From a virus, in the IMG/VR virus record IMGVR_UViG_3300046012_000348, positions 1 through 37,731 of that record: a stretch of 37,731 nucleotides of DNA; one strand, written 5' to 3'. Each line of letters opens with the position of its first letter. Positions within the stretch are counted from its first letter, which is position 1. Under the pieces are notes generated by a model. That model worked only from the letters and a program-made list of their open reading frames with translations, did no database searches and was not told where the DNA came from. The position numbers and the translations under genes are program-made. Positions 1 through 37,731 of the stretch are shown one piece after another.

Positions 1-291
1 CCGTACGCGGAGTGGTACTGCGTCGGCTGCGGGCGGTCGTGGGCGTTCATGTCCGAGCCGCACAGTCCCAGCACGCCGGAACGTGAAGCCGAGGCTGAGA
101 AGGTGAAGGAGCGATTCCAGACGGTCGCTCGCGACATCATCGTTCCGCGCTCGCAGTTCGCCTGGTGCGAACGCTGTAAGGCTGGCAGTGATCACGACAC
201 GCACGCGACGGACGAGGAGCGTGCGGCTTCTGATCGTGCTTGGGACGAGCTACGGGCGATGCGTCTCTCGCCAGATCGGCTACCAGCATGA
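1..291 (+). CDS. Zn-ribbon-like small protein, 5' end outside the window
   Basis: The reading frame is open from base 1 and encodes C-V-G-C-G upstream of the ATG at 49, so the gene very probably begins before the window and the ATG is internal. A second pair, C-E-R-C, lies near codon 57, so the two CxxC knuckles could bind one Zn ion. The rest is charged and helical (E/K/R-rich). The stop overlaps the next ATG as ATGA, which implies translational coupling to the nuclease gene. Function is not recognised; it resembles the other small Cys-rich phage proteins in this window. Confidence 0.65.
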   Translation, partial: PYAEWYCVGCGRSWAFMSEPHSPSTPEREAEAEKVKERFQTVARDIIVPRSQFAWCERCKAGSDHDTHATDEERAASDRAWDELRAMRLSPDRLPA

Positions 292-1340
292 GCGCCACCA
301 CAACACCGTCGCTGCGCTGGTCGTCGGTGCGCTCGTGTGCCCGCAAAGCGATCTACGAAGCGACCGCGGCACCCGCACGGGAGCGGACGCTGAGAGAAGA
401 CCGTCAGCTTTACCGTGGCCGGTCGGTCGGCCATGACTGGATCGTGGCGGTCGCGACGGAGAAGATGTGGAAGGTCTGGGTTGACTCAGGCCCGAGCCAC
501 TGGCTGCCGCCGGATCTGTCAGCCAGCAGCGAGGACGAAGCCGACGTGGTCGCCGAGCTGCGTGTCCAGTGGGAGATGGGTGTCGGCCACGCGGACCTTT
601 ACATCCGGGAGACGGACACGGTCGTGGAGGTGCTGTCGTCGCAGAACCCGACCGGCGACATGGTGCACTCGAAGTTGGTCCAGGCACGAGGCTACGCGCG
701 GGCGCTCGACGCGTCGAACATCGCGCTGATCGTCGTCGACCCGTCCACGCTCGAGGAGGAACGCGTGATCGTCACGTCCCGGTCTGCTCAATGGGATGCG
801 TTGGCGGCCGAATGCGACGAACGCGTGACACAGGTGCTCGGCTGGCGCGACAGCGGGCAGCTTCCCGGCCGGGTGTGCGGCAAACCCGGCGACGCGTGGG
901 GGCATTTCTGCACGTTCGCGGAGCACTGCTTCGACGGCTATGTGCCCGCGACAGCGGAGGCGATCGACTCGGAGGACGCACAGTTGCTCGCGATCCGGCT
1001 CGCGAACGTGAAAGCGAAACGACGCGAGATCGGCGCCACGGACAGGACGCTCGAGGAGGAGCAGAAGGAGATCCAGGCGAAGCTCGACCCGCTCGTGCCG
1101 GCCGGCGAATGGCAGGTCGGCGGCTACCGGGTGAAGCGCTCCGACCGGACACGCAAGTCGTTCAAGCTGCCGCTCGCTGAGAAGGACTCCAGGCTGCCGG
1201 ACGAGCTGCTGGCCGAGTTCACGTCGATGTCGGAGTTCACCGTGTGGGACGTCGAGCAGACCGGGCCGGCGGTGGTGTACGAAGACGACGCCGCGCCTTG
1301 GACGGACGCCGACCTCGAGACGCCGTTGGAGGCGTTCTGA
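288..1340 (+). CDS. Cas4/RecB-like PD-(D/E)XK nuclease
   Basis: Predicted 350-aa DNA nuclease of the Cas4/RecB type, probably used in phage recombination or DNA end processing. Seen: an N-terminal Cys in SSVRSCARKAIYE (C17), GHADLY with Asp103, VVEVL with Glu114, a QARGY box (Q132-Y136), and three C-terminal cysteines (C197, C208, C214). One N-terminal plus three C-terminal Cys is the 4Fe-4S pattern of Cas4/AddB nucleases. The ATG at 288 is chosen because it overlaps the previous stop as ATGA and starts right before the conserved N-terminal helix; an upstream ATG at 240 would add 16 unlikely residues. Odd: the usual Lys of the E-x-K motif is Leu here, and Lys129 might substitute. Such nucleases often pair with RecT-like annealases; none is visible in the window. 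Confidence 0.75.
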   Translation: MSATTTPSLRWSSVRSCARKAIYEATAAPARERTLREDRQLYRGRSVGHDWIVAVATEKMWKVWVDSGPSHWLPPDLSASSEDEADVVAELRVQWEMGVGHADLYIRETDTVVEVLSSQNPTGDMVHSKLVQARGYARALDASNIALIVVDPSTLEEERVIVTSRSAQWDALAAECDERVTQVLGWRDSGQLPGRVCGKPGDAWGHFCTFAEHCFDGYVPATAEAIDSEDAQLLAIRLANVKAKRREIGATDRTLEEEQKEIQAKLDPLVPAGEWQVGGYRVKRSDRTRKSFKLPLAEKDSRLPDELLAEFTSMSEFTVWDVEQTGPAVVYEDDAAPWTDADLETPLEAF

Positions 1341-1519
1341 TGGACACAGTTGATCGTCGCGTCGCGGAGCTCGTCTACAGCGGCGCCGCACGCGCGTACG
1401 GCTTCCGCCCCGTCACGGGCGACGGGGCCGACGAGCAGCTTTGCGTGCGGTGTCAATGGGAGCGGCCCGACGCCGGCCATCTGGTCTGCGCGACATGCGA
1501 GCAGGAGGCTGCGCGGTGA
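1340..1519 (+). CDS. Small zinc-ribbon protein
   Basis: A 59-aa protein starting at the ATG that overlaps the upstream stop (TGATG). Its C-terminal half has C-V-R-C and C-A-T-C knuckles about 15 residues apart, a minimal zinc ribbon. The N-terminal half is a short helix (DRRVAELVYSGAARAYGF). The function is unknown. It belongs to a chain of translationally coupled Cys-rich small genes ahead of the integrase. Confidence 0.6.
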   Translation: MDTVDRRVAELVYSGAARAYGFRPVTGDGADEQLCVRCQWERPDAGHLVCATCEQEAAR

Positions 1520-1749
1520 ACGACCAGACCGATTCGCTGAGGGCATTCGCCCCTGGAACGTGTCCGTGCGGAATCGAGGACGCGGAGCATTACCCGTTCG
1601 ACCACAGCCGGGTCGTCGTCCCCACGTCGAAGAACTGCCCGATCCATTACTGCACGGGCGATCCTGATTGCACAGCGACCAAGCATCTGCACGGTTGCTT
1701 TGCCGACGCGGGCAACTGCGACCGCCCAGGAGAGCATCGTGCAGCGTGA
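1516..1749 (+). CDS. Small Cys/His-rich protein
   Basis: A 77-aa protein starting at GTG, whose GTGA overlaps the preceding stop. It is rich in Cys and His (C-P-C-G, C-P-I-H-Y-C, D-C-T, H-L-H-G-C-F, N-C-D), suggesting metal binding. No family is recognised. The GTG start is preferred over the upstream ATG at 1441, which lies within the previous gene. Confidence 0.55.
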   Translation: MNDQTDSLRAFAPGTCPCGIEDAEHYPFDHSRVVVPTSKNCPIHYCTGDPDCTATKHLHGCFADAGNCDRPGEHRAA

Positions 1750-2050
1750 CGGAACACCGCAGCGGGCGGGGTGCTACGTGTGTGGCAAGCGGCCCGTCGT
1801 GGCGACGCGGACGTTCTTCTGCACGGCCGGCCCGACCGTCAGCGGCGACGTATGTGGGGCGCACCTGGATGACTCACCGCGGCCCTGCGCTTTTTGCGGT
1901 CACGTCACCGACGTAGCCGACCTCATGGACGTGATTCACGGCATCTTCGAGAGGCTCGTGACGGTCGCGCCGCCTCCGCCGAACTTCATGACGAATACGG
2001 ACGAGTACGTCGTGGTGCTCAAAGAAGCTCGGAGGGTTCTCGGTGGCTGA
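1739..2050 (+). CDS. Zinc-ribbon protein
   Basis: A 103-aa protein. The GTG at 1739 has a good ribosome-binding site (AGGAGA about 6 bases upstream) and overlaps the previous gene by 11 bases. It contains C-Y-V-C, F-F-C, V-C-G-A-H-L-D and C-A-F-C-G-H, a likely two-knuckle Zn fold, then an amphipathic C-terminal helix (VVVLKEARRVLG). This layout resembles small phage ClpX-type or double-ribbon zinc proteins, but the resemblance is too weak to name. Its end overlaps the integrase start by 8 bases. Confidence 0.55.
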   Translation: MQRDGTPQRAGCYVCGKRPVVATRTFFCTAGPTVSGDVCGAHLDDSPRPCAFCGHVTDVADLMDVIHGIFERLVTVAPPPPNFMTNTDEYVVVLKEARRVLGG

Positions 2051-3218
2051 TCTCGGAACGCCCTCACCTCTGCCCGCTGATAGCGCCAGCTCCGATCTCG
2101 TGCAGTCCCTACACGAGCGCGCCACGCTCGTGGCGACGCTGCAGAACCCGGAGATCACCCTTGCGCGCGCCGCGGCGACCTACATCCTCTTCAAGCGCCG
2201 CCGGCTGACCGCCGCGTCGGAACGCGGCTACAAGCACGTCCTCGACGAACTGACGATCAACCATCCGGGCTCGAGGTTGCGCGACTTCGACCCGCCGACC
2301 GGGACGCTCGTGATCGAGGAGTTCCTCGCGACCCGCTGGGGGCATCTAGCGCCGCGCACCTACAACAAGAGCTACTCGATCCTCTCCGACTTCTTCGAGT
2401 GGCACGTCGCGCGCGGCACGCTCCTCAGGACTCCGATGGGGACGCTCGAGCGTGCGAAGACGCGGCCTGTCCTGCGCATCACGTTCAGCGACGTGCAGGT
2501 CGTGCAGATCCTTGCGGCGAACACGCCCGCGCGCGACCAGATCGCGCTGCGGCTGCTGCTCTTCTTCGGCATCCGCAAGGGCGCATTGCGAGGCGTCCGT
2601 CTGGAGCACTTCGACGTCGAGAAGCGGCGGCTCACCGTGTTCACGAAGGGCGAGAAGATCCATACGCTGCCAATCGTCGACGACACGATCTGGCAGCTCC
2701 TCGCCGACCTTCGCGAGCCTGGCGATCACTACCTGCTGCCGAAGCAGAAGACGAGGAAGCGGATACCGCCAACCAAGGCTGCGTTGAAGCAGCTCGCCGC
2801 GGCGGTCGCCTCGACCCGTGAACCTCTCACGGCGGCGGCCGTCGACGCGCAGTGCGCGCGCGAGCTCGCAGACGTGCTCGACGCGCTCGAGCTGGCAGAT
2901 GTTCGGCTGAAGCTCGCGATCGACGCCGCGTCGACACAGACAAAAGTCGATCTGACCCAGCCGATCGGCGAGCACGGTGCCCATCTCTGGTGGTACCGCT
3001 GCCTCGCCCGCGCCGGCATCGTCACGAAAGGACAGACGGCCGGGCGGAGGATGCACAGCGCTCGCCACACGGCCATCCAGCGGGTGCTCGACAAGACGCA
3101 GAACCTGAAGGCCGCGCAGCAGCTCGCCGGGCACGCGAACATCGGCACGACCGGCGACACCTACACCGACTGGACACTCGAACAGCAGGCCGAAACGATG
3201 CGCGAGGTGCTCGGGTGA
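2043..3218 (+). CDS. Tyrosine recombinase / phage integrase (first copy)
   Basis: A 391-aa tyrosine recombinase, GTG start, predicted to catalyse site-specific integration. An N-terminal arm and core-binding SAM-like helical domain (about residues 35-125) precedes the catalytic domain. Catalytic residues are visible: Arg178 in FFGIRKG, Lys202 in FTKGEK, His338 and Arg341 in HSARHT, His364 in LAGHANIGTT and nucleophile Tyr374 in GDTYTDW. The set is complete, so the enzyme is expected to be active. Odd: about 75 extra residues (roughly 235-310) lie between the beta-hairpin Lys and the HxxR box, a helical insertion absent from the second recombinase downstream. It is coupled by GTGA to an excisionase-like gene. 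Confidence 0.9.
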   Translation: MADLGTPSPLPADSASSDLVQSLHERATLVATLQNPEITLARAAATYILFKRRRLTAASERGYKHVLDELTINHPGSRLRDFDPPTGTLVIEEFLATRWGHLAPRTYNKSYSILSDFFEWHVARGTLLRTPMGTLERAKTRPVLRITFSDVQVVQILAANTPARDQIALRLLLFFGIRKGALRGVRLEHFDVEKRRLTVFTKGEKIHTLPIVDDTIWQLLADLREPGDHYLLPKQKTRKRIPPTKAALKQLAAAVASTREPLTAAAVDAQCARELADVLDALELADVRLKLAIDAASTQTKVDLTQPIGEHGAHLWWYRCLARAGIVTKGQTAGRRMHSARHTAIQRVLDKTQNLKAAQQLAGHANIGTTGDTYTDWTLEQQAETMREVLG

Positions 3219-3442
3219 CCTCGAGCCTCGGCATCGAACTGACGGGCCTGTATGACTGCGCGCGGTTGGTGCGCGAGCTCGGCGTGTCGCGGAAGGCTGC
3301 GGAGGCGATCATGTTGCGGGTCGACAAGCAGAAGGTTCCGGGTTTGCGCAAGGTGTATGTGAGGGGCGCGGACGTGCAGCGGCTGCTTGACGAGAACCTG
3401 GTGGACGCGAAGAGCGAACGGCCGCTGGGGAGGGTCGCGTGA
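3215..3442 (+). CDS. Excisionase-like / MerR-type winged-helix protein
   Basis: A 75-aa protein starting at a GTG that overlaps the integrase stop. The body (LYDCARLVRELGVSRKAAE..., then LRKVYVRGADVQRLLDEN) fits a MerR/Xis-like small winged helix: a helix-turn-helix choosing a DNA site, then a beta-hairpin wing and the common 'R-x-x-D-V-x-x-L-L' helix. Such proteins act as recombination directionality factors. Its place between two recombinases supports this. The length is typical of Xis proteins. Confidence 0.7.
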   Translation: MTSSLGIELTGLYDCARLVRELGVSRKAAEAIMLRVDKQKVPGLRKVYVRGADVQRLLDENLVDAKSERPLGRVA

Positions 3443-4548
3443 GCCCGGCGTGGATCCGTCCTCGTGTCGTGAAGGTGACGAGACGGAACCCGCGTGGCCG
3501 GACGTTCCAGGTGCTGTATCGGCGTGGCGGCCGCGGCACGCCGATCGAAGCTGCCGGCAGCTTCAAGACCGAACGGGAGGCGAAGACCCGCCGGGATCTC
3601 GTCGCCGGCTGGCTCGCGCAGGGTCGTAACCCGAAGGCCGAGCTCGCGACCCTGGTTGCCGCCCCCGTCGTGGCGCGTAGCTATCTGGCGACGGCGGAGG
3701 CGATGATCGTGTCGCGCCACGACGCCGCCCCGAGCACCCTGCAGGCGAAACGGCATGCTCTCGGAAAGCTGCAGGCGGTCCGACCCGATCTGGCGGCGAA
3801 ACCGCCCGAGGCGTGGACGGTCTCGGACGTGCAGGAGTTGGTAGCGGCGTTCATCAATGCGGGACTGTCGCCCTCGACGGTCGAGAAGTATCTGGGTGAC
3901 GGGCCGAAGGGCGTCCTCGACTTCGCCGGCATCGACCCGAACCCGGCCCGCGACCGGCGCGTCAGACTTCCCGCCACGACGGCGGCGGAGGTTGCGCCGC
4001 CGCCCGCATCGGCCGTGCTCGCGATCCTCGCGGATGTCGCGGACAGGTTCGTGCTTCCGATCGTCACGCTCGAGCAGACCGCGATGCGGGTCGGCGAACT
4101 GTGCTCGCTGCCGTGGGGAGACGTGGATCTCGCCGGGTCACGGTTCCGGCTGTCACGCGAACGGACGAAGACGAGGCATCCGCGCTGGGTGCAGGTGCCC
4201 GGCTGGCTGATCGACGCGATCTCGGACACCTGCCCGCTCGAGGACAGGGCCGCCGGTCGGCTCGTCTTCCAGCGCGTTACGGAGTCGTCGATCCGGGCGA
4301 CGATGGCGCGCGCCTGCCGCAACGCCGGCATCCCCGTCTACTCGCCGCACGACCTCCGCCACCGCCGCGCATCGCTCTGGCACGGCCAGGGCGTCACGTT
4401 GCGCGAACTGATGGACCGCGGCGGCTGGAAACGCAGCGAGATCGCGATCGACACCTACAGCCACGTCATGCCGCTCGACGAGATCCCCGACAAGGCTCTG
4501 CAGGCGATCATCGCGGCACCGCCGAAATCCTCCAGGACACGCCTGTGA
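3439..4548 (+). CDS. Tyrosine recombinase / phage integrase (second copy)
   Basis: A 369-aa tyrosine recombinase, GTG start overlapping the upstream stop. An AP2-like arm-binding N-terminus (about residues 10-65: VKVTRRNPRGRTFQVLYR) is followed by a core-binding domain (80-165) and a catalytic domain. Catalytic residues: Arg217 in TAMRVGEL, Lys244 in ERTKTRH, His304 and Arg307 in HDLRHRR, Trp330 in GGWKRSE where many relatives have His, and nucleophile Tyr340 in IDTYSHV. Trp at that site is known in active members such as Cre, so activity is plausible. The proteins are too dissimilar for recent duplication of the first recombinase. The downstream gap is a reasonable place to look for attP. 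Confidence 0.9.
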   Translation: MSPAWIRPRVVKVTRRNPRGRTFQVLYRRGGRGTPIEAAGSFKTEREAKTRRDLVAGWLAQGRNPKAELATLVAAPVVARSYLATAEAMIVSRHDAAPSTLQAKRHALGKLQAVRPDLAAKPPEAWTVSDVQELVAAFINAGLSPSTVEKYLGDGPKGVLDFAGIDPNPARDRRVRLPATTAAEVAPPPASAVLAILADVADRFVLPIVTLEQTAMRVGELCSLPWGDVDLAGSRFRLSRERTKTRHPRWVQVPGWLIDAISDTCPLEDRAAGRLVFQRVTESSIRATMARACRNAGIPVYSPHDLRHRRASLWHGQGVTLRELMDRGGWKRSEIAIDTYSHVMPLDEIPDKALQAIIAAPPKSSRTRL

Positions 4549-4570
4549 TCTCTCCCGGTGCTGCCCCCGT

Positions 4571-4600
4571 GATGACGGCAAGGCCGGAGCACGCTACGCT
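4571..4600 (+). promoter_or_regulatory. Possible promoter with TACGCT -10
   Basis: TACGCT at 4595-4600 sits 11 bases before an ATG at 4612, the same spacing seen at two other leaderless-type starts in this window. The -35 (GATGAC/ATGACG) is weak and the GGGGAC-N9-GTCCCC dyad of the stronger promoters is absent. Confidence 0.35.
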
Positions 4601-4611
4601 TCCGCTCAACC

Positions 4612-4671
4612 ATGCGGGTTCCAGAAGGGTTGTGCGTTCTTCCGCTGGAAGAGATGGGTCTGATCGGCTAG
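4612..4671 (+). CDS. Possible 19-aa leader peptide
   Basis: An ATG with no ribosome-binding site, 11 bases after a TACGCT hexamer, opens a 19-codon frame ending in TAG. The frame runs through the left arm and inner hairpin of an inverted repeat, so a translating ribosome would melt the structure. That is the geometry of an attenuator peptide, but the peptide has no run of regulatory codons. It may be chance. Confidence 0.2.
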   Translation: MRVPEGLCVLPLEEMGLIG

Positions 4672-4681
4672 CCGCACAACC
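4628..4681. repeat. Nested inverted repeat
   Basis: GGTTGTGCG at 4628-4636 is perfectly complementary to CGCACAACC at 4673-4681. Between them, TCTTCC (4638-4643) and GGAAGA (4647-4652) form a second perfect 6-bp stem with a 3-base loop. No T-tract follows, so it is not a standard intrinsic terminator. It could be a recombinase or repressor site, or an RNA structure. Confidence 0.55.
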
Positions 4682-4882
4682 GCACGTTTTCCACGGGTTT
4701 ACGTCGCGCGATGGGTGCACCTGTTTTGCGCCTGACGCGCTTGGATCGTCCCGTCGTGATGACTGGGTGATCACTTTCTATTCGGCCTCCGTGCGCGCGA
4801 CGTGGTTCGTCGCACGGCTCCTTCGTGCCGTCGTTTGTCCGCTGTCCCTCCTCGACCGTGGCTGCGTCGACTCCGGCTGCGG

Positions 4883-5443
4883 GTGCGCCCCTCGAGCATC
4901 GGAGCCATCATCAGGTTTGCAGCCCTCATGGCCGCTGTCGCGGTCTTCGCGTTCGTGCATGTCCAGTCGCCTCGTGGAGCCTCGGTGACGGTGTTGAGGT
5001 TGCGGGAGCACCGTCAGGTTCGTTCGTTGCATCGTCATGTCGGGACGCTCAGGTTTTTCGCGCGTCATCGTCGGCAGGCGCATTCGGTTGTGGGCCGTCG
5101 TGAGATACGGCGTGCGCGGGTGTGGGTGCGGATCGTTCGGCGGGAGCTAGCCGAGACACGCGTGCAGTTGCGGCCCAGGTCGCTGTTCACGGGTCTGCCG
5201 TCGTGGTGGCTGGCGCAGGCGTCGTGCATCAGGTCGCACGAGGGCGCGTGGACGTCGAACACGGGCAACGGCTATTTCGGGGCGTACCAGTTTCTTCTGA
5301 GCACGTGGGAGTCGGTCGGGGGACGTGGTTTGCCTTCGAGCGCGTCACCTGGCGAGCAGACGTTCCGTGCACGGCTCGTGTGGTTGCGCGACGGCGGCTC
5401 GTGGGTCGAGTGGGGCACGGCGGGGATGTGCGGACTCTCCTGA
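4883..5443 (+). CDS. Secreted Rpf/transglycosylase-like cell-wall hydrolase
   Basis: A hydrophobic N-terminal stretch (IGAIIRFAALMAAVAVFAFV) looks like a signal peptide or membrane anchor. An Arg-rich linker follows, then a C-terminal Rpf/lysozyme-like domain: Cys, the putative catalytic Glu in IRSHEGAW, then NTGNGYFGAYQF, a TW-x-x-x-GG turn, and a final WGTAGMCGL with a second Cys that could form a disulfide. Rpf domains cleave peptidoglycan in actinobacteria. The start is uncertain: GTG 4883 gives a charged n-region before the hydrophobic core, while ATG 4928 would cut into it and GTG 4802 adds unlikely residues. It may act as an endolysin or virion-associated lysin, or alter the lysogen's wall. 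Confidence 0.75.
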   Translation: MRPSSIGAIIRFAALMAAVAVFAFVHVQSPRGASVTVLRLREHRQVRSLHRHVGTLRFFARHRRQAHSVVGRREIRRARVWVRIVRRELAETRVQLRPRSLFTGLPSWWLAQASCIRSHEGAWTSNTGNGYFGAYQFLLSTWESVGGRGLPSSASPGEQTFRARLVWLRDGGSWVEWGTAGMCGLS

Positions 5444-6333
5444 TGGCGGCGGCTGCGAAAACCGTGCGCGTGATCGACGGCACGGATGTCGTGATCGTCC
5501 AGGCCTACGAGCGCATGTGGCATCTGCCTGCGAAGGGAGATGCGCAGCTCGGCCGGCGGACTCTCTGCGGCCTCGAGGGGTTCGTCTACTCGTCGTCTGT
5601 TACGGCCCAACGGAAGGCGTGCCAAGTCTGCGTCGGGCGGGCACCGAAGGGGGTGATCGTCAAGACGCGTGCGCGGCCGAAGAGTGCGAAGCGCCGCGGG
5701 TCGCCGTGCAAGATCTCAGAGACGCAGTTGCGGGCTCTGCACCATGCGCACTGGGAGCAGCGTGTCCCGATCAACGAGCTCGGCCGCCGCTACTGGCAAC
5801 GGTTCGGCTACAAGAGCGCGAGGGCGTGCGGTAACACGATCTCGCATCATTTCCGCTGCCGCGGCTGGGAGACGCACGACCGGATCGAAATGACGGTGCA
5901 GGCGTCGACCCGTCACGGGATGAAGCGCCGCAACGGGAAGTCGTCGGTATACAAACGGTTTCAGGCCGACCAGGTCGGAGCGCAGTACGACGCGCCGTGC
6001 GCGGCGCTGACCCGGCTCGGGAAGCCGTGCCGCGCACGCGCGATGCAAGGCAGCGACGTCTGCCAGTCCCACGACGGAGGTCGTCGGGCCGCGCACGTCG
6101 CGCACATGGCGGCGATGCGCGCGCGCTCGCCGATCCATGACCCGGCGCGTCTCGAGGACGCCGCACCGCTTTCCGCGCTGCTCGTCGCCTACCAGGCGGC
6201 CGGTGGACGGTGGCGCGCGCTCGCACGCGAAACGGCCGTCCCGGAGCACTGGCTTTCGCATATCGCGAAGGGCAAGCAGGAGCGCGTCGACCGCAGCCGC
6301 GCTCAGACGATCCGTGAGGCGCTCGCTTCGTGA
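5443..6333 (+). CDS. Zn-binding and helix-turn-helix protein
   Basis: A 296-aa protein whose ATG overlaps the previous stop (TGATG). Three parts can be seen: an N-terminal region with a C-Q-V-C knuckle; a central Arg/Lys-rich region resembling a homeodomain-like helix-turn-helix (ISETQLRALHHAHWEQRV...INELGRRYW); and a Cys-rich segment with PCAALTRLGKPCRARAM then CQSHDGG. The last pattern matches the short metal-binding 'C..G..C......C..HGG' element common in phage DNA-binding proteins. The C-terminus (LARETAVPEHWLSHIAKGKQ) could be a further helix-turn-helix. A DNA-binding regulator is likely; the target is unknown. Confidence 0.6.
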   Translation: MAAAAKTVRVIDGTDVVIVQAYERMWHLPAKGDAQLGRRTLCGLEGFVYSSSVTAQRKACQVCVGRAPKGVIVKTRARPKSAKRRGSPCKISETQLRALHHAHWEQRVPINELGRRYWQRFGYKSARACGNTISHHFRCRGWETHDRIEMTVQASTRHGMKRRNGKSSVYKRFQADQVGAQYDAPCAALTRLGKPCRARAMQGSDVCQSHDGGRRAAHVAHMAAMRARSPIHDPARLEDAAPLSALLVAYQAAGGRWRALARETAVPEHWLSHIAKGKQERVDRSRAQTIREALAS

Positions 6334-6857
6334 CTGTCCGCCAGGGGCCTGTGGCGGGGGAGGCGGCGCTCGTCGCGAGGTGGCGTCCGTTCGCGCTGTC
6401 GGTCGCCCGCGACTATTTCCTTCCGGGCGCGTCGGCGGACGATGTGCGCCAGGAGGCCCTGATCGGTCTTCTCTCCGGCCTCCGTTCGTTCGACCCGGAG
6501 CTTGGCGCGTTGCAGTCGTTTCTGCATCTCGCGATCACGCGAAGGTTGCAGCAGGAAGTGACGGCCGCGAACAGGCTGAAGCACCGTCCTTTGAACGAAG
6601 CCCTTGGAGGCACGGTCGCGCTCGAGGACGGCGAGGCGGAGATGTTCGACATGGCGCCTTCGCTCGCCGCTTCGGTGGAGGAGCAGTTCGAGCAGCGGGA
6701 ACGGGTGCGCGCGATCGTCGCCGCGGCCCGCACGTTGACGCCGGTCGAGCGTGAAGGGCTCGCGCTGGTCGTGAACGGCGGCGAGTACGCGCATCTTCCG
6801 AAGCGCGTCGACAACGCCATCGCGCGGGCACGCCAAAAACTGCGGGCTGCGGCGTGA
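6330..6857 (+). CDS. Sigma-70-family RNA polymerase sigma factor-like protein
   Basis: A 175-aa protein, GTG overlapping the upstream stop. Residues about 12-80 match sigma region 2 of the SigH/ECF type: an N-terminal helix, ARDYFLPGASADDVRQEALIGLLSGLRSFDP, then SFLHLAITRRLQQEV. A linker follows, then a short region 4-like segment (LTPVEREGLALVVNGGEYAHL...VDNAIARARQKL) that keeps the first and last helices of sigma 4 but looks degenerate in the recognition helix. A phage sigma could redirect host polymerase to phage promoters, and the window carries a recurring promoter motif. That link is inference. Confidence 0.75.
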   Translation: MTVRQGPVAGEAALVARWRPFALSVARDYFLPGASADDVRQEALIGLLSGLRSFDPELGALQSFLHLAITRRLQQEVTAANRLKHRPLNEALGGTVALEDGEAEMFDMAPSLAASVEEQFEQRERVRAIVAAARTLTPVEREGLALVVNGGEYAHLPKRVDNAIARARQKLRAAA

Positions 6858-7036
6858 CCCGCCCGGATCCTCCCGTGACGCCGAACAGCCCGTGTGCGGT
6901 GTGTGGCCGTCCGCGCCACCCGGAACGGTCGGAGAAGTACGCGCGCGGGCAGGCGGAGCTGGACGCGTTCTGTTCGAGTGCGTGTTGCCGTCGGTGGTAC
7001 GGCACGACGATCGTCAGGGACGGGAGCGTCACGTGA
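6854..7036 (+). CDS. Small zinc-ribbon protein
   Basis: A 60-aa protein, GTGA-coupled to the sigma-like gene. C-A-V-C-G-R-P and C-S-S-A-C-C-R-R-W make a classic small phage Zn ribbon resembling the C-terminal 'FCS..C...W' knuckle of DUF2116/TRASH-like proteins. The function is unknown. Confidence 0.6.
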   Translation: MTRPDPPVTPNSPCAVCGRPRHPERSEKYARGQAELDAFCSSACCRRWYGTTIVRDGSVT

Positions 7037-7221
7037 CCTTGGACGAGCTGCCGGTCGTGTGCATGGTGTGCGGCCGCGAACTGATCGTGTGCTGCTACGT
7101 CGACGACGTGGACCCGGAGACGTACAGGTGTCTCGGCTGCCGACCGGTCAAGCAGCACGCGGCGCCGTCGTCGGATCTGGGTGAGGCGATGGCTCGCGCA
7201 CGGAAAGCAGCGAACGTCTGA
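7033..7221 (+). CDS. Small zinc-ribbon protein
   Basis: A 62-aa protein with GTG overlap. It has C-M-V-C-G-R-E then C-C-Y and C-L-G-C-R, a four-Cys ribbon, and a helical tail. It is followed by an ATG overlap (TGATG) to the homing-repeat gene. The function is unknown. Confidence 0.6.
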   Translation: MTLDELPVVCMVCGRELIVCCYVDDVDPETYRCLGCRPVKQHAAPSSDLGEAMARARKAANV

Positions 7222-8018
7222 TGCCGCTCGTACGGACAGGCGCGACAGAGGCGCGGCTCGCGCTCGCGGGACGCGTCGCCGAGCTGCGGGCGCACGGTCT
7301 GACGCATCGCGAGGTCGCAGGCGAACTGGGCATTTCGCGGTCGTATGCGTCGGAGCTCGCGGTAGACCCGGACGGCAGTGACGGGCGCGCGCGGAAGGAC
7401 GGTTACGGCGGCCGGTGCGTCGACTGCGGTGCCAGGACGTCGGGGGCGGACGGACGAGACAGCGCGCCTCAGCGCTGCAACCGTTGCGCGCTCGCGAACC
7501 AGTCGGCCGAGCAGCACTGGACGCGTGAGGCGGTGCTGGACGCGATCCGTCGCTTCGCCGCCGCACACGGCAGGCCGCCAGGCGCCCAAGAGTGGGTCGC
7601 GTCAGACCCGGTGAACGGCTACCCGCCCCGCACGGCTGTCTACCGGGCAGGCAAGAAATCCGCCGCGCACTTCGACAAGTGGGCCGACGCGATCGAAGCA
7701 GCCGGGTTCCCGAGACCGCTGCAAGGCCGCCACCACCGCGCCGCCCGCAACACCGTCAGCCATCAACAGACCGTCGAAGGAAGGAAGGTTCAGATGCGCC
7801 CCTATATCGTCCTCGAACAGCAGAAGGACGGCACCTGGCTCGCCCACGAAGGCGTCGAGTCGTACTCCGAACAGCTCGCGATCGAGGCGTACATCGCGTC
7901 GCTCGCCGACACGAACGGCCACGCCGCAGGACGGTACGTCGCCATCCCCGTGTCCCGTTGGATCGTCCGCGAACTGCAGCCGGTCACGAGCTTCAAGGCG
8001 GTCCCCGTAACCGCATGA
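7221..8018 (+). CDS. Helix-turn-helix, Zn and homing-endonuclease-repeat protein
   Basis: A 265-aa protein. The N-terminus is a helix-turn-helix (LRAHGLTHREVAGELGISRS, about residues 23-45). A C-V-D-C...C-N-R-C Zn knuckle follows (about 67-90). Next comes a segment resembling the homing-endonuclease-associated repeat: WTREAVLDAIRRFAAAHGRP, then a W-D-pattern ending in FDKWADAIEAAGF (about 97-160). No H-N-H catalytic residues are seen, so it is more likely a DNA-binding protein than a nuclease. The last 74 residues are a separate small domain, homologous in pattern to the C-terminus of the 95-aa protein at 8744-9031, and preceded by its own strong ribosome-binding site. Confidence 0.65.
   Translation: MPLVRTGATEARLALAGRVAELRAHGLTHREVAGELGISRSYASELAVDPDGSDGRARKDGYGGRCVDCGARTSGADGRDSAPQRCNRCALANQSAEQHWTREAVLDAIRRFAAAHGRPPGAQEWVASDPVNGYPPRTAVYRAGKKSAAHFDKWADAIEAAGFPRPLQGRHHRAARNTVSHQQTVEGRKVQMRPYIVLEQQKDGTWLAHEGVESYSEQLAIEAYIASLADTNGHAAGRYVAIPVSRWIVRELQPVTSFKAVPVTA
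7794..8018 (+). CDS. Possible independently translated 74-aa C-terminal domain
   Basis: An in-frame ATG at 7794 is preceded by three GGAAG-type repeats (about 7776-7788), the strongest Shine-Dalgarno sequence in this operon. The downstream residues (PYIVLEQQKDGTWLAHEG ... YVAIPVSRWIV) form the domain also found alone at 8744-9031 (EYVILEKTAGGDWIEAGN ... LVAVPARSWK). The full-length fusion and this shorter product may both be made. Confidence 0.55.
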   Translation: MRPYIVLEQQKDGTWLAHEGVESYSEQLAIEAYIASLADTNGHAAGRYVAIPVSRWIVRELQPVTSFKAVPVTA

Positions 8019-8191
8019 CCGTCTACGTCCCCCGCACGAAACAGCAACGAAAGCAGCTCGCCAACCTGCAGCCGAACGGCCAGAAAACGGTGACGTTGAA
8101 AGGCTGCGGCCACGAGACGGACAGGCCGCCGCAGGTGTCGAACCCGGACCGCTACTGGTGCTGCGGCCAGTTCAGGGAGGCGCGCAAGTGA
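8015..8191 (+). CDS. Small protein with Cys/His cluster
   Basis: A 58-aa protein, ATG overlapping the upstream stop (ATGA). It is Lys/Arg/Gln-rich at the N-terminus, then has G-C-G-H-E and Y-W-C-C-G-Q-F, a possible Zn site. No family is recognised. Confidence 0.5.
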   Translation: MTVYVPRTKQQRKQLANLQPNGQKTVTLKGCGHETDRPPQVSNPDRYWCCGQFREARK

Positions 8192-8397
8192 GCCGCCCCG
8201 GCACGCCTGAGTTCAAACGGGAGCAGCTCTACAAGCAGCAACTCGGCGAGGACGCACTCGAGCGGCAGACGACCGAGCGCGGCGAACGTCATCCGTGCTG
8301 CTGGGAGCTCGTCCAGGACGGCCACCACCCGGCCTGCTCGAAACGCCCCGACGACGAGCCGGCGCGGGTCCACGAGAACCAGGCGTCCATCCTGTGA
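8188..8397 (+). CDS. Small hydrophilic protein
   Basis: A 69-aa protein, GTGA-coupled at both ends. It is charged and helical at the N-terminus (FKREQLYKQQLGEDALERQ), with H-P-C-C-W and P-A-C-S-K later. No function is recognised. Tight coupling to the nuclease downstream suggests co-expression. Confidence 0.5.
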   Translation: MSRPGTPEFKREQLYKQQLGEDALERQTTERGERHPCCWELVQDGHHPACSKRPDDEPARVHENQASIL

Positions 8398-8747
8398 CCG
8401 AACGGCAGCTCCAGGACGCCGTGATCGCCTGCGCCCGCCTGCTCGGCTGGAAGGTTGCGCACTTCCGGCCCGCCCAGACAGCGAAAGGCTGGCGTACCCC
8501 CGTCGAAGCTGACGGCGCGGGTTTCCCCGACCTGATCCTCGCGCACCCGTCGAACGGCATGGCTGTCTACGCGGTTGAGTTGAAAGCCGCTGCAGGCCGC
8601 ATCTTGCCCGCTCAGCAGGGCTGGCTCGACGTGCTCGAGCAAGCAGGCTGCCACACCGCCGTCTGGAGGCCCGACGACTGGCGCAGCGGCCGCATCGAAG
8701 CCCAACTCCGCCTCACAACCGAACCCCCGACAGGAAGGACGACATGA
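8394..8747 (+). CDS. VRR-NUC domain nuclease
   Basis: A 117-aa PD-(D/E)XK nuclease of the VRR-NUC type found in many phages. Seen: TERQLQDAVIACARLLGW (N-terminal helix with Glu3 and Gln7), GAGFPDL with Asp46, VELK with Glu62 and Lys64, and AQQGWLDVLEQAG with Gln74/Gln75. Together these are the full catalytic signature. Stand-alone phage VRR-NUC proteins are thought to be structure-specific or Holliday-junction-type nucleases in replication and recombination. The GTG start overlaps the upstream stop. Confidence 0.85.
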   Translation: MTERQLQDAVIACARLLGWKVAHFRPAQTAKGWRTPVEADGAGFPDLILAHPSNGMAVYAVELKAAAGRILPAQQGWLDVLEQAGCHTAVWRPDDWRSGRIEAQLRLTTEPPTGRTT

Positions 8748-9031
8748 CCGAGCAGCCGACACTTACGGCCGCACCCGACCCCACGCCGACGCCGGCGAAA
8801 GACACCACGAAGGATCCGACGCCGACCGAGTACGTGATCCTCGAGAAGACCGCCGGCGGCGACTGGATCGAAGCCGGAAACGAAACCGCCCCCGGAACAG
8901 ACGCGGCGATCCGCAAACACCTCGGCGACACCGTCCCCGCCAACGGCCTCACCCTCGTCGCCGTCCCCGCACGGTCATGGAAGCCCAAGACGATGAAGGT
9001 CGAGCAGACCACCACCGTCCGGCTCGTCTAG
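8744..9031 (+). CDS. Small protein sharing a domain with the 7221-8018 gene
   Basis: A 95-aa protein; the ATG overlaps the previous stop and has AGGAAGG 5 bases upstream. The first 27 residues are Pro/Thr-rich and probably disordered. The rest (EYVILEKTAGGDWIEAGN ... GLTLVAVPARSWK) aligns by eye with the last 74 residues of the gene at 7221. The role is unknown; a small compact beta-rich phage protein is likely. This is the last gene of the operon before the promoter at 9040. Confidence 0.6.
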   Translation: MTEQPTLTAAPDPTPTPAKDTTKDPTPTEYVILEKTAGGDWIEAGNETAPGTDAAIRKHLGDTVPANGLTLVAVPARSWKPKTMKVEQTTTVRLV

Positions 9032-9039
9032 GTGGCTTG

Positions 9040-9075
9040 AGGGGACTTGAGATACGTCACCGTGGAGAGTAGGGC
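9040..9075 (+). promoter_or_regulatory. Promoter/operator, copy A, upstream of rep
   Basis: AGGGGAC (9040-9046) plus TTGAGA (9047-9052), 17 bases, then TAGGGC (9070-9075). It belongs to the recurring family AGGGGAC-TTG..-ACGTCCCC-N8/9-TANNNT. The right half of the dyad is degenerate (GTCACC). The rep gene starts about 115 bases downstream. Confidence 0.55.
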
Positions 9076-9161
9076 CGTGGGCGTGCACCCACGGCCTCAC
9101 TGCGTCTCAGAGCCCGCCCCTGTGGCAACGGGTGCACGACTTTCGCCGCGGGGGCGGACTC
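9073..9161. repeat. Two inverted repeats upstream of rep
   Basis: A perfect 9-bp dyad, GGCCGTGGG (9073-9081) and CCCACGGCC (9088-9096), has a 6-base loop CGTGCA. A second stem pairs 9110-9120 with 9151-9161 (GAG-c-CCGCCCC with GGGGCGG-a-CTC, one mismatch). The loop of the second contains GGGTGCACG (9130-9138), complementary to CGTGCACCC (9082-9090). The first dyad overlaps the -10, so it may act as an operator rather than in RNA. Confidence 0.5.
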
Positions 9162-9189
9162 AGGGACGCGTGGGACCAGGGCGCCGCTG

Positions 9190-9939
9190 ATGGCCCGCAC
9201 GATCGGCGTCCTGAAGGTCGAGGTGTGGGAGCCCGTAAGCGAGTTCCGCACCCTCGAGCTCGTGCCGCAATGGGCCTACGTCATGCTGCTCTCGCAGCCG
9301 CAGATCTCGAACCTCGGCATCCTCCCCTACACCCCCGAGAAATGGGGACGCCTCGCCGCCGGCCTGACCGTCGAAACCGTCGAGACGGCGCTCAGGACAC
9401 TCGACGAACGCCGGTTCACCGTCACCGACCGAGACACCGGCGAGCTGCTCGTCCGGACGTTCATCAAGCACGACAAAGTCTGGTCGCAGCCGAAGCTCGT
9501 CACGAACGCCCGCCGGCTCATCCGCGAAGTCGAATCCGCCACCATCCGCGACTACCTCGTCGACCGCCACCCGTGGCTCCGCGAAGCATGGCCGCTCACC
9601 CGAATCAAGACCCACGAGGCCTGTGGAAAACCCCGGGAACCGTTAGGGGTAACCGAACCCCTAACCGAAGGGGTAACGCAAGGGGTAAACGAAGGACTAT
9701 CGGAAGGGGTAACCGAACCCCTCGCGATACCCCAATCCCCCCCGCGCGCGCGTGTACGCGCGGCCCCAGCCCCTGCCCCTACCCCTGATGTAACTCCAAG
9801 GGCTGTACTCGACCAGCAGGCCGACTCGCCACCGGCGCCCGCCGCCGAGCCGCCGCACCCGGAAGCCGCCGAACAGCCCGGGGAGCAAGCACGCATACAG
9901 GCCCTCATCGAGGAAGCGTTCCCGAAGGTCATGCCGTGA
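9190..9939 (+). CDS. Phage replication initiator-like protein
   Basis: A 249-aa protein. The N-terminal 140 residues (MARTIGVLKVEVWEP, LELVPQWAYVMLLSQPQ, LPYTPEKWGRLAAGL, FIKHDKVWSQPKLVTNARR) match the winged-helix 'replication initiation protein' type common in actinobacteriophages. It probably binds the origin and recruits host replication proteins. Residues about 152-178 are a repeated tetrapeptide G-V-T-E/P-L-T-E encoded by 12-bp iteron-like DNA. The C-terminal part is Pro/Ala-rich and disordered, ending in a helix. A terminal replication-loading role is inferred from the lambda O arrangement, where the origin lies inside the initiator gene. No Shine-Dalgarno sequence is obvious at this ATG. 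Confidence 0.75.
   Translation: MARTIGVLKVEVWEPVSEFRTLELVPQWAYVMLLSQPQISNLGILPYTPEKWGRLAAGLTVETVETALRTLDERRFTVTDRDTGELLVRTFIKHDKVWSQPKLVTNARRLIREVESATIRDYLVDRHPWLREAWPLTRIKTHEACGKPREPLGVTEPLTEGVTQGVNEGLSEGVTEPLAIPQSPPRARVRAAPAPAPTPDVTPRAVLDQQADSPPAPAAEPPHPEAAEQPGEQARIQALIEEAFPKVMP
9645..9722. repeat. 12-bp tandem iteron array, candidate replication origin
   Basis: Six successive 12-bp units start at 9645, 9657, 9669, 9681, 9693 and 9705, with variants of AGGGGTAACCGA (unit 2 is ACCCCTAACCGA, unit 5 is the most diverged). An identical 18-bp palindrome-like block AGGGGTAACCGAACCCCT occurs at 9645-9662 and 9705-9722. A CGCGCG-TGTA-CGCGCG hairpin (9747-9762) and CCCCTN repeats (about 9763-9786) follow. 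Direct iterons inside a rep gene are typical of initiator-binding origins. Confidence 0.65.
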
Positions 9940-10226
9940 CCGAACGCCACGACATCTGGGCGATCGCCGACGCCATCCAGATGGACCTCCGCGCCGCCCA
10001 GGCGAAGATGGTCGAGCTCCGCGCCCACCTCGCGCAACTCGACCTGCCCGACACGACCGGCGTCACCTGCTCGAGCTGCGGCGTGAAGCTGCGCGGCCCG
10101 AACACGCTCGCCGAGCATGTGCACGTCTCGCACGACGGGCCGCTGCCGGCGCACTGGGTTCAGGCGGACGCGCTGGTGGACGAGGTGGCCGTGGTGGACA
10201 TCGACGAAAGCCAGGAGACGCTATGA
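9936..10226 (+). CDS. Small protein with C2H2-like zinc finger
   Basis: A 96-aa protein, GTG overlapping the rep stop. An N-terminal amphipathic helix (AIQMDLRAAQAKMVELRAHL) could be a coiled coil. It is followed by C-S-S-C-G-V-K-L and, 15 residues on, H-V-H-V-S-H, forming a single C2H2/C2HC zinc finger. DNA or RNA binding is likely. Its place next to the initiator suggests a replication accessory role, but this is inferred. Confidence 0.6.
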   Translation: MTERHDIWAIADAIQMDLRAAQAKMVELRAHLAQLDLPDTTGVTCSSCGVKLRGPNTLAEHVHVSHDGPLPAHWVQADALVDEVAVVDIDESQETL

Positions 10227-10336
10227 CGCGCCGTGCGTGGCAGGAAGGCGACAACGGAGCAATCCGCTGTGAGCGTTGCGGCGGCTACGCGGGCGAGCCT
10301 GGCACGGCGATCCACCTGACCGTGGTGACTTCGTGA
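10223..10336 (+). CDS. 37-aa zinc-knuckle peptide
   Basis: A very short gene with ATG overlapping the previous stop (ATGA). It contains C-E-R-C-G-G-Y-A-G-E-P-G, a rubredoxin-like knuckle with a single CxxC, so it may dimerise around Zn. It is coupled in the same manner as its neighbours, the main reason to accept it. Confidence 0.45.
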   Translation: MTRRAWQEGDNGAIRCERCGGYAGEPGTAIHLTVVTS

Positions 10337-10360
10337 CGATCACGATCAGTGTCAGGCGTC

Positions 10361-10389
10361 TAGCTATCCGCCGCTGCCGGTTGTACGCT
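10361..10389 (+). promoter_or_regulatory. Possible promoter for a leaderless gene
   Basis: TAGCTA (10361-10366), 17 bases, TACGCT (10384-10389), then 11 bases to GTG at 10401, which has no ribosome-binding site. The -10 to start distance equals that at 19786-19803. The -35 is weak and the dyad operator is absent. Confidence 0.4.
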
Positions 10390-10400
10390 ACGGGACGCCA

Positions 10401-10548
10401 GTGACCCCGCCCACGTCCCCCATCACGAAAGCCAGTCTGCGAATGCGGCCGGCTGCAGATGAGCGCGGCCGACGGTGTGACGTTCCGGAATCTTCGCTGC
10501 GCGTTCTGCCCGCCCGACCATCCGAAGCCGACGCTGAAACTCGCGTGA
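10401..10548 (+). pseudogene. Frameshifted zinc-ribbon gene
   Basis: In the frame read from 10405 to the TGA at 10546-10548 lies a neat zinc ribbon: KPVCECGRLQMSAADG followed by NLRCAFCPPDHP, two CxxC knuckles. That frame has no start codon before the first knuckle. The leaderless GTG at 10401 would reach it only if one C in the C-run at 10405-10408 were missing. Its stop overlaps the GTG at 10545 as GTGA, exactly like intact junctions in the window. So a one-base insertion, or a sequencing error in a C-run, is likely. In the GTG frame, translation instead runs into the GH16 gene as a 48-residue extension of poor composition. Confidence 0.5.
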
Positions 10549-12419
10549 CCAACTCCGACATTCAGACGCTGATCGACCAGGCCGTCGCCCAGATCGAAGC
10601 CACGACGATCACCTACGGCGACTGGAAGCAACGGGTCGTGTCGGGGTTCTACGCCGGCAAACACATCGACCCGACATCCGGGACCGCGTGGGGGCGCGGC
10701 ATCGGCTACCTCGAGCGCGCACGCGCAGCGCTCGACCCGACACCCGCACCGACGCCCACGCCTGCCCCGGTGGCGTCCGGCATCCCCGTCCCGACCAGCT
10801 CGCCTGCCGGCTGGAAGCTTTCGTTCTCGGACGGCTTCGACACCGACTGCCCCGTCGGCCACTTCCCATACTTCGAATGCCCCTACGAATCCCCGGCCGC
10901 GGTTGCGGCGAAGTGGACGTCGTACCCGCCCAGCTACCCGGTCACGAGGGTGAAGACCGACCCGACCGTGAACGGCTTCTACCACACGGAGAAGGCGATC
11001 TCGATCCACGACTCGCTGCTCGACCTGCACCTCCACAACGAAGCCGGCGTCTACTGTTGCGCCGCCCCGATCCCGAAACTCCACCCCGACCAGACCGCCA
11101 AGTGGGCGATGGCCGCCTCCACCTACGGCCGCTACTCCGTCTGCGTCCGGCAGTCGAACCCGTCGGGCACCTACAAGGTCGCGTGGCTGCTCTGGCCCAC
11201 CGCCGGCAGCTCGTCGCTGAACGGCGAGATCGACTGCCCGGAATGCAACCTCGACGAGACCGGCAACGCCCGCTGCTTCCACCACTACGCGAACCAGCCG
11301 GAAGGCCAGCACCCACAGGCAGCGTTCGACCTCGGCGTGATGTTGAAGGACTGGCAGGTGTTCACGTTCGAGTGGTCGCCCGGTCGGTTCCAGGTGTTCT
11401 CCGGCAAGACTCTCGTCGGGACGGTCACGGAGAACGTGCCGGCGAACCCGATGTACTGGGTGCTGCAGTCCGAGCTCGTGCTGGGCGGGCTGCCGTTGGA
11501 TCCGGCCGACGACGTGCATGTGCTGTGCGACTGGGTCGCGTTCTGGGAGCCCGACACCGCACCCGCCCCTGCTCCTACACCGTCGCCGACGCCTGCTCCG
11601 TCGCGTGGCGCCGACCTGCCCGTTGGCCCGTTCACTGAATCGAAGACCGCCAAGTGGTACAGGACGACCGCGGGCGGCACCGTGACGAAGCAGCGCGTCA
11701 CAGGCGCACCCGACTACGGCGTCGCGACGATGGGCTTCTTCAAGTCTCCGACAGTGCCACCTGACCCATCGACTGGCGTGATGACCATCACCGACTGCGT
11801 CGGCGAGAAGATCGGCCACGAACCTCCGACAATGGACGGCACAGGCGAGGCAGGAATCTGGCTCGGCCAGCGTGTCGCTGTGGACAGAGCGTTCGGCGAG
11901 GGCTCATGGATGGGTGCCGCAACCGAGGCGCAGTGCTGCGACTCCACCATCAAGAACCTCACCTGCGCAGTCCAGAACGCCGACGGCTCACTCAGCAGGC
12001 TGCCACGCATCGGTCTCTACATCGAGCACTGCACCCGGCGTGTCGTGATCGACGGCCTCACGATCCGTTCGCAGGGCAACGGCGTGAACGTCGAGTGGTG
12101 GTACGACGCTCTCGCGCGCGGCCTGCCGGACTATTCGCCGTGGATCGCGAAGGAGCTACCAGGCGCACCCGCTGGCAAGTCCGGGTCATTCTCGGTCGAG
12201 ATCCGCAACTTCGACATCGACTCCGGCGCATGGGGGATCTTCCTCGACGCCGGCACCTGCGGCTTCCACATCCACGACGGCATCCTGCGCGGCGTCAACG
12301 GCATCTCGCATCCCGCGAACCTCGCTGTCCCGTCGATGCCGAACGTGATCGACTGGGCCACCATCGACTTTGCTGGTTCAGGGACGAAAGACCACGTCCA
12401 CTCGAACCAGATCGGCTGA
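10545..12419 (+). CDS. GH16-like glycoside hydrolase fused to beta-helix
   Basis: A 624-aa protein from the GTG at 10545. After a short helical N-terminus and a Pro/Thr linker (DPTPAPTPTPAP) comes a GH16-type jelly-roll (about residues 89-336) with the catalytic signature G-E-I-D-x-x-E: Glu228, Asp230, Glu233. GH16 enzymes cut beta-1,3/1,4 glucans and galactans. A second Pro-rich linker (about 340-353) leads to a C-terminal region that reads as a right-handed beta-helix (STIKNLTCAV, VVIDGLTIRSQ, VEIRNFDIDS, FHIHDGILRG). This looks like a polysaccharide depolymerase or tailspike, yet it lies between replication and packaging genes and not in a tail operon. A GTG at 10401 in the same frame would add 48 residues that instead overlap a probable zinc-ribbon gene. 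Confidence 0.75.
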   Translation: MTNSDIQTLIDQAVAQIEATTITYGDWKQRVVSGFYAGKHIDPTSGTAWGRGIGYLERARAALDPTPAPTPTPAPVASGIPVPTSSPAGWKLSFSDGFDTDCPVGHFPYFECPYESPAAVAAKWTSYPPSYPVTRVKTDPTVNGFYHTEKAISIHDSLLDLHLHNEAGVYCCAAPIPKLHPDQTAKWAMAASTYGRYSVCVRQSNPSGTYKVAWLLWPTAGSSSLNGEIDCPECNLDETGNARCFHHYANQPEGQHPQAAFDLGVMLKDWQVFTFEWSPGRFQVFSGKTLVGTVTENVPANPMYWVLQSELVLGGLPLDPADDVHVLCDWVAFWEPDTAPAPAPTPSPTPAPSRGADLPVGPFTESKTAKWYRTTAGGTVTKQRVTGAPDYGVATMGFFKSPTVPPDPSTGVMTITDCVGEKIGHEPPTMDGTGEAGIWLGQRVAVDRAFGEGSWMGAATEAQCCDSTIKNLTCAVQNADGSLSRLPRIGLYIEHCTRRVVIDGLTIRSQGNGVNVEWWYDALARGLPDYSPWIAKELPGAPAGKSGSFSVEIRNFDIDSGAWGIFLDAGTCGFHIHDGILRGVNGISHPANLAVPSMPNVIDWATIDFAGSGTKDHVHSNQIG

Positions 12420-12421
12420 CG

Positions 12422-12586
12422 GTGCTCGCGATCTGGATCATCCTCGGCTTCCTGGGAGCTTCCGCGCTCGTCACGTTCGGCTGGTGTCTGCGCGCCGGTG
12501 TGGAACGCAACAATCGCGGCCAGTTGGATCTATCGCGCGCGGCCGCGCGTGGCGAGCTCGACCGGCAACACACAGAGCGCCGATAA
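12422..12586 (+). CDS. Small single-pass membrane protein
   Basis: A 54-aa protein with one transmembrane segment (AIWIILGFLGASALVTFGWC) followed by a basic, polar tail. The GTG start is 3 bases after the GH16 stop. It could be a holin-like or accessory membrane protein acting with the preceding hydrolase; one TM segment alone does not decide this. Confidence 0.55.
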   Translation: MLAIWIILGFLGASALVTFGWCLRAGVERNNRGQLDLSRAAARGELDRQHTERR

Positions 12587-12589
12587 CTC

Positions 12590-13042
12590 GTGGACGCGCT
12601 GCCGGCGCTCACCGACGAGCAACGCAACGCTGTCGTCGAAGCGATCCGCGCCGACACGAAACTCGGCAACGTCATCGCGCTACGCCAGGCAGGGGTCGAA
12701 GGGACGAAAGGCCAGTTGCGTGCGCTGATCGACGACGAGTTGGCGGAGCAGATCCGGGAGGCGCGCGGCTGGTCGCTCGTGCAGGTCGAACAGTCCGCGT
12801 GGTCGGTCGCGACCGACCCGGAGCATCCGTCGTGGGACCGTGCGAACGCACGCATCCTGAAGGCCTACCATCCAGCGTTCCGCGACATCTCACGGCACGA
12901 ACTGACGGGCAAGGACGGCGGCGCGATCCAACTGATCGCCGGCCGCTTCGACCCCGACCTTTGGACACTCGAAGAGCTCGAGCAGGCAAAGACGCTGCTC
13001 GAGAAAGCGACGCCGAAAGAGATCACCGATGGCAACGGTTGA
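12590..13042 (+). CDS. Terminase small subunit-like protein
   Basis: A 150-aa protein from a GTG at 12590. The N-terminal half looks like a helix-turn-helix of the small-terminase kind (LTDEQRNAVVEAIRADTKLGNVIALRQAGVEGTKGQLRALIDDEL). It continues with an acidic helical middle (AEQIREARGW, HPSWDRANARILKAYHP). It immediately precedes and overlaps (14 bases) the large subunit, its normal place. It should recognise the packaging site and load DNA. Confidence 0.7.
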   Translation: MDALPALTDEQRNAVVEAIRADTKLGNVIALRQAGVEGTKGQLRALIDDELAEQIREARGWSLVQVEQSAWSVATDPEHPSWDRANARILKAYHPAFRDISRHELTGKDGGAIQLIAGRFDPDLWTLEELEQAKTLLEKATPKEITDGNG

Positions 13043-14663
13043 GCTCAGCCTGGAGGAGATCGACGCGGCGATCGAAAGACGCCGAAACGGCGAACGCCTC
13101 GCCGAAGAAGCGACGCGGCTGGCCGGTGACCTGCGCCAGTTCGTGAAGGCGTCGTGGCACACGATCGTCCCGAACGTCCCGTATGTGCACGGCTGGCACA
13201 TCGACTCCATCTGCGACCATTTGGAGGCCGTCAGTGCGGGCGAGATCCGCCGGTTGCAGGTGTGGATTCCGCCCGGCACGTCGAAGTCGACGACCGTGTC
13301 GATCGCCTGGCCCGTCTGGGAGTGGCTCGCCCGGCCCGAGCTGCGCTACCTGACCGCCTCCTACGACCTGCGGCTCGCGACAAGGTTCGCGGTGAAGTCG
13401 CGGGACCTGATCCGTTCCGCCTGGTTCCGTGCCCGCTGGCCGCACGTTGTGTTGAAGCCGGACGAGGATCTGAAGCAGTCGTATGCCAACACGGAAGGCG
13501 GCCGCCGGTTCGCGACATCGCCGTCGGGTGGCGCGACCGGCGAACACGCGGACCGCATCCTGATCGACGACCCGCTGGACGCAAACGACGTCGTCTCCGA
13601 AGCCGCGCTCGACCAGGTGCGCGAGTGGCACGACGGCACCATCTCAACCCGTTTCGCCGACGCACGTACGGGTGCGGAGGTGATCATCCAGCAGCGGCTC
13701 GCGGAACGTGACCTGCCGGGCCATGTGATCGCCGGCGCGGACGACTGGACGGTGCTGTGCCTGCCCGAACGGTACGAGCGGACGCACCCGTTCGTCTACC
13801 CGGACCGTGTCGAGCTTCCATCCGGCCGGGTTCTGCAGGGCGACATCCGCGACCAGGACGGCGAGCTTCTGTGCCCGGAAAGGATCGGCGAAGCAGAGAA
13901 CCTCACCCGCGCCTCGACGCTCGGCGCGTTCCGTGCCGCCGGCCAACTGCAACAGCGGCCCGCCGCCCGCGAAGGCGCGATCCTGAAACGGTCCGGCTGG
14001 CGCTTCTACCCGTCCGGATGGCGCGAAGACGACCAACGCCACCACCTGCCCAAGTTCGCCGGGATCGTGCAGTCGTGGGACACCACCTTCAAAGACAAAA
14101 CCTCCAGCGACTACGTCGTCGGGACCGTGTGGGGCCAGACGGGCGCGGACCTGTATCTGCTCCGCAAAGTCCGCGACCGGATGTCGCTGTCGCTGACGAA
14201 AGCCGCGATGCGTGAGATCACCGGGTGGGCCGACGAGCGGTGGCCGCAGATCCCGCACCGCATCCTGATCGAGAAGTCCGCGAACGGTGTCGAGATCATC
14301 GAAGAGCTGAAACGCGAGCTGCGCGGCATCACCGCCGTCGTCGCGTCAACGTCGAAGGTCGCGCGCGCCGAAGCAGCCGAACCAGCGCTCGAGGCCGGGA
14401 ACATCTATCTGCCCGGCCAGGCCGAACCGGGCTCGCCGTCCGGCTACAACGAAGCCGTCACGCCGGCGGACAGCCAGGAGCTGATCGAGGAGTGCGCCAC
14501 CTTCCCGCTCGGCGACCACGACGACCAGGTCGACTCGTTCACCCAGGCGGTCAACTGGACACGGGGCAACCAGATCCGGCCCGCACGGACAGCGAAACCG
14601 CAAGGCCGCATCCCAACCGGGGCACCGACACGGAACCTGACCGTCATCGCCGGCCACCGCTGA
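13029..14663 (+). CDS. Terminase large subunit (packaging ATPase/nuclease)
   Basis: A 544-aa DNA-packaging motor. The ATPase domain has a Walker A-type loop IPPGTSKST (residues 80-88), where Ser85-Lys86-Ser87 bind phosphate, and a Walker B RILIDD (176-181). The C-terminal RNase H-like nuclease has Asp351 in QSWDTTFKDK, Glu415 in ILIEKSANG and an acidic cluster Asp498/499/502 in GDHDDQVDSF. The order and length are normal for siphophage TerL, so the protein looks intact. The ATG at 13029 is inside the small-subunit gene. The next gene starts after a promoter, so the packaging operon probably ends here. Confidence 0.93.
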   Translation: MATVELSLEEIDAAIERRRNGERLAEEATRLAGDLRQFVKASWHTIVPNVPYVHGWHIDSICDHLEAVSAGEIRRLQVWIPPGTSKSTTVSIAWPVWEWLARPELRYLTASYDLRLATRFAVKSRDLIRSAWFRARWPHVVLKPDEDLKQSYANTEGGRRFATSPSGGATGEHADRILIDDPLDANDVVSEAALDQVREWHDGTISTRFADARTGAEVIIQQRLAERDLPGHVIAGADDWTVLCLPERYERTHPFVYPDRVELPSGRVLQGDIRDQDGELLCPERIGEAENLTRASTLGAFRAAGQLQQRPAAREGAILKRSGWRFYPSGWREDDQRHHLPKFAGIVQSWDTTFKDKTSSDYVVGTVWGQTGADLYLLRKVRDRMSLSLTKAAMREITGWADERWPQIPHRILIEKSANGVEIIEELKRELRGITAVVASTSKVARAEAAEPALEAGNIYLPGQAEPGSPSGYNEAVTPADSQELIEECATFPLGDHDDQVDSFTQAVNWTRGNQIRPARTAKPQGRIPTGAPTRNLTVIAGHR

Positions 14664-14671
14664 CGGCTCGG

Positions 14672-14707
14672 CGTGACGTGGCGAACGTCCCCGCTGTCCC
14701 CTACACT
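14672..14707 (+). promoter_or_regulatory. Promoter, copy B, leaderless start of peptidase gene
   Basis: AACGTCCCC (14684-14692), 9 bases, TACACT (14702-14707), then 8 bases to the ATG at 14716, which lacks a ribosome-binding site. The spacing from ACGTCCCC to the -10 equals copies C, D and E. Only the right half of the GGGGAC/GTCCCC dyad is well kept. Confidence 0.6.
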
Positions 14708-14715
14708 TCCAGCCG

Positions 14716-15477
14716 ATGCTTCCCCTCGGCAAGAAGCCAGCGACCGAAGACCGCCGCGACATCCGGCTGAAAGCGCTGCTCGAGCAGACCGGCCAGCCGC
14801 TGCCGACACCGCCGCACCGTTTCGGTCACGCGAACCTCTACAGCGGCGACGCGTGGGGAATGATGGGGAACGATCGCTACGGCGACTGCGTGTTCGCCGG
14901 CGCCGCCCACGAAACGATGCTGACGAACCACCTCGCACGCCGCACCGTCACGTTCACCGACCAGGCCGTCCTCAGCGACTACAGCGCCGTCACCGGCTTC
15001 AACCCGGCGGACCCGTCGAGCGACCAAGGAACGGACGTGCGTGACGCTCTCAAGTACCGGCAGAAGACCGGGATCGTCGACGCGAACGGTGCCCGGCACA
15101 AAATAGGCGCCTACGTCGCGTTGACACCCGGCGACTGGGACGAGCTGATGCAGGCCGTCTACGTGTTCGCCGCCGTCGGCGTCGGCGTCGAGTTCCCCGA
15201 CAGCGCTATGGACCAGTTCAACCAAGGCGAGCCGTGGGACGTCGTCGACGGCGCGAAGATCGAGGGCGGCCACTACATCCCCTGCATGGGCCGCTCGTCG
15301 GCCGGTATTGGCGGTGTGGTCACGTGGGCGCGCCGGCAGTCGGCGACGCGGGCGTTCTACGAGAAGTACGCGGACGAGGCGTGGGCGATCGTGTTCCCGG
15401 AAGAGCTCCGCGCGGGCAAGACCGAACGCGGCTTCGACCTCGCCGGCCTGAACGCCGCACTCGCGCAGCTCCGGTGA
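14716..15477 (+). CDS. Papain-like cysteine peptidase-like protein
   Basis: A 253-aa protein. The sequence around Cys58 (GNDRYGDCVFAGAAHETM) is the N-terminal Cys helix of papain-like enzymes (G-D-C/G-N-C pattern). His186 in EGGHYIPCMGR and Trp in VVTWARRQ fit the His and Asn/Trp strands. This family appears in phages and often stays unnamed. It may be a peptidase for host wall, host protein or virion protein processing, but the substrate cannot be deduced. Expression is probably leaderless from copy B, unlike its neighbours. It is followed by a two-TM protein with GTGA overlap; the pair may be a lysis-type unit, without proof. Confidence 0.6.
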   Translation: MLPLGKKPATEDRRDIRLKALLEQTGQPLPTPPHRFGHANLYSGDAWGMMGNDRYGDCVFAGAAHETMLTNHLARRTVTFTDQAVLSDYSAVTGFNPADPSSDQGTDVRDALKYRQKTGIVDANGARHKIGAYVALTPGDWDELMQAVYVFAAVGVGVEFPDSAMDQFNQGEPWDVVDGAKIEGGHYIPCMGRSSAGIGGVVTWARRQSATRAFYEKYADEAWAIVFPEELRAGKTERGFDLAGLNAALAQLR

Positions 15478-15665
15478 CGCCCCGCACCGGGCGCAGGATC
15501 CATCTCGCGATGATCGTGTTCTGGGCGGCGAACCTGGTGGCGGTCTGGTTCCTCCCCGCAAGCTGGCGGATCCCGTACCTGGTCGTCGTCTCGATCTACG
15601 CGAACCTCGTCGGGCACTGGTCCGCGTTCGCTGCGGAAAGGCCGACCGAGATCGCCGAAGACTGA
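15474..15665 (+). CDS. Small two-helix membrane protein
   Basis: A 63-aa protein with two hydrophobic helices (LAMIVFWAANLVAVWFL and IPYLVVVSIYANLVGHW) and a charged C-terminal tail (ERPTEIAED). Short basic N-terminus, two TMs and acidic tail fit a small holin- or anti-holin-like membrane protein, or the common phage 'YANLVGHWSA' membrane family of unknown function. It is coupled by GTGA to the peptidase gene. Confidence 0.6.
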   Translation: MTPRTGRRIHLAMIVFWAANLVAVWFLPASWRIPYLVVVSIYANLVGHWSAFAAERPTEIAED

Positions 15666-15701
15666 GGGGACTTGCGTGACGTCCCCCCGGTGCTTTATGG
15701 T
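15665..15701 (+). promoter_or_regulatory. Promoter/operator, copy C
   Basis: AGGGGAC (15665-15671), 9 bases, GTCCCCC (15681-15687) is a dyad around the -35 TTGCGT (15672-15677). 18 bases later lies TATGGT (15696-15701). Transcription would start near 15708, at the first base of the structured leader. A repressor at the dyad would block the -35. Confidence 0.7.
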
Positions 15702-15708
15702 GACGGGC

Positions 15709-15791
15709 GTGACGGCTCCTTGTGTCCCTTTGAAGGCTTCGGAGCACGCGGCTGCGGTTGAGCCGTCACACGCCGCTGCGGCCGCGTGCTC
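15709..15791 (+). ncRNA. Pseudoknot-type structured 5' leader
   Basis: Four arms occur in the order A-B-A'-B'. A, GTGACGGCTC (15709-15718), is perfectly complementary to A' (15760-15769). B, GAGCACGCGGC (15742-15752), is perfectly complementary to B', GCCGCGTGCTC (15781-15791), and the B stem extends with wobbles to 15758/15775. A' lies in the 16-base loop of the B stem, so A can pair with that loop as a pseudoknot. The leader starts at the predicted transcript start of copy C, and the ribosome-binding site GGAGG (15800-15804) lies just past B'. It may be a regulatory leader or a stable RNA. Confidence 0.6.
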
Positions 15792-15809
15792 GGGAGCCTG
15801 GAGGCACAC

Positions 15810-16193
15810 ATGAACGACCAGCCATCCTCTCTGTTACCGGACGCCCCTTGCGCTGCCTGTATGCAGGTTCCCGAGGGCGGCGGACGCTGCGGGGAGTGTG
15901 GTTCGACGTGGGAGCCAGACGCGCTAGGCACGTTGCAACGCGTCTCGCTGATCGCGGACGTCCCGCGGCAGGTCGCGGAATGGCTTTGCTCGCGGTGTGG
16001 AAGCTCCAGCTCTCATCCGTGGCACGCGAACGGCGCAGCGCGGCTGATCCTCTGCGATCGCTGTGAGATGGCGGAGAACCAGCTCGTTCTCGACGCCGAG
16101 CCGGAGTTCGCGCCGCCGGCGCTGACGTGCTGCGTGAGTGCCAAGGCGACGGGCGGCGCGTATCACCGTGACGGTTGCAAGGCGGTCGCATGA
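15810..16193 (+). CDS. Multi-zinc-ribbon protein
   Basis: A 127-aa protein with ATG 5 bases after GGAGG, the best Shine-Dalgarno sequence in this part. CxxC pairs occur at C-A-A-C, C-G-E-C, C-S-R-C and C-D-R-C, i.e. two tandem zinc ribbons, then a C-C-V-S-A-K-A-x-x-G-G-A-Y-H-R-D-G-C tail. It is expressed behind the structured leader of copy C and coupled to the next gene. It could be a nucleic-acid binding or protein-adaptor module; function unknown. Confidence 0.6.
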   Translation: MNDQPSSLLPDAPCAACMQVPEGGGRCGECGSTWEPDALGTLQRVSLIADVPRQVAEWLCSRCGSSSSHPWHANGAARLILCDRCEMAENQLVLDAEPEFAPPALTCCVSAKATGGAYHRDGCKAVA

Positions 16194-16405
16194 CCGCTCG
16201 CGGAGCTCGCACACCGCCCACGTCGTCTCTGTGGGAGTGCCGCCGTGCTGTGTTCCGGTTCACCCTGGACGAGTGGCATCGCGGCCAGAACGTGACCATA
16301 GGCGACCCTCATTGGGCTGGCTACGAGCCGATCAGCGTCCTCGCGGAGCAGCCGTCCAACGACGGGATGGTGGACGTGACCGTGTGGTTCAGGAGGGCGA
16401 CGTGA
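16190..16405 (+). CDS. Small protein of unknown function
   Basis: A 71-aa protein with ATGA overlap. It has a compact beta-rich pattern with several Trp (SLWECRRAVFRFTLDEWHRG, YEPISVLAEQ, VDVTVWFRRAT). It is not recognised, but lies directly ahead of the first glycosyltransferase, whose ribosome-binding site is inside this gene. Confidence 0.5.
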   Translation: MTARGARTPPTSSLWECRRAVFRFTLDEWHRGQNVTIGDPHWAGYEPISVLAEQPSNDGMVDVTVWFRRAT

Positions 16406-17121
16406 GCAACGGAACACCGCTGCCGTCGCACCCGATCGCCGTTCTGATCCCGGTGCTGAACCGGCCGCAGAACGCGCAGCCGGTGGTCGCTTCGCTCGAG
16501 CTGTCCGACCCGCACGGGTTGTGCAGGCTGCTCTTCATCTGTTCGCCGGGTGATGACGCGGAGATCGCTGCGTGCCGCCGAACGGGCGCGGATCTTCTGA
16601 TCCTCGACACGCTTCCCGGCCCGGGCGACTTCGCGCGCAAGGTGCAGGCCGGGTTCGACGCGACCGATGAGCCGTTCATCTTCCAGGCCGCCGACGACGT
16701 CGAGTTCACCGACGGCTGGGCGGAGGCGGCGCTGTATGCGATCGACCGGGACGGCGGCTACGGCGTCTGCGGCACCGATGACCAAGCTAACCCGTTGGTG
16801 ATGCGCGGTCTGCATTCGACGCATTCGCTGATCCGGCGGGCGTATGTGGACGAGTGCGGCGCATCGTGGGACGGGCCCGGGACGGTGTTTTCGACGGCGT
16901 ATTCGCATCAGTGGGTGGACACCGAGCTGGTGGAGTTGGCGAAGGTGCGCGGCTGCTTCACGTTCGCGCACGGCAGCGTGGTCATCCACAGACATCCCCT
17001 CTTCGACCGCTCTGTTCCGATGGACGCGACCTACACGCGCGGCCTTGCGGACGGCAGCGCGGACATGGCGCTCTTTCACCGCCGCCAGCAGGACTGGCTG
17101 CGGCAGTTGGCGGTCGCATGA
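16402..17121 (+). CDS. GT-A fold glycosyltransferase
   Basis: A 239-aa family-2-like glycosyltransferase. Its GTG start has AGGAGGG 4 bases upstream. An N-terminal strand AVLIPVLNRPQN, an acidic bend ADDVEF (Asp98/Asp99, a DxD-type metal site), then GTDDQANPLV and a C-terminal HRHPLF segment all fit GT-A enzymes. It would transfer an activated sugar onto an acceptor in the cytoplasm, perhaps phage protein or DNA. First of five such genes in this island; the HNH gene that follows is inserted with perfect coupling. Confidence 0.75.
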   Translation: MSNGTPLPSHPIAVLIPVLNRPQNAQPVVASLELSDPHGLCRLLFICSPGDDAEIAACRRTGADLLILDTLPGPGDFARKVQAGFDATDEPFIFQAADDVEFTDGWAEAALYAIDRDGGYGVCGTDDQANPLVMRGLHSTHSLIRRAYVDECGASWDGPGTVFSTAYSHQWVDTELVELAKVRGCFTFAHGSVVIHRHPLFDRSVPMDATYTRGLADGSADMALFHRRQQDWLRQLAVA

Positions 17122-17597
17122 GCGCATATACGCCGATCGAGCATCGCTTCTGGCCGAAGGTCGCAATCGGCGCGGAAGACGAATGCTGGGAATGGCAGGC
17201 CTACCGAAATCCAAAGGGCTACGGAATCATTCGACCGTCACGCTCGACTACTTTTCTCGTCGCATCTCGTGTCTCATGGGAGCTGACGCACGGCCCGATC
17301 CCCGAAGGTCTCTGCGTCTGCCATTCATGCGACAACCCCCCTTGCTGCAACCCCGCACATCTGTTTCTCGGCACGAAGGCCGACAACGCCCACGACATGT
17401 ACGCGAAGGGACGTCGGCCGACGGTTTACGGCGAGGCAACGGCGAACGCGAAGCTCACTGAGGACCTCGTCCGCGAAGTCAAGCGCCGTTACAGCGGCAA
17501 GCGCGGAGAAGTGATCGCGCTTGCGCGCGAGTATGGGATTCACCCAGGCACCCTTCTCGACGTCTTACGTGGCCGCACCTGGAGTCACGTCTCGTGA
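17118..17597 (+). CDS. HNH homing endonuclease
   Basis: A 159-aa HNH_3-type endonuclease. An N-terminal recognition region (FWPKV...CWEWQAYRNPKGYG) is followed by the ββα-metal core VCHSCDNPPCCNPAHL with the first His in CHSC and Asn and His in NPAHL; a Zn site is also present. A NUMOD-like tail follows (AKLTEDLVREVKRRYSGKRG, then REYGIHPGTLLDVLRG). It is flanked by ATGA and GTGA overlaps to the GT and deacetylase genes, so it inserted without breaking coupling. Codon use is a little less GC-rich than in neighbours, in line with a mobile gene. Confidence 0.85.
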   Translation: MSAYTPIEHRFWPKVAIGAEDECWEWQAYRNPKGYGIIRPSRSTTFLVASRVSWELTHGPIPEGLCVCHSCDNPPCCNPAHLFLGTKADNAHDMYAKGRRPTVYGEATANAKLTEDLVREVKRRYSGKRGEVIALAREYGIHPGTLLDVLRGRTWSHVS

Positions 17598-18136
17598 CCG
17601 TCCTCTGCCTCGAACCGCACGCTGACGACTGCGCGCTTTTCGCCGCGTTTTCAGCGATGCAGCACGGAGCGCATGTTGTGACGGTGCTGTCGAGCCAGGT
17701 GCAGCACGACCGTGGCTACCGGATCACGCAGCAGCAGAGGCATGCGGAGAACCAGGCGGCGATGCGCGAGCTCGGCCTGACGCATGAGCAGTGGCATTAC
17801 CCGGACGCGGCACCTGATTGGGATGCGGTTGAGGCGGCGATGCGTGTCGCGGATGATCTGCGTACACCGGAGCTGGTGTTCGTGTCGGCTGTGGAGCCGG
17901 ATGGGCATGAGCAGCATTCTGCGGTGGGGTCGATCGCGGGCCGGGTGTTCGGCGAGCGTTGCCGCTTCTACCTCACCTACAGGCGCGGTCACGGTCGGAG
18001 CGTCGGACAGCCTGTGGTCCCGTCCCCGGAGCAGATCGCCCGGAAGCTTCGTGCTCTGGCGTGTTTCCGGTCGCAGATCGCGGAGCCTTCTACCCGGCCG
18101 TGGTTCCTCGACGGCGTTGGGGAATGGCTCGCGTGA
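17594..18136 (+). CDS. PIG-L/LmbE-like deacetylase
   Basis: A 180-aa zinc-dependent N-deacetylase of the PIG-L/LmbE family. The key motif PHADD (residues 8-12) replaces PHPDD; His9 and Asp12 are the expected Zn ligands with Asp11 as the base. HEQHSAVG (His105, His108) supplies the third ligand. The RHAENQAAMRELG stretch is also typical. Known relatives remove an acetyl group from N-acetylglucosamine (MshB, PIG-L). Here it could unmask an amino sugar, matching the formyltransferase 800 bases downstream. Confidence 0.8.
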   Translation: MTVLCLEPHADDCALFAAFSAMQHGAHVVTVLSSQVQHDRGYRITQQQRHAENQAAMRELGLTHEQWHYPDAAPDWDAVEAAMRVADDLRTPELVFVSAVEPDGHEQHSAVGSIAGRVFGERCRFYLTYRRGHGRSVGQPVVPSPEQIARKLRALACFRSQIAEPSTRPWFLDGVGEWLA

Positions 18137-18342
18137 GCGCGCGCGAGTTGTTGCCGTTCGTCCGTCGCTCGCGTCTCGAGCGGGCCGAGGGTCAGTTCGC
18201 GGGTGCGTGTCGGGAGCTTCGTCGGGTCGAGGCGATCCGGGAAGAGGCTGAGGTTACGTTGCACTTGATCGCGTCCCATCCGCACGGCGGGCTGCTGTCG
18301 AACATCGCTAGCGAGAAGCTCAGAAGGCTTGGGGAGAACTAG
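18133..18342 (+). CDS. Small basic helical protein
   Basis: A 69-aa protein, GTGA-coupled. It is almost entirely helical and charged (LERAEGQFAGACRELRRVEAI..EEAEVTLHL) and may form a coiled coil. No function is recognised. Confidence 0.5.
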   Translation: MSARELLPFVRRSRLERAEGQFAGACRELRRVEAIREEAEVTLHLIASHPHGGLLSNIASEKLRRLGEN

Positions 18343-18343
18343 C

Positions 18344-18637
18344 TTGCAGTGCAGCGATCCATTCGCGCGTGGCGGCGACCGTCATCGGTTCTGGTGGGCC
18401 GACGCGAGCTACCTGCGTCCCGGTTTGTTCTACCGCCGCCGCCGTATCCTGCCGTTGCCGGCGGTGCCGCGGTTCTCGGTGGCCTTCTGGCGTGTCGAGA
18501 TTTGGTCGAGCGCTCACTGGGACTTCCGCTGGCGGCGTCTGAACGCATACGGGCCGCCGCCGCGCGCTGTCAGGGCAGGACTTGGGCCTCTACGAATCGT
18601 GTTCTGGTACCGCGACCGCGAGGCCCGACGTGCTTGA
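18344..18637 (+). CDS. Trp/Arg-rich small protein
   Basis: A 97-aa protein from a TTG at 18344 with GGGGAG about 7 bases upstream; a TTG at 18329 is possible too. It is rich in Trp, Arg and Pro (RFWWADASYLRPGLF, SVAFWRVEIWSSAHWDFRWRR). It resembles in style the 53-aa Trp-rich protein at 22597-22758. Neither is recognised. Confidence 0.5.
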   Translation: MQCSDPFARGGDRHRFWWADASYLRPGLFYRRRRILPLPAVPRFSVAFWRVEIWSSAHWDFRWRRLNAYGPPPRAVRAGLGPLRIVFWYRDREARRA

Positions 18638-18821
18638 CGACATGCCGGTTTTCGGTTGCGTCAGGAAATCCGAGTCTGTGGTCAAAGGCTGCGGAATCTG
18701 CGGCACGTTCGCACGCTGGGTCGATTCGGTTACCGGTCCGGATTATTGGTCGCTGTCGTGTGGTCATGTCGAAGCTCCGGTGGATCTAATCGTGACGACT
18801 TCGGTTCGAGTAGCGAAATGA
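18630..18821 (+). CDS. Zinc-ribbon protein
   Basis: A 63-aa protein. GTG at 18630 overlaps the previous gene by 8 bases; AGG lies about 6 bases upstream. It has F-G-C-V-R-K, C-G-I-C-G-T-F and S-C-G-H-V, a rubredoxin-like fold. The function is unknown. Confidence 0.5.
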   Translation: MLDDMPVFGCVRKSESVVKGCGICGTFARWVDSVTGPDYWSLSCGHVEAPVDLIVTTSVRVAK

Positions 18822-18937
18822 GCATGCGGCCTGGACTTCAAGATCGGGAGGTCGCTAGAGGTACCCGTGAACAGCGAGCGGTCGCACCCTCGGCTGCCGG
18901 GGCGGGCCTCCCGAATACCTCCAGTGCGCGCCGATGA
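18818..18937 (+). CDS. Doubtful 39-aa ORF
   Basis: It is coupled by ATGA at both ends, which argues for it, but its sequence is low in information (Arg/Ala/Gly). A 7-bp inverted repeat (CGGGAGG about 18844, CCTCCCG about 18914) lies in the same interval. In the frame of the downstream gene the DNA also reads C-R-G-G-P-P-E-Y-L-Q-C, so a broken zinc-ribbon gene is an alternative. Confidence 0.25.
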   Translation: MSMRPGLQDREVARGTREQRAVAPSAAGAGLPNTSSARR

Positions 18938-19752
18938 GCGTCGGCCTGTATCTGATGACGCAGAAAGGGTTGGCCGTCCTCGAAGCCGCCCTGGACTCAG
19001 GTGTGCAGATCGCGCATGTGACGACGGCGGCGGCGGAAGGGATGAACGACGACGCGCACCTCCAAATAGCGGCGCGCGCGAAAGCCTATGGCCTCCCCAC
19101 GTTCCTGCGCGCCCACCCACCCGCGTTCACCGCCGATCAGTCGGTTGCGGCCGGCTGGCGGTGGATGCTCGACGTCCCCAACCTCGTCGTCCTGCACGAC
19201 TCTTTGTTGCCGCGCTACCGCGGCTTCTCGCCTCTCATCACAGCATTGGTGAACGGGGAGTCGGAGGTCGGCGTGACAGCGTTCCTGGCGGAGACGGAGC
19301 CGGACACGGGGCCGATCGTGGCGCAACGGTCGATCCCTGTCGCCTACCCAACACGGATGCGTGATGTGTTGGACAGGCTCGTACCTTTGTACGGAGAGTT
19401 GGCCGCAGACGTGCTTGCCGGGGATCTCCGCTCGACGCCGCAGGACCATGCACGCGCGACGTATTCGTTGTGGCGCGACGAGCTGGACTACCGGATCGAC
19501 TGGACGCGGGACGACCGGCGGATCGTCAGGCTGGTGGATGCGGCGTCGGATCCGTTCCCCGGCGCATGGACAACTCTCGACGGTGTGAAGGTGCGTGTGC
19601 CGCGCGCGGTGCCGGAACCGGACGTGCGGATCGAGGACCGCGTGCCGGGCAAGGTCGCCTTCATCCGTGACGGCGCCCCGGTGGTTGTGTGCGGCACCGG
19701 GCTTGTGCGGCTTCCTGGTGTTGACGTGCCGCTCAGGACGAGGTTCGTGTGA
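18934..19752 (+). CDS. Formyltransferase (Fmt/sugar N-formyltransferase-like)
   Basis: A 272-aa protein with the 10-formyl-tetrahydrofolate transferase fold. Motif seen: LHDSLLPRYRGFSPLITALV, then GVTAFLAETEPDTGPIV, giving His88 and Asp124 of the usual N-x-H...D triad; the Asn position is Val86. The C-terminal 100 residues resemble the small OB-like C-domain (RIVRLVDAASDPFPGAW, VKVRVPRA). In relatives the substrate is Met-tRNA or the amino group of a nucleotide-linked sugar. With a PIG-L deacetylase and GT-A enzymes beside it, a sugar N-formyltransferase is more likely here. The ATG overlaps the previous ORF as ATGA. Confidence 0.75.
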   Translation: MSVGLYLMTQKGLAVLEAALDSGVQIAHVTTAAAEGMNDDAHLQIAARAKAYGLPTFLRAHPPAFTADQSVAAGWRWMLDVPNLVVLHDSLLPRYRGFSPLITALVNGESEVGVTAFLAETEPDTGPIVAQRSIPVAYPTRMRDVLDRLVPLYGELAADVLAGDLRSTPQDHARATYSLWRDELDYRIDWTRDDRRIVRLVDAASDPFPGAWTTLDGVKVRVPRAVPEPDVRIEDRVPGKVAFIRDGAPVVVCGTGLVRLPGVDVPLRTRFV

Positions 19753-19754
19753 CC

Positions 19755-19791
19755 AGGGGACTTGCATAACGTCCCCTGCGCCACGTAGGGT
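19755..19791 (+). promoter_or_regulatory. Promoter/operator, copy D
   Basis: AGGGGAC (19755-19761), N9, GTCCCCT (19771-19777) is a perfect 7-bp-arm dyad. It contains the -35 TTGCAT (19762-19767), and TAGGGT (19786-19791) is 18 bases further on. The methyltransferase ATG (19803) is 11 bases after the -10 and has no ribosome-binding site, so its mRNA is probably leaderless. Confidence 0.75.
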
Positions 19792-19802
19792 GACTCCCTG
19801 CG

Positions 19803-20741
19803 ATGGCCGATACGTCCCCTGCTGCTGCCTCTGAGCCCGCGCCTGCCGTCCGGCCGTCGCAGTCCGCGGTGGGCGCGGACTCCGGGACAGCACTCGTCAT
19901 CCGCGATTCGTCTTACTACCTCGACACTGTCCGCGAGGTGCGCGTCCTCGCCGAACGCATCGAGTCGATCGAGGATGCGAAGTCTCTCGCCGACCGTGCC
20001 GCAGCGGCGAAGGTTTGGGCGCAGCGCGCGAAGCTCGGCACGGACCAAGTGAACCTCGCCGCGGTCGCGCGGCTCTGGGCCGAAAGGCGAGCTGGCGAAC
20101 TGCTCGCGACGATGAGAAAACTGGAAGGTGGCCGGCCATCCGACAAAACCCCTAGTCAACCGCGAGGGGTTTCTCTTGAAGATCTCGGTGTCACCTACGA
20201 CCAGTCGTCGCAGTGGCAAAAGCTCGCCGAGGTCCCGGCCACGAAGTTTCAAGACGCGCTCGACCAAGCTGCCTCCGAGGGCGTCGTCTCCCGTTCGCGC
20301 GTCATGTCAGTCCACTACTCGTCCGAGACGGACATGTGGTCGACACCGCAAGCGCTCTTCGACGAACTGGACGCGGAGTTCGGCTTCACGCTCGACGTAT
20401 GCGCGACGAAGGGCAACGCGAAGTGCCGCAAGTTTTTCACGGAAGCCGACGACGGTCTTGCGCAGGAATGGCGCGGAACGTGCTGGATGAACCCTCCCTA
20501 CGGAGACGCGATCGTGGGATGGGTCCGCAAGGCGTACGAGTCGTCTCTGCTTGGCACAGTCGTCGTCTGCCTCGTTCCCGCGCGCGTCGACACGGGGTGG
20601 TGGTGGGACTACTGCCGCCACGGACAGATCCGGTTTCTGCGCGGGCGACTCAAGTTCGGTGATGGCGCGAACAGCGCACCGTTTCCGTCGGCTGTTGTCG
20701 TCTTTCCGCACGCACCGAGCGTCATCTGGTGGGAACGGTGA
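19803..20741 (+). CDS. Dam-like DNA N6-adenine methyltransferase with N-terminal domain
   Basis: A 312-aa protein. Residues about 175-305 are a phage Dam-type (DNA_N6-adenine methyltransferase) domain: WSTPQALFDELDAEFGFTLD, a Cys-Lys-rich link, CWMNPPYGDAIVGWV with the catalytic NPPY (230-233), and PARVDTGWWWDYC. It would methylate adenine in DNA using AdoMet. The N-terminal 160 residues hold helices (VREVRVLAERIESIEDAKSL, ARLWAERRAGELLATM) and a helix-turn-helix-like VSLEDLGVTYDQSSQWQKL, a ParB-like or regulatory module seen in some phage proteins. Expression is from copy D. It may protect phage DNA from host or phage nucleases, or regulate promoters. Confidence 0.85.
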   Translation: MADTSPAAASEPAPAVRPSQSAVGADSGTALVIRDSSYYLDTVREVRVLAERIESIEDAKSLADRAAAAKVWAQRAKLGTDQVNLAAVARLWAERRAGELLATMRKLEGGRPSDKTPSQPRGVSLEDLGVTYDQSSQWQKLAEVPATKFQDALDQAASEGVVSRSRVMSVHYSSETDMWSTPQALFDELDAEFGFTLDVCATKGNAKCRKFFTEADDGLAQEWRGTCWMNPPYGDAIVGWVRKAYESSLLGTVVVCLVPARVDTGWWWDYCRHGQIRFLRGRLKFGDGANSAPFPSAVVVFPHAPSVIWWER

Positions 20742-21079
20742 CGCAGTTCGCCGCTGGCATGCATGGCGACATTGGCGGTGTGCAGTGGCGTGTCGTTGAA
20801 GGGAAGAAGAGCATCAACGACTTACGGCTCGATGTCTACATTCCACGGTGGGTTCCGCCGCAGATGTCCGTCGGTTTTCTCTTTGCCGACTTCTACGCGT
20901 TCAATGAACGGCGTTTGTCACGCGACGGCTACCTTGCGCGAGCAGTCGCGGACGCACCGGGCGCGCGGTACCTTCACTTCCTGGGCGCGGCAATGCAGGA
21001 GTGGATCGGCTGGGAAGGCGCGGCCGAGCAGCTTCGCCTAGAGCGCGAGTTCAAGAAGCGCGCACGAGACGCGGCGTGA
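20738..21079 (+). CDS. Protein of unknown function
   Basis: A 113-aa protein; the GTG at 20738 overlaps the upstream stop (GTGA). An alternative GTG at 20729 adds three residues. The pattern is mixed alpha/beta (VQWRVVEGKKSINDLRLDVYI, VGFLFADFYAFNERRLS) with a basic C-terminal helix (LRLEREFKKRARDAA). No family is recognised. Confidence 0.45.
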   Translation: MTQFAAGMHGDIGGVQWRVVEGKKSINDLRLDVYIPRWVPPQMSVGFLFADFYAFNERRLSRDGYLARAVADAPGARYLHFLGAAMQEWIGWEGAAEQLRLEREFKKRARDAA

Positions 21080-21744
21080 CCTACAAGAAGTTGATGATCT
21101 GTCCGTGGTTCGGAGATGAACCCGCCTGGGCGCACCGCTACCACGCGAACGCCTCCCTCCTGCGCGAGCACGGCTACGACTTCCTCCACGACCGCAACCT
21201 CGACGAGTTCCGCGCGCGCGTTCGTGACAGGCTCGGCATCGGCTGCCCCATCATCCCCGGCAGCGCAAAAATCCACGACTTTCGGCCCGCGTTCGGCGAG
21301 CTGTACCGCGACGAACTAGAAGGCTACGACTTCTGGGGGCACACCGACTACGACTGCGTCTACGGCCGCATCCACATGTTCGCCACCGACGAGCTGCTCG
21401 ACAGTTGCGACATCCAGACCGACAACGGCTACGACTACCTGTGCGGCCCCTGGACGCTCTACCGCAACGAGCCGCGCATCAACTCGCTCTACACGCTGCA
21501 CCCCGACTGGGCCGACCTCCTCGAAGATTCTCACGTGTACGGCTGGGTCGAAACGTCGTTCACCGACATCGCCAAACGCGAAGCCCGCGTGCACCGGGAA
21601 CGGTTCCACCGGCACACCGACCCCGAACTCCTCTCCACGGACGGCGACGGGCTCATGTGGGCCGACGAAGAAATCTCGTTCTTCCACTTCCGACACACGA
21701 AGACGTGGCCGGCCGTGCCGCTGGTGCAGGCGTGGCAGTCGTGA
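21076..21744 (+). CDS. Glycosyltransferase of the DUF6625 type
   Basis: A 222-aa protein that resembles the GT-A-like DUF6625 family of capsule and LPS clusters. The N-terminal strand MICPWFGDEPAWAHRYHANA is followed by KIHDFRPAFGELY, then YDFWGHTDYDCVYGRI, whose H-T-D-Y-D (residues 89-93) is the acidic metal-binding bend. The C-terminal half (NGYDYLCGPWTLYRN, EDSHVYGWVETSF) fits the acceptor-binding part. It probably adds a sugar to a glycan; the GTG is coupled to the previous gene. Confidence 0.65.
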   Translation: MTYKKLMICPWFGDEPAWAHRYHANASLLREHGYDFLHDRNLDEFRARVRDRLGIGCPIIPGSAKIHDFRPAFGELYRDELEGYDFWGHTDYDCVYGRIHMFATDELLDSCDIQTDNGYDYLCGPWTLYRNEPRINSLYTLHPDWADLLEDSHVYGWVETSFTDIAKREARVHRERFHRHTDPELLSTDGDGLMWADEEISFFHFRHTKTWPAVPLVQAWQS

Positions 21745-21953
21745 GCCGGACTGTCCTCATCTGCCCGCTATGTGAAATCCAGATCATTCAACTCGGCGAC
21801 GATCCCGTGCCGTTCGAGCTATTCGCGATCGCTGGCGAGCAGGAAGCGCAGGTCAGAGCGCATCTACACGCGAATCACCCGGCGAGGCTTTGGCTATGGG
21901 ATCGCACGCGGTGGACGTGGCTGATCAAAGGCCTGAAGAAGCGGTCAGCGTGA
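21741..21953 (+). CDS. Small zinc-finger protein
   Basis: A 70-aa protein, GTGA overlap on both sides. C-P-L-C then, about 35 residues later, H-L-H-A-N-H, forming a C2H2-type zinc site. The C-terminus is Trp- and Lys-rich (LWLWDRTRWTWLIKGLKKR). The function is unknown; it is set between glycosyltransferases. Confidence 0.5.
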   Translation: MSRTVLICPLCEIQIIQLGDDPVPFELFAIAGEQEAQVRAHLHANHPARLWLWDRTRWTWLIKGLKKRSA

Positions 21954-22600
21954 ACGTCTCGGCCGTCATCGTCACGCGCGGCGATGTGGATCTGGCGCCT
22001 GTGCTTGACTCGCTGCCTCGCGACTGGCAGAAGGTGATCTGGAATAACATCGAACGCGACGACCTGAGCGTCTACGGACGGTACGCCGCCATCGAGGAAT
22101 GCGAGCATGATGCAATCTTCGTTCAGGACGACGATTGCGTCCTACCGCCAGAGACGATCCAGGAGCTGCTTCGCGTGGCGTTCACGCCGCGCATGATCAT
22201 CCGCGGCCCCGGCGACGACCGCGAGATCCCCGACGCCGTAGGGCCCGCGATTGTCGCGAACATGCCGCAACGGTTCCGCGACACCGGCTTCTACAACGAC
22301 CACTGCTTGCTCGGCTTCGGCGCGATGTTCCACCGCGATATCCCCGCAATGGCGTTCGGGAAGCTCGCAAACGCGTTCGGTATCGACGACGTTCTCGCCG
22401 CCGTCGATCAGGACCCAGACTTTTTTCGCCGCACCGTCGACATCGTGGTCACCGCTCTGACGCCGCGCATCCTCGTCGACCTGCCATACGAAGACCTGCC
22501 GTGGGCGTCCGCACCGAACCGCATGTGGAAGACCGACGGGCACGTCGCCGAGCGCACACGGATGCTCGAGCTCGTCCGCCAAGTCAGGGACGCCGAGTGA
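21950..22600 (+). CDS. GT-A-like glycosyltransferase
   Basis: A 216-aa protein. The N-terminal Rossmann strand SAVIVTRGDVDLAPVLDSL is followed by WNN, a substrate loop, and FVQDDDCVLPPETI (Asp60-Asp62, a DXD metal site). The middle part DTGFYNDHCLLGFGAMFHRD fits a GT2 active-site loop. It is compact for the family, which may indicate a minimal GT-A. The GTG is coupled to the upstream zinc-finger gene. Confidence 0.7.
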   Translation: MNVSAVIVTRGDVDLAPVLDSLPRDWQKVIWNNIERDDLSVYGRYAAIEECEHDAIFVQDDDCVLPPETIQELLRVAFTPRMIIRGPGDDREIPDAVGPAIVANMPQRFRDTGFYNDHCLLGFGAMFHRDIPAMAFGKLANAFGIDDVLAAVDQDPDFFRRTVDIVVTALTPRILVDLPYEDLPWASAPNRMWKTDGHVAERTRMLELVRQVRDAE

Positions 22601-22758
22601 AGGCGCCGCGCTTCGTCTGGAACTGGGACCTGCGCTGGCCGTGGCTCGTCATCTGGCAGCCGTGGGGCGCGCACGGATGGACGCCAACGATGCGCATCCT
22701 GAAAGTCGGGCCACTCGTACTCCACGTCTGGCGCAACCCCCGAAGGATCAACGCGTGA
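22597..22758 (+). CDS. Trp-rich 53-aa protein
   Basis: A short protein, GTGA-coupled to GT genes on both sides. It is rich in Trp and Pro (FVWNWDLRWPWLVIWQPWG, LVLHVWRNPRR). No membrane segment or motif is clear. It may be a small accessory to the neighbouring transferases. Confidence 0.45.
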   Translation: MKAPRFVWNWDLRWPWLVIWQPWGAHGWTPTMRILKVGPLVLHVWRNPRRINA

Positions 22759-23480
22759 TCGTCGACGTGATCTACCTGACGTTCAACCGTCTCGCGTTCA
22801 CCCAGACATCGTTCGCGGCGCTGCTCTCCAACACCGACTGGCAGCACGTCGACCGGCTGATCGTCTACGACGACGGTTCCGAAGACGGCAGCCGCGAATG
22901 GGTCGGTGAAGCCATCGCCGCCTGCCCCGTCCATGCGGAGGTGCGAGCCGAGAAACACCTGGGACCCGTCGCGATCATGTTGCGCCACCTCGCCGACCCC
23001 GACAACGCTGCCTGGTTCGCCAAGATCGACAACGACTGCTGCGTGCCGCCCGGATGGCTGCCCGCCATGCTGTCCGTCCTCGAAACGAACCCGCACGTCG
23101 AACTGCTCGGCATGGAAGCAGGCATGACCGCCGTACCCGGACGCGACGGCGCCGCGTTCGACGGGGTCTACGGGTTCGAGCCGGCAACGAACATCGGCGG
23201 CATCGGCCTGATGTCGCGCGCCATGTTCGACCGGCTGCCCGCGATGCTGCCGGACGGCCGCAACGGATTCTCAGAACTGCAACACACCTACGGGCCAGTC
23301 CGCGGATGGATCAAACCCGATCTTCCGGTCGCGCTCCTCGACCGTGTCCCCGCCGAGCCGTGGCTGACGCTCTCGGCCGGCTACATCGCGGACGGCTGGC
23401 AGCGCCCGCAAGGCGTCTGGGATCCGTACTGGATGGGTTGGGCATACGAATGGCTTCCGGCTGTCGAGGAGGCCGCGTGA
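22755..23480 (+). CDS. Family-2 glycosyltransferase
   Basis: A 241-aa GT2-type enzyme. The first strand DVIYLTFNRLAFTQTSF leads to VYDDGSEDGSREW (Asp39/Asp40 bind the nucleotide) and FAKIDNDCCVPPGWL (Asp92-Asn93-Asp94, the DXD site). A middle region with YGFEPATNIGGIGLMSRAMF fits the acceptor loop. It is the clearest GT2 of this operon and is coupled by GTGA to the gene before and the methyltransferase after. Confidence 0.85.
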   Translation: MIVDVIYLTFNRLAFTQTSFAALLSNTDWQHVDRLIVYDDGSEDGSREWVGEAIAACPVHAEVRAEKHLGPVAIMLRHLADPDNAAWFAKIDNDCCVPPGWLPAMLSVLETNPHVELLGMEAGMTAVPGRDGAAFDGVYGFEPATNIGGIGLMSRAMFDRLPAMLPDGRNGFSELQHTYGPVRGWIKPDLPVALLDRVPAEPWLTLSAGYIADGWQRPQGVWDPYWMGWAYEWLPAVEEAA

Positions 23481-23995
23481 GAACACGGCTGATCATCGGG
23501 ACGATCAACGCGTGGCCCGACGACACCGAGTGGCGCAACTTCACCCTGGACGTGCAGCCGCGCGGCATCTGGCATCCCGAACTGAACATGATCGTGCAGC
23601 CGGACTTCGTCGCCGACATGACCATGCTCGCCGACTTCCGCGACGAGATGTTCGACGAGATCCGGGCGCACCACGTACTGGAGCACGTGACCCGCGACGA
23701 CGGCGTGAAAGCGCTCGAGCAGATCAGCCGTATCGTGAAGCGCGGCGGCATCCTGGACGTGGAGGTGCCGGACCTCGACCGAGTGACGGCCGCCTACACG
23801 GCAGGCGAGATCGACGCGGACTCAGCACGTCAGTGGCTGCTCGGCGAGCAGCTCGCGAACCATCGCGACCCCGACACGCACAGAATGCTGTGGACGGAGG
23901 ATGAGCTACGCGTCGCGCTCGAACATTCCGGCTACCGCGTCGGCGCACGCGAGGACACAGAGCTTGCGCTGCGGTTCCGGGCTGCGCGGCCATGA
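23477..23995 (+). CDS. Class I SAM-dependent methyltransferase
   Basis: A 172-aa protein with a compact Rossmann fold. Acidic motif LDVQPRG, then DEIRAHHVLEHVTRDDG (typical post-motif II 'HVLEH'), and ISRIVKRGGILDVEVPDLDRV (motif III). The N-terminal glycine-rich loop is short or absent, so it is a minimal member like those in glycan gene clusters. A sugar O- or N-methyltransferase is the best guess. The GTG and the following ATG overlap their neighbours by four bases. Confidence 0.75.
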   Translation: MRTRLIIGTINAWPDDTEWRNFTLDVQPRGIWHPELNMIVQPDFVADMTMLADFRDEMFDEIRAHHVLEHVTRDDGVKALEQISRIVKRGGILDVEVPDLDRVTAAYTAGEIDADSARQWLLGEQLANHRDPDTHRMLWTEDELRVALEHSGYRVGAREDTELALRFRAARP

Positions 23996-24753
23996 AGCTC
24001 GTCGCTTCGCTGATCGTGCGCAACGAGCTCGGCCGCTACCTCGAAACCTGTGTCGAGCATCTGCGGGAGTTCTGCGACGAGATCAGGATTGTCGATGACG
24101 GCTCGACCGACGGTACGTTCGAGTGGCTGGCCGTGCAGCCGCAGGTGGATGTGGCGCAGCTTCCGCAGTCGCGGTTCTTCGACCATGAGGGACGGACGCG
24201 GCAGTCGCTGCTCGAGTGGACGCTGATGGGCAGGCCGACACACGTGCTCGCGGTCGACGCGGACGAGGTTGTGTCGGGCGGGGCGGCTGTCCGTGAGGGG
24301 TGCCGGGCGGGTGTGGAGATCATGTCGCTCGAGATGCGCGAGGTGTGGAAGGCGCAGTCCGGATGTTTGTGTGTGCGCGGCGACGGCGGCTGGCGTCCGC
24401 ACGGGGTGCCGGCGGTTTGGCGTGTGCCGCCGGATCCGTCTCGGTTCCGGATCGCGGACCGTGCGTTGGCTTGTGGCCGTGTCCCGACGATCGTGGATCA
24501 GGCGCGCGCCCAATCGGTCGACGCCGCCATTTGGCATTTCGGCTGGGCGAACGAGACGGAACGGGTCGCCCGTCATCAGCGGTATGCGGTCGCGGACGGC
24601 GGACGGTTCCACCGCTCCCAGCATCTCGACTCGATCATGTGGCCCGACAGCCAGGTCGCGATGCACCCGTACGACTGGCCGACCGCGCTCGGGCCCTACC
24701 GCGACCGGATCCTTGACCGCTGCAACCCGAAGGAGCCCATATGGCAGGCATAA
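23992..24753 (+). CDS. Family-2 glycosyltransferase
   Basis: A 253-aa GT2 enzyme. Motifs: LIVRNELGRYL, IRIVDDGSTDGT (residues 32-42), HVLAVDADEVVSGGA with Asp89-Ala90-Asp91 as the metal site, then AAIWHFGWANET where the Trp/His region fits the acceptor. It would transfer a sugar to a glycan or protein. Its ATG overlaps the methyltransferase stop (ATGA), so both are made together. The 3' end overlaps the next gene by 13 bases. Confidence 0.85.
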   Translation: MKLVASLIVRNELGRYLETCVEHLREFCDEIRIVDDGSTDGTFEWLAVQPQVDVAQLPQSRFFDHEGRTRQSLLEWTLMGRPTHVLAVDADEVVSGGAAVREGCRAGVEIMSLEMREVWKAQSGCLCVRGDGGWRPHGVPAVWRVPPDPSRFRIADRALACGRVPTIVDQARAQSVDAAIWHFGWANETERVARHQRYAVADGGRFHRSQHLDSIMWPDSQVAMHPYDWPTALGPYRDRILDRCNPKEPIWQA

Positions 24754-24995
24754 CCCGCACAGTCCACCCGTCTTCAACGTTCGCGTGGAAGCCGCTCGCA
24801 CAGATGATCCCCGACATGCACTTCGGGCCGCCACCGGGAGCGAACGGCGACGCGGCACAGGCGGACCCGCCGATGGGGCTCGCGTTCATCGACCCGGACG
24901 GCGAAACGCACGTGTTCGTGTTCAACGAAGACGGACGGCAGAAACTGCTCGAGGCGCTGACGGGCGGCATCGTTCTGCCGGGGATAAAGCATTGA
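24741..24995 (+). CDS. Small protein of unknown function
   Basis: An 84-aa protein with ATG 5 bases after AGGAG. It has a Pro/Gly-rich N-terminus and an ordered C-terminal half (GLAFIDPDGETHVFVFNEDG, then LLEALTGGIVLPG). This last pattern is common to small phage proteins of unknown function. It overlaps the glycosyltransferase end. Confidence 0.55.
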   Translation: MAGITRTVHPSSTFAWKPLAQMIPDMHFGPPPGANGDAAQADPPMGLAFIDPDGETHVFVFNEDGRQKLLEALTGGIVLPGIKH

Positions 24996-25345
24996 CCTGG
25001 CATGTCCCGTCGCCGTGGATGTTCTTGCTTCTTGCGTTGGCGGCGTACCGTCTGACGCGGTTCGTCGGCTGGGATTCGATTTCCGAACCTGCACGCGCGT
25101 GGGTGACGGGGCGGCATGAGACGGGGTCGGGGAAGGACGCGCGCGATAGCGACAAAGGGGTGAAGACGCGCCGCTACCGGCCGAAGGTGGACGAGTTGCT
25201 GCACTGCCCGTACTGCGTTTCATGGTGGCTGTGCGTCGCCGGGTTTGTTGTCTGGCAGTGGTGGCCGCACGCGGTCGAGGTGCTCGCGGTTCCGTGGGCC
25301 GCGTCGGGTGTCGTCGGCCTGATCAGCAAGGTGCTGGACGCCTGA
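24992..25345 (+). CDS. DUF1360-like membrane protein
   Basis: A 117-aa protein from a TTG overlapping the previous stop (TTGA). The N-terminal helix (WMFLLLALAAYRLTRFVGWD) and the Cys-pair LLHCPYCVSWWLCVAGFVVW match the DUF1360 family of small membrane proteins, which have two or three TM helices and a conserved C-P-x-C. A third hydrophobic stretch lies at the C-terminus. The role is unknown; in phages this type often sits near tail or lysis genes. Confidence 0.65.
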   Translation: MTWHVPSPWMFLLLALAAYRLTRFVGWDSISEPARAWVTGRHETGSGKDARDSDKGVKTRRYRPKVDELLHCPYCVSWWLCVAGFVVWQWWPHAVEVLAVPWAASGVVGLISKVLDA

Positions 25346-25355
25346 GGTCTGGATC

Positions 25356-25391
25356 GGGGACTAGGCAAACGTCCCCTCTGTCCCATACGAT
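25356..25391 (+). promoter_or_regulatory. Promoter/operator, copy E
   Basis: GGGGAC (25356-25361), N9, GTCCCC (25371-25376) dyad; -35-like TAGGCA (25362-25367), 18 bases, TACGAT (25386-25391). The HNH gene ATG (25400) lies 8 bases after the -10 and has no ribosome-binding site, so a leaderless message is likely. Confidence 0.7.
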
Positions 25392-25399
25392 GCGGCAGC

Positions 25400-25879
25400 A
25401 TGTATGCCACCGACCAGGCCGTCGCGGTAAGCGCCGAGCAGCTCGAGCGCTTCATCGACAGGGTTGAGCTACTCGCGAACGGCTGTTGGCGGTGGCGAGG
25501 ATGTCTCGCGAAGAACGGTTATGGGCGGTTCTCGGTCGGCCGTGGCAAGAACGTTGCCGCCCACCGATACGCATGGCTCTGGTTGAAAGGGCCGATCCCG
25601 GAGGGGCTCGTCATCGACCATCTCTGCCGCAACCGTGACTGCGTGAACCCGGAGCATCTCGAACCCGTGGAGCAGCGCGAAAACCTACATCGCGGGTTGC
25701 AGTTCGATCTCAAGACTCACTGCAAGCACGGCCACGAATACGTGGCAATCAAGCACGGAAACAATCTCTGGTGCCGCGACTGCAAGAAGGCCCACGATCA
25801 CAAAATGTGGCTGCATCGGAAGGCGCGACTTCATGCGGCAGGAACGGCGAACGCTATGGAAGGAGCAAGGCACACATGA
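25400..25879 (+). CDS. HNH homing endonuclease (second copy)
   Basis: A 159-aa HNH_3-type endonuclease. The core is KGPIPEGLVIDHLCRNRDCVNPEHLEPV with first His in DHLC and Asn/His in NPEHL. A Zn knuckle follows (HCKHGHEYVA...LWCRDCKKAHDHK). It shares domain order with the HNH gene at 17118 but is clearly different in sequence. Driven by copy E, so it can be expressed alone. It lies at the edge of the island next to the portal, a typical site for a mobile gene. Confidence 0.85.
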   Translation: MYATDQAVAVSAEQLERFIDRVELLANGCWRWRGCLAKNGYGRFSVGRGKNVAAHRYAWLWLKGPIPEGLVIDHLCRNRDCVNPEHLEPVEQRENLHRGLQFDLKTHCKHGHEYVAIKHGNNLWCRDCKKAHDHKMWLHRKARLHAAGTANAMEGARHT

Positions 25880-26037
25880 GCCCCTGTAACTGTGGCGGGT
25901 CGGGTCAGTGGCAGCCAGCCACGGAGCAAGCACAACCGCAAGCAGCCGTAAGCGGCCCGGCGGCGCCCGGCTACTTCTCGGAGGCCCCGAAGGTCTGGAA
26001 CGGACCGCAGCCCGCACAGACGAAGCCCACCTCCTAG
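25876..26037 (+). CDS. Small Cys-rich protein before the portal
   Basis: A 53-aa protein, ATGA overlap, with a good GGAAGGAG region upstream. It starts C-N-C-G-G-S-G, then is Gln/Pro/Ala-rich and disordered. Such short 'CxCGG' proteins commonly lie in front of phage portal genes; the function is not known. Confidence 0.5.
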   Translation: MSPCNCGGSGQWQPATEQAQPQAAVSGPAAPGYFSEAPKVWNGPQPAQTKPTS

Positions 26038-26058
26038 CTTGCAAACGTTCCCGTCCTG

Positions 26059-27945
26059 ATGCAGCTCCCCGGCAGGCGTCAGACGCCCCGTGCCGTCACC
26101 GCGTCGGCGGCGCGCGCGACGATCAACAACTCCGCCTCCATGCGCCGGCTCGTGCAGCCGTGGCAGGAACGCGCGCTCGGCTACTACGACAGCCTTGGGC
26201 CGATCAAGTTCGCCGGCGGCTTCTACAGTCGCGGCCTCACGAAGCTGCGGATCTTCCCGGCGATACTCGACGACAACGGCGAGCCGCAAGAGACCGAGGA
26301 CAAGACGTTGCGGGAGTTGCTCGACCGGGTGCAGGACCCCAACGGCGGCCGCACGAATCTCCTCGGCACCTACGGGCGGCTGCGGTTCCTGATCGGCGAG
26401 TCGTACCTGGTCTGCACGTTCGACGACGAGATCGGCGAGAAGTGGGAAATGCTGTCGGTCGACGAGCTGCGCGTGAACTCGTCAGGCACCTACACGCGGA
26501 TGATGGCGCCGCAGCTCGGGACATCCGAGCTGAAAGCTGTGCCGGACGACGAGTTCGAGCCGTTGCCGGACAGCGCGATCGTCTACCGGCTCTGGCGTCC
26601 CCACCCGCGCTTCTCTCTGCTCGCCGACTCGTCCGTGATGGGGATCCTCGACGAGTGCGAGGAGCTTCTGCTTTTGCAGGCCGCCGTCCGTGCGCGTGTC
26701 CGTTCCAGGCTTGCCGGCAACGGCATGCTTGTGATGGCCGCTGACATCTCACCTCCGCCGCTCGAGGTCGTCGGCGACGAGGACATGCCGGCGGACCCGT
26801 TCTACGCCGACCTGATCGACCATCTGACCGCCCCGATCCGAGACGAAGGATCAGCGTCCGCGGCGGCACCGCTGCTGCTCCGCGTCGACAAGACCCTCGT
26901 GAAGGACGGCTTCAACTTCCTGTCGTTCCGCGATCCGAACGAGGAATACCGCGAAGCGAGCCTGCGCGACGAGTGCATACGCCGGATCGCGATCGGGATC
27001 GATATGCCACCCGAAGCGCTGACCGGCGTGGGGACCGTCAACCACTGGGGGGCATGGACGATCGACGAGCAGATCTGGAAGGCGCACCTGCAGCCCGTCG
27101 CACAGGAGTTCGCCGACGACGTCACCTCCGCCTACCTTCGCCCCGCCGCCCGCGACGCCGGGTTCACGGATTGGCAGCGGGTCGTCGTAGCCTACGACGC
27201 CGCCGAAGCGATCAACCACCCCGACCGGGCGAAGGACGGCAAAGACCTGTACGCCGCCGGTGTGATCGGCAAAGCCGCGTTGCGCGAAGTGACCGGCTTC
27301 GACGACACCGACGCGCCCACCGAGCAGGAACGGGCCGAAAGCATCGGCATCAAAACCCGAGACTCGTCGCTCGCCTGGTACGGCATCCCATCCGTGCGTG
27401 CCGGCGGCCTGGAGCCGGAACCGGGCGAAGTCGAGAACGCCCAAGGCTCCTCGGCTGATCCTGCCGCCCCGACTGTCGGCTCCGAGGTCGAAGCTGGCCC
27501 GCCCGAGGGTGGCCCGTCCCCGATCACCGCCGCGGTTGTGCTGGATCCGCTGCTCGGCCGTGTGCTGGGCGCCGCGGAACTGGCGGTCGAGCACGCACGC
27601 AAAACGGCGGGGTCGCGGCTGCGGACACGGGCGAATAACGGCTGCCCGTCGTGCAAGGAGCGTCTGGTCGATGTGCCGCAACAGCTTGTCGCGGCGACGC
27701 TCGGCCGTGAGCAGGTGCGCGCGTTGAACGCGCCGGCCGAGCTCGAGCTGGTCGCGGGGTCGGGGCTTCCGTTCGTTGCGATGCTGACCCGCTGGGGCTA
27801 CCCGTCCGACCAGGCGGCGGCGGTCGGCGCACAGGTGGAGCATCACGCGGCCCGCACCCTGTACGAGGCCGAGCCGGAAGGTTTGCCGGCCGGTTTCACT
27901 GAGTGGGTGCAGCGGCTCGGCGTTGAGGAGCCGGTCGCGGCGTGA
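26059..27945 (+). CDS. Portal protein
   Basis: A 628-aa predicted portal (head-tail connector). The sequence reads through typical portal elements: YYDSLGPIKFAGGFYSRGL, then LLGTYGRLRFLIGESYLV, IVYRLWRPHPRFSLLADSS, the long helix EELLLLQAAVRARVRSRL, and the stem helix ECIRRIAIGIDMPPEALTG, followed by VNHWGAWTIDEQIWK. The C-terminal part (about residues 520-628) is a Pro-rich linker then a helical barrel-like end with C-P-S-C. It is the ring DNA passes through. No good ribosome-binding site is seen; the ATG lies 20 bases after a degraded TTGCAAAC-GTTCCC copy of the operator. Confidence 0.8.
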   Translation: MQLPGRRQTPRAVTASAARATINNSASMRRLVQPWQERALGYYDSLGPIKFAGGFYSRGLTKLRIFPAILDDNGEPQETEDKTLRELLDRVQDPNGGRTNLLGTYGRLRFLIGESYLVCTFDDEIGEKWEMLSVDELRVNSSGTYTRMMAPQLGTSELKAVPDDEFEPLPDSAIVYRLWRPHPRFSLLADSSVMGILDECEELLLLQAAVRARVRSRLAGNGMLVMAADISPPPLEVVGDEDMPADPFYADLIDHLTAPIRDEGSASAAAPLLLRVDKTLVKDGFNFLSFRDPNEEYREASLRDECIRRIAIGIDMPPEALTGVGTVNHWGAWTIDEQIWKAHLQPVAQEFADDVTSAYLRPAARDAGFTDWQRVVVAYDAAEAINHPDRAKDGKDLYAAGVIGKAALREVTGFDDTDAPTEQERAESIGIKTRDSSLAWYGIPSVRAGGLEPEPGEVENAQGSSADPAAPTVGSEVEAGPPEGGPSPITAAVVLDPLLGRVLGAAELAVEHARKTAGSRLRTRANNGCPSCKERLVDVPQQLVAATLGREQVRALNAPAELELVAGSGLPFVAMLTRWGYPSDQAAAVGAQVEHHAARTLYEAEPEGLPAGFTEWVQRLGVEEPVAA

Positions 27946-30470
27946 ACACCGCTGCGTTCAACCGGCATCTCGAGACGGGACGTGTGCGGGCGGAAGAACA
28001 TTTGGCGGCGCTCGAGCGCGGCTACCGGCTCACGCTGCGCGCGGCGGGCAGGCATGCGGCCGACCGCTTCTCCGCATTGGCGACGGATCATTTGACGGCA
28101 GCCGTCGATCCGAAGTGGTCGCCGCCGGAAGAGTCGCAACTGTTGAACGGCGAGACGATGCAGCAGGACGCACGGAAACGCACACTGGCGGCCCGCAAGA
28201 ACACTCTGAAGGCCGTGATGGCACCCGCACTCGCGGAGGTCGGGGTGGGGTTCGACCTGACGAACCCGTTGATCGCCGGGCTCGTCGACGGTCTCGGCGC
28301 CCGCACCACCGACCTCGGCGACGCGATCAGCGCGCAGATCGCGCAGGCGGTCGCGGACTCCTACCAGCAAGGCCTGTCGATCCCGAACACCGCGGCGGCG
28401 ATCCGGGCGGCCGTCGACGGCATCTCGGATGTGCGCGCCACCATGCTCGCCCGCACCGAAATGATTTCGCTCGTAAACGGCGGCTCGATCGCCGCCGCAC
28501 GCCTCGTCAACGGCGCTGCCGATGGGGGCGAGCCGCAGGTCGGCTACAAACGCTGGCTCGCGACAGAAGACGAACGAACACGGGAGACGCATGCGGAGGC
28601 GGACGGCCAGGTCGTCGCGATCGACCAGCCTTTCCAGGTCGGCGGCGAACAAGCGGACTTCCCGGGCGACCCAGGCCTGAGCGACGAGGAAGCGATCAAC
28701 TGTTTCCCCATGGACACGAAGGTCGAGTTCCCAGGGCTACGAGCGGTGATGCGTCGGCGGTACGAAGGAGATCTCGTTCGCATTCGCCTCTCCTCCGGAA
28801 ACGAACTCGCCGGTACCCCGAATCACCCGGTATTGAGGTCTGACGGGGAGTGGGTTGCTCTTGGCGATCTCCAAGAAGGCGAGTATCTCGTCTGCGCAAG
28901 CGGCGTTGGGCAGGCGCCGGGAACACCAGACCCAGATCGTCCACCATCCGAGATCGGCGAGGTCTACCGTCTTGCGAGCGCTGGTGCTGAGCCCCATCGG
29001 ATACGCCTTGCTCCACCAGACCTCCACGGCAACGGGGCGCACGGTGAGGTCGACGTTGTAGCCGTAGACGGGAGTTTGCTCATCGACAGCGAGGCCGCGA
29101 CCGATGAGCAGGTCACGGAGTTCGGGTTCGCCGTTGCCGACTACGCGCGCGCGGGCGAGCGCATTTGCGATACGCAAATCGGAGGTTCTCACGCGAGGGC
29201 TGCGACCCTTCCGTCTGGCGGCATTCGCGGCAAGCGCGAGCTCTCGCCGTTCAGAATCCGTGAGTCGGCTCATGCGGAGCAGGTTCGCTTCGGAGCCGGA
29301 TCGGATCGGAAGCCCCAGCTCCTTGAGCCGACGCGTGACGACCTGCCTGCTCGTTCCGAGCGCCTCGCTTATGGCGAGCACGCTTTCCCCGCGCTCGTAT
29401 CTCTCGCGCAGATCACCAAGGTCGAGCGCCACGCGTTTCACGGGGACGTAGGGGACATCGACACAGGTCACGGATGGTACACCAGCGAGGGAGTAATCGT
29501 GAAAAACTGCCGCTGCACCGTCACGTATCTCGAAGCAGCCGAAGCCGTCAGCGAAACCGAAGACATGGCGCTCGCCGCCGCATCAGCCCCAGAAGTCTCG
29601 AACCTCGCGATGGTCGCCGTCTATCCGCGCTTCGAGGAGGCCCAGACACTCGCCACCCCCGAAGGACAGGATGCTGGAAGTCTGCATGTGACGCTGCTGT
29701 TCCTCGGCGAGGCAGACGCGCTTGACGCACCCCGAGCACATCAGGTGGCCGGATCAGTCGCGCAGTCCCTCCCACCCCTCGACGGAACGGTCGGAGGTGT
29801 CGCGAGCTTCGGCGAGACGCCCGACGGCTACCCGGCGATCGTCCTGCCTGACGTCCAGGGGCTTTCGACGCTGCAGGAAGCTGTGCGCTCGGCGCTCGCC
29901 GACGCCGGAATCGAGTCTCCGTCCGAGCACGGATTCCTGCCGCACATGACTCTCGACTACGCCGACACCGCAACCCCTCCCGACGAGGAGGCGATCGGTG
30001 CGCCGCTGCACTTCGACGCGCTATCGGTGGTGGTCGGAGGAAAACGCACCGATTACCAGTTGGCGGCCTCTACCGAATCTCCGACCGACGCTGTAGCCTC
30101 TGGAGGACACATGGCCGAGTCACCCCAAGACACCCTGACGGCCGACGTGACAGTCACGGTCGGAGACAGCACCGCCGCCGAACAAGCCGACGATGCCGCG
30201 CAGGTTCGTTGGCAGGCGGTGTTGTGCGTCGAAGGGGAGCCGACGGAGGACGGACGGATGTTGGAGGCCGGGTCGATCACCTGGCGTGACCTGCCGCTGT
30301 CGCTCGGCGTGATGTTCGAGACCCCCCATTCGTTCGAGGCTTCCGCGGAGATCGGCGGCCGCATCGACCGCATCTGGCGTGACGGCAACCTGATCCGCGG
30401 CGAAGGCGTCTTCACGCAAGACGACGTCGGCCGGCGTGCCGCCTGCTGTTCGTCGTCACCGAGGGTGTGA
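27942..30470 (+). CDS. MuF-like head protein with intein, 2H domain and protease start
   Basis: An 842-aa ORF, GTG start overlapping the portal stop. Residues 1-253 and 523-530 are a MuF-type head morphogenesis protein, with a conserved ATMLARTEM helix and the signature INCRCT split by an intein (Cys254 to Asn522). After splicing, 573 residues remain. Residues about 555-705 are a 2H phosphoesterase (LigT-like) with HVT (582-584) and HMT (668-670). From Met724 (30111) it reads in frame into a capsid protease N-terminus. MuF proteins are injected or structural head components; the 2H part could cleave 2',5'- or cyclic nucleotides. There is no stop between MuF and protease, but a strong ribosome-binding site precedes 30111. 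Confidence 0.8.
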   Translation: MNTAAFNRHLETGRVRAEEHLAALERGYRLTLRAAGRHAADRFSALATDHLTAAVDPKWSPPEESQLLNGETMQQDARKRTLAARKNTLKAVMAPALAEVGVGFDLTNPLIAGLVDGLGARTTDLGDAISAQIAQAVADSYQQGLSIPNTAAAIRAAVDGISDVRATMLARTEMISLVNGGSIAAARLVNGAADGGEPQVGYKRWLATEDERTRETHAEADGQVVAIDQPFQVGGEQADFPGDPGLSDEEAINCFPMDTKVEFPGLRAVMRRRYEGDLVRIRLSSGNELAGTPNHPVLRSDGEWVALGDLQEGEYLVCASGVGQAPGTPDPDRPPSEIGEVYRLASAGAEPHRIRLAPPDLHGNGAHGEVDVVAVDGSLLIDSEAATDEQVTEFGFAVADYARAGERICDTQIGGSHARAATLPSGGIRGKRELSPFRIRESAHAEQVRFGAGSDRKPQLLEPTRDDLPARSERLAYGEHAFPALVSLAQITKVERHAFHGDVGDIDTGHGWYTSEGVIVKNCRCTVTYLEAAEAVSETEDMALAAASAPEVSNLAMVAVYPRFEEAQTLATPEGQDAGSLHVTLLFLGEADALDAPRAHQVAGSVAQSLPPLDGTVGGVASFGETPDGYPAIVLPDVQGLSTLQEAVRSALADAGIESPSEHGFLPHMTLDYADTATPPDEEAIGAPLHFDALSVVVGGKRTDYQLAASTESPTDAVASGGHMAESPQDTLTADVTVTVGDSTAAEQADDAAQVRWQAVLCVEGEPTEDGRMLEAGSITWRDLPLSLGVMFETPHSFEASAEIGGRIDRIWRDGNLIRGEGVFTQDDVGRRAACCSSSPRV
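28737..29471 (-). CDS. Antisense Vsr-like homing endonuclease inside the intein
   Basis: A 244-aa ORF on the - strand covering almost all of the intein. It reads as a real protein: a helix-turn-helix (GESVLAISEALGTSRQVVTR, about residues 28-50), a basic linker, then a PD-(D/E)XK/Vsr-like core with GYNVDLTV (Asp141) and VAVEVWW (Glu150) and upstream Glu115/Glu117. The usual His of the EDxHD homing family is not evident (KAYP instead). It ends with PQYRVIRGTGEFVS. The GTG at 29471 is nominal; the GTG twelve codons in (29438) is better placed relative to a possible promoter. It would cut intein-less MuF alleles and drive homing. Family assignment is from sequence pattern only. Confidence 0.7.
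   Translation of the reverse strand: MTCVDVPYVPVKRVALDLGDLRERYERGESVLAISEALGTSRQVVTRRLKELGLPIRSGSEANLLRMSRLTDSERRELALAANAARRKGRSPRVRTSDLRIANALARARVVGNGEPELRDLLIGRGLAVDEQTPVYGYNVDLTVRPVAVEVWWSKAYPMGLSTSARKTVDLADLGWWTIWVWCSRRLPNAACADEILAFLEIAKSNPLPVRPQYRVIRGTGEFVSGGEANANEISFVPPTHHRS
29474..29503 (-). promoter_or_regulatory. Possible promoter for the antisense endonuclease
   Basis: On the - strand TTCACG (29498-29503) lies 18 bases from TACCAT (29474-29479), the same spacing as the phage promoters. The dyad is absent. It lies within intein/extein coding DNA. Confidence 0.3.
30111..30470 (+). pseudogene. Capsid maturation protease, N-terminal remnant
   Basis: An ATG with GGAGG 5 bases upstream opens a 119-codon frame, also read through from MuF. 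It matches the beginning of actinophage capsid proteases: RWQAVLCVEGEPTEDGRML, ITWRDLPLSLGVMFETPH (possible catalytic His), GGRIDRIWRDGNLIRGEGVF, DDVGRRA. It then stops at once. The region that normally carries the catalytic Ser (GVSVDL-like) is missing, and the next recognisable protease text, FVVTEGVIGAATVCPYQA, continues in another frame from about 30446. A deletion with frameshift is likely. Confidence 0.6.
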
Positions 30471-31138
30471 TTGGTGCGGCGACCGTCTGCCCCTACCAGG
30501 CGATCGCAGGCGCCACCATCTCGGTCGTCGCGGCCGCCGCCGGCGAGGGCGGGCCGGACCGCGCGACGCTGAACCGCGAAACCTGCTTCGTCCTCACCTA
30601 TCCGCAGCCGCCGGTCGAGCGGGCACCGGATGACGCGTTGACGGTGCTCGCCGCCGCGACGGAAGCCGACCGTGCCGCCGCGGTCGAAAGGACGCTTGGC
30701 GACTACATGATCCTGACCGCTGCTGTGTCCGAGTTGAAGGACGCCGTCGAGTCGCTCGAGCAGCGCTCGTCACAGCGCGAAACGTTCAACGCCGCCCTTG
30801 TCGAAACGTTGCGCGGCATCGCGACACCGCTCCAGCAGCTCGCGCCACTCACCGAAGCCCTGACGGCTTCGACTTCCAGTGTCGAGACGCTGACTCAACT
30901 GGCTGAGAGCAGCCGGCTGATGTTGGAAGCCGTGTCGGCGCTCGCGCTCCGGGTTGAGCAGGGAGAAGCCGCCAGCGAAGCGCTCGCCGCGTCCGCGCTC
31001 GAAGAGAGAGACGCAGCCCGTGACGCCTACGCCGCAATGGGGGCGCAGATCGCCGACAAGATCGCCGCGATCAGCGACGACGGCGGTGCGATGCGCGTGC
31101 TGCGCGACGACAGCGGACGCATCATCGGCTTCGAGTAG
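30467..31138 (+). CDS. Protease-derived head plus coiled-coil protein
   Basis: A 223-aa ORF starting at a GTG that overlaps the previous stop. Residues 1-25 (IGAATVCPYQAIAGATISVV) are a protease segment in frame with untranslated FVVTEG upstream. The rest is helical and coiled-coil-like (VSELKDAVESLEQRSSQRET, RLMLEAVSALALRVEQGEAA) and ends AMRVLRDDSGRIIGFE, a common phage C-terminal pattern ('RDxxGRIxGxE'). It may be a scaffold or linker made from part of the protease gene. Function is not certain. Confidence 0.5.
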   Translation: MIGAATVCPYQAIAGATISVVAAAAGEGGPDRATLNRETCFVLTYPQPPVERAPDDALTVLAAATEADRAAAVERTLGDYMILTAAVSELKDAVESLEQRSSQRETFNAALVETLRGIATPLQQLAPLTEALTASTSSVETLTQLAESSRLMLEAVSALALRVEQGEAASEALAASALEERDAARDAYAAMGAQIADKIAAISDDGGAMRVLRDDSGRIIGFE

Positions 31139-31146
31139 CCGCCCGA

Positions 31147-33810
31147 ATGGCGAGCGTCGACAAGCAGACGAGGGCGCTGATCGTCGACCTCGAGGAGAGA
31201 CTCGGCGAGATCCCGGCCGGCCCGCAGGGCGACAAGGGCGACAAGGGTGACCGCGGCGATAAGGGAGAGAAGGGCGACAAGGGCGATCCCGGCGAGAAAG
31301 GGCAGCGCGGCTTCTCAGGCTCGGGCGCTGTTGGTGCTGCCGGCCCGCCCGGCGTTGGTGTTCCGGCGGGTGGCACGACCGGGCAGGTGTTGGAGAAGGC
31401 GTCGAACACGAACTTCGACACCGGCTGGGTTGACCCGGCGGGAGGTTCACGGCCGGATGTGACGGATGGCGTCACCACGGTCGCGGCACCCGCGGCGATC
31501 GAGTTCGTCGGCGCGACGGTCGCGGATGATGCTGGCAACGCGCAGGTGACGGTGGTGGGTGGTTCCGAGACGTTGGCGGAAGTGCTCGCGAACGGTGCGG
31601 ACGCGGGCGGAGCGACGATCGACGGGCTCGCCGATCCGACGCTCGACCAGCAGGCCGCGACGAAGGCATACGTGGATGCGAACGACGGTTCCCAGACCGC
31701 CGCCCTGGCCGCCGAAACCGCCGCGCGCGAGGCCGCAGACGCCGGACTACAGCCACTCGACTCGGATCTCACCGCCATCGCGGCGCTCTCGACGACGGCC
31801 TACGGTCGAGCGATACTCGCGCTCGCCGACGCGGCTGCGCTGCGCGCCGCCGCCGCTCTCGGGACCGCAGCGACCTCGGCCACAACCGATTTCGACGCCG
31901 CCGGCGCGGCCGCCGCTGCCCAGGCGGCGTCGCAGCCGCTCGACAGCGACCTGACGGCAATCGCGGCGCTGGCGACGACCGCGTTCGGCCGAGCCCTCCT
32001 CACCACCGCCGACGCCGCCGCCGCACGGACGGCGACCGGGGCGATCAACCGCGTTCAGGACGCGACCGACGTCACGGTCGCCTCGCTCGCTCAGGGCGAC
32101 CTCCTCCACTACGACTCTGCCACCTCGAAGTTCAAGAGCGGCCGCCGCGAGAGCTACCTAAAGGTCGAGGACTACTACGACTCCGGGTCGGTATCAACAG
32201 ACATAGGGCCGGCGATCAACAGGGCGATCACAGCGGCGGCCGCATTGACGACCCCGACGAAGGTGGTCATGCCCGCGGTTAGCGCGCCGCTCGCGACGGC
32301 GATCACGCCGGCGAACTACGTCTCGCTGATCGGGCAGGGCTGGGGCAAGACGGTGCTGCGTATCACCGGCGGTATTCACGGCATCACCCTGCTCGGCGCG
32401 AAAGCCACCCCGCTTCTCGGCGTCGACTTCCAGGACTTCGAGATGGACTGCACCGCCCAGACCGGGCTCAACAAGGCGATCTTCATCCAGTGGCTTCGAC
32501 GCTGCCGTTTCGAGCATCTCTACATCCATCAGGCTGGCGCGACGGGGCTCGGCTGCGACTTCCTCGTCGATTGCCTTCTCGACGACATCTTCGCCGACAG
32601 TTGCGGCGCGGCCGGATCGGGATCGTCGGGCGGCTGCGCAGGCGTCGGGATCGGCACCTACCAGGCATCCGACTGGTACGGCGCGCTGACGCTCCGCTCG
32701 ATCGTGTCGCGCAACAACAAGCGGGCCGGGATCTTCTTCGAGACGCAGACAGTCTCGGCCGGAACCGCGTTGCAGGAGGGCGTGAAGGTGCTGGCGGCGG
32801 ACTGCTCATACAACGGCGACCACGGGATCGGAGACGCTGGCTGCACCGGCCTCGAGGTGATCGGCGGCCACAGCCACCACAACGGCGGCAACGGTTTCTG
32901 CGTCTACGCCGGGACGATCAGTTCGGGCACGCCCGGAGACGAGGGACTCGTCACCGGGCTCGACAGCCACGACAACACCGGCATCGGTTTCTACTTCGAC
33001 GGCTCCTCGAAGCTGCCGGGCAGCTACACCCTCCGCGGTGTCAAAGCCCGCTCGAACGGGACATACGGCATCCAGGTGTTCGACACCGCCACCGGGACAC
33101 AGGCTCGGTTCACCGTCCAAGACAGCGACTGCGAACTGAACGGCAAGGCAGGGATCGCAGTGATCGGCTCATCAAGCACCGTCGACCAGGTGCAACTGAT
33201 CGGTAACCGGTTGCGTGCGAACGGGCAGAACGGAGCCGCGAGCGCGGAGACGCGCGCCGGGATTTACCTGGGCGGCACGATCACAAACGCGATCGTCCGA
33301 GACAACCGCGCCTACGACGACCAGGGCAGCCAGACGCAAACCTACGGGTTCGTCGTCGCGACGAGCGCGTCGGTGACGAACCTCGACGAACGCGACAACG
33401 ACTGGCGCACCAACCTGACCGGCGCCCGCGACATCGCCGGGACCGTCTCCGGGACCGTGTACCGGCAGCGCAACCGCGGCGACGACGCAGCCGACGCGAT
33501 CCTCGCCGCGAACAACCAGACCGGCACCACCTACACCCTCGCGCTCGCCGACGCTGGCGAGGTCGTCGAACTGAACAACGCATCCGCGATCACCCTCACC
33601 GTCCCACCGAACTCCTCGGTGGCGTTCCCGATCGGCGTCGTGGTCGAGCTCTTCCAGCAGGGAGCGGGACAGGTGACCGTCGCCGCCGGTGTCGGGGTCA
33701 CGATCCGCAGCCCCTCGAGCAAGCTGAAAATGACAGGCCAGTACGCGGGCGCGTCGCTGCGCAAGCGCGGAACGGACGAATGGACGCTCGAAGGGAACCT
33801 CTCCGCGTGA
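31147..33810 (+). CDS. Collagen-like tail fibre/tailspike with beta-helix
   Basis: An 887-aa fibre protein. Residues about 25-70 are G-x-y collagen-like repeats (GDKGDKGDRGDKGEKGD). Two copies of the tail-fibre repeat QPLDSDLTAIAAL occur near 195 and 258. A right-handed beta-helix (about 400-760) has pectate-lyase-like coils (LDSHDNTGIGFYF, VQDSDCELNGKAGIAVIG), and a C-terminal beta domain (TLALADAGEVVELNNASA) may be a trimerisation or chaperone tip. The N-terminal collagen stalk would extend the spike from the virion. Receptor binding or polysaccharide degradation is likely. It is unusual to find it between protease parts in the head module. Confidence 0.8.
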   Translation: MASVDKQTRALIVDLEERLGEIPAGPQGDKGDKGDRGDKGEKGDKGDPGEKGQRGFSGSGAVGAAGPPGVGVPAGGTTGQVLEKASNTNFDTGWVDPAGGSRPDVTDGVTTVAAPAAIEFVGATVADDAGNAQVTVVGGSETLAEVLANGADAGGATIDGLADPTLDQQAATKAYVDANDGSQTAALAAETAAREAADAGLQPLDSDLTAIAALSTTAYGRAILALADAAALRAAAALGTAATSATTDFDAAGAAAAAQAASQPLDSDLTAIAALATTAFGRALLTTADAAAARTATGAINRVQDATDVTVASLAQGDLLHYDSATSKFKSGRRESYLKVEDYYDSGSVSTDIGPAINRAITAAAALTTPTKVVMPAVSAPLATAITPANYVSLIGQGWGKTVLRITGGIHGITLLGAKATPLLGVDFQDFEMDCTAQTGLNKAIFIQWLRRCRFEHLYIHQAGATGLGCDFLVDCLLDDIFADSCGAAGSGSSGGCAGVGIGTYQASDWYGALTLRSIVSRNNKRAGIFFETQTVSAGTALQEGVKVLAADCSYNGDHGIGDAGCTGLEVIGGHSHHNGGNGFCVYAGTISSGTPGDEGLVTGLDSHDNTGIGFYFDGSSKLPGSYTLRGVKARSNGTYGIQVFDTATGTQARFTVQDSDCELNGKAGIAVIGSSSTVDQVQLIGNRLRANGQNGAASAETRAGIYLGGTITNAIVRDNRAYDDQGSQTQTYGFVVATSASVTNLDERDNDWRTNLTGARDIAGTVSGTVYRQRNRGDDAADAILAANNQTGTTYTLALADAGEVVELNNASAITLTVPPNSSVAFPIGVVVELFQQGAGQVTVAAGVGVTIRSPSSKLKMTGQYAGASLRKRGTDEWTLEGNLSA

Positions 33811-34451
33811 CCCGCTCCCCTGTCGCGAGGCGTGGCGCGTTCGCTGCCGCCGACGCAGCGTCCGTCTCTCCGATCTTCGCGAGCGATCTTTTCACCGACA
33901 CCGCCGGCGTCACGCTTCCTTCGCACTCGATGACCGCAGGCGGCCCCTGGGTTGCGCACGGCTCCTACAACAACAACGGCGTCATCTCCAGCGCGAACCG
34001 TGCCCGATCCGGCAGCGCCACCCTCACGTTCGGCTACTACGCCACCACCCCTCCAGGGAGCGCCGACTACAGCGTCGCCGCCGACCTCGTCGTCGTCTCC
34101 GCGAACGGCAGCATGGGCGTCGCAGGCCGCATCTCCACCAGCGCCGACACCATGTACTTCACCCGCTACAACTCGGCCGCTAGCCGGTGGGAGCTGTTCA
34201 GCCTCGTCGCAGGCGCAGCAACATCACTCGGCACCTTCTCGCAGGCTCTCACCGTCGGAAACACCTACAACGTCAAGCTTTCGATGGTGGGCACAGCGAT
34301 CTCCGTTCTGATCGACGGTGTTTCACGCATCTCGGTCACGAACTCCGCTGTGACAGTGGCAGGACGCGCCGGGCTCCGCGGCACAGGCGGCGCTTCGGGC
34401 GGCACCGACGCGACGAGCTACCACCTCGACAACTTCGTCGCGTCGGCATAG
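33807..34451 (+). CDS. Concanavalin/LamG-like virion protein
   Basis: A 214-aa protein from a GTG overlapping the fibre stop. After a Ser/Ala-rich N-terminus it reads as a beta-sandwich (LFTDTAGVTLPSHS, GGPWVAHGSYNNNGV, YSVAADLVVVS, WELFSLVAGAATSL, YNVKLSMVGTAISVLIDGV) typical of LamG/ConA-like carbohydrate-binding folds. It is probably a fibre accessory or decoration protein. Confidence 0.65.
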   Translation: MTRSPVARRGAFAAADAASVSPIFASDLFTDTAGVTLPSHSMTAGGPWVAHGSYNNNGVISSANRARSGSATLTFGYYATTPPGSADYSVAADLVVVSANGSMGVAGRISTSADTMYFTRYNSAASRWELFSLVAGAATSLGTFSQALTVGNTYNVKLSMVGTAISVLIDGVSRISVTNSAVTVAGRAGLRGTGGASGGTDATSYHLDNFVASA

Positions 34452-34491
34452 AGCGGAACGGTAATCGAGAATCAATGACCGCCCGCGCCCC

Positions 34492-34497
34492 TATCAT
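34492..34497 (+). promoter_or_regulatory. Possible -10 element, TATCAT
   Basis: TATCAT precedes the ATG at 34505 by 7 bases; the CCCC-TA-CAT context matches copy B. No good -35 is seen. A longer start at ATG 34475 would place the element inside the gene. Confidence 0.3.
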
Positions 34498-34504
34498 TTC
34501 GCCC

Positions 34505-35155
34505 ATGCTGGCTCTCACAGCCGCCGCCGCCGGGCTTGCGCCGCTCGAACCCCCGTCGGAATGGTTCGACGACCCGGAGCTCTTCGAGCCGACCGCGCTG
34601 ACCGTGACGCGCGACGGGCAGGTGTACGGACACGCGGCCCTGTGGGACTCCTGCCACACCGGGTATCCGGGACGTTGCGTCTCCCCTCCTCGTTCCCGTA
34701 GCGGTTACAGCCACTTCCATCTGGGTCTGATCACATCGTCCGACGGTGTTCAGATCCCTGTGGGCAAAGTGACGTTGGCGGCCGGGCACGCCTCGACGTC
34801 GTATCGGATGACGGAGGCGGACGCGCGCGCGCACTATGACGACACCGGGACCGTGGCGGCGTTCGTCCGGGCCGGCGAGGACGAGCATGGCATCTGGCTT
34901 GCGGGTGCTGTCCGTTCTGATCTTCCGGCGGAACGGCTGCGTGATTTGCGAGCGAACCCGATCTCTGGTGACTGGCGTGGCGGCGAACTGATCGCGTTTC
35001 ATGCGGTCCCGACGCCGGGGTTCCCTGTGCCGCGTGCCGCGGTTCGTTTGGCGGCGTCGGCGGCGGAGCAGCCGTTGGCGCTGGTCGCGTCGGCGGGTCT
35101 GCGGACGGTGGTTGAGGAGCAGCCGCGGATGGCCCGTCCCGGTTTCGGTCGCTGA
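34505..35155 (+). CDS. Capsid maturation protease, C-terminal domain
   Basis: A 216-aa protein that matches the C-terminal half of actinophage capsid maturation proteases: LEPPSEWFDDPEL, TALTVTRDGQVYGHAALWDS, CVSPPRSRSGYSHFHLG, AHYDDTGTVAAFVRAGEDEH, GIWLAGAVRSDLP, then SGDWRGGELIAFHAVPTPGF. In relatives this follows 'PCPYQA..GATISV' in one protein; here it is 4 kb away from that part. An in-frame ATG at 34475 adds ten residues. It may function separately or be a residue of an interrupted gene. Confidence 0.6.
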   Translation: MLALTAAAAGLAPLEPPSEWFDDPELFEPTALTVTRDGQVYGHAALWDSCHTGYPGRCVSPPRSRSGYSHFHLGLITSSDGVQIPVGKVTLAAGHASTSYRMTEADARAHYDDTGTVAAFVRAGEDEHGIWLAGAVRSDLPAERLRDLRANPISGDWRGGELIAFHAVPTPGFPVPRAAVRLAASAAEQPLALVASAGLRTVVEEQPRMARPGFGR

Positions 35156-35808
35156 CCCGGATCGTCGCCCGCATCCAGCACCACCCGTCCCGTGCAGGGC
35201 TTCTGCCGGCGTTGACGGAGGCGCTCGCGGGGTTGGATCCGCAGGAGGTCTGGGATCCGCAGCCGGGTGCGGCGGTCGCGAACGCGTGGCGCTCCTACCG
35301 CGCCTGCCTCGAATCAGCACCCGACGAAGCGTCGCATCTGCTTGTGATCCAGGACGACGCGACCGTCTGCCGACATTTCGCCGCGACGTTGCGGCGGATC
35401 GCTTGTACGCATCCCGACCGGATCGTGTGTCTGTTCGTCGGCGGCGCACCCGCACGGTCAGCCGAACTGATCCGGCAGGCCGGGGCGCGCGACGAACGCT
35501 ACGCCGAGCTCGACCCGGCCGAATGGCTGCCGTGCGTCGCGACCGTGTGGCCCACCACCTTGATCGGGCCGCTGCTCGAGTTCGTCGACGAGCGGATGTG
35601 GCGGAACGGCCATCTCGGAGACGACCACCGGCTCGGCGAGTTCGTCCGCCACCAGCACATCATCGCGCTCGCGACCGTCCCGAACCTTGTCCAGCACGAA
35701 GACCGGGTGCCGTCTCTGATCGGGACGCACGCGCTCGCCGGCCTGAACCCCGCAAGGATTGGCTGCTGCTTCATCGGCGACCACGACCCACGCGAACTGG
35801 ACTGGTGA
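35152..35808 (+). CDS. Small glycosyltransferase-like protein with CTG start
   Basis: The frame is coding from 35152: LTRIVARIQHHPSRAGLLPA precedes the first ATG/GTG/TTG. The only codon that keeps the usual four-base overlap is CTG (CTGA with the previous stop); a TTG at 35212 would drop 20 conserved-looking residues. The protein (218 aa) shows HLLVIQDDATVCRHF (Asp68/Asp69), as in GT-A enzymes, and GATVWPTTL...GHLGDDHRLG later. It is probably the sixth glycosyltransferase, separate from the island, next to the major capsid gene, which would suit capsid decoration. Confidence 0.6.
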   Translation: MTRIVARIQHHPSRAGLLPALTEALAGLDPQEVWDPQPGAAVANAWRSYRACLESAPDEASHLLVIQDDATVCRHFAATLRRIACTHPDRIVCLFVGGAPARSAELIRQAGARDERYAELDPAEWLPCVATVWPTTLIGPLLEFVDERMWRNGHLGDDHRLGEFVRHQHIIALATVPNLVQHEDRVPSLIGTHALAGLNPARIGCCFIGDHDPRELDW

Positions 35809-35812
35809 CACG

Positions 35813-35848
35813 AGGGGACTTGTGTCCGACCACCCGGTCTGGTACTAC
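35813..35848 (+). promoter_or_regulatory. Promoter/operator, copy G, upstream of major capsid
   Basis: AGGGGAC (35813-35819), TTGTGT (35820-35825), 17 bases, TACTAC (35843-35848). Only the left half of the dyad is kept. Transcription would start near 35854, leaving a 100-base leader before the capsid gene. Confidence 0.55.
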
Positions 35849-35888
35849 TTCACGCATCCGGTCGGGCGCATAGCAGCCAGCCGGTAGC

Positions 35889-35945
35889 CAGAGCCGTAGG
35901 CCTCTGAGCGTCCAGAGCACTTTCAACGCTGACGCTTTCAGGAGG
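35889..35945 (+). ncRNA. Switchable hairpins and pseudoknot in capsid leader
   Basis: CAGAG (35889-35893), CTCTG (35902-35906) and CAGAG (35913-35917) permit two mutually exclusive hairpins. The loop of the second, AGCGTC (35907-35912), is complementary to GACGCT (35931-35936), which ends just before the ribosome-binding site AGGAGG (35940-35945). The result would be an H-type pseudoknot next to the capsid start. Confidence 0.45.
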
Positions 35946-35952
35946 CCCACGC

Positions 35953-37668
35953 ATGAAGCCCTCGCTGTTCCCAGAGATCCCGGCCGACCTGAACTCGGCC
36001 ACAGACGACGAGCTCGCCACCCTGCACGCCGACCATCTCGCGGCCATCGCGAAGATCAAGGCGAACGACACAGACTTTCTCGGCGAGCTGTCCGCAACGG
36101 ACATCATCGGCCAGCTCACCGCAGGCCGCGACCAGGCGAAGCAGATCGAAGGCGAAGTCGCCGCCCGCAAAGAGGCGCAGGAGAACTTCGCCGCGAAGGT
36201 CGAAGAGCTCACCGCCGACATCGAGCCGCTCGCCGCGACCGACACCGAGACGGCCGAAGTGACCGACGAGGTCGAAGAGGCCGCCGTCGAGACGCCGGAC
36301 GAGCCCGTCGCGGAAGCCGACGAGACCGCGGTCGACGAGCCGGTCGAAGAGCCGGCCGCTGTCGAAGAGCTCGAGGCAGTCGCCGCGGCCGCCGTCCCGG
36401 CAAGGCTTGCACGGCCGCCGAAGGCGTCGAAGCAGCACGCGCCTGTGGCGGCGCAGCCGCGCGGTGCGGCGCTCGTGGCGTCGTCCGGTCTCGACGCGGT
36501 CGCACGTCCCGGCGAGGTCCTCGACCGCGACAGGCTCGCGCTCGCGATGCAGGAGGCGTTCCTGCGCAACTCGGCCGTCCCCGGCGCAGCCGACGTGGTT
36601 GTCGCGTCGGCCCGCTACGAGTTACCGGAGGAGCGGACGCTGCACCCCGACGAGCCGATGCGGGTCCTGCAGGACAAGATCGATGCCGTCGTCGGCGAGG
36701 AGGCGCTCGTCGCGTCCGGCGGCCTCTGCGCCCCCGTCACCCCCTACTACGAGCTGCAGAACATCGCGGTCACGGACCGGCCTGTCCGGTCGGCGCTCGC
36801 GGTGTTCCAGGCTGTCCGGGGCGGGCTGCGGTTCGCGGCACCGCCGACGATCGGCGACATCACCACGGCCGTCGGCCGGATCACGGCCGCGCAGGACGCC
36901 GCAGGCGGCTCGTCGGGCACGAAGACGTGTCAGACGGTCATCTGCCCGTCGTTCTCGGAGGTCGACGTGGCGGCGATCTACCACTGCCTGTCGGCCGGCA
37001 ACCTCGGCGCACGCGCCTACCCGGAGCAGGTCGCACAGTTCATCGACCTCGTGATGGCCGCCCACGCACGCGCGGCGGAGACGGCGCTGCTCGACGGGAT
37101 CGCGGCCGGGTCGACGCAGGTGACGGCAGCCCAGGTGGGCGGCGCCACCGCGTCGCTGTTCCCGGCGATGCTGAGCGCGGCCGCCCAGATCCGGTCGCAC
37201 TACCGGATGGCGAGCGACGTGACCCTCCGGGTCCTGATGCCCGCATGGGCGAAGGACTTCCTGAAGGCCGACATCGTCCGGCAGCCGTTCGACAAGTACC
37301 AGATCTCGGACGCCGAGCTGGCGACGATCTTCGCGTCGTTCAACCTGGCGGTGTCGTTCTTCCTCGACGGCGAGACGGGCGGCGGCCAGGTGCTGGCGGC
37401 CCAGAGCACCGGGGCGTTGAACGGCTGGCCGACGACGGTCAAGTGGTTCATCTTCCCCGAAGGCACCTGGCTGTACCTCGACGGCGGCACGCTCGAGCTC
37501 GGGCTTGTCCGCGACTCCACGTTGAACGCGACGAACACCTACCAGATGTTCGGAGAGACGTGGGAGAACGTCGCGAAGGTCGGAGCGGTGTCGTACGAGA
37601 TCACGAGCACGGTTCAGGACACGGGTGCACTGTCGGCGCCGGTGACGATCACGAACCCGGCGTACTAG
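35953..37668 (+). CDS. HK97-fold major capsid protein
   Basis: A 571-aa protein, ATG 7 bases after AGGAGG. Residues 1-130 are helical, then an acidic Glu/Thr/Val-rich section resembles a delta/scaffold domain that is removed by a protease in HK97-like phages. Residues about 195-571 are the shell fold: VLQDKIDAVVGEEALVASGG, PYYELQNIAVTDRPVRSAL, AGNLGARAYPEQVAQFIDLV, the long helix, LMPAWAKDFLKADIVRQPFD, and the C-terminal GETWENVAKVGAVSYEIT. The need for scaffold cleavage makes the damaged protease upstream noteworthy. Confidence 0.88.
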   Translation: MKPSLFPEIPADLNSATDDELATLHADHLAAIAKIKANDTDFLGELSATDIIGQLTAGRDQAKQIEGEVAARKEAQENFAAKVEELTADIEPLAATDTETAEVTDEVEEAAVETPDEPVAEADETAVDEPVEEPAAVEELEAVAAAAVPARLARPPKASKQHAPVAAQPRGAALVASSGLDAVARPGEVLDRDRLALAMQEAFLRNSAVPGAADVVVASARYELPEERTLHPDEPMRVLQDKIDAVVGEEALVASGGLCAPVTPYYELQNIAVTDRPVRSALAVFQAVRGGLRFAAPPTIGDITTAVGRITAAQDAAGGSSGTKTCQTVICPSFSEVDVAAIYHCLSAGNLGARAYPEQVAQFIDLVMAAHARAAETALLDGIAAGSTQVTAAQVGGATASLFPAMLSAAAQIRSHYRMASDVTLRVLMPAWAKDFLKADIVRQPFDKYQISDAELATIFASFNLAVSFFLDGETGGGQVLAAQSTGALNGWPTTVKWFIFPEGTWLYLDGGTLELGLVRDSTLNATNTYQMFGETWENVAKVGAVSYEITSTVQDTGALSAPVTITNPAY

Positions 37669-37703
37669 GCCGGAAGCGAGAAGAGCGAATCGGAAAGCAG
37701 GGA

Positions 37704-37731
37704 ATGTCGGTGAGGCCGCAGATCCGCAAGG
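37704..37731 (+). CDS. Start of next gene, cut by window edge
   Basis: An ATG with a purine-rich GCAGGGA upstream opens nine full codons (MSVRPQIRK) and runs off the end. Its place after the major capsid suggests a head-tail connector gene, but nothing more can be said. Confidence 0.35.

Follow-up and report, generated by a model that had tools for sequence, protein, structure and literature searches.

The initiator gene and its surroundings

Examination of an IMG/VR virus record of 37,731 bp (67% GC), analysed over its whole length and here called the window, reveals a plus-strand gene at 9190-9939 that codes for a protein of 249 aa. Its closest PHROGs family is phrog_3171, 'replication initiation protein' (E 7.7e-34, with the profile match spanning residues 1-227), followed by the identically named phrog_8064 (5.1e-29). 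An ORF in another frame that overlaps this gene (9132-9788) was rejected as spurious because of the family support for 9190-9939. In the AlphaFold2 model a winged-helix domain (residues ~10-145, pLDDT mostly >90) is followed by a disordered linker (146-229, pLDDT 50-66 over most of it) and a C-terminal helix (230-243). Fold matches of the model in the PDB are to ordinary winged helices with Z about 6. Among these are 4pql (Z 6.4, rmsd 3.4-3.7, 87-88 residues aligned) and the 'Rep-DNA complex' 5kbj (Z 5.6, 87 aligned), both of which we take to be RepA_N domains; they align with model residues 1-90 in VIA-align and are tied with CRP-type winged helices. A profile search of PDB sequences gave chance-level matches only, and several matches among predicted viral structures are named 'replisome organizer'. 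We regard the protein as a putative replication initiator on the basis of its PHROGs and GenBank names, the predicted winged-helix fold and the gene context.

Just upstream lies a gene for a VRR-NUC domain nuclease (8295-8747, Pfam PF08774), a position near the initiator where many relatives have a RusA or RuvC resolvase gene. The initiator stop codon is overlapped by a small ORF (9936-10226) with a zinc-finger-like CxxC...H...H motif, and an ORF with a similar start (MSDRHQIWE) occupies the matching position in the nearest relative phage that we found, IMGVR_UViG_3300015203_000012 (L026, L106; terminase 86% and initiator N-terminal domain 67% identical). Since many longer relatives hold a Cys/His-rich C-terminal part inside the initiator itself, this ORF may be a split-off piece of it. 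Elsewhere, two adjacent genes (2043-3218 and 3439-4548) both match families of tyrosine integrases (phrog_1), which is an uncommon combination in a record of phage size, and a 9/36-bp repeat (AGGGCGACA) at 31226-31295 lies inside the ORF 31147-33810, where its unit would encode a collagen-like Gly-X-Y pattern as in tail-fibre proteins.

A 12-bp repeat array within the linker-encoding segment

Starting about 455 bp into the initiator gene, at 9645-9722, is an array of six 12-bp units, in order AGGGGTAACCGA, ACCCCTAACCGA, AGGGGTAACGCA, AGGGGTAAACGA, AGGACTATCGGA and AGGGGTAACCGA, followed by the half unit ACCCCT. The units share a GGGGT/ACCCC core in mixed orientation, and we propose that they are sites for the initiator. 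They encode residues 152-178, which fall within the predicted disordered linker. A preliminary description of this DNA had located the array inside a replication initiator gene and had recognized six units in 12-bp phase that include two identical 18-bp blocks, all of which we confirm. It had also called the iterons exact, which holds for a single pair: units 1 and 6 are identical, while the other full units match one another at 6-11 of 12 bases. The 18-bp block AGGGGTAACCGAACCCCT, an inverted repeat of AGGGGT/ACCCCT, occurs at 9645-9662 and again, identically and offset by 60 bp, at 9705-9722, and it is the sole exact 18-mer repeat in the whole window. All four occurrences of GGGGTAA on both strands of the window are in the array. 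At lag 12 the array span matches itself at 40 of 66 positions, a value equalled only by overlapping spans that start at 9634-9650, and its local self-match was reached by none of 300 dinucleotide shuffles of 9601-9820. The region gave no match at the DNA level in phage records.

The array was also said to be GC-rich; instead, AT content rises to as much as 48% here against 33% window-wide, and the 80-bp stretch from 9637 is among the least stable duplexes of the window. No clean switch of GC skew occurs at the site, and a promoter and terminator scan was uninformative. A hairpin is predicted at the first 18-bp block, extending to GTTAGGGGT/ACCCCTAAC. As RNA the inverted repeats form better folds than their shuffles do (z -2.7), and on that ground the array could be considered a structured control element in the mRNA. 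However, the same tendency is seen for DNA (z -2.4), Rfam has no match for the array, and the repeats of many relatives are mostly in one orientation and lack such hairpins, so that we give an mRNA element hardly any credence.

As the array is in frame, and 12 bp correspond to four codons, it translates into a tetrapeptide repeat, LGVTEPLTEGVTQGVNEGLSEGVTEPL. The tetrapeptide repeat noted earlier is present in approximate form. This raises the alternative that a functional tetrapeptide linker is what is maintained, with the DNA repeat as its by-product. Codon usage speaks against this: GTA, CTA and TTA (Val/Leu) account for 7 of the 27 array codons but, across 17 other ORFs of the window, for just 28 of 7,364. 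The highest count per 27 codons in any other ORF examined is 3. In 20,000 synonymous recodings neither the array's count nor its overall codon rarity was reached once. In the window alone, the lag-12 self-similarity of the array is not significant against the same kind of null (3012 of 20,000 recodings). A repeated peptide by itself yields much lag-12 identity, and therefore the codon rarity and the cross-family comparisons below carry the argument. Because codon choice exceeds the synonymous null, the constraint on the array acts on the DNA letters, beyond the amino acids.

Conservation of the array across diverged relatives

A tblastn search of GenBank with the initiator recovered 202 phage records. 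Single-sequence searches of IMG/VR and GTDB contigs returned no relatives, but a search with an N-terminal alignment did find them in IMG/VR; together with those from phage and plasmid records these amounted to 104 genes, which were thinned to 61 at <70% N-terminal identity. Enrichment of 6-mers was computed over 53 non-redundant relatives, excluding the window, against synonymous shuffles that preserve every protein and the codon pool of each gene. In most relatives an array lies right after the conserved N-terminal domain, with a GGGT/ACCC core and a period of 11, 12, 22, 24 or 36 bp. No 6-mer of the linker segment is more enriched than AACCCT/AGGGTT (126 occurrences against 33.9 expected, z 15.7), which shows no enrichment in the N-terminal part (4 occurrences, 4.0 expected). 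Summed over the 54 genes of at least 200 aa, WACCC/GGGTW cores number 322 against 180 expected, with 31 of these genes individually at p<=0.05. In a good minority of relatives the AACCCT-type enrichment is not significant, and some have other cores such as GATAGCC. The linkers of three relatives (L037, L067 and L078) contain this second core class, GATAGCC/ATGCCCTATCCG, and where the GGGT-type tract would otherwise be they have runs of the 7-mer AACCCTC or AACCCAC; they may represent a distinct origin subtype.

The cores occupy all three codon phases (88/85/64 on one strand and 23/38/25 on the other) and occur in both orientations in 36 of the 40 genes that have at least four of them. Spacings between cores on the same strand are 12 bp (57 times) and 11 bp (30 times). 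Where the orientation flips, the core offsets become 10 and 13-14 bp, and the centres of the sites therefore stay about 12 bp apart. As the reading frame across the DNA core varies, the linker peptides of relatives are wholly different, for example EPFPEPF, NPSETLP, VDPSVDP and EGVTEGV.

Arrays outside the gene in relatives with short initiators

The initiators of some relatives are short, at about 160-190 aa, and lack the linker. In the Arthrobacter phages Brent, Shade and Hirko and in two IMG/VR relatives (L055 and L098), the array is instead found in the gap directly past the initiator stop codon. Its units are CGAAGACCCTCC (x5.8) in Brent, about AAACCCTTCGAT (x5.7) in Hirko, AGCCCCTCGATT (x7.6) in Shade and TCCAGAAAGGGT (x3.2) in L098, and each of the five arrays was matched by none of 300 dinucleotide shuffles. 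Brent is the cleanest case, with all three forward frames interrupted within the array, whereas Shade, Hirko and L055 keep one forward frame open across it; in Hirko a hypothetical gene of 36 aa is annotated over the array. With 12-bp arrays outside the gene, the 12-bp period does not derive from the reading frame. The purely in-frame period stressed in the preliminary description thus loses its meaning, as relatives show 11 bp within the gene and 12 bp outside it. Downstream of non-coding arrays, L008, L010, L011, L019 and L055 have a common box, AATCGTC..TAAGTTAACGCGCGAG, and ACGCGCGAG recurs in several relatives with coding arrays.

These comparisons bear on the alternatives. The idea of a functional tetrapeptide linker is largely refuted by the rare codons, by peptides that differ entirely while the DNA core persists in every phase, by 11-bp arrays that rotate the frame, and by arrays that lie outside the gene, and we hold it to be extremely unlikely. 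Comparable repeats also occur at parS and pac sites, and the terminase gene of the window (13029-14663) is only 3.3 kb away, which might suggest a cis site for packaging, partition or recombination. Yet it is the initiator gene, rather than the terminase, that the array accompanies: in Gordonia phage GAL1 the terminase occupies 1.6-3.2 kb, whereas the array-bearing initiator gene is found at 42.6-43.5 kb. No partition gene turned up among the proteins searched. Such a site is accordingly a very improbable reading of the array.

Simple-repeat tracts and DnaA-like sites beside the array

The array of the window is followed by an alternating CG tract, CGCGCGCGCGTGTACGCGCG, at 9743-9762, and by a C-rich hexamer tract, (GCCCCT) x4.2, at 9763-9787, which is a candidate unwinding element; no A+T-rich tract adjoins the array in the window. 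Similar alternating tracts, often CGCGCGAG, come after the array in relatives, and simple repeats of 6-8 bp are found near it. CGCGCGAG is present in the linker segment of 14 of 61 relatives, as against 3 of 61 upstream and 1 of 59 downstream. In the linkers of relatives there are also 74 alternating YR runs where 11.5 are expected and 43 NAG trinucleotide runs where 13.6 are expected. As (NAG)3, alternating YR and CGCGCGAG were chosen after viewing the same data, these enrichments are only suggestive.

A near-DnaA box with one mismatch, TGTGGAAAA (TTTTCCACA on the minus strand), is located at 9622-9630 and is the sole such site in the window. It amounts to weak evidence since such boxes are not general in relatives: they occur in 2 of 53 (three boxes against 0.2 expected), and DnaA boxes as a general feature of these arrays are unsupported. 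The linker segment of L031 has two exact TGTGGACAA sites 12 bp apart inside its array, a sequence that is presumably the actinobacterial DnaA box, and L040 carries TGTGGATAA.

As a lead, the nearest known analogue of the NAG runs may be the DnaA-trios, with the consensus 3'-GAT-5' (PMC6669920). One could imagine that the family has a two-module origin, in which packed 11/12-bp iterons are joined to a simple-repeat tract of strand-asymmetric composition, made of NAG trinucleotides or of 6-8 bp repeats. This tract would serve for single-strand recognition and opening, in place of an A+T-rich unwinding element. Such an arrangement would be loosely DnaA-trio-like, with a small winged-helix initiator replacing the AAA+ protein. 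We offer this model as a speculation that is rather unlikely to hold.

Comparison with known in-gene origins

Several known systems resemble this layout. In pSK41 Rep, a RepA_N protein, the N-terminal domain binds boxes that lie centrally within rep, and the linker encoded by the origin is dispensable (PMC5703833). The family resembles it in a predicted N-terminal winged-helix domain (~120 aa), in repeats centrally placed in the initiator gene and in a linker encoded by the proposed origin. On the other hand, a Pfam RepA_N (PF06970) match is absent from the window at E<=10 and from 36 relatives at E<=5, and for this reason we do not file the initiator as RepA_N despite the pSK41-like layout. 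The hosts of this phage family are soil actinobacteria, its sites have G/C cores where RepA_N sites are A+T-rich in the middle, and where a C-terminal domain would be expected the window protein has no more than a short helix.

In SPP1, oriL lies within gene 38 and gp38 binds the direct repeats of that origin (PMC6316719), a precedent for origin repeats inside the gene of the protein that, as we propose here, would bind them. SPP1 differs in having its own helicase loader and helicase, neither of which turned up in the search of the window proteins, and an AT-rich unwinding element, where the tract of the window is C-rich. The lambda ori lies within O, with iterons bound by the N-terminal half of O and an unwinding segment alongside (PMC4488673). 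The iterons within the initiator gene are a shared feature, and N-terminal binding with flanking unwinding may be shared as well; lambda, however, has four 19-bp iterons and a 40-bp A+T-rich segment, where the present family has packed 11/12-bp units oriented both ways, along with simple-repeat tracts. Among actinophages, the origin of the RepA-like mycobacteriophage prophages Miko, Rachaly and Jeeves, whose RepA is related to that of pMSC262-type plasmids, was guessed to be inside or immediately upstream of repA, with no repeats reported in the regions examined (Wetzel et al., PMC7157519). These, too, are actinophage initiator genes with an origin suspected in or near the gene, but all three phages are absent among the matches listed for the present family.

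A candidate origin for a family of actinobacteriophages

In light of the above-described comparison with relatives, the parallel to lambda O drawn in the preliminary description is well supported, and we consider it likely that the array is an iteron origin lying in the gene of the very initiator that binds it, or the initiator-binding part of that origin. The further suggestion made there, that the array sets initiator copies, is a conjecture for which we found evidence on neither side. The N-terminal winged-helix domain would bind the 12-bp sites side by side and in either orientation, and the bound initiators would form a nucleoprotein complex adjoining the CG and hexamer tracts. The duplex might then open at these tracts, where the host helicase and primase would be recruited. 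The segment of the protein encoded by the array would be a tolerant, disordered linker, and it is due to this tolerance that DNA sites could be written into it.

A different role for the same sites is that of an operator or roadblock, by which the initiator would repress, or set the timing of, its own gene or its neighbours at a place that is no origin. Iteron initiators are often autoregulatory, and constraint at the DNA level with sites in mixed orientation suits any sequence-specific binder. Nevertheless, the array lies about 455 bp inside the gene, or past its stop codon in short-gene relatives, and not at a promoter; simple-repeat tracts accompany it as they do at origins; and the precedents that share the layout are origins. 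We therefore regard a purely regulatory array as improbable and favour the origin.

While in-gene iteron origins are a known kind, their family-wide presence in actinophages appears to be undescribed: our literature search found neither a description of the array in this initiator family nor a published origin for actinobacteriophages that have it. The array thus provides a sequence-defined origin candidate for a large actinobacteriophage family. Moreover, members of a single protein family carry the array either in coding or in non-coding DNA, a naturally occurring exchange by which the function of the DNA is set apart from that of the peptide. Such origins could be developed into plasmid tools for use in Gordonia, Arthrobacter and hosts related to them.

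Follow-up and report, generated by a model that had tools for sequence, protein, structure and literature searches.

A putative homing nuclease gene lying antisense within a phage MuF intein, in a layout shared by diverse phages

Canonical large inteins carry an in-frame LAGLIDADG or HNH endonuclease domain. In the fractured genes that Dassa et al. reportedly described in 2009, split inteins come with a separate gene for an EDxHD/Vsr-like endonuclease. Two other arrangements stand close to these. As far as the accessible part of its report goes, phage ShiLan has an out-of-frame HNH insertion in a methylase gene (PMC11855218), and Didymium nuclear group I introns carry an antisense His-Cys homing endonuclease gene (HEG) for which expression and cutting were demonstrated, according to the available portion of that study (PMC9548176). 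EDxHD/Vsr enzymes are also mentioned in the accessible text of a phage intron survey (PMC12350094). Our literature search, which also took in PMC5050341 and the available parts of PMC8425127, PMC6669764, PMC3229294 and PMC6293099, found no description of an antisense endonuclease inside an intein. The search did not cover a 2025 preprint on 'non-canonical' actinophage inteins (bioRxiv 10.1101/2025.01.02.630785), which by its title may describe related cases; thus, priority is open.

We analyzed a window of 37,731 nucleotides, the IMG/VR virus record IMGVR_UViG_3300046012_000348. A plus-strand ORF at 27942..30470 encodes a MuF-type head morphogenesis protein (Pfam Phage_Mu_F, E 1.6e-11; PHROG, head morphogenesis), the C-extein of which carries a 2'-5' RNA ligase-like domain (2_5_RNA_ligase2, E 1.3e-12). 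Inside this ORF, an insert of 807 bases (28701..29507, plus) is stop-free over its whole length, as the original prediction had stated, and matches Pfam Intein_splicing (E 2.3e-7; 31.2 bits, under the curated 35.8) and the NCBIfam model TIGR01445 intein_Nterm (E 5.3e-6, exceeding the model cut-off). The intein has 269 residues, from Cys1 to Asn269, and interrupts MuF between ...EEAIN and CRCT. Cys1 (28701..28703), His42 of the block B motif TPNH (TxxH; 28815..28826) and Asn269 in the C-terminal splicing blocks (29430..29510, including Cys+1) lie on the plus strand and are invariant in alignment A5 of 32 sequences. Cys+1 is present in the window, and the penultimate intein residue is Lys, not His.

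The AF2 model of the intein (mean pLDDT 66.9) has high confidence across most of residues 1-68 and 230-269, with ends mostly above 90. Residues 127-226, the central linker at 29079..29378 on the plus strand, fall below 50 and are predicted to be disordered. Foldseek placed the RecA, RadA and GyrA inteins at the top for this model (E 1.6e-3 to 1.1e-2, probability 1.00). The insert, as modeled, does have the HINT splicing fold; the splicing activity itself is inferred. A Pfam search of the plus frame found no endonuclease or other family in the intein center. We rejected an intein with an in-frame homing domain, since the plus frame is without an endonuclease family and the enzyme is antisense, and also a split or fractured intein, since a single open plus ORF is present in the window and in the relatives with both ends on the contig.

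The minus strand of the insert encodes an ORF of 244 amino acids at 28737..29471. The two frames run codon-on-codon: reverse-complementing any plus codon yields a minus codon, and plus position 1 faces minus position 3. The antisense protein, for which the AF2 model has a mean pLDDT of 87.8, has a helix-turn-helix at residues 20-58 (29298..29414, minus) and a Vsr/EDxHD-like nuclease core at residues 109-228 (28788..29147, minus). VIA-align superposed the model on Vsr (1cw0; Z 10.4, rmsd 2.7, 108 residues aligned), on I-Bth0305I (3r3p; Z 9.8) and on 3hrl (Z 9.5). Mitoribosome and SurE entries also appear in this list, at Z 5-9, and we read them as fold resemblance only. Foldseek ranked 3r3p first for the nuclease model (E 1.6e-3), and neither the nuclease nor the intein model has a Foldseek match at E <1e-3.

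Taken alone, the window sequence gave only weak matches (HTH_58, E 1e-3, below cut-off; MTES_1575, E 0.32). Family profile A1 matched 3r3p, annotated 'Mobile intron protein', at E 6.5e-6 and 3hrl at E 4.3e-6; profile A4 matched them at E 6.5e-4 and 9.1e-6, respectively. Resolvase HTH_7 was found in 12/20 family members, at E values up to 0.1. The helix-turn-helix and the Vsr-like core that had been proposed from the letters alone are thereby upheld, the kinship to Vsr/EDxHD enzymes being a match at the family level. The putative active-site residues E115, D141 and E150, together with Y138-N139, map to 29022..29129 on the minus strand. Y138, N139, D141 and E150 are invariant and E115 is at least 90% conserved in 20 sequences, and likewise in a set of 35, for most members of which the search pattern itself demanded YN. 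EDxHD/Vsr-like enzymes have E-D-x-H-D as their full catalytic set; E115, D141 and E150 are conserved here, and no invariant His was seen in the 20- or the 35-sequence set. On the predicted structure, the antisense protein does have a Vsr-like nuclease fold, and its cutting of an element-free allele is inferred.

The start codon is less certain. The minus ORF exists as originally predicted, but its GTG start at 29471 is merely the ORF finder's pick. Scoring 48 of 51 loci for a shared antisense start position, we found ATG or GTG in 42; the other six lack a start codon there, and the window is one of them. The motif missed three loci (L006, L022 and L023), which have ATG 3 nt further on with GAGG upstream. 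The shared start sits on the block F His codon, which is CAT (antisense ATG) in 36/42 loci against 14.2 expected from local usage, and a Shine-Dalgarno match of at least 5 bases lies upstream in 23/48 compared with 14% in synonymous resampling. The window carries GTC (29447) at this position, without a Shine-Dalgarno; its copy may therefore be impaired or have its start at another place. No broken copy of the nuclease was proven; the minus frame of L052 is intact.

Searching phage records by tblastn, we obtained matches to the minus protein in 104 of 50,697 records and to the plus intein in 98. From both lists, 19 phage loci with the nuclease were chosen for diversity (L004-L018, L020-L023), and L064, L066, L067 and L068 were added; L065 was used for annotation only and L070 was left out. 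In all 23, the plus intein frame is open and the nuclease lies antisense to it, and the layout spans GC 0.34 to 0.68 in the first 19. An independent sample was collected by the nuclease sequence alone: 36 loci from IMG/VR and three from GTDB, plus L001 and L002. These 41 rows stand for 40 distinct contigs (one contig appears twice) and include near-copies. In 41/41, the opposite frame is stop-free across the match, over 199-336 codons. The antisense layout predicted for related inteins was thus met at every examined locus with this nuclease. Of the 40 host ORFs that were scanned, every one has a match to Pfam Intein_splicing and 25 have one to Phage_Mu_F. Insertion points include MuF sites of the type HPN followed by CRC, a site between TCAx and CW, and one between TSTT and CRARD; one element lies inside a dCMP deaminase-like gene of Virus Rctr197k. 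The intein in a helicase-like gene of Xanthomonas phage FoX3 has no antisense match to the nuclease profile, and relatives sought in viral contigs with intein query P0003, and separately with P0004, were not found.

The antisense ORF is absent from the annotated genes of the 19 phage loci. At least one further record, that of Salmonella phage PK2, does include it, as a 'hypothetical protein' within the head gene. The PK1 and vB_StyS-sam records also have hypothetical proteins annotated under the tblastn match.

To look for alleles without the element, we used queries with the flanks joined. The Gordonia query gave a single equal-length match in 60/60 among the best-listed of 109 records, and the coliphage/Salmonella phage query likewise in 60/60 among the best-listed of 171. 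As the lists run best-first, intein-less alleles are shown to abound, but their share is not. K1ind2 is without the intein, and the available part of the Snoke announcement mentions no endonuclease (PMC6776784). Genes upstream of the nuclease are co-directional with it in 6/19 annotated phage loci (L004, L009, L010, L012, L015 and L020), so read-through could supply the nuclease message; the displayed stretch of the remaining 13 has no annotated gene of this kind. In Snoke (L004), an annotated terminator separates the enzyme from the closest co-directional gene, and a scan of this one locus revealed no promoter on the enzyme strand.

A rival reading is that the antisense protein, though real, is no longer a homing enzyme and serves instead as a domesticated or regulatory helix-turn-helix nuclease, for example in rival-phage exclusion or head-gene control. 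The absence of cutting data, the doubtful start of the window copy and the helix-turn-helix-like matches in many members would allow it. Yet the gene is housed by an intein, its locations include several MuF sites as well as a deaminase-like gene, the insert is absent from many relatives of the host phages, and the core is nearest to Vsr and the intron enzyme I-Bth0305I. We consider such a change of role unlikely.

The minus ORF is not a product of chance. In the codon-on-codon phase, plus position 1 is the minus wobble and plus position 3 is the plus wobble, so the constrained strand can be read directly from the changes between related copies. Six non-overlapping pairs (L010/L011, L022/L023, L008/L051, L024/L025, L009/L020 and L046/L052) have 184 minus-wobble versus 83 plus-wobble changes in the center (p 6e-10), and 11 versus 48 in the first 60 codons (p 1e-6). 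Codon statistics favoring the plus strand only, which would have spoken against the original prediction, were therefore not what we found: the center favors the minus strand. Two further non-overlapping pairs of 63-67% identity were left out. In L041/L047, minus- versus plus-wobble changes were 76 versus 54 in the center and 21 versus 30 at the N end; in L056/L053, they were 66 versus 50 in the center and 18 versus 15 at the N end, the latter opposite to the trend. Pooling 24 of the 25 non-identical pairs (<97% identity and not independent; L010/L011, at >97%, left out), we counted changes at positions 1:2:3 of 1460:488:895 in the center, 277:94:370 at the N end and 364:145:392 in the C-terminal 60 codons, where the two wobbles are near even. 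GC by codon position in the window gives a mild pointer only (center 0.76/0.53/0.67; first 60 codons 0.70/0.47/0.63), and the first 60 intein codons lack the high third-position GC of the extein (0.83).

We also performed a two-way shadow test on diverged pairs, in which one protein is fixed, synonymous codons are resampled and the excess likeness of the other protein is scored. Fifty of 60 inteins were used, leaving out L057 and L033 (truncated), L027, L038, L054 and L011 (near-copies), L053 and L061 (partial), L062 (long insert) and L052, even though its frame is intact. The plus excess was 1.3-2.0 in codons 0-60 and 1.1-1.7 in codons 235-269, compared with 0.5-0.9 in codons 85-135 and 0.08-0.23 in codons 135-235. 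The minus excess was 0.9-1.6 from codon 35 to 235. The single-coding control of 48 exteins scored 0.94 for plus and 0.09 for minus. This shows that each frame is under its own selection.

By these per-frame scores, true dual coding is confined to about codons 35-60, 85-135 and 235-252, that is, to ~28806-28880, 28956-29105 and 29406-29456 only. The prediction that the enzyme gene imposes dual coding and overlaps both splicing halves holds for these segments, with block B and part of block F dual-coded. It does not hold for the whole insert: the first 12 and last 12 intein codons lie outside the overlap, and much of the overlap falls on a flexible linker, for the plus center at ~29079-29378 is modeled as disordered and has nearly no selection of its own. 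A functional domain in the plus-strand center, making the whole insert dual-coded, would find some footing in the plus excess of codons 85-135 and in confident AF2 elements around 80-100; it is very unlikely in view of the plus excess in codons 135-235, the pLDDT below 50 over residues 127-226 and the absence of any endonuclease or other family in the plus center.

Stop avoidance was counted in 52 of the 60 inteins (L027, L038, L054, L011, L057, L033, L053 and L061 left out). Their 14,557 minus-frame codons include no TTA, CTA or TCA, where extein usage would predict 295. These inteins were drawn from open plus frames, so the count shows the cost of openness; the unconditioned figure is the 41/41 above. 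Stop-to-stop frames extending past the nuclease match contain 13 such codons (224 expected), none of them within the matches. That only the plus intein codes, the antisense frame staying open through GC content and codon-on-codon correlation, is scarcely credible: the window insert's GC of 0.63, its phase and the mere 66 TTA/CTA/TCA in 5,760 extein codons do favor long antisense ORFs, but the layout persists at GC 0.34-0.50, the minus excess in codons 35-235 exceeds the extein control by a factor of roughly ten or above, most center changes fall on the minus wobble, and the nuclease fold and residues are conserved.

We thus prefer, with high confidence, to read the element as a mobile intein with a homing endonuclease gene that runs antisense to it, codon-on-codon. 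Computation shows that both frames exist and are selected separately, that the products have the folds of an intein and a nuclease, that alleles occur both empty and filled, and that the element occupies several MuF sites and one deaminase-like gene; antisense transcription and translation, cleavage, homing and splicing are inferred. In the proposed mechanism, the sense frame would yield a MuF precursor, and the two ends of the insert would together form a self-excising splicing domain; the sense center would for the most part be a disordered linker without stops, made of the enzyme gene in reverse complement. The helix-turn-helix and Vsr-like nuclease would come from its own antisense message, and this nuclease may cut intein-less alleles at the conserved insertion site, and repair would then copy the element in. 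The original interpretation is supported to this extent, the cutting of intein-less MuF by a homing enzyme remaining an inference.

A second type of antisense enzyme was observed in Gordonia phage Lennon, which has a different intein at the same MuF site. We rejected the view that this intein is unrelated: the family profile recognizes its splicing part (E 1.7e-16), and the differences are limited to the center and the enzyme. The Lennon antisense ORF has a LAGLIDADG-like motif by eye (Pfam LAGLIDADG_3, E 0.26) and weakly resembles I-MsoI (E 1.3e-3 over the full chain, without a significant individual stretch). It has no convincing match to the Vsr-like nuclease profile (E 0.03) or to single members (best E 0.055). 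Its relatives in Cyanophage PP and Caulobacter phages are annotated as endonucleases. Comparing Lennon with Barsten, changes at the minus wobble, middle and plus wobble were 51:6:16 inside the ORF (51 versus 16, p 2e-5), 4:4:15 before it and 8:13:19 after it.

On balance, we lean toward the view that antisense homing inteins are a widespread, unrecognized class. At least two nuclease families, Vsr-like and LAGLIDADG-like, would then lie antisense in inteins with related splicing domains and different centers, through separate capture or swapping; in sister Gordonia phages, they would even share a MuF site. The choice of strand may separate two programs. If this is true, late transcription would give the splicing protein and the virion, and opposing transcription the cutter. 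Such an arrangement departs from the rule that an intein endonuclease shares the reading frame of the splicing domain, and it uncouples splicing and cutting in evolution, perhaps also in time. The same layout, one DNA stretch for two proteins, recurs in dozens of diverse phages, and the antisense gene pair is unusually well supported because dozens of diverged copies allow selection to be measured on each frame. It can explain 'large inteins' without a recognized endonuclease in Salmonella, Escherichia and Gordonia phages, and it offers a fresh group of candidates for site-specific nucleases.

The element resembles canonical large inteins in its splicing domain, its precise insertion at a conserved host motif and its presence/absence polymorphism; it differs in that the enzyme is a separate ORF on the other strand and the in-frame center is mostly linker. 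With the fractured genes, as Dassa et al. reportedly described them in 2009, it shares a Vsr-like enzyme that is tied to an intein without being fused to it. There, however, the intein is split around the enzyme gene, while here a continuous plus ORF overlaps an antisense gene. The nuclease core has the fold of I-Bth0305I (3r3p) and Vsr (1cw0, 1vsr); the antisense protein differs from them in its N-terminal helix-turn-helix and its position antisense to an intein. Judging from the accessible part of its report, the ShiLan insertion is likewise open in the host frame and hides an endonuclease in another frame; unlike our element, it uses the same strand and an HNH enzyme and has no splicing domain (PMC11855218). 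The Didymium HEG, as the available portion of that study presents it, is also a homing enzyme gene antisense to its host element, but the host is an RNA intron in rDNA, the gene occupies a peripheral segment and no second protein is encoded opposite to it (PMC9548176).

When we compared the window with the PHROG families, the 'head protein' family PHROG 15127 matched positions 28701-29144 (E = 2.7e-24), and this match was confined to the intein. Because it covers the intein alone, PHROG 15127 seems to include intein sequence as part of the family and may be a source of wrong names elsewhere. In Xanthomonas phage FoX3, an intein lies inside a helicase-like gene annotated as 'head morphogenesis', a label that is perhaps wrong on account of the intein. 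The same annotation is carried by a dCMP deaminase-like gene of Virus Rctr197k (KX853510.1), which hosts an intein with an antisense nuclease of the same kind as that in the window.

Phage head genes are also present in a stretch labelled 'plasmid', Candidatus Promineifilum breve plasmid III, and a minor head gene among them bears the intein with the antisense nuclease.

Within the window, the C-extein of MuF contains a 2'-5' RNA ligase/LigT-like domain (29670-29987), and a large plus-strand ORF (31147-33810) has a collagen-like Gly-X-Y run close to its N-terminus.

The MuF genes of Gordonia phages Lennon (comparison locus L019, 1501-2091) and Barsten (L063) carry an intein with a LAGLIDADG-like enzyme on the antisense strand, and the constraint on the minus strand is clear for this antisense ORF.
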